A DNA stretch of 64,000 nucleotides, from the NCBI GenBank assembly GCA_900109895.1, contig FOBR01000019.1, forward strand, positions 1-64,000, read 5' to 3'. The notes beneath the pieces are model-generated. The model was not told the DNA's origin, ran no database searches, and saw only the letters and a program-made list of their open reading frames with translations. The stretch comes from a bacterium A37T11. Lineage in GTDB: Bacteria > Bacteroidota > Bacteroidia > Sphingobacteriales > Sphingobacteriaceae. A program made the translations under genes and the position numbers. This document shows, piece by piece, positions 1-64,000 of this stretch; the first letter of the stretch is position 1; every line of letters starts with the position of its first letter.

Positions 1-285
1 CTGGACTTCCACTTCAATATGGCTCTATCTGCAGTAAATATTGCTAAGGCTGCCAATTGGCTATCCATACCAAAAGAAGAAAGGGAAGCATTCTCAATGG
101 CTGATATTAAGACAATGAATCACAATGCATTACTATTAGAAACAATTTTTAGCAAGTTTGGTATAAACCCAGACTTACCTAAACCTGCGCAAGCAAGCTT
201 CATCGCCATTAAAAATCAAATGATAATGATGAAAAATCAAAAACATGTCAAAGAACTTATTTTATATGGCACTAAGGCCGCTTAA
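1..285 (+). CDS. IS4-type transposase, C-terminal part (cut by window edge)
   Basis: The frame is open from base 1 (LDFHFNMALSAV...) to a TAA at 283-285, so the gene begins outside the window. The residues FHFNMALSAVNIAK and the tail HNALLLETIFSKFGINPD resemble the C-terminal end of DDE transposases of the IS4 superfamily found in Bacteroidota. The catalytic residues lie upstream and cannot be seen, so activity cannot be judged. The next genes look truncated, which fits insertion of this element into an older operon. Confidence 0.6.
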   Translation: MDFHFNMALSAVNIAKAANWLSIPKEEREAFSMADIKTMNHNALLLETIFSKFGINPDLPKPAQASFIAIKNQMIMMKNQKHVKELILYGTKAA

Positions 286-535
286 CTATGTGGGTTTTTT
301 AACTAACTATTGCTGCATATTTTTTATCAATAGTAAATTCGCCGGAATTGCCTGGTTACTGGAAGCGGTAGCACTCTTCCTGTGGAGCGGCCCGCTGCTG
401 CGCCTCCTGGATCCCTCAGCAGGCGTTTTAGACGCAGGTATCTTGTCCACGCTGCCCCTGGCAGCACTGCTACTGGCCATGGCCAAACTAGCTGCCTCCA
501 CGGTCTATCAAATAATGGTAAAATCATTTAATTAA
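245..535 (+). CDS. Small membrane protein, 5' end apparently replaced by IS sequence
   Basis: I do not recognise the family. The 96-residue frame starts inside the transposase gene. Its first 28 or so residues look like IS-end sequence, and the coherent part starts near base 330. Two hydrophobic segments are visible, about residues 34-55 (AGIAWLLEAVALFLW) and 68-86 (LSTLPLAALLLAMAKLA), with a short polar loop between them. It ends 8 nt before the next frame on the same strand, so the two probably belonged to one operon. The lack of its own start suggests a truncated gene. Confidence 0.4.
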   Translation: MSKNLFYMALRPLNYVGFLTNYCCIFFINSKFAGIAWLLEAVALFLWSGPLLRLLDPSAGVLDAGILSTLPLAALLLAMAKLAASTVYQIMVKSFN

Positions 536-543
536 TTAAACGA

Positions 544-756
544 ATGGTAAAGATCAATAGCCTATGGCTGCCTCTACTTGTTTTACTTCTGGGCCATGGC
601 GTCGCTCCTGGTAAGCCTGCTGCTATAACTCGCTGGACACAGCAGCCAACCCTGCCTCAAATATACCGTGCAGAGATCGGGGTGCACGAAGCCATCAGCC
701 ACAACGACGGCCTGCGCATAGCCGAATACTTACATTACTTTTTCGCTAGTAGCTGA
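544..756 (+). pseudogene. Truncated secreted peptidoglycan-hydrolase-like protein, N-terminal fragment
   Basis: The 70-residue product begins with a signal-peptide-like hydrophobic run (LWLPLLVLLLGHGVAPG). It then has YRAEIGVHEAISHNDGLRIAEYL, which resembles the start of CHAP/lysozyme-like domains in Bacteroidota (pattern EIGVREATG-NDG-RVEEYL). In those families a WCAAF segment with the catalytic Cys follows. Here the frame stops before that point, so the catalytic part is missing. Assignment to the CHAP-like group rests on motif memory only. Confidence 0.4.
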
Positions 757-765
757 TGGTGAAAT

Positions 766-1032
766 TCAGAAAAAAGGTGGTTTCTTCCTTATCTTCGAAA
801 CCTTGGGTGTCACCGGATCCGGTTCCTGTCCGGCCGTCTGGCTCGATGAATTTGGAACCATCGTGTGTCAATGCGGTTTTTTGTTCCGGTTAGGTGAGCG
901 TAATGGCGATCTCCTGGCAAATAGCATAAGCGATCTGACTGGCCCAGAGTGCACAGGTTGCTTCGGGAAGGCTGTCCAGGAAGGCTACCTGCTCTGCTGT
1001 GAGTGCAAACCGTAATTATAGCTGGGCACCAT
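766..1032 (-). pseudogene. Decayed short gene of unknown function (frameshift plus in-frame stop)
   Basis: Read on the minus strand, an ATG at 1032 opens MVPSYNYGL. A one-base shift then leads into a coherent frame, LRFALTAEQVAFLDSLPEA, that continues to AICQEIAITLT. An in-frame TAA follows, and the same frame resumes as PEQKTALTHDGSKF and ends VSKIRKKPPFF with a TGA at 766-768. The protein-like composition across both lesions indicates a broken gene of about 88 residues. I do not recognise the family. Confidence 0.45.
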
Positions 1033-1367
1033 GCCGGGCGACAGGACAAAAGTAGGTTCAGGTTTAGTTGTATGTCAATAGGTTATCGTTAAAAATGGAT
1101 GCCAAAGAAAGTTGGAATGGATTTGCGTTTAAGCGATTAACTGACTTCCAAGGGAGCCCGGAAAGTCCCGGCACTACCTCTGCGGCTGGGAAAAGCCGGC
1201 TGCGTGCCTAGATCACTTCGCCTATTTTCCCTATGCCGCTTCGGCAGCACCGGGACTTCCTCCCAGTTCCTAATTCAGTAATTGATTATCATTAATATGC
1301 TTAAATGCTGAAGTACCCGATCCGATGTTTACAGCGGATTCGCCATGCAATGATGAAACCTGCTGCC
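1033..1367. other. Gene-free stretch containing one large hairpin
   Basis: No credible reading frame was found here. The notable content is the nested inverted repeat at 1152-1264, listed separately. The rest is AT-rich spacer up to the end of the higA-like gene. Confidence 0.5.
1152..1264. repeat. 113-bp nested inverted repeat (large hairpin)
   Basis: The outer arms pair in three blocks: GGGA (1152-1155) with TCCC (1261-1264), GGAA (1160-1163) with TTCC (1257-1260), and GTCCCGG (1165-1171) with CCGGGAC (1250-1256). Inside them GGGAAAA (1188-1194) pairs exactly with TTTTCCC (1225-1231), and GCCGCTTCGGC near 1236-1245 forms a small hairpin. It is more GC-rich than its surroundings. It could be a structured RNA, a REP-like palindrome or a miniature mobile element. 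Confidence 0.5.
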
Positions 1368-1727
1368 TTAATACGCTTGTATGAGTACTTCAGCTGGAAT
1401 ATTGAGCTTTTCGGCTAGTTTACGGATCATGGATAAGCTCAGTTTCCGTTTTCCAGACAGAATTTCAGACTTACGCGAACGATAACCTATTATATCCGAT
1501 AGCTCAGCTTCAGACATATTCATTTGTTCCATCCTGAACTTAATCGCCTCGAGCGGATTGGGGGTCGGAACCGGATAGTGAACCTGTTCATATTCGTGAA
1601 TCAATATTGAAAGTATTTCCAACTCATCTGACTTCCTTGAATTGGGTTTCAAATCTTTTTGCATGAGCTGATATACACGTGCCAATGCATCTTCATATTG
1701 TTCATCATTTTTTACGGGCCTTAACAT
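1368..1727 (-). CDS. higA: HigA-type antitoxin, HTH protein
   Basis: A 119-residue protein whose C-terminal half is an XRE-like helix-turn-helix (about residues 60-115: MNMSEAELSDIIGYRSRKSEILSGKRKLSLSMIRKLAEKL). This architecture, with the HTH at the C-terminus after an N-terminal toxin-binding region, is typical of HigA antitoxins paired with HigB in Bacteroidota. Its start lies 23 nt inside the upstream higB-like gene, so the two are co-transcribed and probably translationally coupled. It should neutralise HigB and repress the operon, probably at the palindrome at 2046-2070 (inference). Confidence 0.85.
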   Translation of the reverse strand: MLRPVKNDEQYEDALARVYQLMQKDLKPNSRKSDELEILSILIHEYEQVHYPVPTPNPLEAIKFRMEQMNMSEAELSDIIGYRSRKSEILSGKRKLSLSMIRKLAEKLNIPAEVLIQAY

Positions 1728-2022
1728 AGCTTATCGTTTTTGCATCCATTTTATCATATTGTTCATGCGTCCCAAACCAGACGATGAACACAATTTTCAG
1801 TCTGAACTCAATATCCACCAATAGCCTGTAGGTATTACCGTGAATATTGAAGACGGTTCTTTTATTTGTCAGTACAGAAGCATTACGGTACTGAGCCTTC
1901 AATTCGTTGGGATGATTCCAGTTTGCGTATTCCACCTCCTCATACCAGGATAAAAGCGCTTGTTCTGCTTTGGGAAACTCTTCCAAATAATTCCGTAACG
2001 TCTTTACCGCAATAATTCTCAT
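1705..2022 (-). CDS. higB: HigB-type mRNA interferase toxin
   Basis: A 105-residue protein of the RelE/HigB superfamily. Recognisable segments are the N-terminal MRIIAVKTLRNYLEEFPKAE, the central NASVLTNKRTVFNIHGNTYRL, and IVFIVWFGTHEQYDKMD near the C-terminus. Family members cleave mRNA on the ribosome. The toxin gene precedes the antitoxin gene and overlaps it, the usual higBA order. The gene looks intact, with no frameshift. A TAnnTTTG element (2033-2040) lies 10 nt upstream of the ATG and a 25-bp palindrome just beyond it. Confidence 0.85.
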   Translation of the reverse strand: MRIIAVKTLRNYLEEFPKAEQALLSWYEEVEYANWNHPNELKAQYRNASVLTNKRTVFNIHGNTYRLLVDIEFRLKIVFIVWFGTHEQYDKMDAKTISYVKARKK

Positions 2023-2032
2023 AATAACTATG

Positions 2033-2040
2033 CAAATATA
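2033..2040 (-). promoter_or_regulatory. -7 element of the higBA promoter
   Basis: On the minus strand the sequence reads TATATTTG, matching the Bacteroidota -7 consensus TAnnTTTG, 10 nt before the higB start. No clear TTTG -33 box is present at the usual 19-21 nt; that area lies in the palindrome at 2046-2070. Confidence 0.5.
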
Positions 2041-2045
2041 TAAAT

Positions 2046-2070
2046 AATTGTTACCAAAATGGTAACAATT
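2046..2070. promoter_or_regulatory. Perfect 25-bp palindrome, likely HigA operator
   Basis: AATTGTTACCA (2046-2056) and TGGTAACAATT (2060-2070) are exact reverse complements separated by AAA. The site lies 24 nt upstream of the higB start and overlaps the -33 region of the promoter. That is where a HigA-type repressor is expected to bind. The position supports autoregulation; the binding protein is inferred. Confidence 0.65.
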
Positions 2071-2085
2071 TAAAAATTAATTTTG

Positions 2086-2370
2086 TTATTCCTCCTCCAT
2101 CACCCTCCAAATCAAAAATTCTTCCCGTTGACGGTCGGCTATTTTTATTTCTTGGCCGGGGCGTGGGGCGGCTAGCGTTACCATCACTACGCGGCCATAC
2201 TCGCGCATGCTAGCGATGGCTTTGCGGCCAGCGATCATTTCGCGGCGATGACGGAAATAATGGTAGCCTTCCACTTTGTCGTAGAGGTCGCGCATGGATT
2301 GAGGTTCTATTTCGCGTTTTCCCTCAAAATCGATTGAAATAACGGTGTTGTGCAGGTGAAATAACTTCAA
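2086..2370 (-). CDS. Hypothetical protein, 94 residues
   Basis: I do not recognise the family. The product is soluble, charged and Arg/Glu-rich (DLYDKVEGYHYFRHRREMIAGRK; ending EEFLIWRVMEEE), with no signal peptide or membrane segment. The only upstream start in frame is TTG at 2370; no ATG lies near it, so the 5' end may be truncated. It sits between higBA and a truncated sigma-factor gene in a debris-rich region. Confidence 0.4.
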   Translation of the reverse strand: MKLFHLHNTVISIDFEGKREIEPQSMRDLYDKVEGYHYFRHRREMIAGRKAIASMREYGRVVMVTLAAPRPGQEIKIADRQREEFLIWRVMEEE

Positions 2371-2393
2371 TACAACGGTACAACACCTATTTC

Positions 2394-2714
2394 GTGAACA
2401 CTTTGGGAGACTATCTATTAAAAGCCAAATCTAGAAATATAGCTTTTTCTGATGCTTCATATTCCTTTGAACAGCAGCAAGAGATTTTACAGCGGGCCAT
2501 TGACCAGCTCCCTGAAAAGCGCCGCCAAGTCTATTTGCTGAGCACCGAAGAGGAGCTGAGCCTGGATGAGATAGCAGCCCGCATGAACATAAGCCGGTAT
2601 ATGGTCAAAAAGCAACTCTACGCTGCACGCGACGCTATTAAGGAGTATATGACCATCCACTTAGGGCTGATGGTGCTAATCTGCAACCTGGCGTTGATGG
2701 CTTCGGCTTCTTGA
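2394..2714 (+). pseudogene. Truncated ECF-type sigma factor (region 4 only)
   Basis: The frame encodes a sigma-70 region 4: about residues 24-90 contain EILQRAIDQLPEKRRQVYLL, then LSLDEIAARMNISRYMVKKQL, a helix-turn-helix as in Bacteroidota ECF sigma factors of the SusC/FecR type. Region 2, which binds the -10 element and core polymerase, is missing. The only available start is a GTG at 2394, and the frame upstream closes at 2340. No FecR-like anti-sigma gene follows. It probably cannot act as a sigma factor. Confidence 0.6.
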
Positions 2715-2738
2715 TAAAGTTGATTTTAACGGATGGGT

Positions 2739-3512
2739 TTATATGCCCGTTGCCAGGGTATAAACCTTACTTTCCACATATCTTGATGCTACGACGATTT
2801 CTGTTTGCTGGCTGTGCTGCCTGAAAAGCGTTGCGGCCCGTTCTGGGTCGTTATTGTCTCTTGAAAGGTGTGCTAACAACAAATGGCTGAGGGCCGGCGA
2901 GCGGTACTTGATGAAAAGCTCCAGTGCTTGTGCATTGGATAAATGGCCGTGGCCGCCGCGAATGCGGTTTTTGAGGAAATAGGGGTAGCGGCCGTTCATA
3001 AGCATTTCTTCGTCGTAATTTGCTTCCAGAAAGGCGGCGTGGCATTGGCTGAAATGATGGATGGTTTGCTCACAGATGCGTCCGATATCGGTAAATACCC
3101 CTACGTGAATACCCTTTTGGCTAATGACAAAGCTATGCGGTTCAGCAGCGTCGTGATACTTTGAAAAGGAAGTAACGGTGAGTTGCCCTACTGACCATTG
3201 CTGGCAGGCGGTGAGCGAGTGGATTTGTGAAGGGGGTACTTCAAAGCGGCAGGCGTGCAGGGTGCCGTCGCTGATGTAAACGGGCAGCCGGTATTTTCGG
3301 GCCAGAGAACAGAGTCCCTTTATGTGGTCGCTATGCTCGTGAGAGATAAAAATGGCCCTTACACGTTGCATACTGAGCCCTAGCCTGGCCATACGGTTTT
3401 CAGTTTCACGGCAGGAGATTCCCGCATCTACCAACACGGCATCCTGCTCGTTGCCGATGTAGTAGCAGTTGCCGTTGCTGCCGGAATTAAGCGATGCCAA
3501 GTGTAATGCCAT
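2739..3512 (-). CDS. MBL-fold metallohydrolase, YycJ/WalJ type
   Basis: A 257-residue metallo-beta-lactamase-fold protein. The metal-binding motif HxHxDH is seen as SHEHSDH near residue 59, and LASLNSGSNGNCYYIG at the N-terminus is typical of the YycJ group. FLEANYDEEML and HGHLSNAQALEL in the second half give further metal ligands. Relatives are predicted nucleases or phosphodiesterases. The start is an ATG at 3512 and no signal peptide is seen, so it is cytoplasmic. It is divergent from apaG. Confidence 0.85.
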   Translation of the reverse strand: MALHLASLNSGSNGNCYYIGNEQDAVLVDAGISCRETENRMARLGLSMQRVRAIFISHEHSDHIKGLCSLARKYRLPVYISDGTLHACRFEVPPSQIHSLTACQQWSVGQLTVTSFSKYHDAAEPHSFVISQKGIHVGVFTDIGRICEQTIHHFSQCHAAFLEANYDEEMLMNGRYPYFLKNRIRGGHGHLSNAQALELFIKYRSPALSHLLLAHLSRDNNDPERAATLFRQHSQQTEIVVASRYVESKVYTLATGI

Positions 3513-3591
3513 GGCTACAAAGTAACAAAAAATATCAGCAAATTTTTGTTTTTATTGCACATTTGCTAACTTGCAAAAAAATAGTACAGCT

Positions 3592-3978
3592 ATGATTGCA
3601 TATATTACCGATGGAGTAAAAGTTTCGGTTGAAACGATGTATCAGCCCGAATATTCTAACCCCGAGAACGATCATTTTATGTTTGCTTATAAGGTCATGA
3701 TTGAGAATGTGGGCGATTATACCGTGCAACTTTTGCGCAGGCGCTGGCAGATTTTCGATTCAAATGGAACCCACCGGGAAGTGGAAGGCGAAGGGGTTGT
3801 AGGGTTACAACCTGTTTTAGAACCGGGAGGCCAACATGAATATGTGTCTGGCTGCAATCTTAAAAGCGATATGGGCAGCATGGTGGGTACCTATCAAATG
3901 CTGCGGCAGGTAGATGGCAGATTGTTTGATGTAGAAATACCCAAATTTAATTTAATTGCACCGCATAAATTGAATTAG
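3592..3978 (+). CDS. apaG: ApaG-family protein
   Basis: A 128-residue single-domain ApaG protein (DUF525, fibronectin-III-like fold). Diagnostic residues are YQPEYSNPENDHFMFAYKV, the RRRWQIFDSNG strand and the Gly-rich GEGVVGLQPVLEPGG segment. ApaG is linked to Co2+/Mg2+ homeostasis in enterobacteria, but the biochemical role is unclear. The ATG at 3592 was chosen because it gives the family's normal N-terminus; a TTG 21 nt upstream is in frame but adds atypical residues. Confidence 0.9.
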   Translation: MIAYITDGVKVSVETMYQPEYSNPENDHFMFAYKVMIENVGDYTVQLLRRRWQIFDSNGTHREVEGEGVVGLQPVLEPGGQHEYVSGCNLKSDMGSMVGTYQMLRQVDGRLFDVEIPKFNLIAPHKLN

Positions 3979-4007
3979 GCTGCAGGCTTAACTTTGCCTA
4001 CAGCCTA
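3976..4007. terminator. Hairpin between convergent apaG and peptidase genes
   Basis: TAGGCTGCAGGC (starting in the apaG stop codon) pairs with GCCTACAGCCTA, with one mismatch and an 8-nt loop. It separates two convergent genes. Neither strand has a strong T run, so termination is plausible but not certain. Confidence 0.5.
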
Positions 4008-4018
4008 AAACCTTATAG

Positions 4019-4708
4019 TTAATTTCTTCTACCTCCCAACAAGATCATCGCATAATAAACCAGCATCGCTAAGGATGACAATGCGGCAACGACATAGGTC
4101 ATGGCTGCCCAGCTGAGGGCACTTTTTGCTCCGCTATATTCTGTGCTGCTTTGCATCACGCCTCGATTATTATTTAGCCAGGCTAGTGCACGGCGCGAAG
4201 CATCAAATTCTACCGGCAGTGTAATGAAGCTAAACAGGGTGGTAAGAGCCAGCGCGGTTACACCGATGGCCAACACCCATGGGGTAGAACTGAGCATAAA
4301 AACGCCGATAAGCAATACCCAACCGGTCATCCGGGATGCAAAACTCACGATTGGTACGACGGCTGTGCGCAATTGCAGCCAGGAATAGGCTTTGGCATGC
4401 TGCACGGCGTGTCCGCATTCATGGGCTGCTACTGCCGCAGCGGCAATGCTGCGTCCCTGATATACTTCAGGGCTAAGATTCACGGTTTGGTCGCCGGGGT
4501 TGTAATGGTCGCTCAGCGTGCCATCCACCGAAATGATCTTTACGTCGAAAATACCGTTGTCGTGCAGCATTTTTTCGGCAATGTCACGGCCGGTTAGCCC
4601 ACTGCTGAGGGGCATTTCTGAAAATGTTTTAAACCTGCTTTTGAAACGCCATTGCACAATAAAGCTTACAATGCCGACGACGATCAATAACAAAAATCCT
4701 ATATTCAT
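4019..4708 (-). CDS. Membrane zinc metallopeptidase, YugP family (Zn_peptidase_2)
   Basis: A 229-residue integral membrane peptidase. The zinc motif HExGH is seen as AAHECGHAVQHA near residue 93, with the upstream GDQTVNLSPEVYQGRSI typical of the family. Hydrophobic segments occur at about residues 3-20, 118-135, 140-165 and 205-225. ATG at 4708 is preceded by an AGAGG Shine-Dalgarno-like run. The substrate is unknown. It lies 61 nt downstream of pgi on the same strand. Confidence 0.85.
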   Translation of the reverse strand: MNIGFLLLIVVGIVSFIVQWRFKSRFKTFSEMPLSSGLTGRDIAEKMLHDNGIFDVKIISVDGTLSDHYNPGDQTVNLSPEVYQGRSIAAAAVAAHECGHAVQHAKAYSWLQLRTAVVPIVSFASRMTGWVLLIGVFMLSSTPWVLAIGVTALALTTLFSFITLPVEFDASRRALAWLNNNRGVMQSSTEYSGAKSALSWAAMTYVVAALSSLAMLVYYAMILLGGRRN

Positions 4709-4769
4709 TTTTTGTACCTCTTTTTTTATTTAATTATATGTAAGGCCAATGCAAAAAACATACCGACCC

Positions 4770-6416
4770 TTATCGCCAGTCCTTATACCTGTTAATAAGT
4801 CCGTTTGTAGAGGTGTCATGGCTGTTGACAGGTTCATTGGTACGCAATTCTGGCAGAATATTGCCGGCCAGTTGCTTGCCAAGCTCCACTCCCCATTGGT
4901 CAAAGCTAAAGATGTTCCAGATGACCCCCTGTGTAAAAATTTTGTGCTCATAACAAGCGATGAGCTGGCCCAGCGTGTAGGGCGTAATTTTTTTGATAAG
5001 GAATGAGTTGCTGGGGCGGTTGCCGTCAAAAGCCTTAAAGGGCTTAATACGCTCAATCTCTTCTTCTGTTTTTCCGGAAGCTTTTAATTCTTCTACAACG
5101 ACTTCTTCCGTTTTGCCATTCATCAGCGCCTCTGTTTGTGCGAAAAAGTTAGACAAAAGCATCGGGTGATGTTCGCCGAGCGGGTTATGGCTTTGGGCGG
5201 GGGCTATAAAATCGCAGGGGATTAATTTGGTGCCTTGGTGGATAAGCTGGTAAAAGGCGTGCTGGCCATTGGTGCCGGGCTCGCCCCATACGATGGGCCC
5301 GGTTTGGTAATCAACGGGTTGGCCGGTGCGATCCACATGTTTGCCATTACTCTCCATATCGCCCTGCTGAAAATAGGCGGCAAAGCGGTGCAAGTATTGA
5401 TCATAGGGCAAAATGGCCAGGGTTTCGGCATCAAAAAAGTTGTTATACCAAATGCCGATAAGGCCCATGATTACCGGGATATTTTCTTCAAAGGGCGCTT
5501 GCTGAAAATGCTGGTCGGTAGCATAAGCACCTTTTAACAGTTCGTGGAAATTGTCAAAACCGATGCTGAGCACAATGGAAAGGCCAATGGCGCTCCATAA
5601 CGAGTAGCGGCCGCCTACCCAATCCCAAAACTCAAACATGTTTGCTGTGTCGATGCCAAATGCTGAAACTCCTTTACTATTGGTAGACAAAGCCACAAAA
5701 TGCTTGGCAATGTCGGCCGTTACGGCGCCGCTGTCAAGCAGCCATTGCCTGGCTGAATGGGCGTTGGCCATGGTTTCTTGTGTGGTAAAGGTTTTGGAGG
5801 CGATGAGGAACAGGGTGGTGTCAGGATTTAGCCCTTTCAGGGTTTCTACCAGGTGGGTAGCGTCTACATTGGATACGAAATGGGCATTGAGCCGGGTTTT
5901 ATAGGGTTTGAGGGCTTCTGTTACCATTACCGGACCCAGGTCTGATCCACCGATACCAATATTGACCACGTCAGTTATTTCCTTGCCGGTATAGCCTTTC
6001 CATTCGCCACTGATGACAGCCTGGCTAAACGTTTCCATGTGCTTGAGTACGCCTTGAATATCCGGTACTACGTCTTTTCCGTCAACCAGGATTGGCCCTT
6101 CGCCCTGATAACGCAGGGCGGTATGCAGCACCGCGCGGTTTTCAGTTTCATTAATGAGCTCTCCGGCAAACATGGACTTGATAGCTTCATCCAGCTTACA
6201 TTCTCGAGCGAGCTGGAACAGCAGCGCCATGGTTTCGTCGTCGATCCGGTTTTTGGAATAGTCATACAAAATATCGCCAAAGGTGAGCGAAAACTTGTCA
6301 AATCGGGCCGGATCTGAAGCAAACAATTCGCGCAGGTGTTTGGTAGCAATATCTATATAATGGTTGCTGAGATATTTATAAGCGTTTGTTTCTGTAAAAT
6401 TTATTTGTGCTAACAT
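4770..6416 (-). CDS. pgi: Glucose-6-phosphate isomerase
   Basis: A 548-residue cytoplasmic enzyme interconverting glucose 6-phosphate and fructose 6-phosphate in glycolysis and gluconeogenesis. The length equals that of the long (E. coli-like) PGI type. Signatures include [18 protein letters not shown] near residue 150, SKTFTTQET near 208, [12 protein letters not shown] near 268 and the C-terminal signature [15 protein letters not shown]. The gene looks intact. It follows the CHAT/TPR gene on the same strand with a 48-nt gap. Confidence 0.97.
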
Positions 6417-6464
6417 GGTGTATTATTTTTATTCTTAATATAACGCTAATTTACAAACTTTAGG

Positions 6465-9221
6465 TTACCAATATCGTTTTTTTCTTTTTTTAAATAAAGA
6501 GGCTACCCATTTTCGTTGCCACCATAGACAGCCGGCAGCACTTACAATGAAAATAACCAGCAGCACGCGGAATACCAGTACCTCATTGGCCCAGGGCCAG
6601 GCGCGGCGAAGGTGTACGCGCTCAAAATCGCCATTGTAAATCATGCCCGCCCAATAGTAGGGTAGTTTGTTCATCGGCGAAATTTTGGGGTCATTCAACC
6701 ACTCAATTTTGGTGCTATGCAGTGCTTCGGCTTTATTTTCGCCAGCCATGAGGTGTTTATAAAATTTTTCCATGAATTGGGCAGCCAACTCGTCATCAAT
6801 GTTCCAGAGACCCGATACTACTCCTCCGGGGCCGTGTGCGTAAAACTCCCGGGCCAGGCCTATGAGGCTCTCGCCTGAATCCAGCCAGCCACTGCCGCTT
6901 TGACAAGCACCAAGTACAACCAATGAAGGCTGGGTCATGAAGGGGTAAAGGTCTGGTATGAGCAATCTTCTGTCCTTAAAAAGCAGCATGGGTACCCGAT
7001 CAGCCCCTACCAGCATGGCATGCGTACTGATATGTACCACCTCTGATTGTGGCAGCTGCTTAACCATAGTGGTTACCTGGGCATCATCATCCCAATAGTA
7101 TTGACCCCGCACTAAATTTTTGACGCGGGTTTTTTCTGCTTTGACCGCTTTCAATCCATCCTGTCCATATATTCCCATAAAGGGCATAAAAAAACCGGTG
7201 AAGTTTCCATTATGCGTTCGCATTTTGCTGCCCTCCGTCTGCTCAAACCAGTTGGCTATTGAATACGCGTATGAGAGGCGATATTTTTTGGTCAAAAACG
7301 GCCATTTCTGTACATCAATGCCTTGCGTTGGTTTGGTAATCAGTGCGTCAAAAGGCAGCGTGTTTAAGGCACCATCGGGTATTATGATCAGTGCGCGTTC
7401 TGGACTATGCTGCTTAAAAAGCAATTTGTAAATATGCTCGCCTTCTTGTAGGTATTCTTTAGGCCGGTTATACAATTCTGTCGGGCCTTCCTGAAAATAT
7501 TTTCGGTTAAAATTGCCAATAACAGAATCCAGTAATAGTGCATTCTCCAAACGGTCAAATGCCAGGAATCCGGTTTTGCTGTACGAAAAGGCATAATAAT
7601 AATCAAAACCGCAGAAATAGGCTTGTACCTGTACACTGTCAGGCAAATTAGCTAGCTGCTGTTTGGTTTTATTGGTGGGTTGTGTAAGTCCGGAACTAAA
7701 TAAAGGGTATTGCTTAGTAAGCTGCTGCTGCAAAAGCGTGAGCTGTTGGTTTACCTTTTTTAGATTTTTACGAATAATAGTTGTATCGGCCTGTTTATTG
7801 ATCAATGCCAGGATCAAATCGTTTTCATACCACGAAATTGCGCGCAAAAAGCGGCTTCTTTGTTGTAAATGCGTGTTGATTTCATCCGGTTTACCCGCAG
7901 CGATGTGCCGGTTCACCTCATCGGCCAGTATACAGGTCTTGTGCTTTTCTGACAGGGCTAAGGCGGTGGTTATGTATTGCGGATCCTGGTATTTTTTATA
8001 TTGAGCATAGGCCAATGCAATGGCTTCTTCGGCAACTTCGCGCAAAATTTGCTGCTGCGTGTACTGGCTGTTCTCACTGTAAAATATTTGCCCTAGTTTT
8101 TCAAAAACATAAAACACGTCCTGGTATTCATCCAGGGCTAACTTAGGCTGGTGCAATGCGGCATGGCTTCTGGCCAGGCCTAGTTTAACATCCATCAGCG
8201 TGGGTTCAGCATAGATCTGATAAGGCGTATGCTGGGGTAAGAGCAGTTTGATAGCTTCCGTAAAACAAGGTAGGGCACGCTGGTAATTTGCTTGGCGAAT
8301 ATATATATTGCCTGTTTGGGCCAATATTTTTGCTTTTTCAAGGGGCTTGCCTTCGGGGAAATAAGTTTTGAGCAAATGCAACGATCTATCCAAATAAACC
8401 AGGGCTTGCGGATAGTGGTGTGCGGCAGCTTGAATGCGGGCATAAACCTGAAGGGTGGTACTAAAGCGCTGGGCAACGTCAGGGTTCATTTTCTGATGGC
8501 TCAGTATAGTATAGGCCTCCTTAATGTAGTTTTCGGGAGAGTCATCAATTTCCCTGAACAATTCAACGTCTGCCAATGTTGTTAGCAGCTCTGCTTCTGT
8601 TAAGCGGTCTATTCCCGGGATGTCTAATCCGTTGGAGGCATATATGGATGCTTGCCCCGGGTTGCCTACCCAACGGCAAGTAATGGCCAGGTTATTATAG
8701 AGTGTGGCGAGTAGTTTTACCTGGGAAGTATTCTGGATAAGCGAAAGCGCCTTTTCCTGTATATTATATACCTGAGCGTAGTCGCCCAACTGCGCATAGT
8801 TTTGGCTTAACGGAAAAAATAATTGTTTTACGATCTTTTCTGGCGGTATAAATGGGTAATTTGAATAGTAACTTAAGGCCTTTTCATAGGCTGCTATGGA
8901 TTGGATAATGGTGCCATGCGTTAACAGGTTATAACCTTCAATTACGAGTAGATTTATCCAGGCAATGTGTTCATCTTCTGTTTGGGGTGCACGCCAGCGG
9001 TCATTAAGAATCCGCGATGACCATGCCAGGGTGCTTTCTGGATTTTCGCTTAGGGCATTTGCCCAGGTATTTATCCAATCTTCCAGTTGGTTCGCGCGCT
9101 TGTTGGCGTCTAGTTGCTGTTTCCATTTTTCTGGCAGGGCATTATTGGCCCATAGGCAAGCCGGAAAGAAGAGGATGAATAAGGAAAAGACCAGAAACTT
9201 CTTAATTTGTCTAACAGTCAC
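6465..9221 (-). CDS. TPR-CHAT protein, predicted caspase-like protease, membrane-anchored
   Basis: A 918-residue protein. It starts at a GTG and has a signal sequence (about residues 8-25, FLVFSLFILFFPACLWA), then TPR-like helical repeats (about 90-420) and a C-terminal CHAT domain (about 560-860). The catalytic pair of this caspase-like fold is visible: His734 in HISTHAML and Cys773 in GACQSG. A membrane segment at about 881-901 and a Lys/Arg-rich tail follow, so the protease domain probably lies outside the cytoplasm. The target is unknown. It is divergent from a TPR membrane protein (9311-10078) that is probably a functional partner. Confidence 0.85.
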   Translation of the reverse strand: MTVRQIKKFLVFSLFILFFPACLWANNALPEKWKQQLDANKRANQLEDWINTWANALSENPESTLAWSSRILNDRWRAPQTEDEHIAWINLLVIEGYNLLTHGTIIQSIAAYEKALSYYSNYPFIPPEKIVKQLFFPLSQNYAQLGDYAQVYNIQEKALSLIQNTSQVKLLATLYNNLAITCRWVGNPGQASIYASNGLDIPGIDRLTEAELLTTLADVELFREIDDSPENYIKEAYTILSHQKMNPDVAQRFSTTLQVYARIQAAAHHYPQALVYLDRSLHLLKTYFPEGKPLEKAKILAQTGNIYIRQANYQRALPCFTEAIKLLLPQHTPYQIYAEPTLMDVKLGLARSHAALHQPKLALDEYQDVFYVFEKLGQIFYSENSQYTQQQILREVAEEAIALAYAQYKKYQDPQYITTALALSEKHKTCILADEVNRHIAAGKPDEINTHLQQRSRFLRAISWYENDLILALINKQADTTIIRKNLKKVNQQLTLLQQQLTKQYPLFSSGLTQPTNKTKQQLANLPDSVQVQAYFCGFDYYYAFSYSKTGFLAFDRLENALLLDSVIGNFNRKYFQEGPTELYNRPKEYLQEGEHIYKLLFKQHSPERALIIIPDGALNTLPFDALITKPTQGIDVQKWPFLTKKYRLSYAYSIANWFEQTEGSKMRTHNGNFTGFFMPFMGIYGQDGLKAVKAEKTRVKNLVRGQYYWDDDAQVTTMVKQLPQSEVVHISTHAMLVGADRVPMLLFKDRRLLIPDLYPFMTQPSLVVLGACQSGSGWLDSGESLIGLAREFYAHGPGGVVSGLWNIDDELAAQFMEKFYKHLMAGENKAEALHSTKIEWLNDPKISPMNKLPYYWAGMIYNGDFERVHLRRAWPWANEVLVFRVLLVIFIVSAAGCLWWQRKWVASLFKKRKKRYW

Positions 9222-9310
9222 AGATTTCTTTATGCGTATTTTATGGGCGAATATACGGTTTAAAAAATAATTGCTACTTTAGCCCAAAGAAAGTTTGACC
9301 CCTTTACAAG

Positions 9311-10078
9311 ATGACAGGTGTTAATTACGAAAATATAGAACGGTACCTTACGGGTAAGATGAGCAGTGGTGAGCGGGCTAATTTTGAGCGTGATCTGGCT
9401 CAGAATAAAGAACTCGCTGATGAGCTTTATTTTTATCAATATGTGAACCAGAGTATTTCAAAGGCCATGAAGTCTGCAATCAATGAAAAGGAGTACAAGG
9501 AAGAGCTGCAAAATATATCCCGGGATATCAATGATGACAAAAGATATCATTTTAAGCCTAAAAGGCGGTCTTTTTATCAGCGCATCACGGATAGTACTTT
9601 AAATATCATTACTTATTCCAGTGCAACGGTTGCGGTGATTGTGTTGCTGTTCTTGTGGTCTCCCTGGAAGAAAAATCTGGTAGACCAGTATGCCAGCGAT
9701 ATGACGATGATGTTTGCCATTGAACGGGGAAGCGGAAATGAAAGTACCATCCAGGATGCGGTAAGGCATTTTAACGCGCATGAGTACCAGGAAGCGTTGT
9801 CCTTTTTTGATCAATTGCTTGATAAGCAAACCAACGATACGTACCTGCTTTTTTATCACGCAATTTCGCTGTTGCATACGGGCGAATTTGCTACTGCCCG
9901 CAATGATCTGCTGAATGTGTACAGCAGTGGTTCCATTTTTCAGTATGAAGCGGCCTTTTATATTGCCCTGAGCTATGCAAGTGCCGGAAATAACTACGAT
10001 GCGCTCCGGTGGCTTGAAAATATCCCTTCGAATGCCTATATTTCTGAAAAAGCGAATGCATTAAAAAAGAAATTGTAG
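9311..10078 (+). CDS. Single-pass membrane protein with anti-sigma-like N-terminus and TPR-like tail
   Basis: A 255-residue protein. Residues 1-50 (ENIERYLTGKMSSGERANFE) resemble the cytoplasmic segment of Bacteroidota anti-sigma-like proteins. A membrane helix at about 99-116 (NIITYSSATVAVIVLLFLW) follows, and then a helical region with TPR-like repeats (about 145-255). Such genes often sit next to CHAT/TPR genes, as here with the divergent 6465-9221. No sigma-factor gene is nearby, so the anti-sigma role is only a suggestion. It ends 10 nt before prfB. Confidence 0.65.
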   Translation: MTGVNYENIERYLTGKMSSGERANFERDLAQNKELADELYFYQYVNQSISKAMKSAINEKEYKEELQNISRDINDDKRYHFKPKRRSFYQRITDSTLNIITYSSATVAVIVLLFLWSPWKKNLVDQYASDMTMMFAIERGSGNESTIQDAVRHFNAHEYQEALSFFDQLLDKQTNDTYLLFYHAISLLHTGEFATARNDLLNVYSSGSIFQYEAAFYIALSYASAGNNYDALRWLENIPSNAYISEKANALKKKL

Positions 10079-10088
10079 ATTTGCCCGC

Positions 10089-11175
10089 ATGACCAAAGAA
10101 AATATTCAGGATTTGAGGGATAGAGCTGCTTCCCTGAGGAGGCATCTTTGACATCGATGCCAAACAAATAGACATTAATGCCGAGCAGGACAAGTCCATG
10201 CAACCTAATTTCTGGGATGATCCTCAAAAAGCAGAAAAAATATTACAAAGTATACAAAGTAAAAAGGTGTGGACGGATGGGTTTACAGCGACGCTGGATG
10301 CCATAGACGACCTTTCGGTCATGTTTGATTTTTTCCAGGCAGGCGATGCTACGGAGGCTGATTTGCAAGAGCTGTATGACGATGCCAGGATAAAAGTTGA
10401 AGAGCTTGAATTTAAAAACATGCTCAGTGCCGAGGAAGACCAGCTGGATGCTGTACTGCAAATTACCGCCGGAGCCGGGGGTACTGAAAGTTGTGACTGG
10501 GCTGCCATGCTGATGCGGATGTACCGCATGTGGGGCGAGCGCAATGGTTGCAAAATTACCGAGCAGGATTTTCAGGAGGGAGATGTGGCCGGTATTAAGT
10601 CGGTAACACTGCAGTTTAGCGGCCCGTTTGCTTATGGATACTTAAAGGGTGAAAACGGGGTGCACCGGTTGGTTCGCATCTCGCCTTTTGATTCGAATGC
10701 CAAGCGGCATACGTCCTTTGCTTCGGTATATGTATACCCATTGGTTGATGACAATATTGAGATCGAAGTAAAGGACTCCGAGATCGAATGGGATACTTTC
10801 CGTTCTGGCGGGGCAGGTGGTCAGAATGTGAACAAGGTTGAAACCGCCGTACGGCTGCATCACAAACCTTCAGGCATCGTTATCAAAAACCAGGAGAGCC
10901 GCTCACAGCTGCAAAACAAAGAAAATGCCATGCGCTTGCTCAAATCACAGCTGTATGAAGTAGAAATGCGGAAACGCCGGGAGGCTACAGCAGTTATTGA
11001 AGGTAATAAAAAGAAGATTGAATGGGGTTCGCAAATTCGTAATTATGTTTTGCACCCGTATAAGCTGGTCAAAGACCTGCGCACGAATTACGAAACTTCC
11101 AACGCGCAATCTGTGTTGGATGGCGAGCTGGATGAGTTTTTGAAATCCTATTTAATGGAGTTCGGAGGCGATTAG
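10089..11175 (+). CDS. prfB: Peptide chain release factor 2 (needs +1 programmed frameshift)
   Basis: RF2 releases the nascent chain at UGA and UAA codons. The gene starts at ATG 10089 and reads 20 codons to an in-frame TGA at 10149-10151. Skipping T10149 joins the long frame to 11175, giving about 361 residues, the normal RF2 length. The GGQ catalytic loop is visible as [17 protein letters not shown]. The frameshift site is listed separately. An internal ATG at 10198 would give a shortened protein and is not the real start. Confidence 0.97.
10137..10152 (+). promoter_or_regulatory. prfB autoregulatory frameshift site
   Basis: The sequence AGGAGGCATCTTTGAC has an internal Shine-Dalgarno run (AGGAGG), then the slippery CTT, then the TGA stop and a C. 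It matches the E. coli prfB site in element order and spacing. When RF2 is scarce the ribosome slips +1 at CTT-T and continues with GAC. Confidence 0.95.
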
Positions 11176-11188
11176 TGTTAGCGGCCGT

Positions 11189-11725
11189 TTAAAAACTATT
11201 CTTCCACATCATGCTTTCTACAGGCTTCGTGGTTTTGTTATTGTATTTAGCGTTGCCTTTGCTGTTATAAAACGTTTCAATTTCGCCCTCTACGACAAAG
11301 TATATGAGCTGGCCGATGGGCATGCCTGCGTAAATGCGTACGGGTTGCGCTACGGAAATTTCAAGGGTCCAGGTGTTGCAAAAACCCACATCGCCTTTGC
11401 CTGCTGTGGCATGGATGTCTATCCCTAAGCGCCCGGTGCTCGATTTACCTTCTAAAAATGGGACATGCCGGTGTGTTTCGGTGTATTCCATGGTCACACC
11501 CAGGTAAAGGGTGTTTGGCTGCAATAAAAAACCGTCTTTCGGTATTTCAAAGTGATCAATTTCATTGTGTTTTTTAGCATCGAGTACCCGGTCACGGTAG
11601 GTTGCCAGGTATTTACCCAGGTGCACGTCGTATGAATTGGTACCCAGGCAAGTTTTGTCAAAGGGTTCTATAATGATATTGCCCAGCTCTATTTCTTCGA
11701 GAATACGTTTGTCAGAAAGGATCAT
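11189..11725 (-). CDS. dcd: dCTP deaminase
   Basis: A 178-residue Dcd-type enzyme converting dCTP to dUTP for thymidylate synthesis. The N-terminus MILSDKRILEEIELGNIIIEPF and the segments GKSSTGRLGIDIHATAGKGD and PVRIYAGMPIGQL are diagnostic. The start is set at ATG 11725; a TTG two codons upstream lies inside the TAATTTTG promoter element and is unlikely. It is convergent with prfB, 13 nt apart. Confidence 0.95.
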   Translation of the reverse strand: MILSDKRILEEIELGNIIIEPFDKTCLGTNSYDVHLGKYLATYRDRVLDAKKHNEIDHFEIPKDGFLLQPNTLYLGVTMEYTETHRHVPFLEGKSSTGRLGIDIHATAGKGDVGFCNTWTLEISVAQPVRIYAGMPIGQLIYFVVEGEIETFYNSKGNAKYNNKTTKPVESMMWKNSF

Positions 11726-11728
11726 GCG

Positions 11729-11736
11729 CAAAATTA
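11729..11736 (-). promoter_or_regulatory. TAnnTTTG element directly before dcd
   Basis: The minus strand reads TAATTTTG followed by CGC and the dcd ATG. Only 3 nt separate the element from the start codon, so a transcript from it would have little or no leader. No good -33 TTTG is seen. Confidence 0.45.
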
Positions 11737-11793
11737 CGCGAATATGTGGGATTTTAAATTGAGATTGCCGATTTTTGCATAAATTTTATTTAG

Positions 11794-12450
11794 GTGGCTT
11801 TAGCATATCAAAAAGAGGTTGGTTCAGGGGTGCGTATTGCGTTGTGGAAAATTGAGGAATCATCCGCTGAGCTGCTCATGCAATTGCAGCTTAATGATAG
11901 TGAAAGGGCCTATTTGCAACGGATAGATAAAGGGAAACGGACTTCGCACTGGCTGGGTACACGGGTGTTGCTGCGCAAAATGCTGCATACGGATGGTTAT
12001 ATTGATTGCCCATCAGATGAAAACGGGAAGCCTTACCTCACTAATTTTCCGCAAAAAATCTCGCTTACCCATTCTTTTGATTATGCGGGCGTGATGCTAA
12101 GCGATCATGGCGATGTGGGCATTGACCTGGAGCTGGTGAGTGATAAGATTGAGCGCATTGCCTCCCGGTTTTTAAAGCCTGCTGAATTAAACTATATCCA
12201 AGGCCCCCATCGGATCAGGCAACTGTATGCCTGTTGGTGTGCCAAAGAGGCTGTTTACAAACTGCAGGGAAAAAAGGGTGTTTCTTTCAGGGACAATATC
12301 CTGATTGGTCCTTTTGTGTACCAGCCCAAAGGGGGCATGCTGCAGGCGCAGCTTAACGGCCCGTATAAAAGTGCCCGTTATGAGGTGTATTATGAAGAAT
12401 TTGGAAATTACATGTTGGGATATACCAGCGAACAGCCGCCCCTGTTATGA
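11794..12450 (+). CDS. 4'-phosphopantetheinyl transferase superfamily protein
   Basis: A 218-residue protein of the Sfp/AcpT-like family, which attaches the phosphopantetheine arm of CoA to carrier proteins. The Mg2+-binding motifs are present: DVGIDLEL near residue 110 and ACWCAKEAVYKLQGKKG near residue 150. The start is a GTG. The stop overlaps the lipB start by 4 nt (ATGA), so it leads an operon with lipB and thiL. The substrate carrier protein is not in the window. Confidence 0.88.
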   Translation: MALAYQKEVGSGVRIALWKIEESSAELLMQLQLNDSERAYLQRIDKGKRTSHWLGTRVLLRKMLHTDGYIDCPSDENGKPYLTNFPQKISLTHSFDYAGVMLSDHGDVGIDLELVSDKIERIASRFLKPAELNYIQGPHRIRQLYACWCAKEAVYKLQGKKGVSFRDNILIGPFVYQPKGGMLQAQLNGPYKSARYEVYYEEFGNYMLGYTSEQPPLL

Positions 12451-13178
12451 GTATAAATAAAAAAGTAATTTTTGAGGATTGGGGTTTGTTAGACTACCAG
12501 TTGGCTTGGGATAGGCAGGAGGCGGTCTTTAACAAGGTTGTACAGGAAAAAACCGATAACCGCAACCAACATACCGACCATCCTACGCATAATTACCTGG
12601 TTTTTACGGAACACCCCCATGTTTATACGTTGGGGAAAAGCGGCAAGCACAACCATTTGTTGCTGGATGAGGAGGCTCTGGCCGAAAAGGAGGCCAGCTT
12701 TTATAAAGTGAACCGGGGGGGCGATATTACCTATCACGGCCCCGGGCAGTTGGTAGGCTATCCGATACTGGATCTGGACAACTTCTTTACCGATATTCAC
12801 CTGTATCTGCGTACCCTGGAAGAGGCCGTCATTCAGTTTCTGGCCGATTATGGCATTGTGGCCGGCCGCTATCCGGGCTATACAGGGGTGTGGATTGATC
12901 CGGATAATGAGCGGGCGCGCAAGATATGCGCCATGGGCGTGCGTAGCAGCCGTTGGGTAACGATGCATGGCTTTGCGCTTAACGTTAATACCCATCTTGA
13001 TTATTTTAGCAACATTGTGCCCTGTGGCATAGAAGACAAAGCCGTCGCTTCCATGCAGCAGGAATTAGGGCACTCGCTGGATATGGACGAAGTAAAAGAA
13101 ACATTAAAACACCACATCGCGCAACAATTCGGGATGGAACTAATAGATCACAAAACCAATAATCCGGAAAATGTTTGA
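12447..13178 (+). CDS. lipB: Lipoyl(octanoyl) transferase
   Basis: A 243-residue LipB, moving octanoyl groups from acyl carrier protein to lipoate-dependent enzymes. Diagnostic segments are RGGDITYHGPGQLVGYPIL (near residue 90), KICAMGVRSSRWVTMHGFALNV with the active-site Lys, and NIVPCGIEDKAVAS with the catalytic Cys. It overlaps the upstream gene by 4 nt and thiL by 8 nt. Confidence 0.96.
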   Translation: MSINKKVIFEDWGLLDYQLAWDRQEAVFNKVVQEKTDNRNQHTDHPTHNYLVFTEHPHVYTLGKSGKHNHLLLDEEALAEKEASFYKVNRGGDITYHGPGQLVGYPILDLDNFFTDIHLYLRTLEEAVIQFLADYGIVAGRYPGYTGVWIDPDNERARKICAMGVRSSRWVTMHGFALNVNTHLDYFSNIVPCGIEDKAVASMQQELGHSLDMDEVKETLKHHIAQQFGMELIDHKTNNPENV

Positions 13179-14211
13179 CAATAAAGACACTACAAATATT
13201 AACCAACTGGGCGAATTTGGCCTCATAGACCTTATCACCAAATCGGTGGTGCTAAAAGAGGCCAGTAGCCTCAAGGGCATCGGCGATGATGCGGCTGTGC
13301 TCGATTTTAAAAATGAAAAAACGCTTATTTCAACCGACCTGCTTTTAGAAGGGATACACTTTGACCTGCGGTATGTGCCACTGAAGCACCTTGGTTATAA
13401 AGCTGTGCAGGTGAACCTGAGCGACATTTACGCCATGAATGCCCTTGCCAGCCAAATTACGTTTTCCATCGGCGTGTCTTCTAAATTCCCGATAGAGGCC
13501 GTTGAAGAGCTGTATGTTGGTGCATTGCTGGCCTGCGACAAGTTTGGCGTTGACCTTATCGGGGGCGATACCTCGGCTTCAGCCCAAGGGCTGGTCATTA
13601 GTGTAACCAGCATTGGGCATGCCAAAGCTGCCGACATTGTGTACCGCAATGGTGCTTCTGAGGGCGATCTTATCTGCGTGTCCGGTGATCTGGGTGGTGC
13701 TTATGTTGGCTTGCAACTGCTTGAAAGGGAAAAAATGATCTTCCTGGAAAACCCCGAAATTCAACCCGACCTGGAGGGAAAAGATTACATCATTGAACGG
13801 CAGCTTAAGCCCGAGGCCCGCAAAGACATTGTTGACCTATTGCGCGACCTGAAAATAAAGCCTACCTCGATGATCGATGTTTCGGACGGGCTGGCATCAG
13901 AACTGCTGCATATCTGCAACCAGTCTGAACGGGGGTGCAAACTGTATGAGGAAAAGATCCCGATTGACCCTATGACCTATGATACGGCCCGCGAATTTAA
14001 TTTGGACCCGACGGTGTGTGCCCTTAGTGGTGGGGAAGACTATGAATTGCTTTTCTCCATTAAACAGGCCGATTATGAAAAAATTAAAAATGTACCCGAA
14101 ATTACGGTTATTGGCCACATAACTGAAAAAAACAGCGGCAAAGAGCTCATTTCAAAAAGCGGGCAGGTACACCCGTTAACTGCCCAGGGCTGGAATGCGT
14201 TTAGGGGATGA
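13171..14211 (+). CDS. thiL: Thiamine-monophosphate kinase
   Basis: A 346-residue ThiL that phosphorylates thiamine monophosphate to thiamine diphosphate. The ATP-binding N-terminus shows GIGDDAAVLDF and STDLLLEGIHFDL, followed by NLSDIYAMNALA and the metal-site GGDTSASAQGL. The C-terminal half has IDVSDGLASELLHI and ALSGGEDYELLFS. It is the last gene of the run with the transferase and lipB. Confidence 0.95.
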   Translation: MFDNKDTTNINQLGEFGLIDLITKSVVLKEASSLKGIGDDAAVLDFKNEKTLISTDLLLEGIHFDLRYVPLKHLGYKAVQVNLSDIYAMNALASQITFSIGVSSKFPIEAVEELYVGALLACDKFGVDLIGGDTSASAQGLVISVTSIGHAKAADIVYRNGASEGDLICVSGDLGGAYVGLQLLEREKMIFLENPEIQPDLEGKDYIIERQLKPEARKDIVDLLRDLKIKPTSMIDVSDGLASELLHICNQSERGCKLYEEKIPIDPMTYDTAREFNLDPTVCALSGGEDYELLFSIKQADYEKIKNVPEITVIGHITEKNSGKELISKSGQVHPLTAQGWNAFRG

Positions 14212-14217
14212 TAAATA

Positions 14218-14237
14218 TTTAAGGAATATTCCTTAAA
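14218..14237. repeat. Perfect 20-bp palindrome after thiL
   Basis: TTTAAGGAATATTCCTTAAA is its own reverse complement. It begins 6 nt after the thiL stop and lies about 27 nt upstream of the putative secA -7 element. With no loop and no T run it looks more like an operator than a terminator. Confidence 0.5.
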
Positions 14238-14263
14238 CTTGCAGTGATGAATGTGCCGTTCAT

Positions 14264-14271
14264 TAACTTTG
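14264..14271 (+). promoter_or_regulatory. Putative secA promoter -7 element
   Basis: TAACTTTG fits TAnnTTTG. A TTG at 14239-14241 lies 22 nt upstream, slightly wider than the 19-21 nt spacing usual for the -33 box. The secA ATG is 94 nt downstream. Confidence 0.4.
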
Positions 14272-14364
14272 CAGGGTAGTGATGTCATTTTGGCACAGTT
14301 AAGCAGCCCGGGAGCATTTGGCTTATTTGTTGCCGGCGCAAGATGTATTTAGAACGTTGAAATA

Positions 14365-17300
14365 ATGTTAGGATTTTTAAGTAAACTTTTCGGAAGTAAA
14401 TCTGATCGTGATATAAAGGGTATAACCCCGTTGATAGAAAAGATCAAGGAGGAATATGCCAGGCTCGAAAACCTGAGCCACGATGAATTGCGGGGAAAAA
14501 CCGCAGAACTTAAGGAACGGATAAGCAAGCATCTGTCTGAAATTGACACAGAAATTGCAGGTCTGAAAACCAAGGCTGAATCTGCAGCGGTGGATATGGC
14601 TGAAAAAACAGCGATCTACGAGCAGGTGGATAAGCTTGAAAAAGACCGTGACAAAAAGCTGGAAGAGGTGCTTATGCTGATACTGCCAGAGGCTTTTGCC
14701 GTGGTAAAAGAAACGGCCCGCCGTTTTACCGAAAATCCCGTGCTTGAAGTAACTGCCAATGAATTTGACCGCGAGTTGGCGGCCCTTAAATCCAATGTAC
14801 AAATTCAGGGTGATAAAGCCCTGTGGAAAAACACCTGGCTGGCAGCCGGTACGGAAGTTACCTGGAACATGGTACACTACGACGTGCAGCTGATTGGTGG
14901 TATTGTGCTGCACGAAGGTAAAATAGCCGAAATGAGTACGGGTGAAGGGAAAACGTTGGTGGGTACATTGCCTGCTTACCTGAATGCCCTGTCTGGTCAG
15001 GGGGTACACATTGTAACCGTAAACGATTACCTTGCCCGGCGTGACTCTGAGTGGAATGGCCCGCTGTTTGAATTTCATGGCCTGCGGGTTGATTGCATTG
15101 ACAAACACCAGCCCAATTCAGCCGCACGCCGTAAGGCTTATGCGGCCGATATTGTTTTTGGTACCAATAATGAATTTGGTTTCGATTATCTGCGCGATAA
15201 CATGGCCCAGTCACCTGAAGCGTTGGTACAGCGCAAGCTGCATTATGCCATGGTAGATGAGGTTGACTCGGTACTGATTGATGATGCCAGGACCCCATTA
15301 ATTATTTCAGGACCTATCCCGCGTGGGGACGAGCATGAGTTTTATGATCTAAAACCCCGCATTGAGCGATTGGTCAATACCCAAAAGGCTTATATTAATG
15401 GGGTGCTGAATGAGGCTAAACGGATGATTGCGGCTGGCGAGACCGATGAAGAAAGTGGTGGCTTAGCTTTATTGAGGGCGCATCGGGGTTTACCTAAAAA
15501 TAAAGCGCTTATTAAGTTTTTAAGTGAAAGCAACAACCGGCAAATTCTGGGCAAGACTGAAAACTACTATATGCAGGAGCAGAATAAAAACATGCCCAAA
15601 GTAGATGCCGAGTTATATTTTGTGATCGACGAGAAGAACAACCAGGTTGAATTAACCGAAAAAGGGATTGAACTGATCACGGCTTCGGGTGAGGATGCCC
15701 ACTTTTTTGTAATGCCGGATGTAGGCAGCGAGATTGCAGAGATTGAAAAATCCAACCTTCCTAGCGAAGAAAAATTGACCAAAAAAGAGGAGTTATTACG
15801 TGATTTCTCCATCAAATCTGAACGTATCCATTCGGTTAATCAGTTATTAAAGGCCTATACGCTTTTTGAGCGTGACCAGGAATACATTATTGACGAGGGC
15901 AAGATCAAGTTGGTAGATGAGCAGACCGGCCGTATCATGGAGGGCCGTCGTTATTCTGATGGCTTGCACCAAGCCCTGGAAGCTAAAGAAAATGTAAAGG
16001 TTGAAGACGCTACCCAGACTTATGCCACCATCACCCTGCAAAACTATTTCAGGATGTACCACAAGCTGGCCGGGATGACGGGTACTGCCGTTACGGAGGC
16101 GGGCGAATTATGGCAAATTTATAAATTGGATGTGGTAGAAATACCTACCAATGTGCCCATGCAGCGGGATGACCGCAATGACCTGATCTATCGTACGGCA
16201 CGCGAAAAATACAATGCCGTGGCCGAAGAAATTCAACGGCTGACCCAAGAGGGGCGCCCGGTACTGGTGGGTACTACCTCCGTGGAGATCTCTGAGTTGC
16301 TAAGCCGGATGTTAAAGCTACGCGGCATTAAACACAATGTGTTAAATGCTAAATTGCACCAAAAAGAAGCCGATATTGTGGCAGAAGCCGGAAAGGCGGG
16401 TACGGTAACCATCGCCACCAACATGGCAGGCCGTGGTACGGACATTAAACTTGGCGAAGGCGTAAAGGATGCGGGTGGTTTGGCCATTGTGGGTACAGAA
16501 CGCCATGAATCTCGCCGGGTGGATCGCCAGCTTCGCGGGCGTGCCGGCAGGCAGGGCGATCCGGGGTCTTCGCAGTTCTTCGTGTCACTTGAAGATAACC
16601 TGATGCGCCTGTTCGCATCGGAAAGGATTTCAAACCTCATGGCTAAATGGGGTGTTGAAGAGGGTGAGGTGATGCAGCACAGCATGCTCACCAAGTCCAT
16701 CGAAAGGGCCCAGAAAAAAGTTGAAGAAAATAACTTTGGTATCCGTAAACGCTTGCTGGAGTATGACGACGTCATGAACTCGCAGCGTACGGTGATTTAT
16801 GCCAAACGCCGCAACGCTTTATTTGGCGAACGCCTGGATGTGGAACTGAATAATACCATTTTTGATGTGGTAGAAGATATTGTTACCCAGTTTAAGGAAG
16901 AAGGTAACTATGAAGGGTTCCAACTGGAAGTGATCCGTATATTTTCCATTGATCCGGCGGTTAATGAGCGTGAATTTTCAGATGCTGGCATTGAAAACCT
17001 GACGAATAAAGTTTTTGATCAAGTGATCGCATTTTATCACCAGAAGGCAGAAAAGATCGCTTCGCAGACATTGCCGGTTCTTAAGGATGTTTTTGCTACC
17101 CGTGGGCAGCAGATAGAAAACATTGTGGTACCATTTTCAGACGGTATTCGGGGCATACAGGTGGCCACGGGTCTTCGTCAAGCCGTGGAAACCAATGGCA
17201 GAGAAGTTTTTAAATCCTTTGAAAAAGGGATTGTACTGGCATTGATAGACGAGGCTTGGAAAGAGCACTTACGGGAAATGGATGAATTGAAGCAATCCGT

Positions 17301-17664
17301 ACAAAATGCGGTTTACGAGCAAAAGGATCCGATCATTATTTATAAAATGGAAGCGTTTGATTTGTTTAAACAAATGCTTGTTGATATGAATAAAGAGGTG
17401 GTCAGCTTTTTATTTAAGGGCGAGATTCCTGCCCAGGAGGCGCAGGAAGTGCGTGAGGCCAGGCCCATTCCGCGCCAGGAAGCCCGTGTCCGGACCTCAA
17501 AACCTGAATTGGTAGCTGCTGGTGGAAATGAAGGGTTGCCGTTTGACGACACCAGAGAATTACAGAAAACACAACCTGTTAAGGTTGAAAACAGGACGGG
17601 CAGGAACGATCCTTGCCCTTGTGGAAGCGGTAAGAAATACAAAAACTGTCACGGCGCAAATTAA
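14365..17664 (+). CDS. secA: Preprotein translocase ATPase SecA
   Basis: A 1,099-residue SecA, motor of the Sec export pathway. Walker A is seen as [16 protein letters not shown] near residue 193 and the DEAD-like motif as [15 protein letters not shown] near 300. Helicase motifs [11 protein letters not shown] and [18 protein letters not shown] lie near 690-735. The extreme C-terminus is the zinc-binding SecB/lipid segment [14 protein letters not shown]. The protein is about 200 residues longer than E. coli SecA; insertions near residues 350-420 are typical of Bacteroidota. Confidence 0.98.
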
Positions 17665-17667
17665 AGG

Positions 17668-18114
17668 ATGAAAAGTTTTTTAATAATAGGTTTAATAGCG
17701 CTTTTCGCTTCGCCTGTATTGGCCCAGCGCCAAGGCAGGGTGGAAGAAACCAAGGATACGCTGATCACTTTATTACAAAAGAAAAGGGTGGAGCTAAAGG
17801 GTGAGCAAACTACATCGGATGCCAGCCTGAGCGCGAGCACAACAACGGATAAGAAGGGGGTTAAATCAACAGCTCCCGGATACCGTGTTCAGATCTATTC
17901 TGGGGCCGACCGTAGTAAGGCTTATGCTGAACAAGCCAGGTTTAAGCGCATGTTTGCCGATTTGGATAGTTACATCACTTACGATGAACCTAATTTCAGG
18001 GTGAAGGTGGGTGATTTTACCAATCGCCGGGAGGCACAGGAATTGATGGACGCGCTTAAGAAAAGCTTTGGTTCAGTGTTCTTGTTCCCTGAAACGGTGA
18101 ATGTAGTAAATTAA
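17668..18114 (+). CDS. Secreted SPOR-domain protein
   Basis: A 148-residue protein with a signal peptide (MKSFLIIGLIALFASPVLA), a low-complexity Ser/Thr linker, and a C-terminal SPOR domain (about residues 70-145: GYRVQIYSGADRSKAYAEQA, then FRVKVGDFTNRREAQELM). SPOR domains bind denuded glycan strands of septal peptidoglycan, so a periplasmic role in the cell envelope is likely. It starts 3 nt after the secA stop. Confidence 0.85.
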   Translation: MKSFLIIGLIALFASPVLAQRQGRVEETKDTLITLLQKKRVELKGEQTTSDASLSASTTTDKKGVKSTAPGYRVQIYSGADRSKAYAEQARFKRMFADLDSYITYDEPNFRVKVGDFTNRREAQELMDALKKSFGSVFLFPETVNVVN

Positions 18115-18135
18115 TAAGTTTAATCCAGAGAACAC

Positions 18136-19323
18136 ATGCTTAAAGCGTCCATCAACTCGTTGGCTAAGTCTATTTATGGAGATGTGGTGGCAAACCGCAG
18201 GCACCTTCACCAACATCCGGAACTTTCATTTCAGGAATTTAATACGGTTGCTTACGTAAAGAGCAGGTTGGATGAGATGGGCATTTCCTGGAAAGAGATG
18301 GCTAATACGGGTGTGGTCGGGATTATCCAGGGTGACAAACCTTCCAATGATACGGTGGCCTTGCGGGCCGATATGGACGCCTTGCCCATTCTTGAAACGC
18401 CCGGCCGTGAATATGGTTCAAAGAATGAGGGGGTGATGCATGCTTGCGGACACGATGTGCATACTTCTTCTTTGCTGGGTACGGCTCAAATTCTCACACA
18501 CCTTAAAAAGGATTTTGGGGGTACCATTAAACTGATTTTTCAGCCCGGGGAAGAAAGGCTTCCCGGGGGGGCTAACCTCATGATCAAAGAGGGTGTGCTG
18601 GAAAATCCAAGGCCTTCAGCCGTTATAGGCCAGCATGTAATGCCACTTTTAGATGCGGGTTTGGTGGGTTTCAGAGCGGGTAAATACATGGCATCTGCGG
18701 ATGAGCTGTATGTAACCGTGCGGGGAAAAGGCGGGCATGGCGCGCAACCGCAACAAAATATTGACCCGGTAGTCATCACCGCGCATATTATCACGGCACT
18801 ACAGCAGGTGGTAAGCCGTTTTGCCGATCCAAAGTCACCATCGGTACTTTCTTTTGGAAAGGTTATTGCCAACGGGGCCACCAATGTGATCCCCAATGAG
18901 GTCTATCTGGAAGGTACCTTCCGGGCTTTAGACGAAAAATGGCGCAAGGAAGCGCACATCCGCATGAAAAAGATGGCGGAAGGCATGGCCGAAAGCATGG
19001 GCGCAACCTGTGATTTCAATATTATGTTGGGCTATCCATTTTTGGTCAATGAGCCTAAGCTTACCGCCCAGACCCGTGGTTTCGCTGAAGAGTACTTGGG
19101 TAAAGAAAACGTGGTCGACTTGGACATATGGATGGCAGCAGAGGATTTTGCCTATTATTCGCAAGTAGCCGATGCTTGTTTTTACAGGCTGGGCACGCGC
19201 AACGAAAGCCGAGGCATTGTTTCGGCCGTGCACACACCTACGTTTGACGTAGATGAAAGTGCCTTGGAGCTCAGTACGGGGCTCATGGCTTACCTGGCCT
19301 TACGCAGATTGGGGAATGATTAA
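18136..19323 (+). CDS. M20 family metallo-amidohydrolase
   Basis: A 395-residue peptidase of the M20D type (N-acyl-amino-acid or hippurate hydrolase-like). Metal-site segments are DMDALPI, HACGHDVHTSSLLG, PGEERLPGGA and AEDFAYYSQV. No signal peptide is present, so it is cytoplasmic. It likely cleaves N-acylated amino acids; the substrate cannot be read from the sequence. Its stop overlaps the dnaG start by 8 nt. Confidence 0.9.
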   Translation: MLKASINSLAKSIYGDVVANRRHLHQHPELSFQEFNTVAYVKSRLDEMGISWKEMANTGVVGIIQGDKPSNDTVALRADMDALPILETPGREYGSKNEGVMHACGHDVHTSSLLGTAQILTHLKKDFGGTIKLIFQPGEERLPGGANLMIKEGVLENPRPSAVIGQHVMPLLDAGLVGFRAGKYMASADELYVTVRGKGGHGAQPQQNIDPVVITAHIITALQQVVSRFADPKSPSVLSFGKVIANGATNVIPNEVYLEGTFRALDEKWRKEAHIRMKKMAEGMAESMGATCDFNIMLGYPFLVNEPKLTAQTRGFAEEYLGKENVVDLDIWMAAEDFAYYSQVADACFYRLGTRNESRGIVSAVHTPTFDVDESALELSTGLMAYLALRRLGND

Positions 19324-21280
19324 ACAAGAAACCGTCGATAAGATTCTTGACACCGTTCAGGTTGAAGAGGTGATCGGCGATTTCATAGACTTGAAGAAGC
19401 GGGGCACCAGCCTCATCGGGCTTTGCCCGTTCCACAACGAAAAAACTCCTTCTTTTAATGTTTCCGTAAGCCGCGGCATTTATAAATGTTTTGGCTGTGG
19501 CGCCGGGGGCGACGCTGTGCACTTTGTGATGGAGCATGAAAAGTACTCCTATCCGGAGGCTTTACGCTATTTGGCCAGAAAATATAACATTGAGGTTGAA
19601 GAAACGGAGCAGACCCCTGAACAGTTACTCACCAACGACCGTCGTGAAAGCCTATTTATCGTCACTAATTGGGCAGCTAAATTTTTTAAAGAGACGCTTT
19701 GGGATACCGAGGATGGCAGGGCCATTGGCTTGAGTTATTTTCGGGAACGGGGCTATCGGGATGATATTATCCAGAAATTTGAGCTGGGCTATTCGCCAGA
19801 ATCCTGGGATGCGCTGTATGATCAATCCACAAAAGCTGGATATGCCCTGGAATTTCTGGACGAGACCGGTTTGGTGATTAAAAGGGACGGTGGCAAAGTA
19901 TATGACCGTTTCCGTGGCCGGGTAATGTTCCCCATACACAACCTTACTGGCCGGGTGTTGGGTTTTGGAGGCCGTACCCTCAAAACGGATAAGAAAGTTC
20001 CTAAGTATGTCAACTCGCCCGAAAGCCTTATTTATCATAAATCGGATGTATTGTATGGGCTTAACTTTGCAAAAAAGGCCATGCTTGCAGAGGATAGCTG
20101 CTACCTGGTAGAAGGCTATGCGGATGTGCTGTCCATGCATCAGGCTGGGGTAGAAAATGTGGTGGCTTCTTCCGGTACGTCGCTTACAACCGGGCAGATC
20201 CGGCTGATAGCCCGTTTTACAAAAAATGTCACCATCCTTTATGATGGCGATGCGGCTGGTATTAAGGCCTCACTGCGCGGCACGGACATGCTGCTTGAAG
20301 ATGGGCTGAATGTAAAGGTTTTGTTATTTCCGGATGGGCACGACCCTGACTCGTATGTGCAAAAAGTGGGTTCTGAAGCGTTTCGAAAGTACGTTGAAGA
20401 CCACCGGCAGGATTTTATTTTTTATAAAACGCAGGTTTTATTAAAGGATGCAGGTACAGACCCCATTAAACGTGCGGGAGTGATCCATGAGGTGGTTGAG
20501 AGTATTGCCCTCATCCCTGACCAAATCAAAGCTTCGGTTTTCATTCGCGAATGCAGCACCCTGCTGGATATGGAAGAGCGGATCCTGGTAAGCGAACTGA
20601 ACAAAATACGGGTAACCAATGCGCGCAAGGTTTCCAGGCCCCCAACGGGCTCGCAGGCATTGAATGCGCCTCCGGGAATGGATGAACCCCCTGCTGATCT
20701 GTTGGCTGATGAACCTGCCGGGCTGTCAGTAGGAGACGATATCATTCGTCCGGATGTGCTGCAGGAACGCGAGATTATAAGGTTGCTGTTATATTATGGG
20801 AATAAGCCAGCCACTTGGGAACAAAACGGCGAGATACCGGTGGCCCCTTTTATTTTTGCCGGCCTGGCAGATGTGAGTTTTTCTGATCCGGTATGCCAGA
20901 AGGTGGCCACTATTTACGAGGAGTACCTGGAACGGCAGGAAATTCCGGAAGAGCGTTTATTTATAACACATGCTGACCGCGAAGTGGCCGATCTGGCGAT
21001 TTCTTTATTGTCTTCTCCCTATAGTTTAAGCCCCAACTGGAACGACGAAAAACGCAAGATCTATGTGGCTGATGAACTGGATAACTTAAAGGCAGCGGTG
21101 CTGGGGGCCATTTACAGGCTTAAGAAGCGCAAGGTGGAAAGCCAAATGCAATCTATCCGCGAAGAGCTTAGCCGTGAACAGGATGCCGTTAACCAGGAGA
21201 TACTGATGAGTAAATATCAACGCCTAAAGAAGGCGGAACGAGAAATCACGGCCTTTTTAGGGACAGTAGTTGTTAAATAA
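19316..21280 (+). CDS. dnaG: DNA primase
   Basis: A 654-residue primase making RNA primers for replication. The CHC2 zinc finger is visible (CPFHNEKTPSFNVS followed by YKCFGCGAGGD) at about residues 40-65. The TOPRIM catalytic core has LVEGYADVLSMHQAG near 265 and ILYDGDAAGIKASLRG near 310. The C-terminal part should bind the helicase DnaB. The ATG at 19316 gives the usual start MIKQETVDKIL; the frame is open further upstream inside the M20 gene, but that part is not primase-like. Confidence 0.97.
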   Translation: MIKQETVDKILDTVQVEEVIGDFIDLKKRGTSLIGLCPFHNEKTPSFNVSVSRGIYKCFGCGAGGDAVHFVMEHEKYSYPEALRYLARKYNIEVEETEQTPEQLLTNDRRESLFIVTNWAAKFFKETLWDTEDGRAIGLSYFRERGYRDDIIQKFELGYSPESWDALYDQSTKAGYALEFLDETGLVIKRDGGKVYDRFRGRVMFPIHNLTGRVLGFGGRTLKTDKKVPKYVNSPESLIYHKSDVLYGLNFAKKAMLAEDSCYLVEGYADVLSMHQAGVENVVASSGTSLTTGQIRLIARFTKNVTILYDGDAAGIKASLRGTDMLLEDGLNVKVLLFPDGHDPDSYVQKVGSEAFRKYVEDHRQDFIFYKTQVLLKDAGTDPIKRAGVIHEVVESIALIPDQIKASVFIRECSTLLDMEERILVSELNKIRVTNARKVSRPPTGSQALNAPPGMDEPPADLLADEPAGLSVGDDIIRPDVLQEREIIRLLLYYGNKPATWEQNGEIPVAPFIFAGLADVSFSDPVCQKVATIYEEYLERQEIPEERLFITHADREVADLAISLLSSPYSLSPNWNDEKRKIYVADELDNLKAAVLGAIYRLKKRKVESQMQSIREELSREQDAVNQEILMSKYQRLKKAEREITAFLGTVVVK

Positions 21281-21287
21281 CAGGCCG

Positions 21288-21650
21288 ATGGCAGAGCATT
21301 TACAAACGGGAGCTAATGGTGAGCATGCTGCATACCTGCACTTGGTTGAAAATGGCTTTCGCATTGTGGAGCGAAACTGGCGCTATAAGCACCTGGAAGT
21401 GGATCTGATTATGATGGATGGAAATGTGCTGGTCTTTGTAGAAGTGAAAACCCTGAAAGGTGCTGATTATGGCCTGCCGTTTGAAGCGGTGAATTGGCAA
21501 AAGGAACAACGTTTAGACCGGGCAGCTAACATATATATTCGCCAAAAGGGCTATGAAGGCGAGATTCGTTTTGATATAATTTCTATTTTTGCCAACGGCG
21601 ATGGCGCTTTTAACATCCGGCATATTAAGGATGCTTTTTGGCCGGAATGA
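21288..21650 (+). CDS. YraN family protein (UPF0102)
   Basis: A 120-residue protein with a predicted endonuclease-like fold. The core shows GANGEHAAYLHLVENGFRIV, then LEVDLIMMDGNVLVFVEVKT, giving the D-x(n)-ExK pattern of PD-(D/E)XK nucleases. The biological role of the family is unclear. ATG at 21288 is preferred; an in-frame TTG at 21270 would overlap dnaG. Confidence 0.85.
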   Translation: MAEHLQTGANGEHAAYLHLVENGFRIVERNWRYKHLEVDLIMMDGNVLVFVEVKTLKGADYGLPFEAVNWQKEQRLDRAANIYIRQKGYEGEIRFDIISIFANGDGAFNIRHIKDAFWPE

Positions 21651-21657
21651 AACAATA

Positions 21658-21678
21658 TACGATTTACGATTTACGATT
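21658..21678. repeat. Short tandem repeat, three copies of TACGATT
   Basis: Three exact 7-bp units (TACGATT) stand in a row, followed by TTTGAATTACGAATAG. They occupy the gap between the YraN gene and the cyclotransferase gene. Repeats of this type are common between Bacteroidota genes. Confidence 0.6.
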
Positions 21679-21698
21679 TTTGAATTACGAATAGTGTG

Positions 21699-22757
21699 AT
21701 GATATTAAAAAGATTGATGATGTTGGTGGCGGTGGTATCCAGTATAGCTGGTTGTAATACCCAGCGGAAAGCTACCGAATTGAACTTTAAAACACCAGAG
21801 GCTGGTACGCTGGTCAAAAAAGGCGATAAGGTGGCTGTGCAGATGAATTTTCCTGTCAGCGATTCGGCGATCGATTCTGTGGTATATTTACTGGACGACC
21901 GGGTGATCGCTGCAAAAAAAGACAGTACCCCTGTTTCCATTGCTACAGATTCACTAAAACTGGGCAGCCGTTCCATCACTACGCGGTTATACCAGGGAGG
22001 CAAGCAACTGGAGGCATTTAGTAATGTTGTCCTTATCTCCCCCAAGGCTCCGGAGCAATTAAGTTTCTCGGTAATCAAAACGTATCCGCATGACACCAGC
22101 GCTTATACGCAGGGTCTGGAATATCACGACGGTATCTTGTATGAAAGTACCGGCGAGTGGGGTGAATCCTCATTGCGCAAGGTGACACTGGAGACTGGAA
22201 AGGTGCTGAAGAAGATTGAATTTCCTAAAGAGATCTTTGGAGAAGGCTTGGCGGTCGTACCCAGTAATAAGATTGTTATGCTCACCTGGCGTAATGGCAA
22301 CGGCTACGTGTTTGATAAGAATTCGTTTAAAAAACTTTCTGAATTTCAGTTCCAGGCCAGCAAAGAGGGTTGGGGGTTGTGTTACGATGGTACCCGGCTT
22401 ATTAAATCTGATGGTTCCAACCGCTTGTATTTCCTAAATAAAGAGACGTGTGCCGAAGAAGGATACCTGGAAGTCTATGATGACAAAGGACCCGTAGACC
22501 AGCTAAATGAGCTGGAGTATATTGATGGCCTGATCTATGCAAATGTGTACCAAAAGGACATTATTGTGGTAATCGACCCGAATACTGGGGAGGTGCTACG
22601 TGAGCTGAACCTGATCGGACTGCTTCCGCAAAAGGATCACTTTGACAATACGGATGTATTGAATGGGATTGCCTATGACGCCGTCGGAAAACGCCTTTTT
22701 GTGACCGGGAAGAAGTGGGATTCGTTGTTTGAGATTAAAATATTGCCACGTAATTAG
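21699..22757 (+). CDS. Glutaminyl-peptide cyclotransferase, lipoprotein
   Basis: A 352-residue protein with a lipoprotein signal (LVAVVSSIAGCNTQ, Cys near residue 19), so it is probably tethered in the cell envelope. Residues about 110-350 match the glutamine cyclotransferase beta-propeller: TYPHDTSAYTQGLEYHDG, YESTGEWGESSLRKV, FGEGLAVV and LNGIAYDAVGKRLFVTGKKW. The enzyme forms pyroglutamate from N-terminal Gln. An extra beta-rich domain of about 85 residues precedes it. ATG at 21699 was chosen; a GTG is just upstream. Confidence 0.88.
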   Translation: MILKRLMMLVAVVSSIAGCNTQRKATELNFKTPEAGTLVKKGDKVAVQMNFPVSDSAIDSVVYLLDDRVIAAKKDSTPVSIATDSLKLGSRSITTRLYQGGKQLEAFSNVVLISPKAPEQLSFSVIKTYPHDTSAYTQGLEYHDGILYESTGEWGESSLRKVTLETGKVLKKIEFPKEIFGEGLAVVPSNKIVMLTWRNGNGYVFDKNSFKKLSEFQFQASKEGWGLCYDGTRLIKSDGSNRLYFLNKETCAEEGYLEVYDDKGPVDQLNELEYIDGLIYANVYQKDIIVVIDPNTGEVLRELNLIGLLPQKDHFDNTDVLNGIAYDAVGKRLFVTGKKWDSLFEIKILPRN

Positions 22758-22775
22758 GCTAGCGAGGGGGCATTC

Positions 22776-25637
22776 TTAACTAAGAAGATCTCTGATGTCA
22801 TCGGCAGAAAGTGATTTTACAAAACTTTCTTCGGTAGTGATCAGTGATTCAGCAATGACCTTTTTACGGTTTTGGAGCGCCAGGATCTTCTCTTCAACCG
22901 AGTCTTTGGTGATAAATTTATAGATAAATACATTGCGGGTTTGGCCAATACGGTGCGTACGGTCTATGGCCTGTTGTTCTACTGCAGGGTTCCACCAAGG
23001 GTCCAAGATAAACACGTAATCTGCTTCAACCAGGTTAAGGCCCACGCCACCGGCCTTGATCGAGATCAGGAACAGTTTGACGGTATCGTTCTGCCTGAAT
23101 TCCTCTACTACGCTTTCGCGGTTCTTCGTGGCGCCATCCAGGTAGGCATAGCTGATGTGGTGCTTGTCAAAATAGTCTCGATAGATGTCAAGCTGTTTGA
23201 CAAATTGCGAGAAGATAAGTACTTTGTGCCCGCGTTCCAGTACGTTTTCAAGCGTGTGCACCACGTTTTCAAACTTACCCGATGCTCCTTTGTAATGCCG
23301 GTCCAGCATGCGCGGATGGTTGGCCAGCTGCCGCAGTTTGGTTAGGCCCTGCAGCATCTGGATCTGGCTTTTATTGACCCCCTCATTGTTGATCTGGTCG
23401 AAAATGGCATTGCGGTATTCAGACTTGGTGCGTTCATAGAGCTCTTCCTGGTCTTCTTCCATCTTACAAAAGAACAGTTGTTCCGTTTTGGGGGGCAGCT
23501 CTGTGGCCACCTGGCTTTTGGTGCGCCGCAATACAAACGGTTTGATCATGGCCTGTAGACGGCGGGCCTGTTCTTCGTCCTTTTTCTTTTCGATCGGGTT
23601 GACGAAGGTCTCCTGGAAGTAAGCATGCGTACCCAGCAGGCCAGGGTTGACAAAAGACATTTGGGGCCAGAGGTCGGCTACCGAGTTTTCTACGGGGGTA
23701 CCGCTCAGGATGAGCCGGTTTTTGCCTTGCAGCATCCGGACAGCCTTGAAAGATTTTGAAGCGGGGTTTTTGATGCTCTGGCTTTCATCCAGGATGATGT
23801 AGTAAAAGTAAAAGGATTTGAGCAGTTCGGTATCGCTACGCGTGATGCCGTAAGTCGTCACTACCAGGTCATAGTCGGCGAATCCTTCGGGGCTTTTTGC
23901 GCGTATGCTGCCGGTATGTACCAGGATGCTCAACTCCGGGGCGAAGCGCGCGGCCTCATTTTGCCAATTATAGATCAACGACGTAGGCATAATGATGAGG
24001 GAAGTGCCCGCTTGGCCGGTATCCCTGAGGTCTTCTTTAACCTTTTGCAACATCGCCAGCGTTTGAATGGTCTTGCCCAAACCCATGTCATCAGCCAAGC
24101 ATCCGCCAAAATGATATTTCTTTAAAAAGTGAAACCAATTGTAGCCTGCTTTTTGGTAATGCCTTAATGAACCATTAAAATGCATGGGTTCTGCCACGTC
24201 ATCCATTTCTGTAAACTCGCTTAGTCTTTGCAATTTTCTGTCCATGCTTAGTTGCATGTAATCGCTTTCACGGATGTCGTTGAGTAAGCCAATATGGTGT
24301 TTAAGCAGGCGGATGGCATTTTTGTCGGGCGAGAAATGGAATACGTTACTAAATTGGGCAAACCAAGCTTCGGGTATGATCGCTATTTCGCCTGTCGGCA
24401 GCTTAAATTCATGAATATTATTTAGAATGTGATTTCTCAGGTCTATGAATGGAACCCTTACCGAACCAAAATGGGCCACAGCATTTACGTCAAACCAGTC
24501 GTTATCTTCGGTTACCTCTATACTAAGGGTGGTCTTTCCGAAAAAGAACTGAGGTTTGTGGCGGTCTTGTTCAATCTCAAATCCTTTGCTTTGAAGCAGC
24601 TCGTAGTTTTCCTGAATCCAATCGATCACAGAAGGTATAGGTTGTCCATCCTGCGGAATTTCCAACCCCATATCCTGTAACTCCTGAAAGCGGTTTTTCT
24701 CCCATTGTAAGGAGCGTTTTATGCGGTGAAAGATATATGTGTCCTTTTCGTCCAGGTACTGCATCCGTACGGTCACTTTATTTTCGGCACCTGCTGCAAA
24801 CAGATAAGGCCCATATCTAAAATGAAGCTGAACTTCAGAAGATCCTTTTTCGCCATAGATTAACTTAATGACTGGCGTGGCATCGTGCTGGTGAGTCTGG
24901 ATTTCAAAACCTTCGGCATATACAGGGTGTTTTTCAATGAGGCCCCTAACAAAGGTTTCATAATATTTATGTTCGGTTGAGCGTCCAATCGATATAAAGC
25001 GTTTATGTAAAAAGGGTAATAACTTTTTGCCTTCAACCAGCTGATCAAAATAATATAAGGTATCTTCAAGCATCATCCAGGCCGGCTGGTTGAAAACAAT
25101 TTGCGCATCCTTAAACATGAATTCAATACGCAGGTTTTTATATTTAATGGTAGGAAAATAACGGGTTTCTTCTTCTGTTCTCCTAAAATGAAACAGGATG
25201 GACGCTGGTTCTTCAGCGATGGTAAGCCTGCGTTCTACCGGCCAACCTTCTTTGCTCATCAGAAAAAATGGTTTATCGCGTAGTAAAGGCATGACCTGCA
25301 TTAATTTGGCTTCAATCTTAGGTCTGATGGTTTCAAACAGTTTGTCTTCAAATATATCGCTGAAAAATGTAGCAGGGCGGATAGGTTTTTTATAGTAACG
25401 TTTTATAAGGTGAGTCTGTTCTATTTCATCAAGCGTTTTGATTAGCTTATGGTCTATATCATCCAAATTTTTCAGATAATCTTTCGCTGTATGGCTGAAT
25501 ATACGGTTATGGGTCAATGAAAAGCCCCCATCCGGATTTAGCTGGATGATGTGCGGCTCCACAAGGTATCCCAAATAGGGATGTAAACAAAGCGAATAAA
25601 CGAGTTGGTAGGGCTTTTTTACATCGACTCTTAACAT
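22776..25637 (-). CDS. SNF2-family DEAD/DEAH-box helicase
   Basis: A 953-residue Swi2/Snf2-type ATPase. The helicase core is C-terminal (about residues 480-950): Walker A in LADDMGLGKTIQTLAML, a DExx box as ILDESQSIKN, motif III in LSGTPVENSVADLWPQ, and the C-terminal lobe with FSQFVKQLDIYRDYF and IDRTHRIGQTRNVFIYKF. The N-terminal 480 residues are specific to the bacterial subgroup. It translocates on duplex DNA or remodels protein-DNA complexes; the exact role is unknown. Confidence 0.93.
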   Translation of the reverse strand: MLRVDVKKPYQLVYSLCLHPYLGYLVEPHIIQLNPDGGFSLTHNRIFSHTAKDYLKNLDDIDHKLIKTLDEIEQTHLIKRYYKKPIRPATFFSDIFEDKLFETIRPKIEAKLMQVMPLLRDKPFFLMSKEGWPVERRLTIAEEPASILFHFRRTEEETRYFPTIKYKNLRIEFMFKDAQIVFNQPAWMMLEDTLYYFDQLVEGKKLLPFLHKRFISIGRSTEHKYYETFVRGLIEKHPVYAEGFEIQTHQHDATPVIKLIYGEKGSSEVQLHFRYGPYLFAAGAENKVTVRMQYLDEKDTYIFHRIKRSLQWEKNRFQELQDMGLEIPQDGQPIPSVIDWIQENYELLQSKGFEIEQDRHKPQFFFGKTTLSIEVTEDNDWFDVNAVAHFGSVRVPFIDLRNHILNNIHEFKLPTGEIAIIPEAWFAQFSNVFHFSPDKNAIRLLKHHIGLLNDIRESDYMQLSMDRKLQRLSEFTEMDDVAEPMHFNGSLRHYQKAGYNWFHFLKKYHFGGCLADDMGLGKTIQTLAMLQKVKEDLRDTGQAGTSLIIMPTSLIYNWQNEAARFAPELSILVHTGSIRAKSPEGFADYDLVVTTYGITRSDTELLKSFYFYYIILDESQSIKNPASKSFKAVRMLQGKNRLILSGTPVENSVADLWPQMSFVNPGLLGTHAYFQETFVNPIEKKKDEEQARRLQAMIKPFVLRRTKSQVATELPPKTEQLFFCKMEEDQEELYERTKSEYRNAIFDQINNEGVNKSQIQMLQGLTKLRQLANHPRMLDRHYKGASGKFENVVHTLENVLERGHKVLIFSQFVKQLDIYRDYFDKHHISYAYLDGATKNRESVVEEFRQNDTVKLFLISIKAGGVGLNLVEADYVFILDPWWNPAVEQQAIDRTHRIGQTRNVFIYKFITKDSVEEKILALQNRKKVIAESLITTEESFVKSLSADDIRDLLS

Positions 25638-25665
25638 ATATAGCAGCGTGATGATTTAAAAAGCA

Positions 25666-26469
25666 TTATGAGTAGGCATCTAGCTGAATATCTCCTTCAA
25701 AGACAAAGGTTGCAGGTCCTTCCAGAATGATGTGCGAAAATATTTCTTTTTCTTTTTGAAAACTAACCTTTAATTGTCCGCCAGCAACCCGGATTGGTGT
25801 ACTTAGGCTGCCTTCCTGTTTTTTGTAGGATGCCATGGCCAGCGCTACAGCGGTAACACCGGTTCCGCAGGCCAATGTTTCGTCCTCTACGCCCCGTTCA
25901 TAGGTTCGAACAAAATAACCATCTGCCTCTTCTTCTACAAAATTAACGTTAATGCCTTTGATCCGGTATGGCTCGCTATTCCTTATTTTTTTCCCTTCCT
26001 CGTAAACGTTTAGGTTAGCCAGGTCCGTTACCCGCTTAACAAAATGCGGGGAGCCTGTGTCTATAACAAAAGCATCTTCGTCCCTATTTACTTTGCCAAC
26101 ATTCATCATGTGAAGACTTACCCAGTTACCTTCCGCTGAAATTTGGGCTTGATGTATGCCATCTGCTGCCAAAAAGGCAGTTTCGCTGTCAATTAATCCC
26201 ATACGTTTGGCAAATGCTACGATGCAGCGCCCACCATTGCCACAAAGGCTACCTAAGCGTCCGTCAGCATTGTAATAATCCATTTCAAAATCAGCTTTCC
26301 CGCTTTCTTTGAGTAGCATAATGCCATCTGCACCTATGCCAAAGCGGCGGTCACACAGCCGGTTTAATATTTTTGCATCCGTTACATTAAAATGCCCGTC
26401 CCTATTGTCTATGATTATAAAATCATTGCCAGCACCCTGGTATTTATAAAAATGAACGTGTTGCATCAT
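25666..26469 (-). CDS. dapF: Diaminopimelate epimerase
   Basis: A 267-residue DapF converting LL- to meso-diaminopimelate for lysine and peptidoglycan synthesis. Both catalytic cysteines are seen: LCGNGGRCIVAFA near residue 75 and ACGTGVTAVALAMA near residue 220. The start is set at ATG 26469 (MMQHVHFYKYQGAGNDF); the frame continues upstream but with non-family residues and across a promoter-like element. Confidence 0.95.
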   Translation of the reverse strand: MMQHVHFYKYQGAGNDFIIIDNRDGHFNVTDAKILNRLCDRRFGIGADGIMLLKESGKADFEMDYYNADGRLGSLCGNGGRCIVAFAKRMGLIDSETAFLAADGIHQAQISAEGNWVSLHMMNVGKVNRDEDAFVIDTGSPHFVKRVTDLANLNVYEEGKKIRNSEPYRIKGINVNFVEEEADGYFVRTYERGVEDETLACGTGVTAVALAMASYKKQEGSLSTPIRVAGGQLKVSFQKEKEIFSHIILEGPATFVFEGDIQLDAYS

Positions 26470-26475
26470 GATGCG

Positions 26476-26483
26476 CAAATTTA
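26476..26483 (-). promoter_or_regulatory. TAnnTTTG element 6 nt before dapF
   Basis: The minus strand reads TAAATTTG followed by CGCATC and the ATG. A transcript starting just past it would be almost leaderless. A -33 TTG at the normal spacing was not found. Confidence 0.4.
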
Positions 26484-26585
26484 AGAAAAAAAGATTACAA
26501 CCATCTTCATGTAACATCCGCTATGCTTTAACATTTTTTAACAGGGAATGGGTCATTTTGATTACGTTATCGCAATAATTGGTAT

Positions 26586-26593
26586 TACATTTG
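26586..26593 (+). promoter_or_regulatory. Putative -7 element of the degP-like gene
   Basis: TACATTTG fits TAnnTTTG and lies 60 nt before the protease ATG. The closest TTTTG upstream is about 25 nt away, wider than the usual spacing. Confidence 0.35.
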
Positions 26594-26653
26594 AAAAATG
26601 AATGTCTGTTACCATTTCAATTAGTAAGAAGTTAGACAGTTTAGCATAAAAAT

Positions 26654-28225
26654 ATGAGAAAGATAGGAATCACTTTATTGGCCGCCATAGTTGGTGGAAC
26701 TATTGCAGTGGGCGGATATAAATTTTTTGAGGCCAAACAGCAAAATACGATGTCTTTTGAAGAAAGACAGGATCTGCATTATGCAAGTAATCCATCGGCT
26801 ATTACCTCCTCGGCCGGGAATCTTGATTTTACACAAGCGGCAGCGGCCGTTTCGCCAGCGGTGGTGCATATTAAAACAACCTATGACCGTGGGGGCGCTG
26901 GCCAGGATGACGATTCATATAATCCATTTGAGGAATTTTTCGGCATACCCCGGGGCCGTCGCCAACAGGCACAACCTGCCATGGCATCGGGTTCTGGTGT
27001 GATCATTTCTGATGATGGGTATATCGTAACGAATAATCACGTGGTAGAAGATGCGGACAAGATTGACGTAGTATTAACCGATAAACGGACATTTGAGGCC
27101 AAGGTAATTGGCCGCGATCCTAATACGGACCTGGCCCTGATAAAAGTAACGGCTAAAGGCCTACCCATCGTTAAATTGGGAAATTCTGACAATGTGCAGA
27201 TTGGCGAGTGGGTATTGGCCGTAGGTTATCCACTAGGCCTTGAGTCAACCGTTACAGCAGGCATTGTTAGTGCAAAAGGGCGCAGTATTGGTATCCTTAA
27301 TAATGCGCCAAGGGAGCGCCAACAGCAAATGCCGCGTGGTTGGGGTCAACCCCAGGAAGACCAGGATCAATCAAATCAAGCATTGATAAATACGGCCATC
27401 GAGTCGTTTATCCAAACAGATGCGGTGATCAACAAAGGCAATAGTGGTGGAGCATTGGTTAATGCGGCTGGTGAGCTGGTTGGAATCAATTCGGCTATTG
27501 CTTCTCCCAGCGGTTATTATGCCGGCTATGGTTTTGCAGTTCCTGTTGACCTGGTAAAAAAGATTGCTGATGATTTTGTGAAGTTTGGACGCGTAAAACG
27601 AGGTTTGATTGGCATTAGTTTTAGGGAGCTTTCGCCTGAATATGCGAAACAACTGGGCATTAGCGAAATTAATGGGTTGTATGTTAATGAGGTTGTGCCC
27701 GGTGGCGGAGCAGAAAAAGCTGGTATTCGGAAAGGGGATATCGTGACCAAATTAGATGGTAAATTAATCTATACGTCTTCTGATCTTCAGGAAAAAGTGT
27801 ATCGGTTAAGCCCAGGTGATAAGGTGCGGCTGGCTTTCAAACGTGGAGGAAAGGAACAGGAAGTAACCGTTACGCTGAAAGAAGATGAAGGGGCTACCAA
27901 AACTGCCCAAGTGGATGCGGCGAAGAAACGCAGTGCCACCCAAATTTACAATAAACTTGGAGCTGGTTTTATTCCGGCTACCGCACAGCAAAAAAAGCAA
28001 CTCGGCATCACCTCAGGAGTGGTAGTATCACAGGTGCAGGAAGGTGGGTTATTTGACGAAAATGACGTGCCAAGAGGGATGGTCATTTCAAAGATTAACG
28101 GCCGGCCGGTGAACAATGTGGACGAAGTGGAAAATGCCTTGGGTGAAGGGAAAGAAGGATATGTGCGGCTGGAAGGGATTACCCCTGATGGTGGCCGCAT
28201 TACGGCAACATTCCCCGTGCAATAA
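26654..28225 (+). CDS. DegP/HtrA-type serine protease with two PDZ domains
   Basis: A 523-residue periplasmic protease/chaperone of the Do family. An N-terminal signal or anchor (about residues 3-22) is followed by the trypsin-like domain with the triad His in VTNNHVVEDAD, Asp in DPNTDLALIKV and Ser in NKGNSGGALVN. Two PDZ domains follow (about 310-400 and 435-520). It degrades misfolded envelope proteins. The gene is monocistronic and ends at a clear terminator. Confidence 0.95.
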   Translation: MRKIGITLLAAIVGGTIAVGGYKFFEAKQQNTMSFEERQDLHYASNPSAITSSAGNLDFTQAAAAVSPAVVHIKTTYDRGGAGQDDDSYNPFEEFFGIPRGRRQQAQPAMASGSGVIISDDGYIVTNNHVVEDADKIDVVLTDKRTFEAKVIGRDPNTDLALIKVTAKGLPIVKLGNSDNVQIGEWVLAVGYPLGLESTVTAGIVSAKGRSIGILNNAPRERQQQMPRGWGQPQEDQDQSNQALINTAIESFIQTDAVINKGNSGGALVNAAGELVGINSAIASPSGYYAGYGFAVPVDLVKKIADDFVKFGRVKRGLIGISFRELSPEYAKQLGISEINGLYVNEVVPGGGAEKAGIRKGDIVTKLDGKLIYTSSDLQEKVYRLSPGDKVRLAFKRGGKEQEVTVTLKEDEGATKTAQVDAAKKRSATQIYNKLGAGFIPATAQQKKQLGITSGVVVSQVQEGGLFDENDVPRGMVISKINGRPVNNVDEVENALGEGKEGYVRLEGITPDGGRITATFPVQ

Positions 28226-28262
28226 GCTTTTTAATCAAATAGACCCTTATTTAAACTGAAGT

Positions 28263-28296
28263 AAGCCGCCTCTTTAACTTAGGGGGCGGCTTTTTT
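28263..28296 (+). terminator. Rho-independent terminator of the DegP-like gene
   Basis: AAGCCGCC (28263-28270) pairs exactly with GGCGGCTT (28285-28292), with a 14-nt loop, and the stem runs into six Ts. It lies 38 nt after the protease stop. Confidence 0.85.
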
Positions 28297-28298
28297 AA

Positions 28299-29402
28299 TT
28301 AATTGGCAGTCTGCCGGATTGCTCCGGCGATCTCCTCTGCCAGCAGTAACATGTCTTCTTCTGCGGGCTCATTACGGTTGGTGAGCAAAATTAGGCTAAA
28401 GTGATGGCTGGGAACCCGGTAAAAGACGTTCCGGAAGCTGGTGGTGCTGCCCGTATGATAGACCACCTCATTGCCTTCGGCATCTTTTTTTAAGTGCCAG
28501 CCAAAACCATAATGCACCGGCGAGCCATCTTTCAGGTGCTGATCAGTAAATGACTGAATGATCAGTGCCGCGGGCAGTACGGTCCCTTCGTACAACGCCT
28601 CATCCCATTTAGCCAGGTCAAGCACATTGCTGTAGATGCCCCCATCGCCCAGTACCGCGCTTGTCGCGCTTTGGTCTTTCTCCTGCCAGGTGCCGCCGGC
28701 ACTGCGGCTATATCCCAAAGCACGAAAGGGTACCGTATTTTTTTCTTTCTCAAAGGCCATTGTATGGTCCATCGCAAGGGGTTTAAAGATATGTTGCTGC
28801 AAATAATCACCATAAGCCTGTCCCGAGATTTTCCCCACCAGCAAGGCCAGCAGTGCGTAGGCTGAATTGCTGTACCGGTACTGTGTCCCTGGTTCAAAAT
28901 AGCCCTTTTCCTTTTTCATCAAAATATCCAGCACACCCTGGTCTTTCAGTTGGGGGTTCATTGCGGTGTCGGGCACATCGTCTTCGTAATCGGGTAAACC
29001 GGATAGATGGCTAAGCAGCAACCTAATCGTTATCGCCTGTCCGTATGCCGGAAAACCCGGAAACCATTTTGTCAGGCTGTCATCCAATGAAAGCTTTCCC
29101 AGCTGCACCAGTTGCAGCACACAGGTTGCCGTGAACTGCTTGCTTACCGAGGCCAGCCTGAAATTGGTTGCCGCCGTAACCGGCGCTGCGGTATCAAGCC
29201 GGGCCAACCCATAACAACGTTGCAGCAAAGGCTTGCCGTCTTTCAGCACCAGCAGACTGGCTCCGGGGACAGTCCCTTTATAAGCACTTAAAATACGATC
29301 AATTTTTGCCGTATCCTGTGCCATGGGAAACGCCACGCTTAAAAGCCACAAAAAGATCAAAAGAATTGCTTTCCCATCCGTGAACAAACATAGCGAATCC
29401 AT
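28299..29402 (-). CDS. Beta-lactamase-family serine hydrolase (class C-like)
   Basis: A 367-residue exported enzyme of the PF00144 type (AmpC/D-alanyl-D-alanine carboxypeptidase/esterase group). A signal peptide covers about residues 10-28. Active-site motifs are SxxK as SVSKQF (near residue 85), YxN as YSNSAY (near 180), and HTG in YHTGSTTSF near 315 in place of KTG. HTG is common in esterase-like members, so a peptidase or esterase role is more likely than antibiotic hydrolysis. It lies 8 nt downstream of the SGNH gene. Confidence 0.85.
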   Translation of the reverse strand: MDSLCLFTDGKAILLIFLWLLSVAFPMAQDTAKIDRILSAYKGTVPGASLLVLKDGKPLLQRCYGLARLDTAAPVTAATNFRLASVSKQFTATCVLQLVQLGKLSLDDSLTKWFPGFPAYGQAITIRLLLSHLSGLPDYEDDVPDTAMNPQLKDQGVLDILMKKEKGYFEPGTQYRYSNSAYALLALLVGKISGQAYGDYLQQHIFKPLAMDHTMAFEKEKNTVPFRALGYSRSAGGTWQEKDQSATSAVLGDGGIYSNVLDLAKWDEALYEGTVLPAALIIQSFTDQHLKDGSPVHYGFGWHLKKDAEGNEVVYHTGSTTSFRNVFYRVPSHHFSLILLTNRNEPAEEDMLLLAEEIAGAIRQTAN

Positions 29403-29410
29403 CCAAAAGC

Positions 29411-30121
29411 CTATTTTTTATCGTTTATCAGGGTTGACAGCGCCGCGGCAACTTTTTCGGCGATGGCATGGAAACCGGAGGCTACGGGGTGGGTGCCATC
29501 CCCCCCTTGCCAGAATTCAGGATGGTCAATTGAAAATTCCCATAACGAATCAATGCTGATGTCTTTCTGCGTAGCGAGATAGTCCAAGGCTATTTTGTTC
29601 CTTACCTTAATCCTTTCGGTCAGTGGGGAGAATACCTTGGCATCTTCCTTTGTGCGCATCGGTGTGATCGTAGCCCACATCAATTTGGCCCCCGGGGCAT
29701 TTTTCCGGATGGTTTGGACAAACCCGGGAAAAGCTTTTTTATAATCTTCTTCGGTATAGCCAAACCCATGAAGGCCGTTGTTAAAATGGACAATGTCAAA
29801 TTTATAATAGCCCATGATCAACTCAATCTCTTTCAGCAGCGCCGGGTCGCCGACGCTTTTTGACGTTGTTAACCTGGCCACATACCCCTTTCCGGCGAGC
29901 ATTTGCGCCACTTCCGGATAATAGCCACGCGTTATCGAATTCCCGATCAGCAAAATGCGCGGTAAGGTTGAATCGTTGGTATTGGGCATGTATACGTCCA
30001 GCCACTCGATGTTTTCCCTGATGGTTTTTTTTGATTCCTGGGAGTGCCCCAAAAGTGGCATTGTGAATAAGAGGGCCAGTGACATCCAGTACTTGCAAGT
30101 TGTTTTTGATGTTCTTATCAT
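29411..30121 (-). CDS. SGNH/GDSL hydrolase
   Basis: A 236-residue exported esterase-like protein with a signal peptide (about residues 8-28). Block I is seen as LLIGNSITRGYYPEVA (the usual GDS is GNS), block III as VHFNNGLHGF, and block V as DGTHPVASGFHAIA with the catalytic Asp-x-x-His. It probably removes acyl or acetyl groups from glycans. The serine hydrolase gene is 8 nt downstream, so the two form an operon. Confidence 0.85.
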   Translation of the reverse strand: MIRTSKTTCKYWMSLALLFTMPLLGHSQESKKTIRENIEWLDVYMPNTNDSTLPRILLIGNSITRGYYPEVAQMLAGKGYVARLTTSKSVGDPALLKEIELIMGYYKFDIVHFNNGLHGFGYTEEDYKKAFPGFVQTIRKNAPGAKLMWATITPMRTKEDAKVFSPLTERIKVRNKIALDYLATQKDISIDSLWEFSIDHPEFWQGGDGTHPVASGFHAIAEKVAAALSTLINDKK

Positions 30122-30196
30122 TTCTTCTAAAATTCCCTGAATTTGAGGCTAATTTAGGGAAATGAACGGTAGCATCAAAATCTATTGCGATGGATG

Positions 30197-30230
30197 CGTG
30201 GGCCTTCCTTTGTTGGCCCACGTTTTTTTT
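30197..30230 (+). terminator. Strong plus-strand terminator with no obvious gene upstream
   Basis: CGTGGGCC (30197-30204) pairs exactly with GGCCCACG (30215-30222), and eight Ts follow. The only plus-strand candidate before it is a 28-codon frame starting at the ATG at 30162, or a small RNA starting in the 30122-30160 region. On the minus strand there is no T run. Confidence 0.7.
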
Positions 30231-30254
30231 GCAACCTACCCTACATAGCCTTCC

Positions 30255-30285
30255 CCATCCGGAATCCCGGGGGATTGGGGGATGG
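30255..30285. repeat. Imperfect hairpin upstream of the Rpn-type gene
   Basis: CCATCC (30255-30260) pairs with GGATGG (30280-30285), and AATCC (30263-30267) with GGATT (30272-30276). It lies 78 nt before the start codon at 30364. It could be an extragenic palindrome. Confidence 0.4.
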
Positions 30286-30363
30286 AAATGAACAAAACGA
30301 ATGCAACTAGCTAATAAACCATTCAGTAAATTTAATTCTATTCAATTTTAACAACTAACAGCA

Positions 30364-31314
30364 ATGGAAACAAAACAAGTACACAGAAAGAAAGTGAAGC
30401 GGCCACTTAAGCCGCCCCGGAGGCAGGACGACAAATTGCTCAAGTCCACTTTTGAGTATTGGTTCCCCTATCTGCTGCGGTTCTTTTATCCAAACGCGGA
30501 TGATATCTTTGATTTCGACCGGGGCATTGAATTTTTAGACAAACAACTAAAACTCATCATCCCTGAGCGCGAGCGCAGTAAAGGCGACCGGGAGGCCGAT
30601 CTGCTGGCAAGGGTGTATTTAAAGGACGGCACCGAACGCTGGATCATCTGTAATGTCGAAATTGAGGCGAGCAGCAGTGTTACCTTCTCCTTCCGCCTGT
30701 TTCAATACTGGTATCGCTGCATTGATAAATTCAATGTAGCTGCCATGAGCATAGCTGTGTATACCGGTGATGAAAGCCAGCCGCACCCCTCGGCATTTAA
30801 TACGCAGCTATTGGACACGGAAGTGAACTTCAAATTCCGGGGCTTTCACATTTTTGAAAAAAGCGACAAAGAGCTGCTAGTGATGGGTAACCCCTTTGCT
30901 CTCGTCGTTTTGGCGGCAAAGAAAGCCGCCCAGTATGACTACCTTACTGATAAACAGTTAAACCGCGCCCGGGTATTGATACTACAAGCGTTACGCAAGG
31001 CAGGGACCTACACGCTGGAACAAATAGAAGGCTTTGCATACTTCCTAACCCAATTTATTTTTGTACAGGATAAAGAAGAAAATCGTATATTTGACAATGA
31101 GTTGTCAAAAACATCAAAAGGAGAACTTAACATGGGAATCGTAGAAACAGTAAAAGAAATAGTAAAGGAGCAAGGTAAGCTTGAAGGCAAAACGGAGGTT
31201 GTTACAAACCTTCTTCTTTCCAATAAATTCACTATTGCCGAGATTGCTAATTTCGCCAGTGTGACCGAAGATTTCGTCAGAAAAGTACAGGCAGATTTGG
31301 CCAAGAAAAAATAA
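30364..31314 (+). CDS. Rpn-type PD-(D/E)XK nuclease family protein (transposase-like)
   Basis: A 316-residue protein resembling the Rpn/YhgA-like family of recombination-promoting nucleases. The acidic core is visible: ADDIFDFDRGIEFLDKQL near residue 45, then DREADLLARVYLKDG and IICNVEIEASSS near 95-110 (an E-x-E in place of the usual ExK/Q). The C-terminal tail (GKLEGKTEVVTNLLLSNKF) is the low-complexity end common in these proteins. Palindromes flank the gene on both sides. Confidence 0.65.
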   Translation: METKQVHRKKVKRPLKPPRRQDDKLLKSTFEYWFPYLLRFFYPNADDIFDFDRGIEFLDKQLKLIIPERERSKGDREADLLARVYLKDGTERWIICNVEIEASSSVTFSFRLFQYWYRCIDKFNVAAMSIAVYTGDESQPHPSAFNTQLLDTEVNFKFRGFHIFEKSDKELLVMGNPFALVVLAAKKAAQYDYLTDKQLNRARVLILQALRKAGTYTLEQIEGFAYFLTQFIFVQDKEENRIFDNELSKTSKGELNMGIVETVKEIVKEQGKLEGKTEVVTNLLLSNKFTIAEIANFASVTEDFVRKVQADLAKKK

Positions 31315-31340
31315 GGTAAACCGCCATACCAATTAAAATG

Positions 31341-31371
31341 AAAAACCATATCCTTACCGGTATGGTTTTTT
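31341..31371. terminator. Bidirectional terminator
   Basis: AAAAACCATA (31341-31350) pairs with TATGGTTTTT (31361-31370). The A run on one side and T run on the other allow termination in both directions. It lies between the Rpn-type gene and a minus-strand gene that converge here. Confidence 0.75.
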
Positions 31372-31397
31372 CGTGTCCGGAATTTTAGCAGGATACT

Positions 31398-31418
31398 GCA
31401 CGCATCCCGGATGCGTGC
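31398..31418. repeat. 21-bp palindrome with 10-bp arms
   Basis: GCACGCATCC and GGATGCGTGC are exact reverse complements around a single C. No T run follows. The gap between convergent genes thus holds two separate hairpins. Confidence 0.55.
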
Positions 31419-31453
31419 GAGCGGGTAAATACGCATCACTCAAATTTTCCAGT

Positions 31454-32041
31454 CTAACCTTTTTCTATGTTCTTCAACGCCTTTTCCAGTAATTCCGGAG
31501 TGACTGGCTTCACCAACGTATAAATCATTCCGCGTTTGGTTTCCTCACGATCGTCTTTGTATTCTTTAAACCGGTTTGTACTCTTTACAAGGCCTTTTAA
31601 TAGGCCGTTTTTCCAAGTGATCGATGTAGCTTGGTTGAGAGGAGGTGGAAGGAGGTTTAAAATGTCGACATTCAGAAATTCATGTCCAACCGAATAATTT
31701 TTTATAGCACGAATTACATAACTGGACATGTTTTTAGTGCCTTTGGTTCCTGCTTTGTTACCCGAGTCTTTAGGGTGATTCAATATGTAATCTTTCGTAA
31801 CTTGAGGTAAATCATCGAAATCAGGGATACCTGTCTCCTCTTTTTTGAAATCGCAATATTCGATACCATATATTAAAGGATAGGCTTCTGCTAATTCTAG
31901 GGTTAGTGTTCTTGAGCCTAACTCTAAACCTCTATACTTAATTTCTTTTTCAACTAAGAGATAGTCTATATCACTTTCACTTAACTTGAAATGTAGGCGG
32001 AATGTTTTAGCCTTAGAGATGAAATGGCTTTGGTTACTCAT
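31454..32041 (-). CDS. Hypothetical protein with XRE-like N-terminus
   Basis: I do not recognise the family. The 195-residue product has an N-terminal segment (about residues 10-60: FRLHFKLSESDIDYLLVEKE, then LGSRTLTLELAEAYPLIYG) with the spacing of an XRE-type HTH. The C-terminal half is soluble with no known motif. It could be a DNA-binding regulator. It abuts the truncated IS66 element, 11 nt from its first base, so its upstream region may have been altered. Confidence 0.5.
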   Translation of the reverse strand: MSNQSHFISKAKTFRLHFKLSESDIDYLLVEKEIKYRGLELGSRTLTLELAEAYPLIYGIEYCDFKKEETGIPDFDDLPQVTKDYILNHPKDSGNKAGTKGTKNMSSYVIRAIKNYSVGHEFLNVDILNLLPPPLNQATSITWKNGLLKGLVKSTNRFKEYKDDREETKRGMIYTLVKPVTPELLEKALKNIEKG

Positions 32042-32052
32042 TTGAAATATAA

Positions 32053-32526
32053 ATGTTAAAATATTTTACCAAACATGTCACTCTCTACCCAGAAGGCATC
32101 AGTGAGGAAGATGTCTGTGTAGGCCAGGAAGACACCTACCAGTTGGAGCATACGCCGGAAAAGCTGGAAGGCATCCGTTACACCCGGCTGAAATACAAAA
32201 AGAAGGCCGAAACAGAGGAAGAAAGTCTGCACAGCGAGATCCTGATTGCCGCCCTTCCGCCGGAAGTCATCAAAAACTCAATGGCCGGTGCCAGCCTGAT
32301 GGCTAAGGTTACCGTAGAGAAGGTGGCAGACCACATGCCTATCCAACGCCAGAAGACAGCCCTGGCGCGTACGGGTATTGACATACCCTATTCCACCATG
32401 ATGGGCTGGTATAACAGGACCTGCCTGATGCTATGGCCGCTGTATGAAGCCTTGAAAAAGGAAGTACTGAGCAGCGGGTACATCCAAATGGACGAGACCC
32501 CGATAAAAGTGATGGACCCGGACACG
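32053..32526 (+). pseudogene. IS66 transposase, N-terminal fragment
   Basis: The 158-residue frame matches the zinc-binding and early catalytic part of IS66 TnpC: LYPEGISEEDVCVGQEDTYQ, IAALPPEVIKNSMAGASLMA, VADHMPIQRQKTAL, and the first catalytic Asp in YIQMDETPIKVMD. It stops where IS21 sequence begins (TGA at 32527-32529). The first codons from the ATG at 32053 are not transposase-like, so the 5' end is also truncated. Confidence 0.8.
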
Positions 32527-33015
32527 TGACGGGGGTCTTTGTAGGCCGGGTTGCCGGCATGGAACCGGGCTTCCAATACCGGATCTTCCAGCTTAAGAAG
32601 CTCATCCAGGCTTTGCCTACTTTCTGCTAGCTTGTGCAGGTACGCCTTTACCGTGTTCTTACTGATGCCCAGTTGGCGGGCAATCGTCTTAATGCCTGTT
32701 TGCTGCGCATGCAGCCTTAATAATTGCTTAATCTGACTCATGGGTCTTGTTTTACCGGCCATCAGCGTTCTATTAGTGATCAAATAATCACCAAATCAAC
32801 CTAAACCTAAATACTATCGCAACAGGGGGCAGCATGCTCCATTACGCAACTGATGATCCCGGGTCAAAGCGAGCAGTATGCTCCAGTGCGCAGTACTTCA
32901 TAAACTTTAAGGGGGTCAGCATCGGCCAGAACGGCATGCCAATACGCGCTTTAATCGAAGATCGGGCGCTTAAAAATTGGTCGGTCCAGAGGGGTCAATA
33001 TCGGCCAGATTATCC
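32527..33015 (-). mobile_element. IS21-family left-end fragment inside IS66 transposase
   Basis: On the minus strand this holds the transposase-binding end of an IS21 element and the first part of istA. Four repeats are visible: 32825-32842 and 32869-32886 share GCAGnATGCTCCA, while 32911-32930 and 32991-33009 share GGGGTCAnnATCGGCCAGA. istB and the other end are missing. No target duplication was seen at the two junctions, so a later deletion or recombination is likely. Confidence 0.7.
32530..32741 (-). pseudogene. istA transposase fragment (IS21 family)
   Basis: About 70 codons from ATG 32741 encode the N-terminal HTH of IstA: MSQIKQLLRLHAQQTGIKTI, then ARQLGISKNTVKAYLHKLAE and NPAYKDPR. 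Right after DPR the frame runs into antisense IS66 sequence. The DDE catalytic domain is absent, so the product cannot catalyse transposition. Confidence 0.75.
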
Positions 33016-33819
33016 AGTACCCACCGGGGTTACTTCTGGGTGGGGCTGGCACCCCCGGAAAACATCGTTTTCTTCGAATACCAGCCCGGAAGAAACCAGG
33101 AAATACCCCAGGAACTGCTGAAAAACTTTTCAGGGGTATTACAAAGTGATGGTTATGAATGTTATAATACCCTATCCAAACGGGAAGACATTACACTGTG
33201 CTGTTGTCTGGCCCATGCCAGGAGGTACTTTGAACAGAGCCAGGGTAATGACAAGGTCCGTTCCACCCATGCCCTGAACGTATTCGGCAGGTTATATGAT
33301 ATTGAGCGGGAGCATAAAGAGAGTACACCGGAAGAACGACTTGCCGCGCGGCAGCAATATGCCAAACCCACCTGGCAGGAGTTCGGTCGCTGGCTGGAGG
33401 ACCAGGTGGGCTTGCTTGCCCCTGGCAGCGCGATCCATAAGGCTTTTGCCTATACCATGCGCCGCTTTAAAAGACTGAGCCGATATATGGATGACGGAAC
33501 CATAAAAGCCGATAATAATCTGATTGAAAATAGTATACGGCCAGCGGCTCTCGGCAAAAAGAACTATATGTTCTGTGGCTCGCATGAGGGGGCCAGACGC
33601 GTAGCCTTGCTCTACTCATTAATCGGCACTTGCCGCATGCATGGCATCAACCCTGTGACCTGGATGACAGAAGTACTGCGCAGGATCAGCACACACCCCA
33701 AAGAAAGCATCCACGAGTTGCTGCCCAATCATTGGAAAGAGCTTAACCTGGAGCTTGCAAAGAACGAACCCCTACCCGTCATCGTCAGGGTCGATAAATC
33801 AAAAAGAAGAACGGCTTAA
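33016..33819 (+). pseudogene. IS66 transposase, C-terminal fragment
   Basis: The frame resumes at STHRGYFWVGLAPPENIVFF and contains LQSDGYECYNTLSK (second catalytic Asp region), CLAHARRYFEQ, and DNNLIENSIRPAALGKKNYM with the last catalytic Glu. It ends with a typical IS66 tail (SIHELLPNHWKEL). In-frame joining with 32053-32526 would restore most of the catalytic core, but the separating 490 bp has stops. Confidence 0.8.
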
Positions 33820-33861
33820 GCCTATCATCAGCACACTTTATGCAAGATGTTGTTACCTGTA

Positions 33862-33878
33862 CCAGCCGGTGAGCTTAC
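33862..33878. repeat. Putative right terminal repeat of the IS66 element
   Basis: CCAGCCGGTGAGCTTAC lies 42 nt after the transposase stop. Its reverse complement begins GTAAGC, like known IS66 ends. The matching left end was not found, as expected for a 5'-truncated element. Confidence 0.4.
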
Positions 33879-33974
33879 CCAAAATGCTCTTAATTAATTT
33901 TTACATGTGTTTGCAAAAAACATGTGTTGATGTCACGATACAAACCAGGAACGCAAGGAAAAAATGTTGTGTGG

Positions 33975-35639
33975 TTAATATTTCAAATGTATAGCTACCG
34001 CCGTTCTATCCATATATGTCATGTGATAACTTTCTCCATCGTATAACAAACTTTTGAAATCAAGTTTGTTTTGACCTACCTTAAAATTTTTAAATTTATA
34101 CTCTATAGATGACTCCCCATAAAGAAAAATATTTAAACTATCGCATATACTTGATATTTTTAAATTAAAATTCTGGTCTGAATCTAAGTTCTCAAGCTTA
34201 AATAAATAATATCCTGTACTCTTTTTTTTTGAGAACATATTAACACCAATATATGGAGAGCTATTGAAATTATCCACACTAATCGGAATAAATGATGATT
34301 GGATAGATAAAGACAATGAACCATTTTTTAATACATTCTTAATATCCCTTTTGTCCATAGCATGAAGAAAGGTGAAATTATTTATTGAAGTGGCAATTAA
34401 TGGTGAAGAATTTCTTGTCCAATAAAGAATATCAAAAGCGTCTACCGAGCGTTTATGAAGCGGATCAGTCGGAACATCTGTATCAAGTAATCCAAATGTA
34501 ATATATCGATCTTTTTCAAAGAATGTCTGGATAATCTTATCATCGTTCCAAAACAAGTAACCATTAGAAATATTTTGAGTACATTGTTCCAAAATATTTC
34601 CAATTTTATTAAAATCTTCGGGTATTCTAAAGATCCTTTTATTAGGTCCAGATCTATACTTACCTTTCGTTACTTCAGAACCAATATTGACATAATCTTC
34701 AGGATAAGCTTTGTAAATATAGTGCCCTAATCGTTTGACTTTAGATGATAAAGTATTACCAACCATCTTCTCAAGATGTGCATCATGGCCAAAAATTAAA
34801 ACTTTAGCTGAACGTTGATTTCTTATCCAGTTTAAGTTTTTAAACATACTATTATCTCTTAAATCATCGGGGTGATTGTATGATAACTCAATAGAGCACC
34901 GAAAATTTTCTAAGACATTAACAAATAAGTCGATTGTCGCCATCTTATCTTTCAACCTGATATTAGATAATGCAGCACTTAGAGAATCACAAATTCCATT
35001 TATTTGATTCAAGCTATATTTTTGTTTATAAATATTGTAGAAAAAAGGTAAACCTGAAATATCATTCAAGGCTTGTTTTTGGAAAGAAGTAAGTTCAATA
35101 TTAATTTTATTTGCCATCTTTAAAATCTGAAATGCTGCGGATCTAGTATTAAAAATATCCAATCCTAATATCCAAATTTTATGATTATTAGCTTTTGTTT
35201 TATTAAACTCTTGTACCCACAAAATAAGTTCTTTTTCTTTTTTTGAGGAATAAGGAAAAAGCATCTGTCCAATATGAACGCTGCTATCACCGGTAATGAA
35301 ATAATTAGTGGACAAACTTTCACAAAAATCTCTTTCGGCAAAAGCGATGACGTTAATCTTCCCTTTCTCCACCAACATCTTGGCTAAGTCACAAAAAGCA
35401 TCGCGAATTTCTTGTGTACCATGTGTCGCTTCACCAAAACCAATGATAGACTTATTGACAAATGCTTCATTCAGCTTTTCGATGGTCCTATTTTGCTCAA
35501 AAATAGCTCCTGTAAATAAATTTTCATCTACTTTGTTTTTAATCGATTTTATGGAAAAATACCAATATATTTTAAAGCATGAATATGAAATTATTATTAA
35601 ACCTAGAATAATTATAATAGAAATTTTAAAAATCCTCAT
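33975..35639 (-). CDS. Membrane-anchored erythromycin-esterase-like protein
   Basis: A 554-residue protein with an N-terminal membrane helix (about residues 3-24) and an erythromycin-esterase/EreA-like domain (about 50-400). Conserved residues appear in GFGEATHGTQEIRD (His), FAERDFCESL (Glu) and FGHDAHLEKMVG (His). A beta-rich C-terminal part of about 140 residues follows. EreA-type enzymes open macrolide lactones, but most homologues have unknown substrates. The gene is much richer in A+T than its neighbours, a sign of transfer. ATG at 35639 was chosen; a TTG two codons upstream lies in a promoter-like element. Confidence 0.75.
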   Translation of the reverse strand: MRIFKISIIIILGLIIISYSCFKIYWYFSIKSIKNKVDENLFTGAIFEQNRTIEKLNEAFVNKSIIGFGEATHGTQEIRDAFCDLAKMLVEKGKINVIAFAERDFCESLSTNYFITGDSSVHIGQMLFPYSSKKEKELILWVQEFNKTKANNHKIWILGLDIFNTRSAAFQILKMANKINIELTSFQKQALNDISGLPFFYNIYKQKYSLNQINGICDSLSAALSNIRLKDKMATIDLFVNVLENFRCSIELSYNHPDDLRDNSMFKNLNWIRNQRSAKVLIFGHDAHLEKMVGNTLSSKVKRLGHYIYKAYPEDYVNIGSEVTKGKYRSGPNKRIFRIPEDFNKIGNILEQCTQNISNGYLFWNDDKIIQTFFEKDRYITFGLLDTDVPTDPLHKRSVDAFDILYWTRNSSPLIATSINNFTFLHAMDKRDIKNVLKNGSLSLSIQSSFIPISVDNFNSSPYIGVNMFSKKKSTGYYLFKLENLDSDQNFNLKISSICDSLNIFLYGESSIEYKFKNFKVGQNKLDFKSLLYDGESYHMTYMDRTAVAIHLKY

Positions 35640-35642
35640 TAA

Positions 35643-35650
35643 CAAATTTA
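35643..35650 (-). promoter_or_regulatory. TAnnTTTG element directly before the esterase-like gene
   Basis: The minus strand reads TAAATTTG, then TTA and the ATG. Only 3 nt separate it from the start codon. No good -33 box was seen. Confidence 0.4.
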
Positions 35651-35945
35651 TTATGCGCTCTGTTGATTTGTAGGCTCAATTTGAATAAGTTCTTATATTT
35701 AATAAATTTGAGCGAATTCTCCTTTATTAAAAATAAACTTAATTGATTAATGTTCTAGAGATATTTTGGTTACTGATTTAAAGGTACTCCTAGTAATTCG
35801 CTAAATGATAAATAGTTTATCCAATACGACTCATAATTATCTGCATAAAATTAACAGATAACTTTGTAACCAAAAAATCACATGCGTTATTAATGTAAAA
35901 AAATTAGTCCCAATCCTAAAAACGAATTAGCACCTACTAGTTAAT
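35651..35945. other. AT-rich gene-free spacer
   Basis: About 295 bp of very AT-rich DNA between the esterase-like gene and the terminator of the lanthipeptide-like gene. No reading frame, repeat or RNA was recognised. Confidence 0.5.
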
Positions 35946-35975
35946 GAAAAAGCTTCTGAGAATTATCAGAAGCTT
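35946..35975 (-). terminator. Terminator of the lanthipeptide-like precursor gene
   Basis: AAGCTTCTGA (35950-35959) and TCAGAAGCTT (35966-35975) pair exactly around a 6-nt loop. On the minus strand the stem is followed by a T run. It lies about 20 nt past the precursor stop codon and separates that gene from the esterase-like gene. Confidence 0.75.
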
Positions 35976-35994
35976 ATAATAAAACATCTAATTC

Positions 35995-36234
35995 CTAACA
36001 ACCAGTAAGAGTTGTACTTTGGCAAGAATATCCATGCAGCAAGGTACAATAAACAATTGTTGTTGTGTCATAAGGCGTCGTTGTATAAGGAGTGCAACAG
36101 GTGAAGCCGGTACAACTATCATAAGAGGTTGTCCACATATTACCCTCTCCTCCTTTTACAAGCTTTGCTTCACTTTCTGACAAAGTAGAAATAATTTTTT
36201 TGTTTAATTTAAGTTTTTTTTCATAACACTTCAT
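35995..36234 (-). CDS. Lanthipeptide-like RiPP precursor peptide
   Basis: A 79-residue peptide with the layout of Bacteroidota class I lanthipeptide precursors. The leader (residues 1-29) has KKLKLNKKIISTLSESEAK and ends in the double-glycine cleavage site VKGG. The predicted 50-residue core has six Cys (core positions 12, 17, 18, 34, 42, 50), 15 Thr and 4 Ser, the residues needed for lanthionine rings. No LanB, LanC, LanM, radical-SAM or peptidase-transporter gene is in the window, so it depends on enzymes elsewhere or is an orphan. It has its own promoter and terminator. Confidence 0.7.
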   Translation of the reverse strand: MKCYEKKLKLNKKIISTLSESEAKLVKGGEGNMWTTSYDSCTGFTCCTPYTTTPYDTTTIVYCTLLHGYSCQSTTLTGC

Positions 36235-36255
36235 AATTTAAAATAATCGACCTTT

Positions 36256-36286
36256 CAAATTTATTAAATAGATTTCAAAAACACAA
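36256..36286 (-). promoter_or_regulatory. Promoter of the lanthipeptide-like gene
   Basis: On the minus strand a TTG (rc of 36284-36286) is followed by a 20-nt spacer and TAAATTTG (rc of 36256-36263). This fits the Bacteroidota -33/-7 pattern with canonical spacing. The start codon is 21 nt past the -7 element. Confidence 0.65.
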
Positions 36287-36444
36287 TTTTTTTTTATTTT
36301 TATAAATAAATATCTTATTAGCCGGGCAGATTCCATTTAGGATAACTGGGAATCTAACCCATTACATAATATTAACCATAATTATGTTCATCCTCTATCT
36401 TCAGTTTTAGCTATGGGTTACCAATTTTTTACAACAAATAGAGA
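36287..36444. other. Gene-free stretch with a small hairpin
   Basis: AT-rich DNA upstream of the precursor gene. AGATTCC (36328-36334) pairs with GGAATCT (36349-36355), giving a 7-bp stem. No reading frame is supported. Confidence 0.4.
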
Positions 36445-36645
36445 CTATTGAAACTGAATAGAAGGCGGTTTAATTTGAATTGTGACGGCGATTGCTCTCA
36501 CAATATCTCGTTTTGGTTTTTCCATGATACGGATATAGTTTCTTGTGGTTGCGAAGTCGTCAGTTCTTATTCGCTTCGGTAATCTCCTGACTGGCCAATC
36601 GGAAATTTTCAGGCTTTGACAAAATCGACAAGGAAAATAAATCAT
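36445..36645 (-). pseudogene. Possible IS66 transposase tail remnant
   Basis: The minus-strand frame ends DDFATTRNYIRIMEKPKRDI, then VRAIAVTIQIKPPSIQF. This resembles the C-terminal end of IS66 transposases (pattern FxxIRSYIxTxxKQxxNIxxAI). The first part of the frame is not transposase-like. The evidence is weak because only about 40 residues are comparable. Confidence 0.35.
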
Positions 36646-36857
36646 AGACCTTCAAAGAATAAATGGTGTAGTAAAGTAACAAAAAAACGGAAGGAAGATA
36701 AAAACAAAAGCTGACTATGAATAAAAGAACCGGCCCCTAAACGCTGGACAGTTGCCAAAAGTAGAAAGAAGCGAGGGGATGTGCTATGATACGACCAGTT
36801 AATAGTCTATAGCGTACAACAGCATCCACGACCGGTAAAATCCATAAAAAACAAGCG
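36646..36857. other. Decayed insertion-sequence DNA
   Basis: No intact gene. In the plus-strand frame that leads into the IS66 remnant at 36858 two stop codons interrupt the reading near 36758 and 36809, so this is probably the ruined upstream part of the same transposase. Confidence 0.4.
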
Positions 36858-37085
36858 GTGGCCAAAGAAATGACACAAGCACGCAACCTATTAATGTGTT
36901 TCATAAAATTCCATGGCGGCATGTTGCTTTTCACAAAAGACTTCAACGTCTCCTTTACCAATAATACCGCTGAGCAGGCTGTCAGCATGATGGAGATTAA
37001 ACAAAAATTATCCGGATGCTTACGAAGTAAACAGGGAGTCCAGACTTCGTCACTACAAGAAGCTATATTGTCACGACAAGAATAA
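36858..37085 (+). pseudogene. IS66 transposase C-terminal remnant
   Basis: The frame has TKDFNVSFTNNTAEQAVSMM, then EIKQKLSGCLRSKQG, which matches the conserved C-terminal block of IS66 transposases (pattern DFxVPFTNNxAEQDxRMxKxKQKISGCFRSxxG), including the catalytic Glu region. Everything before it is degraded and the tail ends early at 37085. It is a different copy from the element at 32053-33878. Confidence 0.7.
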
Positions 37086-37314
37086 GCGAAACATTACTGG
37101 GGCCGGCAACCCTTCCCGCCAAACCGGTAGTGAGATTGCTGCTGGACACCTTAAGTTCTGTGGGGTTAATGTTGGTCACGAAACCGGGCGATCAATTCTG
37201 CAATTCGTGGCAAAACATTTCTACTCACCCTTAATAATCGTCACCATCACTTCTTAGAACAATTCTAAATTGCTCAAATTTGTTGCGTGGTTTTAGCAAT
37301 CCGAATAAAGCCTT

Positions 37315-37322
37315 TAGATTTG
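37315..37322 (+). promoter_or_regulatory. Putative sdhCAB promoter -7 element
   Basis: TAGATTTG fits TAnnTTTG and lies 31 nt before the sdhC ATG. A TTTT lies 20 nt upstream, a weak -33 match. Confidence 0.5.
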
Positions 37323-37353
37323 CTTACCGAAATTATTTAACAAAACAAGAATA

Positions 37354-38127
37354 ATGAGTAGTTTTAAGCAAGCGTTCACTTCCTCCCTGGGGAAGAAACT
37401 GATCATGAGTCTGACCGGGCTCTTTTTATGTACGTTCCTGGTTGTACATTTGATCGGTAACCTGCAGTTATTCCACGATGACAACGGTAAGGCTTTTAAT
37501 GAGTATGCCTATTTCATGACACACTTCCCACCCATAAAGGTGGTGTCTTATTTATTATATGCTTCTATTATCCTGCATGCCATTTATGCCCTGGTGGTCA
37601 CTTTGCACAATAAAAAAGCTCGCCCGGTTAAATATGCTGTATACGATGGGCAAGCTAACAGCAAATGGAATTCACGAAATATGGGTTTCTTAGGAACAAT
37701 TTTACTATTTTTTATTGTGAGCCACATGTATAGTTTTTGGTGGAAGTACCATCGGGATCAGGTGCCTTATATTGAATACCGAAGTGACCTCAACTCCGGA
37801 TCGACCCAGACAAGGGAGCTGGCTGCGGCCGAGTTTAACGATTATCAAAATTTTACGGATAACGGTGTAGAAGTTGTTCGCGCACGTGATCTTTACCGCC
37901 AAGTAGAATTTGCTTTTCAGGAATGGTGGCTGGTCGCTTTTTATGTGATTGCGATGGTTGCTTTGTCTTTTCACTTGATTCATGGTTTTAGAAGTGCCTT
38001 CCAGACATTGGGATGGAACCATAAAAAGTATGTGCCGCTGATCAGATTCATTGGTATTTGGGGCTTTGGTGTACTTATTCCAATTGGATTTGCCGCGATG
38101 CCACTCTATTTTTTCTTTTGTAAATAA
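37354..38127 (+). CDS. sdhC: Succinate dehydrogenase cytochrome b subunit
   Basis: A 257-residue membrane anchor of the b558 type, with five predicted helices. The start KQAFTSSLGKKLIMSLTGLFLCTFLVVHLIGN and the His residues in VHLIGN, ASIILHAIYAL, FIVSHMYSFWW and LSFHLIHGFRS fit di-heme binding. It anchors SdhA and SdhB and passes electrons between succinate and menaquinone. It leads the sdhCAB operon, 18 nt before sdhA. Confidence 0.93.
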   Translation: MSSFKQAFTSSLGKKLIMSLTGLFLCTFLVVHLIGNLQLFHDDNGKAFNEYAYFMTHFPPIKVVSYLLYASIILHAIYALVVTLHNKKARPVKYAVYDGQANSKWNSRNMGFLGTILLFFIVSHMYSFWWKYHRDQVPYIEYRSDLNSGSTQTRELAAAEFNDYQNFTDNGVEVVRARDLYRQVEFAFQEWWLVAFYVIAMVALSFHLIHGFRSAFQTLGWNHKKYVPLIRFIGIWGFGVLIPIGFAAMPLYFFFCK

Positions 38128-38145
38128 GCAATTAACGATCGAAGG

Positions 38146-40077
38146 ATGTTAGATTCAAAGATACCTGCAGGACCACTGGCCGAAAAATGGTCAAACCATA
38201 AATTTCACCTAAAACTGGTTAATCCTGCCAATAAACGTAGATTTACGATCATTGTAGTAGGTACTGGCCTGGCTGGTGCGTCTGCCGCTGCTTCGCTGGC
38301 AGAGCTTGGCTACAATGTGAAGGCTTTTTGTTACCAGGACAGTGCCCGGCGTGCACACTCTATCGCTGCTCAGGGTGGTATCAATGCTGCCAAAAACTAT
38401 CAAAATGACGGTGACAGTGTGTACCGTTTGTTTTACGATACGATAAAAGGGGGTGACTACCGTGCACGCGAAGCCAACGTATATCGGCTTGCGGAAGTTT
38501 CTGTCAATATTATAGATCAATGTGTGGCACAAGGGGTTCCTTTTGCCCGTGAGTATGGTGGGTTACTGGATAACCGTTCATTTGGCGGAGCACAGGTATC
38601 CCGTACATTTTATGCTCGCGGTCAAACAGGGCAACAATTGCTATTAGGAGCATATTCAGCCTTAAACCGGCAAATCCATGCTGGTAAAGTAGAAATGTTT
38701 ACCCGGCATGAAATGTTGGATCTGGTGACGATAGAAGGGCAGGCGCGAGGCATTATTACCCGCGACCTAGAGACGGGAGCGATAGAATCGCACGCTGGTC
38801 ATGCGGTATTGTTGTGTACCGGCGGATATGGAAACGTGTTTTTCTTATCAACCAACGCAATGGGCTGTAATGTTACCGCTGCTTGGAGAGCGCATAAGCG
38901 GGGTGCCTTTTTTGCCAATCCATGTTATACCCAAATTCACCCAACTTGTATTCCGGTGACGGGCGATCATCAGTCAAAACTGACGTTGATGTCTGAGTCA
39001 TTGCGTAACGATGGCCGTGTATGGGTGCCCAAGACGGTAGAGCTTGCCCAGAAATTACGCAAGGGTGAGATCAAAGTCACCGACATCAAAGAGGAGGACC
39101 GTGATTATTTCCTGGAACGTAAATATCCATCTTTTGGAAATCTGGTTCCACGGGATGTGGCTTCGCGCAATGCCAAACAAATGGCTGAAGAGGGCCGTGG
39201 TGTGGGAAAAACTGGTTTGGCGGTATTTCTAGACTTTGCAGAAGCGATTTCCAGGTTGGGCGAAGATGCCGTAAGGGCCAAATATGGCAACCTTTTCGAC
39301 ATGTATTATCAGATTACGGATGAAAACCCTTATAAGCAACCGATGCGGATTTATCCGGCTGTACATTATACCATGGGTGGTATTTGGGTAGATTATAACC
39401 TGATGACGACCATACCGGGTTTATATGCATTGGGTGAATGTAATTTCTCAGATCATGGTGCCAACCGGCTTGGTGCTTCTGCGCTGATGCAGGGACTGGC
39501 AGATGGGTACTTTGTGATTCCTTACACCGTGGGTGATTACCTGGCCGGATTAGGATTTGCTCCCGTAGACAAAAACCACCCCAACTTTGAAAAGACCCGT
39601 CTGGAAGTGGAAGGCAAGGTAAAACAACTGCTTTCCATGAAAGGCTCAAAGACAGTGGACGATATCCATAAAAAACTTGGCCACATCATGTGGGAGTATT
39701 GTGGCATGGCCCGTAATGAAGAAGGCTTAAAGAAGGCTAAAGGCTTAATTCAAGAACTTCGTAAGGAATTTTGGAGCGACGTGACCGTTCTTGGCGAAAA
39801 TGAGGAACTCAATCTTTCCCTTGAAAAAGCTGGGCGTGTGGCAGACTTTCTGGAGTTAGGCGAATTGATGGTAGACGACGCGCTGAATCGCCGTGAATCC
39901 TGTGGCGGGCATTTCCGCGAAGAAAGTGCCACGGAAGACGGGGAAGCTAAGCGGGATGACGAAAACTATTCCTATGTTGCGGCTTGGGAATACCAAGGTG
40001 ATAACCAGCCAGAGGTCATGCATAAAGAAGAACTCATATTTGAGAATGTTAAGTTAACGCAAAGAAGCTATAAATAA
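38146..40077 (+). CDS. sdhA: Succinate dehydrogenase/fumarate reductase flavoprotein subunit
   Basis: A 643-residue FAD-containing catalytic subunit. The dinucleotide fold is seen as [20 protein letters not shown] near residue 36, the flavin-linking His in [18 protein letters not shown], and active-site residues in [12 protein letters not shown] and [18 protein letters not shown]. The operon order C-A-B and the length match the Bacteroidota enzymes. It oxidises succinate in the TCA cycle or works in reverse. Confidence 0.96.
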
Positions 40078-40078
40078 G

Positions 40079-40849
40079 ATGAGCGGACACATGAATTTAA
40101 CGCTGAAAGTTTGGCGTCAAAAGAACAAGGAAACCCGGGGCAAATTTGTGACGTATAAAGCGGATGATATTTCACCGGATATGTCTTTTCTGGAAATGCT
40201 CGACGTGGTGAACGAAGGGCTGACACGCAAGGGCGAGGATCCGATCTATTTTGACCACGACTGCCGGGAGGGAATTTGTGGGATGTGCTCCCTCCATATC
40301 AATGGGCGTCCGCATGGGCCCAAAGAGGAAACGACTACTTGCCAATTGCACATGCGCAGTTTTCATGATGGCCAGACCATTGTGATTGAACCCTGGAGGG
40401 CGGCAGCTTTTCCTGTGATCAAAGATTTGGCGGTTGATCGTTCAGCATTTGACCGCATTCAGCAAGCGGGAGCTTATGTCAATATCAATACGGGTGGGGT
40501 ACCGGATGCAAATGCGATTCCTATTCCAAAAGATGTCGCCGACGAAGCATTTGAATCGGCAACCTGCATTGGTTGTGGTGCCTGCGTGGCTGCGTGTAAG
40601 AATGCATCGGCTATGTTGTTTGTTTCGGCTAAAATATCACAATATGCATTGGTTCCTCAGGGACAAACGGAGCGTTACAGCCGTGCTCAGGCCATGGTAG
40701 CCCAGATGGATGAAGAAGGTTTTGGTTCTTGTACCAATACTGGTGCCTGTGAGGCAGAATGTCCGGTGGGCATTAAACTAACCAATATTGCCCGCATGAA
40801 CCGCGAATACTTTACGGCAAAATTCTTTAAACAGGAAGAAGCTCACTAA
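40079..40849 (+). CDS. sdhB: Succinate dehydrogenase/fumarate reductase iron-sulfur subunit
   Basis: A 256-residue electron-transfer subunit. The plant-type [2Fe-2S] ligands are seen in [17 protein letters not shown] with a further Cys in [11 protein letters not shown]. The second domain has [16 protein letters not shown] and then [17 protein letters not shown] for the [4Fe-4S] and [3Fe-4S] clusters. The start is 1 nt after the sdhA stop. Confidence 0.95.
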
Positions 40850-40859
40850 GAAAGTGCAA

Positions 40860-41303
40860 CTAGGATAAGTCAAATTGCATCCAGCCGTCGCCATTATACC
40901 CATAAATAAATTGAGTGGGGTTAATGATCTCAGCCAGGAGTTCGGCATCTTCTGCCATACCATCATCACTGCCTGATGGCAAAAAGTGTTGCCCATCTAC
41001 CACATACACCCGGTTGTTTTGAACAGCAGGGGTGTTTATCCATTCCGGTTGCTTTAATTGGTCGGGCAAAATTCCCAAAAGTTGATTCATAGGCTCGGTA
41101 GTGACAATGATCAATAAATCGGCCTCAGCTACTTGGGACGGTCTGCCGCCTGCCCATTCAACGATTTCCTGAAGGGAGGAGTCATCCAGCAACACTTGTG
41201 GAAAAAGGGACCTAAGTAATCGTACTTTGGGCCTTTGGGCCGCTTCAATAAATTTTAATTTGTGCCGGATAATGTCCAGGCGTTCCTCCACGTCTGTTTG
41301 CAT
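40860..41303 (-). CDS. Half-size BtuF-like protein (C-terminal lobe only)
   Basis: A 147-residue protein aligning by eye with the C-terminal lobe of cobalamin-type periplasmic binding proteins: RPKVRLLRSLFP, LQEIVEWAGGRPSQ, ADLLIIVTTEP and VQNNRVYVVDGQHFLPSG. There is no signal peptide and no N-terminal lobe, so it should be cytoplasmic and cannot form the usual two-lobed ligand cleft. The start ATG 41303 is preceded by TACTTTTG. Function unknown. Confidence 0.6.
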   Translation of the reverse strand: MQTDVEERLDIIRHKLKFIEAAQRPKVRLLRSLFPQVLLDDSSLQEIVEWAGGRPSQVAEADLLIIVTTEPMNQLLGILPDQLKQPEWINTPAVQNNRVYVVDGQHFLPSGSDDGMAEDAELLAEIINPTQFIYGYNGDGWMQFDLS

Positions 41304-41307
41304 GCTA

Positions 41308-41315
41308 CAAAAGTA
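41308..41315 (-). promoter_or_regulatory. TAnnTTTG element 4 nt before the BtuF-like gene
   Basis: The minus strand reads TACTTTTG, then TAGC and the ATG. It suggests a nearly leaderless transcript. No good -33 box. Confidence 0.4.
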
Positions 41316-41471
41316 CGGTTTTTAAGGATGTGGATAAGGAAGTTAATGTTAACAAAAAAATAATAGCTGCATAACTTAGTTCTCGTAAATTCATTATACC
41401 TTTATCAGACCACGCATTCTTTTGTGGTTCTTTTTATAATAATAGGTTATTTAATACAAACCCCAACGTTT

Positions 41472-41945
41472 ATGACCTGGAAAAAATTTAGCGGAGAAGT
41501 GATCCGCAGACCAATTTCTGAAGAAGTTTCCCAAGCGATTGCCCGCGAATATGCCCTGGGCAACAAACTAAAAGTATGTATCGGTACAGACTCACAGGTA
41601 AAAGGTGGAATTATTGATTTCGCCACCGTGATTGTTTTTCTCCGTGTAAAAAAAGGGGGCTTTATGTACATACACCAGGAGAAGAGCGCCATCAAGATGT
41701 CCATCCGCGAACGCATGCTTTCGGAAGTACAAAAGTCTATTGAGATAGCCTACGCGCTATGCGATTTGCTGGATAAATACGATGTGGCCCTCGAAGTGCA
41801 TGCAGACATTAACACCAATCCCAATTTTAAATCTAACCAGGCCCTGCACGAGGCGATGGGTTATATTTTAAGTATGGGTTTTGTGTTTAAGGCCAAGCCA
41901 GAGGCTTTCGCAAGTTCGGCTTGTGCCAATAAAATGGTACAATAG
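41472..41945 (+). CDS. DUF458 protein (RNase H-like, YkuK family)
   Basis: A 157-residue protein of the DUF458/YkuK type, with an RNase H-like fold: KVCIGTDSQVKGGIIDFATV (acidic residue), MSIRERMLSEVQKSIEIAYAL, then VALEVHADINTNPNFKSNQA. Its activity has not been shown. ATG at 41472 (MTWKKFSGEVI) was chosen; the in-frame start at 41424 adds a hydrophobic non-family segment. It converges with the ABC ATPase gene, 3 nt apart. Confidence 0.8.
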   Translation: MTWKKFSGEVIRRPISEEVSQAIAREYALGNKLKVCIGTDSQVKGGIIDFATVIVFLRVKKGGFMYIHQEKSAIKMSIRERMLSEVQKSIEIAYALCDLLDKYDVALEVHADINTNPNFKSNQALHEAMGYILSMGFVFKAKPEAFASSACANKMVQ

Positions 41946-41948
41946 CCA

Positions 41949-43001
41949 TTAGAAAACGACAAAACGTTCAAACTGTAGTGTTACACGCTCACCTGCTTTC
42001 AACCCTGAAAGTTGGGTATTAATTATTTTGAGGGATATTTGATTTATTTCGACAATCAGTTCTTCGTAAAAGCCTTTAAATAAAACAGCCTTTACTACGC
42101 CTGCTCCGTGGTTATCCGGCTGTGCCTGGATCCATTCAGGATGGATGGCGGCCGTTTTTCCCGGGGAGGCATTAAGTTTAAGCAAAGTAGCTCCTTCTGA
42201 CGAAAGGATATTACTTTTGGCCAGGAGCGTAGCTGCATAGGCATTGGGTGGATTTTTATAGATTTCGGCGGGTTTACCTGCCGCCATGACCTTGCCTTCC
42301 CTAAGAATCAATAAAGCGTCTGCGATGGCCAGAACTTCAGATGGGTCATGTGATACCAGTACTACCGTCAGTCCATCTTCATCGACCAATTTACGAATAT
42401 CTTGCTGTAACCTATCCCTGAAAGCTGCATCCACTTGGTTAAAGGGTTCGTCCATGAGCAAAACTTCCGGGTCAGTTACCAGCGCACGTGCAATAGCTAC
42501 ACGCTGGCGCTCACCGCCGCTTAAATCAGATATGCGTTGTGAGGACAGGTGAGATATGCTTAGTCGATCAAGCATATTGCGTGTCTTTTCTTCTTTAGCA
42601 GTTAGATCAGTATTCGAAAGCCGGGAGGCAACATTGTCCCAAACATTGGCGTAGGTATTCAGATCGTCAAAATGTTGGGAAACCATCCGCATGGCTGGAT
42701 GACCGGGAATGAGTTTCTCCAACGGGCCCTTTACTTTCCAGCCCCGGTAGCGCACCTCTCCTCCGTCTGGCTCCAACAAACCATATAGTAAACGTAATAA
42801 CGTACTTTTTCCGCTGCCGCTTTCTCCGATAATAGCCGTAATTTCTCCTTCAGCGATGTCTGCATGAATGTGCTGGATAGCGGCTACGTTTCGCTTATCT
42901 GCATAATATTTGCTGAGGTCATCAGCATGGATAAGAGCCAAGCCTTCCAATTGTACATCTGGAGAAGTGGGGCTGCAAGAAATGGTAGCGGATGCTGACA
43001 T
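41949..43001 (-). CDS. ABC transporter ATP-binding protein (orphan)
   Basis: A 350-residue ABC ATPase of the PotA/FbpC-like group. Walker A is GESGSGKSTLLRLLYG, the signature LSGGERQRVAIARALV, Walker B VLLMDEPFNQVDA and the switch VLVSHDPSEVLA. A C-terminal TOBE-like beta domain (about 260-350) follows. No permease or binding-protein gene is adjacent, so the transported substrate cannot be inferred. About 70 nt separate it from the barrel gene. Confidence 0.88.
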   Translation of the reverse strand: MSASATISCSPTSPDVQLEGLALIHADDLSKYYADKRNVAAIQHIHADIAEGEITAIIGESGSGKSTLLRLLYGLLEPDGGEVRYRGWKVKGPLEKLIPGHPAMRMVSQHFDDLNTYANVWDNVASRLSNTDLTAKEEKTRNMLDRLSISHLSSQRISDLSGGERQRVAIARALVTDPEVLLMDEPFNQVDAAFRDRLQQDIRKLVDEDGLTVVLVSHDPSEVLAIADALLILREGKVMAAGKPAEIYKNPPNAYAATLLAKSNILSSEGATLLKLNASPGKTAAIHPEWIQAQPDNHGAGVVKAVLFKGFYEELIVEINQISLKIINTQLSGLKAGERVTLQFERFVVF

Positions 43002-43069
43002 ATCACATTAAATACTAAGACAGCACAAAACTACGAATAATATATAGTTCAGTAATAATCTACACAACC

Positions 43070-43822
43070 CTAGAATCCAAGCATGATGCCGAATGTAAAA
43101 TCTTTAACCCCGTCCTGTTCAGGGCTGTTTTCAAACATATTGTTGAAATAGTATTTAGCATACACTCCTAAACCTCTATAACCCCATCGTACGAATGCGC
43201 CGTACTTGAACTGAGTAAAATTAAAATCGTCCCTGACACTGAGCTTTCCTTGCTCATCATTCTTGAGTATTTGGCTACCCTGCATCAGAAAGCCGCCGAT
43301 AGGTCCGTAGGCTACGCGCATGTGTCCATCATCAAAACGGTGCTCAAAGGTTAGCGGAAGCCTGATATAGCTGGAAGTAAGCCTGTTTTTGTCGTAGTCA
43401 ATGCCGGTATGCACATATTGCAATGTGGTGGTGTTCCGCAAAAAGGCCACATCTCCGAGCAGGCGGATGTAGGTCCAGTCGAATCCTCCAGACAGGAATA
43501 TTCGAAAGTGGTCGCTAAAATGATAGCCCACCTGCAACAGGTCAAAACCGAAATTATAGGTTTTCCAAGCTCTGTTTTTCAAAAAACTATTTTTATCAGA
43601 GAGGGTAAAACTGCCGTTATCCATGATCTTAGTAAACCCGAGATCGATGCGGGAAAACGTAATGCCGTAGATCGCATGGCCTTCATTATACTTTTTCTTG
43701 GAAACCGTTGCCCCATTAGGGTGTTTACTGGTATCTGTGGGGGTGTTTTCTTGGGCATTCACCCTAACTGTAAGACCAGCGTATAGTAGCAGTAATAATC
43801 CAAACTTATGCAAATTGTTCAT
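43070..43822 (-). CDS. Outer-membrane beta-barrel protein
   Basis: A 250-residue exported protein with a signal peptide (about residues 5-23) and alternating amphipathic strands ending in Phe (DFTFGIMLGF), as in outer-membrane barrels of the porin-family type. Segments such as FGFDLLQVGYHFSDHFRIFL and LPLTFEHRFDDGHMRVAYG are typical strands. A specific function is not visible. It is the next gene after lepB on the minus strand. Confidence 0.75.
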   Translation of the reverse strand: MNNLHKFGLLLLLYAGLTVRVNAQENTPTDTSKHPNGATVSKKKYNEGHAIYGITFSRIDLGFTKIMDNGSFTLSDKNSFLKNRAWKTYNFGFDLLQVGYHFSDHFRIFLSGGFDWTYIRLLGDVAFLRNTTTLQYVHTGIDYDKNRLTSSYIRLPLTFEHRFDDGHMRVAYGPIGGFLMQGSQILKNDEQGKLSVRDDFNFTQFKYGAFVRWGYRGLGVYAKYYFNNMFENSPEQDGVKDFTFGIMLGF

Positions 43823-43901
43823 ATTTGAAATGTTATGTTCAATAAAAGTGATGATCTACGGTTTCAATACCTCTTTTCGCATAAAATGTTTGCAATGACA
43901 T

Positions 43902-45317
43902 TTATTTTATTCCCATAAAAATACGGTTCCAGCGTATTTTGCTTAAGAAAGTGCCATCTTTATCATAGCTTAACCAAACGAAAAGAGCTTTTCCGACAAT
44001 ATGGTCTTCAGGCACAAATCCCCAGAAGCGGGAGTCCAGCGAATTATGCCGGTTATCGCCCATCATCCAGTAGTAATCCATGGCAAAAGTATAGGTATTG
44101 GTCTTTTGGCCATCAATATAATATCCATCAGGCCGCTGTTCAAAACTGTGGTGTTCATAAACCGTAATCGCTCGTTTATAAACGGGCACGGTGGCACTGT
44201 CAAGTGTCACGGTCCATCCTTTTTTCGGGATAATGACGGGGCCAAAATTATCCTGGTTCCAATGGGGATTATCCGTGAATATTTCAAATTCATGGTCCTC
44301 TTTGTTCTTAATGGACGGTGAAATGGTTTTAATATTGGCCCATCCTTTAATCACTTCGGCCAAGGGTTTTGTTAGATACATCCGGTATGAATTTACGCCA
44401 GTGCGCTCGGCCTCGATGCGCAAATCCAGCAATCGCTGTGGGTTTAGGTCAGTGCCGTCGGTAATGACGTCATAGATCAACTGTTCCTGCGGAGGCACTT
44501 CATTTGGTTTTCCGTTAACAAAAACTTGCGCATGAACTACTGATAAGGTGTCTCCGGCGATGCCCTGACAACGTTTAATGTAGTTTTCCCGTTTGTCGAC
44601 CGGTCTAAAATAGGGTGAATCGGCCTCAACCGGGTAATTAAACACCACCACATCATTGCGTTTGATCTTTTCAAAACCGGGTAGCCGCTTGTAGGGGATC
44701 TTGATGCCATCCCAATAGGCCTTGCCGCCAATGATGGGCATGGTGTGATGGGCAAACGGGAAGGCTACAGGGGTCATTGGGATACGGGCACCGTAGTTGA
44801 TCTTACTGACAAATAGAAAATCGCCTACCAGCAGGCTCCGTTCCATGGATCCCGTGGGGATCATATAAGCCTCGATAAGGAAACTACGGATGAGCGTGGC
44901 AGCGACTACTGCAAAAATAATAGCATCTGCCCATTCGCGAGCTGCTGTTTTTTTATAAGGATATTTTTTGCGGAACTCTTCGGTGGCGGATTCACCCCAG
45001 TAGGTTGTTTTCTTATCAAAACCCCAGTAAGGAATAGCAATAAAAGAGAGTATGATGCCTGCGGCATGTTCAAGAAAAGACCGTTTACCAAAACTCTTCA
45101 TGAAATCAATAGCAAGACCAATACCTACAAAGAAATTAATGACAGGTATCAACAGTAAAAATATCCACCACGCCGGCCGACCTGTAATCCTAGTCATAAT
45201 GTACGCGTTGTAGAAAGGAATCAAGGATTCCCAACCAGGCCTCCCGGCCTTTTCGAATAGTTTCCAGTACCCAATTAGATTGAGAACAATAATGAGGATG
45301 AGGATGATAAAGCCCAT
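43902..45317 (-). CDS. lepB: Signal peptidase I (long form with extra N-terminal membrane domain)
   Basis: A 471-residue S26 peptidase cleaving signal peptides on the outer side of the inner membrane. The catalytic Ser is seen in [20 protein letters not shown] near residue 178, and the Lys region in [14 protein letters not shown] near 250. The C-terminal box is [19 protein letters not shown]. The first 110 residues carry three to four extra helices (DUF5684-like), a fusion common in Bacteroidota. It is downstream of dapB by 52 nt. Confidence 0.93.
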
Positions 45318-45369
45318 TTTTAAATGATGTTATTAAATAATTTTCTTTAGATGTCTTGACGTATTTACT

Positions 45370-46116
45370 TTACTCAAAATTAAAGTTAAAGATCTCAGTG
45401 ACGTTATAAAATCCTTTTTTTCCGTTTAGCCATTCTGCTGCTATGACGGCTCCTAACGCAAAGCCCGCTCTGCTATGGGCCGTGTGCTTGAATTCGAGCT
45501 GATCTACCTCCGAGCTATAAAGTACGGTATGCGTGCCGGGAACTTCATCGATGCGGTGCGATTCAATGAGCAGCTCGTCGCTTTTGGGAACCACTTCTTC
45601 TCCTTCGCCAACCAGGTTATTTACCCATTGTTTTTTATCGTCCATATACGTTAAGATACCTTCAGCAATCGTAATGGCTGTTCCACTGGGGGCATCCAGT
45701 TTTTGAGTGTGGTGAATTTCTTCGACCTGTACATCGTATTGTTTGTAGGGGTTGACAGCTTTCGCCAACAACTTATTGATGTGAAAAAAAATGTTGACCC
45801 CTATGCTGTAATTAGATCCATAAAGCAACGATTTGTTACGTTCTAAACATTGTTCCTTTACGGTTTCAAGCTCGTTATACCACCCAGTAGTACCTACCAC
45901 AATTGGAACATCGGCTTCAAAGCACAGCTGGATATCATCCAGCGCCGAATCGGGTGTGCTGAAACTAATGGCAATGTCAGCTACTTCCAGATCTGCGGGT
46001 TCGATGTCGGGCCTGTTTTGGGAGTTAACGGTCAATATGACTTGGTGCCCTCTGCTAAGGGCAAACTTTTCAATTATACGGCCCATTTTACCGTATCCGA
46101 TCAGGGCAATTTTCAT
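45370..46116 (-). CDS. dapB: 4-hydroxy-tetrahydrodipicolinate reductase
   Basis: A 248-residue DapB of the lysine/diaminopimelate pathway. The NAD(P)H-binding GYGKMGRIIEKFAL starts at residue 8, followed by VVGTTGWYNEL and the catalytic EIHHTQKLDAPSGTA. It is slightly shorter than E. coli DapB but has all key segments. It lies in the parA-parB-DUF5683-dapB-lepB run. Confidence 0.95.
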   Translation of the reverse strand: MKIALIGYGKMGRIIEKFALSRGHQVILTVNSQNRPDIEPADLEVADIAISFSTPDSALDDIQLCFEADVPIVVGTTGWYNELETVKEQCLERNKSLLYGSNYSIGVNIFFHINKLLAKAVNPYKQYDVQVEEIHHTQKLDAPSGTAITIAEGILTYMDDKKQWVNNLVGEGEEVVPKSDELLIESHRIDEVPGTHTVLYSSEVDQLEFKHTAHSRAGFALGAVIAAEWLNGKKGFYNVTEIFNFNFE

Positions 46117-46148
46117 ATTTTGGGTGGTTTTACATCCATAGCGGTAAT

Positions 46149-46964
46149 TTAACGTAGGGCAAAGGTAAGTTTTATTCCCGGAGCTACCGAACCCCAGCCC
46201 ATTACGCCAGGTGTTTGCTGGAGGCTGGGTGATATCTTCAGGGTGAGATCGTCTTCTATGTCATACCGCAGGAACACACTGTTTACATAGGCCTCAATTA
46301 CATTGATGGTATATACGCCCGCAAAAAGGATAATGCTTAGGTCGCGGTTGCGGCGATACATATCTTTAATCCTAATGGCATAATCTTGCGTGATGTATTG
46401 ATAATCTTCATTAAGCCATTGACCATTGTTGGCAAGCCGGTATTGTACTTCCTTGAGGAAAATATGGTAATAGCGATTGTTGAATTCATACATGAGACCT
46501 ACGCTTACGAAACCACCGTAGATCGCCGGGACACTAAGCCACCATAATTTGGGGCTAACGACGCCTTTTCGCTTCATTTCATCTTTTCGAAGGTGCCACT
46601 GCTGCGAATTGTAGATCTGTCCCCAGCCAGGCAGAATCAATGAACGGCGTACGGCCTGTTTGGTGACATTTTCAATGGCAAGCCGGGCAGAGTCTTTAAG
46701 GGCATTTTTTTTCGCCTCCTTAACTTCTGCATCCAGCTTTTCCTTCTTCTTTTTAGCTTTCAGGGCTTCCTTTTCTTTCTTTTGCTGCGCCTTGTAAGCT
46801 TCTTCCTTTGCTTTTTTATCGGCTTTCTCGCGCTTTTCAATTTGCTTTTTCGTTAGGTGGGCGGTATCTTGCACGGCTTTGGCAGGTGGTACACTATCCC
46901 GTTTCTGTGCTACAGCACCTAACGTACACAAAAATCCCAGTAGCACCAAAAACAACAACCGCAT
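46149..46964 (-). CDS. DUF5683 protein
   Basis: A 271-residue exported protein with a signal peptide (about residues 1-19), a very Lys/Glu/Ala-rich coiled-coil-like stretch (about 35-90), and a DUF5683 domain with SLILPGWGQIYNSQQWHLRK followed by two membrane helices. Function is not known. It begins 6 nt after the parB stop, so it is in the same operon. Confidence 0.8.
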   Translation of the reverse strand: MRLLFLVLLGFLCTLGAVAQKRDSVPPAKAVQDTAHLTKKQIEKREKADKKAKEEAYKAQQKKEKEALKAKKKKEKLDAEVKEAKKNALKDSARLAIENVTKQAVRRSLILPGWGQIYNSQQWHLRKDEMKRKGVVSPKLWWLSVPAIYGGFVSVGLMYEFNNRYYHIFLKEVQYRLANNGQWLNEDYQYITQDYAIRIKDMYRRNRDLSIILFAGVYTINVIEAYVNSVFLRYDIEDDLTLKISPSLQQTPGVMGWGSVAPGIKLTFALR

Positions 46965-46970
46965 AGCCGA

Positions 46971-47879
46971 TTACCAGTCCAACAGTTCCAAAATACGATT
47001 GAGGTCGTCTTCAGAGTGAAAAGGGATCTCAATGAAACCGGAACCGCTTTTGGAAGAAACACTCAGTTTAACACGTGTGGCAAATTTGGAAGCCAGGTCA
47101 TCCTGGACTTTTTGAAATTGGAAAGGCATACTGGATTTTTCTGGCTTCTTTTTGGAAGTGGAATTGTTTTGTAACGCCCTAACCAATTCTTCTATTTTTC
47201 GAACAGAAAGGCCTTTATCAATGATTTCGCGATGAAGGTACAATTGTTTGTCTGGTTCTGCCACTGTAATAAGCGCGCGGGCATGCCCCATCGTAATACG
47301 TCCATCGCGGATGGAGGCTTGGATGTCTGGAGGTAATTTAAGCAAACGTAAATAGTTGGTTACCGTAGACCGGTTTTTACTGACCCGCTCGCCCAGTTCG
47401 TCCTGCTTAAGATTGCATTCATCAATCATGCGCTGAAAACTCAAGGCTACTTCGATGGCGTTCAGATTTTCGCGCTGTATATTTTCAATAAGGGCCATTT
47501 CCAACATCTGCTGGTCATTGGCTGTGCGGACGTAGGCAGGCAACTCAGTAAAGCCGGCAAGTTTTGAAGCACGTAATCGGCGTTCTCCGGAGATAAGCTG
47601 ATATCTTCCTGCTTCTGTTTTCCTGACCGTGATGGGTTGTATTAGACCTTGTATCCGGATAGAATTTGCTAATTCTTCAAGCGCTTGTTCATCAAATTCT
47701 GAACGTGGCTGAAAGGGATTAACCTCAATTAGGCTAATTTTAATAAAATTTACTGAACCAGGGGTTTCCCGATCCGGAATTTCTTCCATTGGTTTACGGC
47801 TGGCTTGATTCACCTCTTCTGTATCGTTCAAAAGTGCACTTAAACCCTTTCCTAGTCCAAATTTTCGCTGTTGTGCCAT
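46971..47879 (-). CDS. parB: Chromosome partitioning protein ParB
   Basis: A 302-residue CTP-dependent DNA clamp loaded at parS sites for origin segregation. The ParB/Srx domain has VNPFQPRSEFDEQALEELA and ISGERRLRASKLAGF, then IENIQRENLNAIEVALSFQ and an HTH (LKQDELGERVSKNRSTVTNYL). The C-terminal dimerisation segment is also present. It begins 9 nt downstream of parA. No canonical parS (TGTTTCACGTGAAACA) was noticed in the window. Confidence 0.95.
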   Translation of the reverse strand: MAQQRKFGLGKGLSALLNDTEEVNQASRKPMEEIPDRETPGSVNFIKISLIEVNPFQPRSEFDEQALEELANSIRIQGLIQPITVRKTEAGRYQLISGERRLRASKLAGFTELPAYVRTANDQQMLEMALIENIQRENLNAIEVALSFQRMIDECNLKQDELGERVSKNRSTVTNYLRLLKLPPDIQASIRDGRITMGHARALITVAEPDKQLYLHREIIDKGLSVRKIEELVRALQNNSTSKKKPEKSSMPFQFQKVQDDLASKFATRVKLSVSSKSGSGFIEIPFHSEDDLNRILELLDW

Positions 47880-47888
47880 TTTTTATTG

Positions 47889-48683
47889 CTATTGCTTTAA
47901 GCCTACAGCCTCTTTAACTATTCCATTTTTTTGTAGGATCTCGCGAGCCAGGTTCAGATAGTTAATAGCACCTTTAGAATTGGCGTCGTGCATAATAACC
48001 GAGATACCAAAACTGGGGGCTTCGCTTAGACGGGTATTGCGCTGAATAATAGTATCAAATACCAAATCATTAAAATGGGTGCGGACCTCTTCTACCACTT
48101 GGTTGGCCAATCTTAGCCGTACGTCATACATGGTGAGCAGAATGCCTTCAATTTCCAGATCTTTGTTCAATCTATTTTGAACTATTTTAATGGTGTTTAG
48201 CAATTTTCCTAAGCCCTCTAACGCAAAGTATTCACATTGTACGGGAATAATTACTGAATTAGCTGCTGTCAATGCATTGATCGTAATGAGCCCTAGTGAT
48301 GGGGAACAATCAATGATGATGAAATCATAGTCATTCTGGATTTTTTCAAGCACGGCCTTCATCTTAAATTCACGCTCGTCCAAGTTAATCATTTCTATTT
48401 CGGCACCTACCAGATCAATGTGTGCCGGCAGCAAATCCAGAAAAGGGGTATCCGTCCTACAAATGGCCTCTTTCGGATCCAAATCATTTACGATGCATTC
48501 ATAAATGCTCGATTTAATGGTACGTGGATCAAAACCGATCCCCGAAGTGGAGTTAGCCTGAGGATCAGCATCCACTAACAATGTACGGTATTCTAAAACG
48601 GCCAGGCTTGCAGCCAGGTTAATAGAGGTGGTGGTTTTTCCGACCCCCCCTTTCTGGTTGGCCAATGCAATGATCTTACCCAT
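47889..48683 (-). CDS. parA: Chromosome partitioning ATPase ParA
   Basis: A 264-residue deviant-Walker ATPase. The P-loop is NQKGGVGKTTTSINLAASL near residue 8, followed by LLVDADPQANSTSGIG and FIIIDCSPSLGLITINAL. With ParB it segregates replication origins. Its start is 97 nt downstream of leuS and the parB gene follows by 9 nt. Confidence 0.96.
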   Translation of the reverse strand: MGKIIALANQKGGVGKTTTSINLAASLAVLEYRTLLVDADPQANSTSGIGFDPRTIKSSIYECIVNDLDPKEAICRTDTPFLDLLPAHIDLVGAEIEMINLDEREFKMKAVLEKIQNDYDFIIIDCSPSLGLITINALTAANSVIIPVQCEYFALEGLGKLLNTIKIVQNRLNKDLEIEGILLTMYDVRLRLANQVVEEVRTHFNDLVFDTIIQRNTRLSEAPSFGISVIMHDANSKGAINYLNLAREILQKNGIVKEAVGLKQ

Positions 48684-48780
48684 GTACTAATTAATCCCTT
48701 AATGATTTGTTACAATTTTAACAATGCTCAATGCTAGGCATTGTGCGGCTAAGTTACAAAAAATAGGTAACTATGAATGC

Positions 48781-51546
48781 CTATATCACAATATTAACGA
48801 TACGCCCTTTCACCACAACCACCTTTTTGGGGGTCTGTCCGTCCAGAAACCGTTGCACATCGGCATTGGCCAGCACCTCTTTTTCTATATCAGGCACTTC
48901 CAGGCTGAGGGAAAGCGGCAAGTTCATCTTCATCTTCCCATTGACGGACACCGGGTATGCAAATTCACTCTCGATCAAATATTTGGGATTAAACTGTGGA
49001 AACGGGGCATATGATAAGCTGCCCGGCTTGTTGCCCAATAACGACCACAATTCTTCAGTAATGTGGGGTGCATATGGCGAAAGCACAATGCATAAATCTT
49101 GCAAAATGACGCGATTTTTACACTTTAGATCCGTGAGCTCATTTACGCAGATCATAAAGCTGGATACCGACGTATTAAAAGAAAACCGCTCGATGTCTTC
49201 TTCTACCTTTTTGATAATCTTATGAAGAGATTTCAATTCCGCAGGGCTGGGGGAATCGTCAGATACGCGGAAGTTATTATCCGCGTCATGGAACAGCTTC
49301 CAGAATTTTCGAAGGAATTTATGCGCACCTTCAATGCCATTGGTATTCCAAGGTTTGCTCTGCTCCAGAGGCCCTAGGAACATTTCATAGAGGCGAAGCG
49401 TATCGGCACCGTAATTCTCAATGATATCATCGGGATTCACTACATTGAACTTTGATTTGGACATTTTCTCTACCTCATGTCCGCATATATATCTCCCGTT
49501 TTCGAGTATAAATTCAGCATTTTCATATTCTGGTCTGAATTGCCGGAATTTATCCAAGTTGAGGGTGTCATTGGTAACGATGTTGACATCTACGTGCAGG
49601 GCTGAGGTTTTGTACTGGTCTTTTAATCCGTATGAAACAAAGGTATTTGTTCCTTTGCCTTCCTCATCCAGCACGCGGTATACAAAATTGCTCCTACCCT
49701 GGATCATGCCCTGGTTGATCAGCTTTTTGAAGGGCTCTTCTTCAGCTACACAACCCAAATCTTTCAAGAACTTGTTCCAAAAGCGACTATAGAGCAAGTG
49801 ACCAGTGGCATGCTCCGAACCGCCAATATAGAGATCTACGGCCTTCCAATAATCTACTGCTTCTTTTGAGGCAAATACATTTTCATTGTGAGCGTCCATA
49901 TACCGGTACCAGTACCAACTGGATCCTGCCCAACCGGGCATGGTTGATAATTCATAGTCATAAGTGCCCTGATATTTCCAGCCTTCAGCTCTTCCCAGGG
50001 GAGGCTCTCCACTTTCTGTGGGTAAGTACTTATCTACCTCGGGCAATAATAAGGGAAGGTCTTTTTCATCCAGCAAGTGTGGAAGACCGTCCTTAAAATA
50101 GACGGGTACTGGCTCACCCCAATAGCGCTGGCGGCCAAAGATGGCATCACGCATGCGATAGTTAATTCTAGCTTTGCCCAAGCCTTTCGCCTCAAGGGCA
50201 TTCAGTAGAACGGGCACCGCCTCTTCGTAAGTCAGGCCATTAATGAAAGCCGAATTAATATATTGTCCGGATTTGGTGGGGTCAGCTTGCTCTGTTAGTT
50301 GTTGGGCATCATTAATAGGGATAATGGGTAATTCAAAGCGTTTGGCAAAGAGATAATCCCGTTGGTCGCCAGAAGGTACACCCATCACCGCACCAGTTCC
50401 ATAACCCGCCAACACGTAATCGGAAATCCAAACCGGTATTTGCTCCCCAGTAAGCGGATGGTTGGCATACCCGCCTGTGAATACTCCTGATACCACTTTG
50501 GCCTCAGCCATGCGGTCCAGCTCTGATTTCTTTTTGGTCTGTTCTATATAGGCATTGACCGGCGCCTGTTGAAGTGCCGATGTATACTTAGCCACAAGTT
50601 CGTGTTCAGGAGCCAGTACAAGAAAGCTGACCCCAAAAATCGTGTCTACACGGGTCGTGAAGACTTCAATATCATCAAAAAAAACACTGGCCCCTACCGA
50701 TTTTCCAATCCAGTTGCGCTGCATCTCTACCAGCGGTTCTGGCCAGTCAATAGTTTCCAAACCCTTTAGCAGGCGATCTGCATAGGCGGTGATGCGCATA
50801 CTCCATTGCATCATTTTCTTTTGGATGACCGGATAGCCGCCTCTTTCAGAGACGCCGTCTTTTACCTCATCATTAGCCAATACAGTTCCTAAGGCAGGAC
50901 ACCAGTTTACAGTACTTTCGCGCAGGTAGGCCAGGCGGTATTTTAGGATCTCTCGTCGCTGTTCTTCTGGTTTGAAAGTATGCCATTCGCTGGCCGTAAA
51001 GGTTCGGATGTTTTCATCGGCTGCGGCATGTATACCGGTACTGCCGTTATGTTCAAAGTGGGCTATTAGGCTGTCTATAGGTTGGGCCTTGTCAGCATCC
51101 TGGTCATACCAGGCATTGAATAGCTTCATGAAAATCCATTGCGTCCATTTATAATAGGCTGGATCGCTGGTACGTATTTCGCGACTCCAATCAAACGAAA
51201 GCCCTATATTATCCAATTGTTCCCGATAACGGGCGATGTTAACTTCCGTGGTGATGGCAGGGTGTTGTCCGGTTTGGATGGCATATTGTTCTGCTGGCAG
51301 ACCAAAAGAGTCATAGCCCATCGGATGTAATACATTAAACCCTTTAAGGCGTTTGTATCGGGAGAAAATATCTGAGGCAATATATCCGAGCGGGTGGCCT
51401 ACATGTAAACCAGCGCCTGAAGGATATGGAAACATATCCAAAACATAATACTTTGGTTTATCTGCCGTATCATGGGCACGAAAGGTTTGGTGCACTGCCC
51501 AAAACTGTTGCCACTTCTTTTCTATCGCGCTAAACTGGTAATCCAT
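48781..51546 (-). CDS. leuS: Leucyl-tRNA synthetase
   Basis: A 921-residue class I synthetase charging tRNA-Leu. The HIGH signature is [14 protein letters not shown] near residue 49 and the KMSKS signature is [16 protein letters not shown] near 703. The editing domain is present with [15 protein letters not shown]. The gene looks intact. It leads the run leuS-parA-parB-DUF5683-dapB-lepB, though a 97-nt gap before parA could hold a separate promoter. Confidence 0.97.
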
Positions 51547-51672
51547 GTTGACACATCCAATTAATTAAGAGCCGCGAAATTACGAAATTTAAAGCAAATA
51601 GTTGGAGAGTCCTGCAACGGAGGTGTCGCTCTTAACTATATTAAACTGTATCGTAATTGTTACAGAATATAT

Positions 51673-51703
51673 TTTGCATAGTGTATAAAACACACTATCT
51701 TTG
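51673..51703 (+). promoter_or_regulatory. Consensus Bacteroidota promoter with overlapping inverted repeat
   Basis: TTTG (51673-51676), a 19-nt spacer and TATCTTTG (51696-51703) match the -33/-7 pattern well. Within it ATAGTGT (51678-51684) and ACACTAT (51692-51698) are an exact inverted repeat overlapping the -7 box, a likely operator. The promoter points to the plus strand, where no gene follows before 54467. Confidence 0.65.
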
Positions 51704-51707
51704 TGTC

Positions 51708-51775
51708 ATCATAATTTAGGTTTATAATTGGTTAGTAAAGGTCTCCAGTCTCCCCGGCTGGAGACTTTACATTTT
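51708..51775 (+). ncRNA. Candidate small RNA of about 65-70 nt
   Basis: A consensus promoter (51673-51703) is followed, after about 35 nt, by a strong stem: GTCTCCAG (51741-51748) and CTGGAGAC (51758-51765), then TTTACATTTT. No reading frame lies between them. The arrangement fits a short non-coding transcript ending in a terminator, divergent from leuS. The T run is not pure, so the 3' end is uncertain. No known family was recognised. Confidence 0.45.
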
Positions 51776-51803
51776 AGGCCTATTTTAAATTTAGAGAGCA
51801 TTT

Positions 51804-52427
51804 TCAATTCACGCCTGTCCGTAAAGGCAGGTAAGATCCATAACTGTCTGTCCGGGGGTGAATAATCACAGCAAGGCATTTTCCAGTATCATCTACTTCA
51901 AAGGCTATACCCTCCGGGGCATCTAGTATGGTTACTTTTTTTCCATCTTTCTGGTAGCTTTCTTGCGGTTTGACCACAAATCCCATTTCAATAGCCTTTT
52001 TATTTGATCCAGCCCCCAGGCCGGTATTGGTTTTGAATGAGGGAGAAGTGACCCTGATCCGTTTGACCCTGGCGGTTTCGTCATTGCCCATATCGCGAGA
52101 AGTGTATATTGAAAGTACGTTTCCTGTACTATCGCCATCCGTGTACCAAAAAGCGACGGCCTTGCCCATGGCTGCATCTCCGGCATCTGCCTTGCCCAGT
52201 CGCTTAAATACCGAATCACCCGGTTCGTCCAGCTTGGTCTTACCTGCTGACACTCCGGGTACCAATAACCAACTGCTGTCTGTTTTAGCAGCCGGGGTAT
52301 CGGTTTTGTGGATCTGAGCAAGGCTGTCCTGCCGATGTGCCTGCTCGTTGGTGACCGGGGAATGGCAAGATGCCATACCCAAAATGGTTAATAAAATTAC
52401 TGTTGGAACAGAAAAGACTTTCATCAT
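51804..52427 (-). CDS. Putative lipoprotein, 207 residues
   Basis: I do not recognise the family. The N-terminus is a lipoprotein signal (VILLTILGMASCHS, Cys near residue 21). The rest is soluble and beta-rich, with GVSAGKTKLDEPGDSVFKRLGK and LDAPEGIAFEVDDTGKCLA. The first of two ATGs at 52427 and 52424 is used. It could be an envelope-stress or periplasmic binding protein, but nothing supports a specific role. Confidence 0.65.
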   Translation of the reverse strand: MMKVFSVPTVILLTILGMASCHSPVTNEQAHRQDSLAQIHKTDTPAAKTDSSWLLVPGVSAGKTKLDEPGDSVFKRLGKADAGDAAMGKAVAFWYTDGDSTGNVLSIYTSRDMGNDETARVKRIRVTSPSFKTNTGLGAGSNKKAIEMGFVVKPQESYQKDGKKVTILDAPEGIAFEVDDTGKCLAVIIHPRTDSYGSYLPLRTGVN

Positions 52428-52472
52428 AAGTTGATAACAAACTTTACACCCAACTGTTTACTACAAATGCCC

Positions 52473-53582
52473 CTATATCAGTATTGTGTCAATGCGGTGG
52501 GCATGGACTAATTGGAGTTCTTCAGACCAAACAAATACGGTAAACAAGCCATCTTGCGAAGCGACCATCGCCAGGCTGTCGCGCTGATCATGTACAAACT
52601 GGGCTGCTGCCAGGTGCCGCGTGCCGCCAATCTTGGTGATCTCCACAAGCTCAGGCTCAGCATCCCTCACTGGTTCAGAAAGTAGAATTTGACCAACCGG
52701 CAACCCCTGGTCTGACCGAGCCACTTTGGCACCAAATGCCAGCAGCTGATGGTCCCGGGAAAGAACAGTAGCCCCATCAATTGCAGAGAATCCGCCAATA
52801 GCATTGATGGCTCTGTGCAAGGTTGTCTCATAACCATCCTGATACTCTGCCTCCGATTTGGATAACGAAGGTTCCGGGAGCAGGTTGTATGCCGGATGGA
52901 TCTGGTAACTGATGGGTTGCACGATAGACCGTAGCCAGCGTTGACTATTGGCTGGGACAATAAGTAGTAGTGCCCCACGGCCATGGCGACGCATAGCTAC
53001 GGCCAGCTCCACCAGGATATTGACCGTATCTCCGGCCAGTCCGGGGATTGGAAAGGAAAGCCCCCATTTAGTCTCATCGACCATTTTAACCTGGTCACCT
53101 TTTAAGACGGCGATGTTGATAAACTTGCCGCCCGCATCATCCCTACGTTGCTTTACTACCAGCAGGCCAGCTTCTATCACCTCCAGTACCAGGCAGTAAG
53201 GTGGTACATGGTGCGTAGTTCCCCAGATAAAGAGGCTGTCATTGTCCTGCCAGACGCCCAAATGGATCCCTGCGTCTATCACTGCGGGCGATAACTTAAC
53301 CAGGTTGTGTGGGGTAAGTCGCTGGGGCTGGTGCAGGAGAATGTTGCCCATCCCTTCCGCAGGAGGCAAAAAGGCCACTGAGATCTTTGGGGTATAGCCC
53401 TCTTCGTGACGCAGGCTGGCCCAAAAGGCTGTATCGATAATAGCCTCGATAACGCGCAGGTCCGGCACGCACATTTCTTCACGAGCGTCTGCGAGTTTTG
53501 CTAGGGCATATTGCTGCTCAAAATGTAGTCTTATTGGCGTGGAAACCATTTTAGCCGCCAGATAGGAAGGATCAGATATCAT
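52473..53582 (-). CDS. DisA_N-like (DACNV-type) nucleotide-sensing protein
   Basis: A 369-residue soluble protein. Its C-terminal third (about residues 265-360) carries the two motifs of diadenylate cyclase (DisA_N) domains: DGA in AIDGATVLSRDHQLLAFGAK near 269-271, and GGTRHLAAAQFV near 320 in place of the usual GTRHRAA. It fits the predicted DACNV sensor family, proposed to make or bind nucleotides. The N-terminal 260 residues are distinct. ATG at 53582 was chosen over an upstream TTG that overlaps the RluA-like gene. Confidence 0.65.
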   Translation of the reverse strand: MISDPSYLAAKMVSTPIRLHFEQQYALAKLADAREEMCVPDLRVIEAIIDTAFWASLRHEEGYTPKISVAFLPPAEGMGNILLHQPQRLTPHNLVKLSPAVIDAGIHLGVWQDNDSLFIWGTTHHVPPYCLVLEVIEAGLLVVKQRRDDAGGKFINIAVLKGDQVKMVDETKWGLSFPIPGLAGDTVNILVELAVAMRRHGRGALLLIVPANSQRWLRSIVQPISYQIHPAYNLLPEPSLSKSEAEYQDGYETTLHRAINAIGGFSAIDGATVLSRDHQLLAFGAKVARSDQGLPVGQILLSEPVRDAEPELVEITKIGGTRHLAAAQFVHDQRDSLAMVASQDGLFTVFVWSEELQLVHAHRIDTILI

Positions 53583-53598
53583 ATGGGCATTTATTAAA

Positions 53599-54324
53599 TT
53601 AAAGAATAGAAAGATGGTCAACCCCTTCAAAATTTATAAGTCGCGCCACGCGTAAAAATTCTGACTGTGGATTGGATCTGATGCAGATAGGTTGACCGCT
53701 GATTGGGTGTTTAAAACTAAGCTCGGATGCGTGCAGCAGCATGGTGTCCATGGCAAAGGTGTCTTTCCACAGCCTGTTTTGTTTGTTACAGCCGTGAGGT
53801 CTATCGCCAATAATAGGGTGCAGGATGTGTGCAAAATGCCGCCTTAACTGGTGCATCCTTCCCGTTTCGGGGAGTGCTTCTACCAATGAATAGCGTGAAG
53901 TACTATGCCCACCAAAGGGTAGGTCAATTTCACCGTGACTTAGGGTTCGTAAATGAGTCACAGCATCCTGAAGCATGCCATTCTCTTTTTTCAGCGGATA
54001 GTCTATGGTCGTTTCGGTAGGGGTATATCCCCTTAAGATGGCCAGGTATTTTTTTTCAACGAGCCGGTCTGCAAAAAGCCGCTGCAATGCCGGGTTGACT
54101 TCCTTTTTTAAGGAGAAAAGAAGTACTCCTCCGGTTTTTCGGTCTATGCGGTGCGCCGGATAAACCATGCAGCCCAGCTGGTCGCGCAGCATCTGTAGGG
54201 CAAATGCAGGCGCATCGCGGGCCAATGACGAAGGGTGCACAAGCAATCCGTGTGGTTTATTGATAGCCACCAGGTCGTCATCCTGATATACGATATCCAG
54301 CAAATTTTCATGATGATCCACCAT
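53599..54324 (-). CDS. RluA-family pseudouridine synthase
   Basis: A 241-residue RNA pseudouridine synthase, similar to the TruC/RluA group. The catalytic Asp lies in PAHRIDRKTGGVLLF, and LVAINKPHGLLVHPSS and the tail RMHQLRRHFAHILHPIIGD are family hallmarks. The start is ATG 54324, preceded by the Shine-Dalgarno-like GAGAGGAC; a TTG 21 nt further upstream is less likely. The stop is 16 nt before the DACNV-like gene, so the two are co-transcribed. Confidence 0.88.
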   Translation of the reverse strand: MVDHHENLLDIVYQDDDLVAINKPHGLLVHPSSLARDAPAFALQMLRDQLGCMVYPAHRIDRKTGGVLLFSLKKEVNPALQRLFADRLVEKKYLAILRGYTPTETTIDYPLKKENGMLQDAVTHLRTLSHGEIDLPFGGHSTSRYSLVEALPETGRMHQLRRHFAHILHPIIGDRPHGCNKQNRLWKDTFAMDTMLLHASELSFKHPISGQPICIRSNPQSEFLRVARLINFEGVDHLSIL

Positions 54325-54454
54325 TAAGTCCTCTCTATTATTCAAAAAATGACCTCTCTCAATGGGCTAAAGATACACAATCTTTTCGTTACGTTTTGGT
54401 ATAGCAATCAGCAACTAATTTAAGTTTTGACACACACCCGATTTCATTTTTACG

Positions 54455-54462
54455 TAATTTTG
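54455..54462 (+). promoter_or_regulatory. TAnnTTTG element 4 nt before the thioredoxin-like gene
   Basis: TAATTTTG is followed by GCAC and the ATG at 54467. A TTTTG (54425-54429) is 25 nt upstream, wider than usual. Confidence 0.45.
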
Positions 54463-54466
54463 GCAC

Positions 54467-55078
54467 ATGAAGGATATTAAGGCCAAATATTTGGGAGTTG
54501 TTTTTGCGGTATGGACACTCACTATGGCATGTTCAGGAAATCAACGATCCGCAGAAAATTCAGACGGATCGCAAAATGTAGCGGCCTCAAAAGAATCTGA
54601 AAATGGACAATTTAGTTCTAGCGCATCAGATGCACAGCCAGCCCGAAAAGAACCAGCTGCCACCATCCCTGATTTTACTTTTTATAAGTTGAATAGTGGT
54701 ATGGCATTTACCAAACAAGATCTTTCTGTTAAAGGTAACATTGTTTTTATCCTGTTTGACCCAGATTGCAGCCATTGTCAGCATGAGGCCGGTATGCTTG
54801 GGACAGCCTATTCGCGCATTAAAAACGCACACCTTTATTTCATATCCATGATGGATCCTAATATTATGTCTGGTTTCTTTGATAGGTATGCCAAGCAGCT
54901 CAAAGACAAAGACAACGTAATGATGCTTTACGACCGAAAGGCCGAATTTATCAATAAGATTCACGTGCCCGATCAGTATCCGGCTACATATGTTTATGGG
55001 AAAGATGGCCGTCTTAAGGAATATTGGAATGGCGACCGTGATATCGAAAAGATTATTACGTCCATCAATCAGGGCTAA
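54467..55078 (+). CDS. Thioredoxin-fold (TlpA-like) lipoprotein
   Basis: A 203-residue lipoprotein: the signal peptide ends at VWTLTMACSGNQ, then a Ser/Ala-rich linker, then a thioredoxin-like domain (about residues 65-200). The redox motif CxxC is seen as DPDCSHCQHEAG. It probably reduces disulfides of envelope proteins. The gene is monocistronic. Confidence 0.85.
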   Translation: MKDIKAKYLGVVFAVWTLTMACSGNQRSAENSDGSQNVAASKESENGQFSSSASDAQPARKEPAATIPDFTFYKLNSGMAFTKQDLSVKGNIVFILFDPDCSHCQHEAGMLGTAYSRIKNAHLYFISMMDPNIMSGFFDRYAKQLKDKDNVMMLYDRKAEFINKIHVPDQYPATYVYGKDGRLKEYWNGDRDIEKIITSINQG

Positions 55079-55095
55079 CCGCAACCAGCCAATTA

Positions 55096-55341
55096 CTAGT
55101 TAATAGGTGGGAACAATTCAGTCGCATTAAGTTTTAAAGCTTTCGCGATGCGGTAGAGCTTGTCGATTGATCCTGCATAATAACCAGTTTCCATGGAGCT
55201 TACTGTAGACATGCTGATTCCAGCCCTTTCAGCCAGTTGGCCCTGTGTGATGAAATGAGCGATGCGATGTTGTTTTACACGCCGGCCAATTTCTTTCTGA
55301 ATGACCTTCATTTCTTTGTCTGTTAATTTAAATGTTGACAT
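55096..55341 (-). CDS. Small XRE-family transcriptional regulator
   Basis: An 81-residue HTH protein. The XRE fold covers about residues 14-72: RRVKQHRIAHFITQGQLAERAGISMSTVSSMETGYYAG and the stabilising helix IAKALKLNATELF. No extra domain is present. A partial inverted repeat upstream (55365-55380) may be its operator. It lies between the thioredoxin-like gene and the GH63 gene. Confidence 0.85.
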   Translation of the reverse strand: MSTFKLTDKEMKVIQKEIGRRVKQHRIAHFITQGQLAERAGISMSTVSSMETGYYAGSIDKLYRIAKALKLNATELFPPIN

Positions 55342-55364
55342 CGTTTATGATTTGAAATGCAAAA

Positions 55365-55380
55365 TGTAATAAACGTTACA
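55365..55380. promoter_or_regulatory. Imperfect palindrome upstream of the XRE gene
   Basis: TGTAATAAACGTTACA has arms TGTAAT and GTTACA that pair at five of six bases. It lies 23 nt before the XRE start, between the divergent XRE and GH63 genes, as an XRE operator would. Confidence 0.4.
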
Positions 55381-55472
55381 AATGTAGCTATTTAGCGTAA
55401 TATAGTAAAAATTGCACGACCTTTGCAAGTGTTATGCACTTAATTAATATATTTCATAAAAAATAGCTAAAA

Positions 55473-58082
55473 ATGGGGACCGAAACTGATCGACTGGGGC
55501 ATAAAGCATGGAAAAAATGGGGTCCTTATGTGTCAAACAGGCAATGGGGCACTGTGCGGGAAGACTATAGCGCTACGGGCGAAGCATGGGATTACACGCC
55601 CCATGACGTCGCCAGGAGCAAAGCCTGGCGGTGGGGAGAAGAAGGTATTGGCGGCATCAGCGATGATCAGCAAATTCTTTGTTTTGCGCCGACATTCTGG
55701 AATGGAAAGGACCCAATTCTTAAAGAAGTCTTTTTTGGTCTCAATAATAGCGAAGGTAACCATGGCGAAGACGTCAAAGAACTCTTTTATTACCTGGACT
55801 CGTCGCCTACCCACTCCTACATGAAAATGCTGTATAAGTATCCTCAGCAGGCTTATCCCTATGAATGGCTCGTACAGGAAAACAGGCGACGCGGAACTCA
55901 AGACCCGGAATTTGAGCTTATCGATACCGGTATTTTTGATCAAAATGCCTATTTTGATATCTACATTGAGTATGCCAAGGCTACCGAGGAAGACATCCTT
56001 ATCAAGATTACGGCGTTCAACCGGTACACCGACAAAGCTCCACTCACCATTTTGCCCACTGTATGGTTTCGCAACCGGTGGTCTTGGGGCTACCATCAGA
56101 AGGACCTGTCTATTACACGCAAGGATGACCTTAGGCTTGACATTAGCCACTACAGTCTGGGGCAATATACCCTCTATGCCGAAAACCCGGCCGGATGGCT
56201 TTTTACAGAAAATGAAACCAATATGCATCGGCTGTACCATTTTGGAGATGGTAAAGGTTATTATAAAGACGCTTTTCATGATTACCTGGTGCATCAGCAG
56301 AATGAAGCCGTTAATCGTGCAGGTAAAGGAACCAAGGTAGCAGGGTGCTACCATTTGGAGATTGAAGGCGGGCAATCAGCTACCATACAGATGCGGCTGA
56401 GCAAGGGCGGGCACGCTCATCCTTTTGCCGATTTTGAAAGCCTTTTTGACCAACGTAAAAAGGATGCCGATGACTTTTACGAAACGTTGCAAGGCCATAT
56501 TCCCGGGAAGGATGATCGTAACATCCAACGCCAGGCGCTGGCCGGATTACTCTGGAACAAGCAATTCTATGACTACAATGTAGAGAAATGGCTTCGCGGA
56601 GACCCCACCCAACCCGCTCCGCCAGCAGGCCGCCGTCATGGCCGCAACCAGAATTGGACTCACCTGAACAATGCAGATATCATTTCCATGCCCGATAAGT
56701 GGGAATTTCCCTGGTACGCCTCCTGGGACCTGGGTTTTCACTGCGTGAGCCTGGCCCTGGTAGACGCTGACTTTGCAAAACAGCAACTGCTCCTGCTTAC
56801 GAAGGAATGGTATATGCATCCCAATGGGCAGATACCGGCCTACGAATGGAATTTTGACGACACTAACCCTCCCGTGCATGCCTGGGCTGCATGGGAGGTA
56901 TATAAAATGGACCAGCAGCAGAAAGGCGGCAAAGGCGATATTCCCTTTCTGGAGACCGTTTTTCAAAAATTGCTTATTAACTTTACCTGGTGGGTGAATC
57001 GCAAGGATCATCGAGGTAGCAATATTTTTTCAGGCGGATTTCTGGGTCTGGACAATATAGGCGCCTTTGATCGCAACATGTCCCTGCCAGACGGCATGAT
57101 CATCGAGCAGGCCGATGGCACCAGTTGGATGGCCATGTATGCGCTTAATATGATGCATATATCGCTTGAACTGGCCTTGTACAACCCGGTTTATGAAGAT
57201 ATGGCCACCAAGTTCTTTGAGCATTTTCTCTATATTGCTGGAGCGATTATGAATATTATGGGGTCTGATAATACAGGGCTTTGGGATGAAGAGGACGAAT
57301 TCTTTTATGATGAGCTCTCAGCACCAGACGGACGTACTACTAAATTAAAGCTGCGCAGCATGGTGGGACTTATCCCGTTATTTGCCGTTGAGGTCATACA
57401 AGATGAGACGCTCACTAAGTTGCCCACCTTTGCAGCGCGCATGCAGTGGTTTTTAGATCATAAAAAAGAGCTGGCCACGCTTGTATCACGCTGGACCCTG
57501 CGCGGGCAGGAAGACAAACACCTGCTCAGTTTGCTCCGCGGGCATCGTATGAAGCGTATCCTGTATCGCATGCTCGATGAGAGCGAGTTTTTAGGCGAAT
57601 ATGGCATCCGTAGTCTGTCCAAAACTTACCAGGACCACCCATATGTTTTCCCGGATGGCCAAGGCCAGCTCACTGTCCCTTATTCCCCGGGCGAAAGCAA
57701 TACGGGTACTTTTGGGGGCAACAGCAATTGGCGGGGTCCTATCTGGCTTCCTGTCAACTACCTCATCATCCAAAGCCTGTTGCGCTTTCATGATTACTAT
57801 AGCGATGATTTTAAGGTGGAGTACCCTACAGGCAGTGAAAATTATTTGACCCTGAAAGAGATTGCTGCGGCACTAAGCCAAAAGCTCATCCAGCTCTTCA
57901 GGCAGGATGATCAAGGCAGGCGCGCTTGTTATGGCGGGCAAGAGAAATACCAAAACGACCTTAATTTCAAAGATCACCTGCTTTTCAATGAATATTTTCA
58001 TGGGGACAATGGTAAGGGATTGGGAGCTTCCCACCAGACCGGTTGGACGGCCTTAATTGCTAACCTTATCCAGCAACAATAA
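55473..58082 (+). CDS. GH63-type glucosidase
   Basis: An 869-residue glycoside hydrolase of the GH63 type (mannosyl-oligosaccharide glucosidase-like, with an alpha/alpha toroid). Recognisable segments are WKKWGPYVSNRQWGTVREDYS, LLWNKQFYDYNVEKWLRG, WDLGFHCVSLALVDADFAK, QIPAYEWNFDDTNPP and WRGPIWLPVNYLII. No signal peptide is present, so it is cytoplasmic. It probably cleaves alpha-linked glucosides. It is the first gene of a carbohydrate block with the GH2 gene 38 nt downstream. Confidence 0.85.
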   Translation: MGTETDRLGHKAWKKWGPYVSNRQWGTVREDYSATGEAWDYTPHDVARSKAWRWGEEGIGGISDDQQILCFAPTFWNGKDPILKEVFFGLNNSEGNHGEDVKELFYYLDSSPTHSYMKMLYKYPQQAYPYEWLVQENRRRGTQDPEFELIDTGIFDQNAYFDIYIEYAKATEEDILIKITAFNRYTDKAPLTILPTVWFRNRWSWGYHQKDLSITRKDDLRLDISHYSLGQYTLYAENPAGWLFTENETNMHRLYHFGDGKGYYKDAFHDYLVHQQNEAVNRAGKGTKVAGCYHLEIEGGQSATIQMRLSKGGHAHPFADFESLFDQRKKDADDFYETLQGHIPGKDDRNIQRQALAGLLWNKQFYDYNVEKWLRGDPTQPAPPAGRRHGRNQNWTHLNNADIISMPDKWEFPWYASWDLGFHCVSLALVDADFAKQQLLLLTKEWYMHPNGQIPAYEWNFDDTNPPVHAWAAWEVYKMDQQQKGGKGDIPFLETVFQKLLINFTWWVNRKDHRGSNIFSGGFLGLDNIGAFDRNMSLPDGMIIEQADGTSWMAMYALNMMHISLELALYNPVYEDMATKFFEHFLYIAGAIMNIMGSDNTGLWDEEDEFFYDELSAPDGRTTKLKLRSMVGLIPLFAVEVIQDETLTKLPTFAARMQWFLDHKKELATLVSRWTLRGQEDKHLLSLLRGHRMKRILYRMLDESEFLGEYGIRSLSKTYQDHPYVFPDGQGQLTVPYSPGESNTGTFGGNSNWRGPIWLPVNYLIIQSLLRFHDYYSDDFKVEYPTGSENYLTLKEIAAALSQKLIQLFRQDDQGRRACYGGQEKYQNDLNFKDHLLFNEYFHGDNGKGLGASHQTGWTALIANLIQQQ

Positions 58083-58120
58083 CTTGCAAGCGTATAATAA
58101 ATTTCAGATATTATTGTCTA

Positions 58121-60790
58121 ATGATTAAAAGAGTACAAATGTTATTTAAGGTGGTAGCTTTATCAATGTCCATTGTGGTCTTGGGATGGAGCGGGTTAAA
58201 AGCACAGGATACGGTTGAACTTAATAATAACTGGAAGATGCATGCCAGTGAAGATTTTAAAGATCCCGGAACTACTATCTCAAATCCGGCATATGTATTA
58301 AAAGGCTGGGAAAATGCCGTGGTGCCGGGTACGGTATTGACTTCTAAGTTGGCCAATAAAAAGATCCCTGATCCATTTTGGGGCATGAACAATAACCAAA
58401 TTCCCGACATTTATACCATCGGCCGGGCCTACTATACATATTGGTTTACCACTGACATAGCAGTGGCAAAACCAGTGGGTAATGGGCAAGTTTGGCTTAA
58501 TTTTAGGGGGGTCAATGACAGTTTCGACCTATATCTGAATGGTAAAAAAATAAATAGCCATCCTGAAAAAGGGATGTTGCTACGCAAAAAATATAATATT
58601 ACTCCCATATTGGCTGCCAACGGCAAAAATCGCCTTGCGATGATCGTTTACCCTCCGGATCCGGTAGGTAATGCAAATGGTGGTCAAGGTGGCGATGGGC
58701 AGATCGCTAAAAATGTAGGGCTACAATATACGGCCGGCTGGGATTGGATACGGCCTATCCGCGATCGGAATACCGGTATTTGGGATAAGGTATATCTGGA
58801 AAAAACAGGTGCTGTGGACGTGAAATATCCGCACATCGTGACGTTGGTTCCAGGCAAACGGAAACCTTCCGGACCACAATCGCCAGCTACTATAAAGGTG
58901 AGTGCTGACCTTTTCAATGCTACCGGTGAAACGGTTCGAGGAACTTTGAAGTTCCTAATTGCGGGCCAATCGATTGCTGTGCAAGTAGCGCTTGATGCAC
59001 ACGAAACCAAGACCGTGGCTCTGCCTGATTTGCTGTTACAAAATCCCCGCCTGTGGTGGCCCAACAATTATGGTGAACCTTACCTCTATGATGCGGTGTT
59101 AACTTTTGAAGCCAATGGGTCGGTTTCTGATAGTGAAAAAGCTAAAGTTGGAATTCGTGAACTGCAATCTGATTGGAACAGCCATACCAAGAGCCGCGAA
59201 ATTTTTGTTAACGGACAGCCTGTATTTATTAAAGGAGGTAACTGGATTATTTCAGATGCGATGCTTCGCTTCTCCAAAAAGCGATATGATGCAGAAATCC
59301 GTTTTCACCGAGATATGAACCTCAACTTGATCCGTATTTGGGGAGGAGCCATTACCGAACGTCCTGAATTCTATGACGCTTGCGATCGTTATGGCTTGCT
59401 GGTCATGCAGGATTTTTGGGTTTCGGGCGACTGCAACGGACGCTGGGAGGATCCGCTGAAATTGGATGACCAATGGATACGACGTCAATATCCGGATGAT
59501 CATGGTTTATTTCTGCAATCAGCTGCAGATATGATCAAAATGATCCGGAACCATGCTTCGCTGGCAATCTGGTGCGGTGGCAACGAAATTACACCACCCG
59601 AAGATATTTTGCTTCCCCTGCGGGATTCAATTTTGCCCAGTTTGGATGGCACCCGTTGGTTTGTGGACTACTCTAACTCTAACGAAATGTCGTTTAATGC
59701 AATTGGTGGCAATGGGGACGGCCCCTACGGTATTCAGGATATTCATCATTTTTGGGACGAACGAACCTATCCTTTTAATACGGAGGTGGGTTCGGTGGGC
59801 GTGGGTGACATTACCTCTCTTAAACGATTTTTGCCAAACGAAAGTCTTGTTCCTCCGCAGTTATTAATAGGTTTGGGCGGAACTACGAAAGAAAAGGCAG
59901 ACAGCATTTGGGAATACCATACTTACATTGGCTATGGTAACCATATTAAACCCTATGGAGATGCAACCGGGTTGGAAGACTGGGCTAACAAGGCGCAGTT
60001 GGTCAATTACGATCAGTACCGTGCGCTGATGGAAGGCTTCAGCAGCCATATGTGGGATTGGTATACTGGTGCAATCATCTGGAAAACCCAAAATCCATGG
60101 ACGGCCATGAGGGGGCAGATGTATGACTATTACTTGGATCCGAATGCCTGTTTGTATGGACTGCGGAATGGTAGTGCGCCGCTGCACGCCATGTACCACC
60201 CTACTGATGGTATGATTAGTATAATTAACAACGGGTTTGAAAAGCAAAACGACCTGATGCTGCAGGTAAACGCCTATACAATGCGGGGTGAAGAAATGAC
60301 GTTGACACAGGTGTTTTGCTATTTGGAACCCTCCACAATTAAACCTATCTTATCGGTAAAACAAGCCATCGATACCCTTTCGGCCAAGGAGGGTCTTTTT
60401 TTGGAATTACAGATACTGAATAAAAATAAAGAAGTACTCAACAGCAATCTCTACTGGTTACCGGACGCGCGGGGACAATATAGCGGCTTGCAGAAAATGG
60501 TGCGAACACCTATTCAGATACAAGCGAAAAGCGTAGCCAATGGCGAAATAGATCTTAGCATTAACAGTGCCACCGATCGTCCGCTGGCCTTTTTTAACCG
60601 CATATCCCTGTTGGACGGTAAGACTGGCGAGCGGATATTACCGGCGTTCTATTCAGATAACTATGTATCAGTACCTCCAGGTGGTAAAAAAAAGATTCGG
60701 ATATCCTTTGACCCAGACTTAAATACATCAGGATTTAAGGTATCGGTTAAGGGCTGGAATGTGGCGGAGCACGTGGTGAATGTGGAGTAA
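58121..60790 (+). CDS. GH2-family glycosidase (exo-beta-glucosaminidase/mannosidase-like), exported
   Basis: An 889-residue enzyme with a signal peptide (about residues 8-28). Domains follow the GH2 order: sugar-binding beta domain, Ig-like domain, TIM barrel (about 350-650), then C-terminal beta domains. The acid/base Glu is seen in AIWCGGNEITPPEDI and a candidate nucleophile Glu in FNTEVGSVGVGDITS. The set FWGMNNNQIP and NLIRIWGGAITERPEFYDACD resembles exo-glucosaminidases and beta-mannosidases. The substrate is inferred, not shown. Confidence 0.85.
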   Translation: MIKRVQMLFKVVALSMSIVVLGWSGLKAQDTVELNNNWKMHASEDFKDPGTTISNPAYVLKGWENAVVPGTVLTSKLANKKIPDPFWGMNNNQIPDIYTIGRAYYTYWFTTDIAVAKPVGNGQVWLNFRGVNDSFDLYLNGKKINSHPEKGMLLRKKYNITPILAANGKNRLAMIVYPPDPVGNANGGQGGDGQIAKNVGLQYTAGWDWIRPIRDRNTGIWDKVYLEKTGAVDVKYPHIVTLVPGKRKPSGPQSPATIKVSADLFNATGETVRGTLKFLIAGQSIAVQVALDAHETKTVALPDLLLQNPRLWWPNNYGEPYLYDAVLTFEANGSVSDSEKAKVGIRELQSDWNSHTKSREIFVNGQPVFIKGGNWIISDAMLRFSKKRYDAEIRFHRDMNLNLIRIWGGAITERPEFYDACDRYGLLVMQDFWVSGDCNGRWEDPLKLDDQWIRRQYPDDHGLFLQSAADMIKMIRNHASLAIWCGGNEITPPEDILLPLRDSILPSLDGTRWFVDYSNSNEMSFNAIGGNGDGPYGIQDIHHFWDERTYPFNTEVGSVGVGDITSLKRFLPNESLVPPQLLIGLGGTTKEKADSIWEYHTYIGYGNHIKPYGDATGLEDWANKAQLVNYDQYRALMEGFSSHMWDWYTGAIIWKTQNPWTAMRGQMYDYYLDPNACLYGLRNGSAPLHAMYHPTDGMISIINNGFEKQNDLMLQVNAYTMRGEEMTLTQVFCYLEPSTIKPILSVKQAIDTLSAKEGLFLELQILNKNKEVLNSNLYWLPDARGQYSGLQKMVRTPIQIQAKSVANGEIDLSINSATDRPLAFFNRISLLDGKTGERILPAFYSDNYVSVPPGGKKKIRISFDPDLNTSGFKVSVKGWNVAEHVVNVE

Positions 60791-60796
60791 ATTAGT

Positions 60797-61825
60797 CTAT
60801 GTACTCATCCTTCTAACCAAGTCTACGGGGCAAATTAACGGTTGTTTAATGTGGTTTTCCATTGGTTTATTTAGCGCATGAATCAGGGTGGCTGCTACTT
60901 TTTCGGCCATTTCACCCGGATATTGCTCGATACTAGTTATGGCCGGTGTGATGATCGCAGTACGTGGATCGTTAGAGTAACCAATCACCTTCAACTCGTC
61001 CGGTATTTTTATATCCCTTTCGCGGGCAAATTCAACAGCCGCAATGGCCGTAGTATCGTTTGCGGCAAAAATGCCATCGGGTACATCCTTGTTTGAAAAC
61101 AGCTTTCTCAAGCAATTCCAGGCATTTTCCTGCGTGAGCTCTTGGTAAAAAGTGTATTCAGACCGCATGTCCAGACCGGCATGAGCCAAACCATCTTTAA
61201 AGCCCTGCATTCGTTCTTTATAGATAGATGATGACAGCAGGCCATTAATAAAGGCTACCTGCTTGCACCCTAATTCTGATAAGTGCCTGCCGGCTAACAA
61301 ACCTCCACGATAATCATCTCCTTTAATAATATAGGCAGAAGTCGTTTCCAAAGGTACCCGGTCATAGAAAACCAAGGGTATTCCCATTTCCATAAAACGG
61401 TCAAAGGCCGACATTTCTGCTGTATACAGCGTGAGAGATACTACAATGGCGTCCACACGCGCGGAATAAAGTGAATGGGCAAGTTCGGTTTCCATTTCAA
61501 CTGAATCATTTGATTGGCAGATCATCAGGTTGTATCCAGCAGACTGTAATTGTTGCTGTAATGACGTTATAAATACTGAATGAAAATACATGGATATGCG
61601 TGGTACGATCAAGCCGATGATGTGCGATCGGCGGTTACGTAACGAGGAAGCCATGCTGTTATGCCGGTAGCCCATTGTCTTGGCCATTTCCTTAACGCGC
61701 TTCCGAGTTGCTTCACTGATTCGTGTATTATTATTGAGCGCTCTTGAAACGGTAGCGGCCGAAATACCGAGTTCTTTGGCTATATCAACAATGCTAATTT
61801 CTGTTTTCGAATTCTTTAGGGTCAT
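60797..61825 (-). CDS. LacI-family transcriptional regulator
   Basis: A 342-residue regulator. The N-terminal HTH is VDIAKELGISAATVSRALNN, followed by the hinge AKTMGYRHNSMASSLRN and a periplasmic-binding-like ligand domain (about 60-340) with FINGLLSSSIYKERMQGFKD and GIFAANDTTAIAAVEFA. It likely controls the neighbouring GH63, GH2 and MFS genes in response to a sugar. It is convergent with the GH2 gene and divergent from the MFS gene. Confidence 0.93.
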   Translation of the reverse strand: MTLKNSKTEISIVDIAKELGISAATVSRALNNNTRISEATRKRVKEMAKTMGYRHNSMASSLRNRRSHIIGLIVPRISMYFHSVFITSLQQQLQSAGYNLMICQSNDSVEMETELAHSLYSARVDAIVVSLTLYTAEMSAFDRFMEMGIPLVFYDRVPLETTSAYIIKGDDYRGGLLAGRHLSELGCKQVAFINGLLSSSIYKERMQGFKDGLAHAGLDMRSEYTFYQELTQENAWNCLRKLFSNKDVPDGIFAANDTTAIAAVEFARERDIKIPDELKVIGYSNDPRTAIITPAITSIEQYPGEMAEKVAATLIHALNKPMENHIKQPLICPVDLVRRMST

Positions 61826-61898
61826 GTATATGCGGTTATCGCGTTTTTCAAAGCAAGGGTTTTTTCTTTAAAAATGCAAATGCCAAGTATGTTTCGTT

Positions 61899-61906
61899 TA
61901 ATTTTG
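61899..61906 (+). promoter_or_regulatory. TAnnTTTG element 5 nt before the MFS gene
   Basis: TAATTTTG is followed by CAATT and the ATG at 61912. A transcript from it would be leaderless. No good -33 box. Confidence 0.4.
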
Positions 61907-61911
61907 CAATT

Positions 61912-63105
61912 ATGTTATCTCTTGATCAAAAAGCTCCATCTAATTTATCTAAAAGTACCCTTTGGCTAATGGCTGTTGGGTCAGGTCTGGTAGTGGCTAA
62001 TAATTATTATAACCAGCCCCTGCTGGGAAAGATAGGTGAGTTTTTTGGTAAGACTGAAGCAGAAGTAAGCCGCATTTCGGTATTAACTCAAATAGGTTAT
62101 GCGGCAGGTTTGCTATTGATCGTGCCATTAGGAGATATGTTGCGGAGAAAAAGGCTGATTATGGTCGATTTTCTTTTTATCATCATTTCTTTACTAGCTG
62201 CAGCTATGGCGCCTTCTTTACCAACGCTGGTTATTGCCAGTTTTTTTGTCGGCCTTACCTCAGTCGTTCCACAACTGTTCGTGCCGATGGCAGCCCATCT
62301 GGCATCTGATGAACAGCGTGGCAAGGCGGTAGGGTTAGTAATGAGTGGGTTGTTACTAGGCATTCTTTGTTCGCGCACCATCAGTGGTTTTGTGGGCGAG
62401 TATTTTGGCTGGCAGGCGGTATTTTATATGGCTGCAGGAATCATGGTAGTGCTTTGGGTGCTCATCGGTTTTAAGCTGCCAGAGGTGAATCCTTCTTTTA
62501 AAGAAGGATACGGAGCATTACTGCGCTCTATTTTCCAGCTGGCACGTACCAAATATACCTTGCAAATGGCTTCAATGCGCGGCTTTCTAAGTTTTGCAGC
62601 TTTCAGTGGTTTCTGGACTAACCTGGTTTTTTTACTGAAACGACCTCCTTATCATGCAGGGAGCGATGTGGCTGGTATATTTGGACTGGTAGGGGCTGCA
62701 GGCGCACTTGCGGCCTCATACAGCGGTAGCATCAGCGGTCGGGTAGATCGCAATATAATCATTTTGGCTACCGCTTCGCTAATGTTACTTTCCTGGATCG
62801 TTTTAGGAGTATTTCCCATGCATTATGTGGGTTTGATAATAGGAGTACTATTACTTGACGTTGGGGCACAGGCACTTCACATCACTAACCAGACCGAAAT
62901 ATTCGCAATAGACCCAAGTGCCCGCAATCGCATCAATACGGTGTATATGGTGTCTTACTTCCTGGGAGGTGCCACCGGTACGTTCGTTTCCGGGCAGGCC
63001 TGGCTGCACTGGCAATGGAATGGGGTGGTAATATGTGGGGGAATTTCGTCGTTACTAATTCTAATTTTACAGAGTACCGCATCAAAACATAAAAAAAAGA
63101 ATTAA
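61912..63105 (+). CDS. Major facilitator superfamily transporter
   Basis: A 397-residue protein with about 12 hydrophobic segments. Typical MFS features are NNYYNQPLLGKIGEFFGKTE near the N-terminus, the loop PLGDMLRRKRLIMVDFLF (the GDxxxRR motif), and GLTSVVPQLFVPMAAHLA. The N-terminal NYYNQPLL pattern occurs in YfcJ/YgaY-like transporters. The substrate is unknown; the context with LacI and glycosidase genes suggests a sugar or related compound. Confidence 0.9.
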   Translation: MLSLDQKAPSNLSKSTLWLMAVGSGLVVANNYYNQPLLGKIGEFFGKTEAEVSRISVLTQIGYAAGLLLIVPLGDMLRRKRLIMVDFLFIIISLLAAAMAPSLPTLVIASFFVGLTSVVPQLFVPMAAHLASDEQRGKAVGLVMSGLLLGILCSRTISGFVGEYFGWQAVFYMAAGIMVVLWVLIGFKLPEVNPSFKEGYGALLRSIFQLARTKYTLQMASMRGFLSFAAFSGFWTNLVFLLKRPPYHAGSDVAGIFGLVGAAGALAASYSGSISGRVDRNIIILATASLMLLSWIVLGVFPMHYVGLIIGVLLLDVGAQALHITNQTEIFAIDPSARNRINTVYMVSYFLGGATGTFVSGQAWLHWQWNGVVICGGISSLLILILQSTASKHKKKN

Positions 63106-63106
63106 G

Positions 63107-63121
63107 GGCAAATTATTTGCC
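63107..63121. repeat. 15-bp palindrome after the MFS gene
   Basis: GGCAAATTATTTGCC has two exact 6-bp arms around TTA. It begins 1 nt after the MFS stop codon. The following bases are A-rich, not T-rich, so termination on the plus strand is unlikely. Confidence 0.4.
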
Positions 63122-63166
63122 TAAAAAATGAAAAATAGTAGGCTAAAAATATAAAAAAAATACCCC

Positions 63167-63174
63167 TACATTTG
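63167..63174 (+). promoter_or_regulatory. TAnnTTTG element 4 nt before the CNT gene
   Basis: TACATTTG is followed by TTAA and the ATG at 63179. No TTG at a 19-21 nt spacing was seen. Confidence 0.35.
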
Positions 63175-63178
63175 TTAA

Positions 63179-64000
63179 ATGACGTCAACTTTCGAAAATG
63201 TAGGTCGGGGAATCTTAGGAATGCTCTTTCTCGTTTTTGTTTGCTGGATTTTTAGCAATAATCGCCGCGCGATTAACTGGAAACTCGTAATATTGGGTAT
63301 CGTTGCTCAAGTTTGCCTAGGACTGGGCATTTTAAAGATCAATTTTTTGAAAATCGTTTTTGGCTGGTTGTCTGAAAAATTTGTGGATGTCATTAACATA
63401 GGCCATGAGGGCATCGCATTTATGTTTGGTAAACTGGCTGATCAAAGCGGTGAGTGGGGTTATATTTTTGCGGTGCAGGCCTTGGGCAATATTATTTTCT
63501 TTTCGGCTTTGGCGGCCATTTTCTATTACCTTGGTATTTTGCAGAAAGTTGTTTATGTATTTGCCTGGATGCTCCGGAAATTGGGAATTTCAGGCCCTGA
63601 AAGTCTCTCCACTGCTGCAAACATTTTTTTGGGACAAACTGAAGCTCCCCTTATGATCAAACCTTTTATTGAAAAAATGACCCGGTCTGAAATGCTTTGC
63701 ATCATGGTTGGAGGTATGGCCAATACGGCTGGCAGTGTGCTGGCAGCATATATCTCCTTTTTGGGAGGGGATGACGTTAATCAACAGCATTTTTTTGCCT
63801 TGCACATGCTTATTCAGTCCATCATTAGTGCGCCTGCAGCAGTAGTGGTGTCCAAAATGTTGTTTCCGCAGACTGAGCCGGTGTTGCGTGACTTAACCAT
63901 TCCCAAAGAAAAAGTGGGTGACAATTTTCTGGATGCGATATCACTGGGTACGACCGATGGGTTAAAGCTGGCGGTCAATGTTGGAGCTATGCTCATCGTA
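63179..64000 (+). CDS. CNT-family nucleoside transporter (cut by window edge)
   Basis: An ATG at 63179 opens a frame with no stop before base 64000 (274 codons so far), so the C-terminal part lies outside the window. The start MTSTFENVGRGILGMLFLVF is followed by SNNRRAINWKLVILGIVAQV, AANIFLGQTEAPLMIKPF and MVGGMANTAGSVLAAYISFL, conserved in NupC/CNT concentrative nucleoside transporters. It moves nucleosides with H+ or Na+. The upstream MFS gene ends 73 nt earlier. Confidence 0.92.
   Translation, partial: MTSTFENVGRGILGMLFLVFVCWIFSNNRRAINWKLVILGIVAQVCLGLGILKINFLKIVFGWLSEKFVDVINIGHEGIAFMFGKLADQSGEWGYIFAVQALGNIIFFSALAAIFYYLGILQKVVYVFAWMLRKLGISGPESLSTAANIFLGQTEAPLMIKPFIEKMTRSEMLCIMVGGMANTAGSVLAAYISFLGGDDVNQQHFFALHMLIQSIISAPAAVVVSKMLFPQTEPVLRDLTIPKEKVGDNFLDAISLGTTDGLKLAVNVGAMLIV

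Follow-up and report, generated by a model that had tools for sequence, protein, structure and literature searches.

Class I lanthipeptides as such are already known from Bacteroidota, and those of the Chryseobacterium ChmABC and Runella RuiABC clusters have been made in E. coli, as told in the part of the report considered here (PMC9993889). The locus described below follows the same LanA, LanB and LanC logic, but whereas the ChmABC and RuiABC clusters, by that part of the report, keep all three genes, it does not. For another set, from Bacteroidales, no LanB is reported in the portion of the article considered (PMC10352776). The erythromycin esterase family (EreA/B/C/D, Bacillus cereus BcR135; PDB 6xcq and 2rad) has been connected with ribosomally synthesized peptides by a graspetide study, one locus of which includes a homologue; in the section considered, its authors suggest modification or resistance as the role of that homologue (PMC8939145). 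A literature search for erythromycin esterase together with lanthipeptide, RiPP or lantibiotic returned this graspetide precedent only and no pairing of Ere with lanthipeptide operons. We analysed a stretch of 64,000 nucleotides (the window) from the Bacteroidota bacterium A37T11 (Sphingobacteriaceae) and found in it a precursor gene that has neither a cyclase nor a fitting dehydratase but does have a hydrolase partner, which points to a pairing of Ere-type hydrolases with lanthipeptide operons. The recurrence of such hydrolases in lanthipeptide clusters of Bacteroidota is modestly new and its statistical support is thin; should Ere-type enzymes indeed act on lanthipeptides, a new activity, in tailoring or in resistance, would be added to those known.

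The precursor gene (positions 35995-36234, minus strand) encodes 79 amino acids, MKCYEKKLKLNKKIISTLSESEAKLVKGG as the leader and EGNMWTTSYDSCTGFTCCTPYTTTPYDTTTIVYCTLLHGYSCQSTTLTGC as the core, in a reading frame that is intact and without visible decay. An earlier note on this DNA had reported a 79-residue frame with a leader ending in VKGG and a 50-residue core containing six Cys and 19 Ser/Thr; all these figures were reproduced on recounting, with the leader comprising residues 1-29 and the core, which contains TTSYDSCTGFTCC, residues 30-79, and the strand, absent from the note, is minus. Its designation of the peptide as lanthipeptide-like agrees with a match to the NCBIfam model of class I lanthipeptide leaders, NF038153 (28.4 bits, cut-off 22), which places the peptide in this family, and with a core motif common to five other genomes. 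This was the single NF038153 match at E 1 in the host assembly (G000), a draft of 5.09 Mb in 60 contigs that is 97.5% complete. No match to the precursor was obtained in a Pfam search, and no plasmid relatives were found at E 0.01; two further NCBIfam models, TIGR04149 (16.2 bits, cut-off 25) and NF038158, scored under their cut-offs.

A tblastn search with the precursor against the first loci detected two precursors of Mucilaginibacter sp. BT774 (G206), 54.8% identical over 42 aa and 45.7% over 46 aa, both from one cluster and aligned through the leader and the start of the core. Of 400 genomes searched in the order, 29 gave matches, mostly via the leader, to a profile built from these three sequences (A1); the core motif occurred in only four of them, namely the window's own genome, G206 and two members of the window's family, G265 and G692. 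With three further loci obtained by scanning named genomes for the CTGF pattern, the motif S/T-x3-C-T-G-[FST]-x-C-C was present in 11 precursors from six genomes including that of the window, the others being Mucilaginibacter sp. BT774 (whose loci L055 and L110 are the same), a Dokdonia MAG, Ancylomarina euxinus, G265 and G692. In all 11 precursors the fourth position ahead of the first motif Cys is Ser or Thr, which was no criterion of selection, whereas the CTG part was partly selected, Dokdonia and Ancylomarina having been found via the CTGF pattern and the rest via CTG[FST]xCC. The tails vary, the number of Cys per core ranging from three to eight, and G692 has almost no core left after the motif. 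The motif was absent from 52 of the 58 distinct leader-plus-Cys peptides in the surveyed loci, so the Cys and Ser/Thr pattern, whose conservation among homologues the earlier note had made a test of its reading, is a property of this subfamily and not of the whole leader family. The S-x3-C-T spacing is reminiscent of nisin's first ring, although a second ring would be one residue longer; we regard this likeness as only a lead. The lipid II motif CTPG, mentioned in the part of PMC12506125 considered, is absent.

All five other core-motif loci carry LanC, LanB or both. Clusters with CTGFxCC cores that retain LanB and LanC were found in Mucilaginibacter BT774, Ancylomarina and Dokdonia, and the G265 locus seems to be partly decayed, since its precursor falls under every leader cut-off, its LanC is matched over the latter two thirds of the model only and the stretch scanned contains no LanB. 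These neighbours argue against the view that the window peptide is a radical-SAM-modified or unmodified GG-leader peptide and not a lanthipeptide at all, a view for which the weak TIGR04149 match might be cited but which we judge very improbable, that match being under its cut-off. Radical-SAM maturation was also rejected as a candidate in its own right, because of the same score and because no SPASM domain exceeded its cut-off genome-wide, one reaching 19.3 against 21.5 bits.

An HMM scan of the window detected no LanB, LanC or C39 protein, with only an ABC ATPase (41949-43001) scoring, under the transporter model, in keeping with an earlier statement that no maturation or export gene lies in the window. 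Neither LanB nor LanC was found on the precursor's own 120-kb contig, and LanC (PF05147) had no match genome-wide at E 0.01, although in a draft of this completeness and contig number LanC could sit in a gap. A single LanB was present in the genome, on contig C50 (C50:20810-23878 = L003:8811-11879; PF04738, 422.6 bits), full length, with both Pfam domains and with a host-like G+C content of 49.8%. The genome also encodes two C39 transporters, both outside the window, and the one on contig C52 has a different, 76-aa GG-leader-like peptide about 0.7 kb upstream (L038:17714-17944; C52, ~102 kb), which has no NCBIfam match. The latter is followed by an AraC-TlpA-SusD-SusC module (L038:18653 onward), paralogous to a module beside LanB on C50. 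The genome-wide enzyme search that the earlier note had proposed thus gave a divided answer: one LanB and two C39 transporters exist, but the LanB is on another contig and of another lineage, LanC was not found and the C52 transporter lies near another GG peptide.

The lineage of the LanB was judged from a tree of 60 rows (midpoint-rooted, built by a quick method with SH-aLRT support only, and with several deep forks open), in which the C50 enzyme came out next to eight genus g14 enzymes that form a clade (fork support 93), while the LanBs of BT774 and G692 formed a pair (support 100) in the opposite half, together with those of Dokdonia and Ancylomarina; the C50 sequence itself sits on a long branch (1.42) and is of unusual composition. 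On this tree the C50 LanB was rejected as the cognate enzyme of the precursor. Its surroundings, a small receiver protein, a LytTR-type regulator and a histidine kinase, are like those of the g14 clade but without LanC. In three other loci (L167, L168 and L175), too, a LytTR-type regulator and a histidine kinase accompany a full-length LanB, and LanC was absent from the portion covered. The receiver-LanB pair on C50 is closely preceded by an open reading frame for a Cys-less 51-aa peptide ending in SISSMTFTTSSHTR (L003:8278-8433), which could be a candidate cyclase-independent substrate of this LanB; no homologue of it was found in the surveyed loci.

The precursor might nevertheless be matured in trans, with the C50 LanB dehydrating it, one of the two C39 transporters cutting and exporting it, and rings forming without LanC or not at all. 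The domain completeness of that LanB, the presence of the transporters and the intact precursor gene with its terminator would all fit such a route, but the enzyme belongs to another lineage and has a host-like base composition, the precursors of clusters related to it look different (three loci), LanC has no match in the genome and the C52 transporter has its own small GG peptide nearby, and we therefore consider maturation in trans distinctly unlikely. The genome as assembled is without the enzymes that this precursor subfamily has elsewhere, and with LanC missing and the only LanB belonging to another lineage and another contig, the peptide is most likely not matured.

Directly downstream of the precursor, on the same strand and about 350 bp away, is a gene that the earlier note had overlooked, encoding an erythromycin-esterase-family hydrolase (33975-35645, minus strand; PF05139, 57.4 bits, cut-off 26.4) of 556 aa from a TTG at 35645, or 554 aa from an ATG at 35639. 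The description of the precursor as an orphan is consequently half right, since a gene of a kind present in other lanthipeptide operons stands beside it. It is the only PF05139 match in the genome at E 0.001, and it lies at this short distance from the genome's only leader match. Residues E72, H75 and H290 are invariant in seven of seven aligned family members, which together with the Pfam score assigns the protein to PF05139; it matches the B. cereus structures 2rad/3b55 by sequence (E 6.4e-17), and the N-terminal part of its predicted model matches the folds of 3b55, 2rad, 2qgm and EreC (6xcq). No match was obtained for about 170 C-terminal residues, and overall the predicted structure is of poor quality (mean pLDDT 59.5, with most of residues 324-554 below 50). 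Like the described family, the protein thus has the N-terminal fold and the Glu/His residues, but it differs in having a C-terminal extension and an extra N-terminal hydrophobic stretch, which is long by eye and corresponds to a helix at residues 2-36 in the predicted model. The EreA model of NCBIfam scored 10.8 bits against a cut-off of 750, and neither EreB nor EreD was listed at E 1; by the NCBIfam test, therefore, it is not a macrolide-resistance Ere.

To place the hydrolase among lanthipeptide loci, about 20 kb around each of 62 leader or A1-profile matches was surveyed; LanB was present in 57 of the 62 loci, LanC in 52 and a protein matching the C39 transporter model in 36. The window locus resembles this leader family in that its leader exceeds the curated cut-off and has a GG cleavage site, but differs from it in having neither LanB nor LanC. 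Four low-scoring matches (G120, G228, G191 and G154:C1:1598649) fell outside the survey, L110 was left out as a duplicate of L055, and several genomes contribute two loci. L041, L059, L073 and L133, counted as loci without LanB, are also without LanC, and three of them are doubtful leaders or lie at a contig end. The LanC, LanB, C39 and HlyD labels come from our own cluster models, of which seven LanC, two LanB, two C39 transporters and one HlyD were checked with Pfam, so the C39 count may include other ABC proteins. Seventeen further loci, found by LanB and hence uninformative on LanB frequency, brought the set to 79.

Ere (PF05139) occurred in three of the 79 loci, each time adjoining LanC, in the orders Luc-Ere-LanC-A-A-LanB plus C39-HlyD (BT774), precursor-Ere-LanC-LanB-C39-HlyD (G554, L179) and LanC-Ere-one ORF-LanB (G648). 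Pfam gave PF05139 scores of 196.4, 58.5 and 108.6 bits, respectively, and confirmed LanC in all three; in G554 the precursor (NF038153, 53.1 bits), LanB, C39 and HlyD were confirmed as well by NCBIfam or Pfam. The three Ere proteins all start, by eye, with a signal-like stretch. S41 peptidases were present in 14 of the 79 loci, including the CTGFxCC loci of Dokdonia, Ancylomarina and G265 (Pfam; L108:11586-13286, L109:6978-8693 and L111:10170-11915), and, by coordinates, were immediately beside LanC in L108, L169, L174 and L176. No locus in the set contains both Ere and S41, and neither was found in 40 control stretches of 20 kb each, whose round-number coordinates were picked by hand in 22 of these genomes. 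As a bare count, three of 79 against none of 40 is no enrichment by itself and proves little, and the 14 of 79 for S41 does better; members of these same loci, three for Ere and three for S41, served as seeds of the two models and are counted among the hits, and Pfam checks cover all three Ere hits and three of the 14 S41 proteins. What links Ere with lanthipeptides is, rather, the adjacency to LanC in all three cases and the order of precursor and then Ere that the window shares with G554. The BT774 cluster (L055/L110) is the closest in its precursors (46-55% identical over 42-46 aa), its CTGFxCC core and its possession of an Ere gene, but it is complete, has a G+C content of 44-47% and a different gene order, and its Ere is only 19% identical, over the alignment, to that of the window. 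G554 has the precursor and Ere on the same strand as in the window, but its core is without CTGxxCC, its precursor-Ere gap is about 24 bp compared with about 350 bp and its operon is complete.

When 395 genomes of the class were searched with the window Ere, three other genomes (G452, G020 and G616) were found at 1e-12, scoring 62.9, 53.3 and 51.1 bits, and the BT774 Ere scored 45.2 bits; identity to six other Ere proteins was 18-23%. Scans of 20-kb stretches around the Ere genes of G452, G020 and G616 revealed no LanB, LanC or leader. The window Ere need not, therefore, be a lanthipeptide gene by descent, and it is its position that argues for the link. Both genes could have come to this place, or been kept, in their own right; the Ere would then be a hydrolase, for resistance or for something else, that does not descend from lanthipeptide clusters, with the precursor as a passenger in the same AT-rich segment. 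The best-scoring relatives outside lanthipeptide loci and the retention of the putative catalytic residues E72, H75 and H290 are consistent with this explanation, as is the modification or self-resistance offered for the graspetide-locus homologue in the part of PMC8939145 considered. Against it are the distance of 350 bp between the genome's only PF05139 gene and its only leader match, and the presence of an Ere gene in the cluster of the closest precursors, those of BT774; moreover, the genus is represented by one genome, and an Ere activity is putative, being predicted from the sequence. On balance this explanation appears unlikely.

The two genes together form an AT-rich and seemingly foreign island (33975-36234) with a G+C content of 29.5%, whereas the window as a whole has 45.1%, with an sd of 3.4 points among stretches of 2.26 kb; the lowest non-overlapping stretch of that length outside the island has 40.5%. 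The clusters of Dokdonia and Ancylomarina, at 29.6 and 29.5% G+C, are like the island in this respect, whereas the BT774 genes are not. On the left is an IS66 transposase in two pieces (32053-32529 and 32977-33819, together 32053-33819, plus strand; PF03050 and PF13817), the open reading frame of which ends 156 bp from the Ere stop, where the remainder of an operon would be expected, and on the right is a C-terminal IS66 transposase fragment (36858-37085, plus strand; PF03050, 27.3 bits). Flanking IS66 remnants had been noticed before and were confirmed by these matches, and the accompanying proposal of transfer, or of loss of the cluster, is supported by the low-G+C island between them. Comparison of the right-hand fragment with the left IS66 at the DNA level gave no match at E 1, and a search for a repeat family joining the left and right pieces found none. 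Between the two left-hand pieces there is, by eye, a sequence like the N-terminus of IS21 IstA (32388-32783, minus strand), and beside the IS66 piece a 195-aa open reading frame (31454-32041, minus strand) that has no Pfam match at E 0.01.

Taken together, these data may be best explained by a class I lanthipeptide operon that was acquired horizontally and truncated, keeping the precursor and Ere genes but probably no longer yielding a matured peptide, and we consider this reading likely. The genes of the original operon would have stood in an order like precursor, Ere-family hydrolase, LanC, LanB, C39 transporter and HlyD; the operon would have arrived from a low-G+C bacterium and been interrupted by IS66-type elements immediately behind the hydrolase gene, so that the window would now hold its surviving end. 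Because the genus is a single genome in the collection, there is no intact or empty site to compare, and the cut is therefore inferred. The precursor gene being whole also speaks against a remnant, as do the best-scoring Ere relatives outside lanthipeptide loci, the doubt over a common transcript of precursor and Ere and the chance of a LanC in an assembly gap. In the intact operon, LanB would dehydrate Ser and Thr residues of the core, and thioether rings would be formed by LanC, probably joining Ser/Thr and Cys inside TTSxxxCTGFxCC. Cleavage behind GG and export would fall to the C39 transporter, and the Ere-type hydrolase, anchored or secreted, would work on the peptide once it is outside or shield the producing cell. 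A bolder interpretation, to which we give low probability, is that these loci belong to an undescribed class I cluster type of Bacteroidota, in which an exported or anchored Ere beside LanC would take the place of S41 and act on the peptide in tailoring or self-protection; one line of it would have S/T-x3-C-T-G-F-x-C-C cores, which share the spacing of the nisin first ring and so may have lipid II or a similar molecule as their target, and the window would keep hydrolase and peptide as a mobile pair.

As for expression, the precursor had been credited with a canonical -33/-7 promoter, which was an overstatement. A Bacteroidota -7 element, TAAATTTG, is located at 36256-36263 (minus strand), fits the consensus perfectly and ends 21 nt 5' of the ATG, but no -33 TTTG was found at a spacing of 17-22 nt from it, the nearest candidates being ATTG at 20 nt and TTGT at 19 nt, and TAnnTTTG alone occurs 77 times over both strands of the window. 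The strong terminator reported together with that promoter was, by contrast, verified by folding and a shuffle test, so that of the view that the gene looks expressed the promoter side is weak and the terminator side fair. With this terminator and about 350 bp between them, the precursor and Ere genes may not form one transcript. The terminator is intrinsic (35950-35975, minus strand), its hairpin and U-run lying 20-45 nt past the precursor stop, and consists of a 10-pair stem with a loop of six and a T-run, with a stability (z -2.98) that was equalled by none of 200 shuffles.
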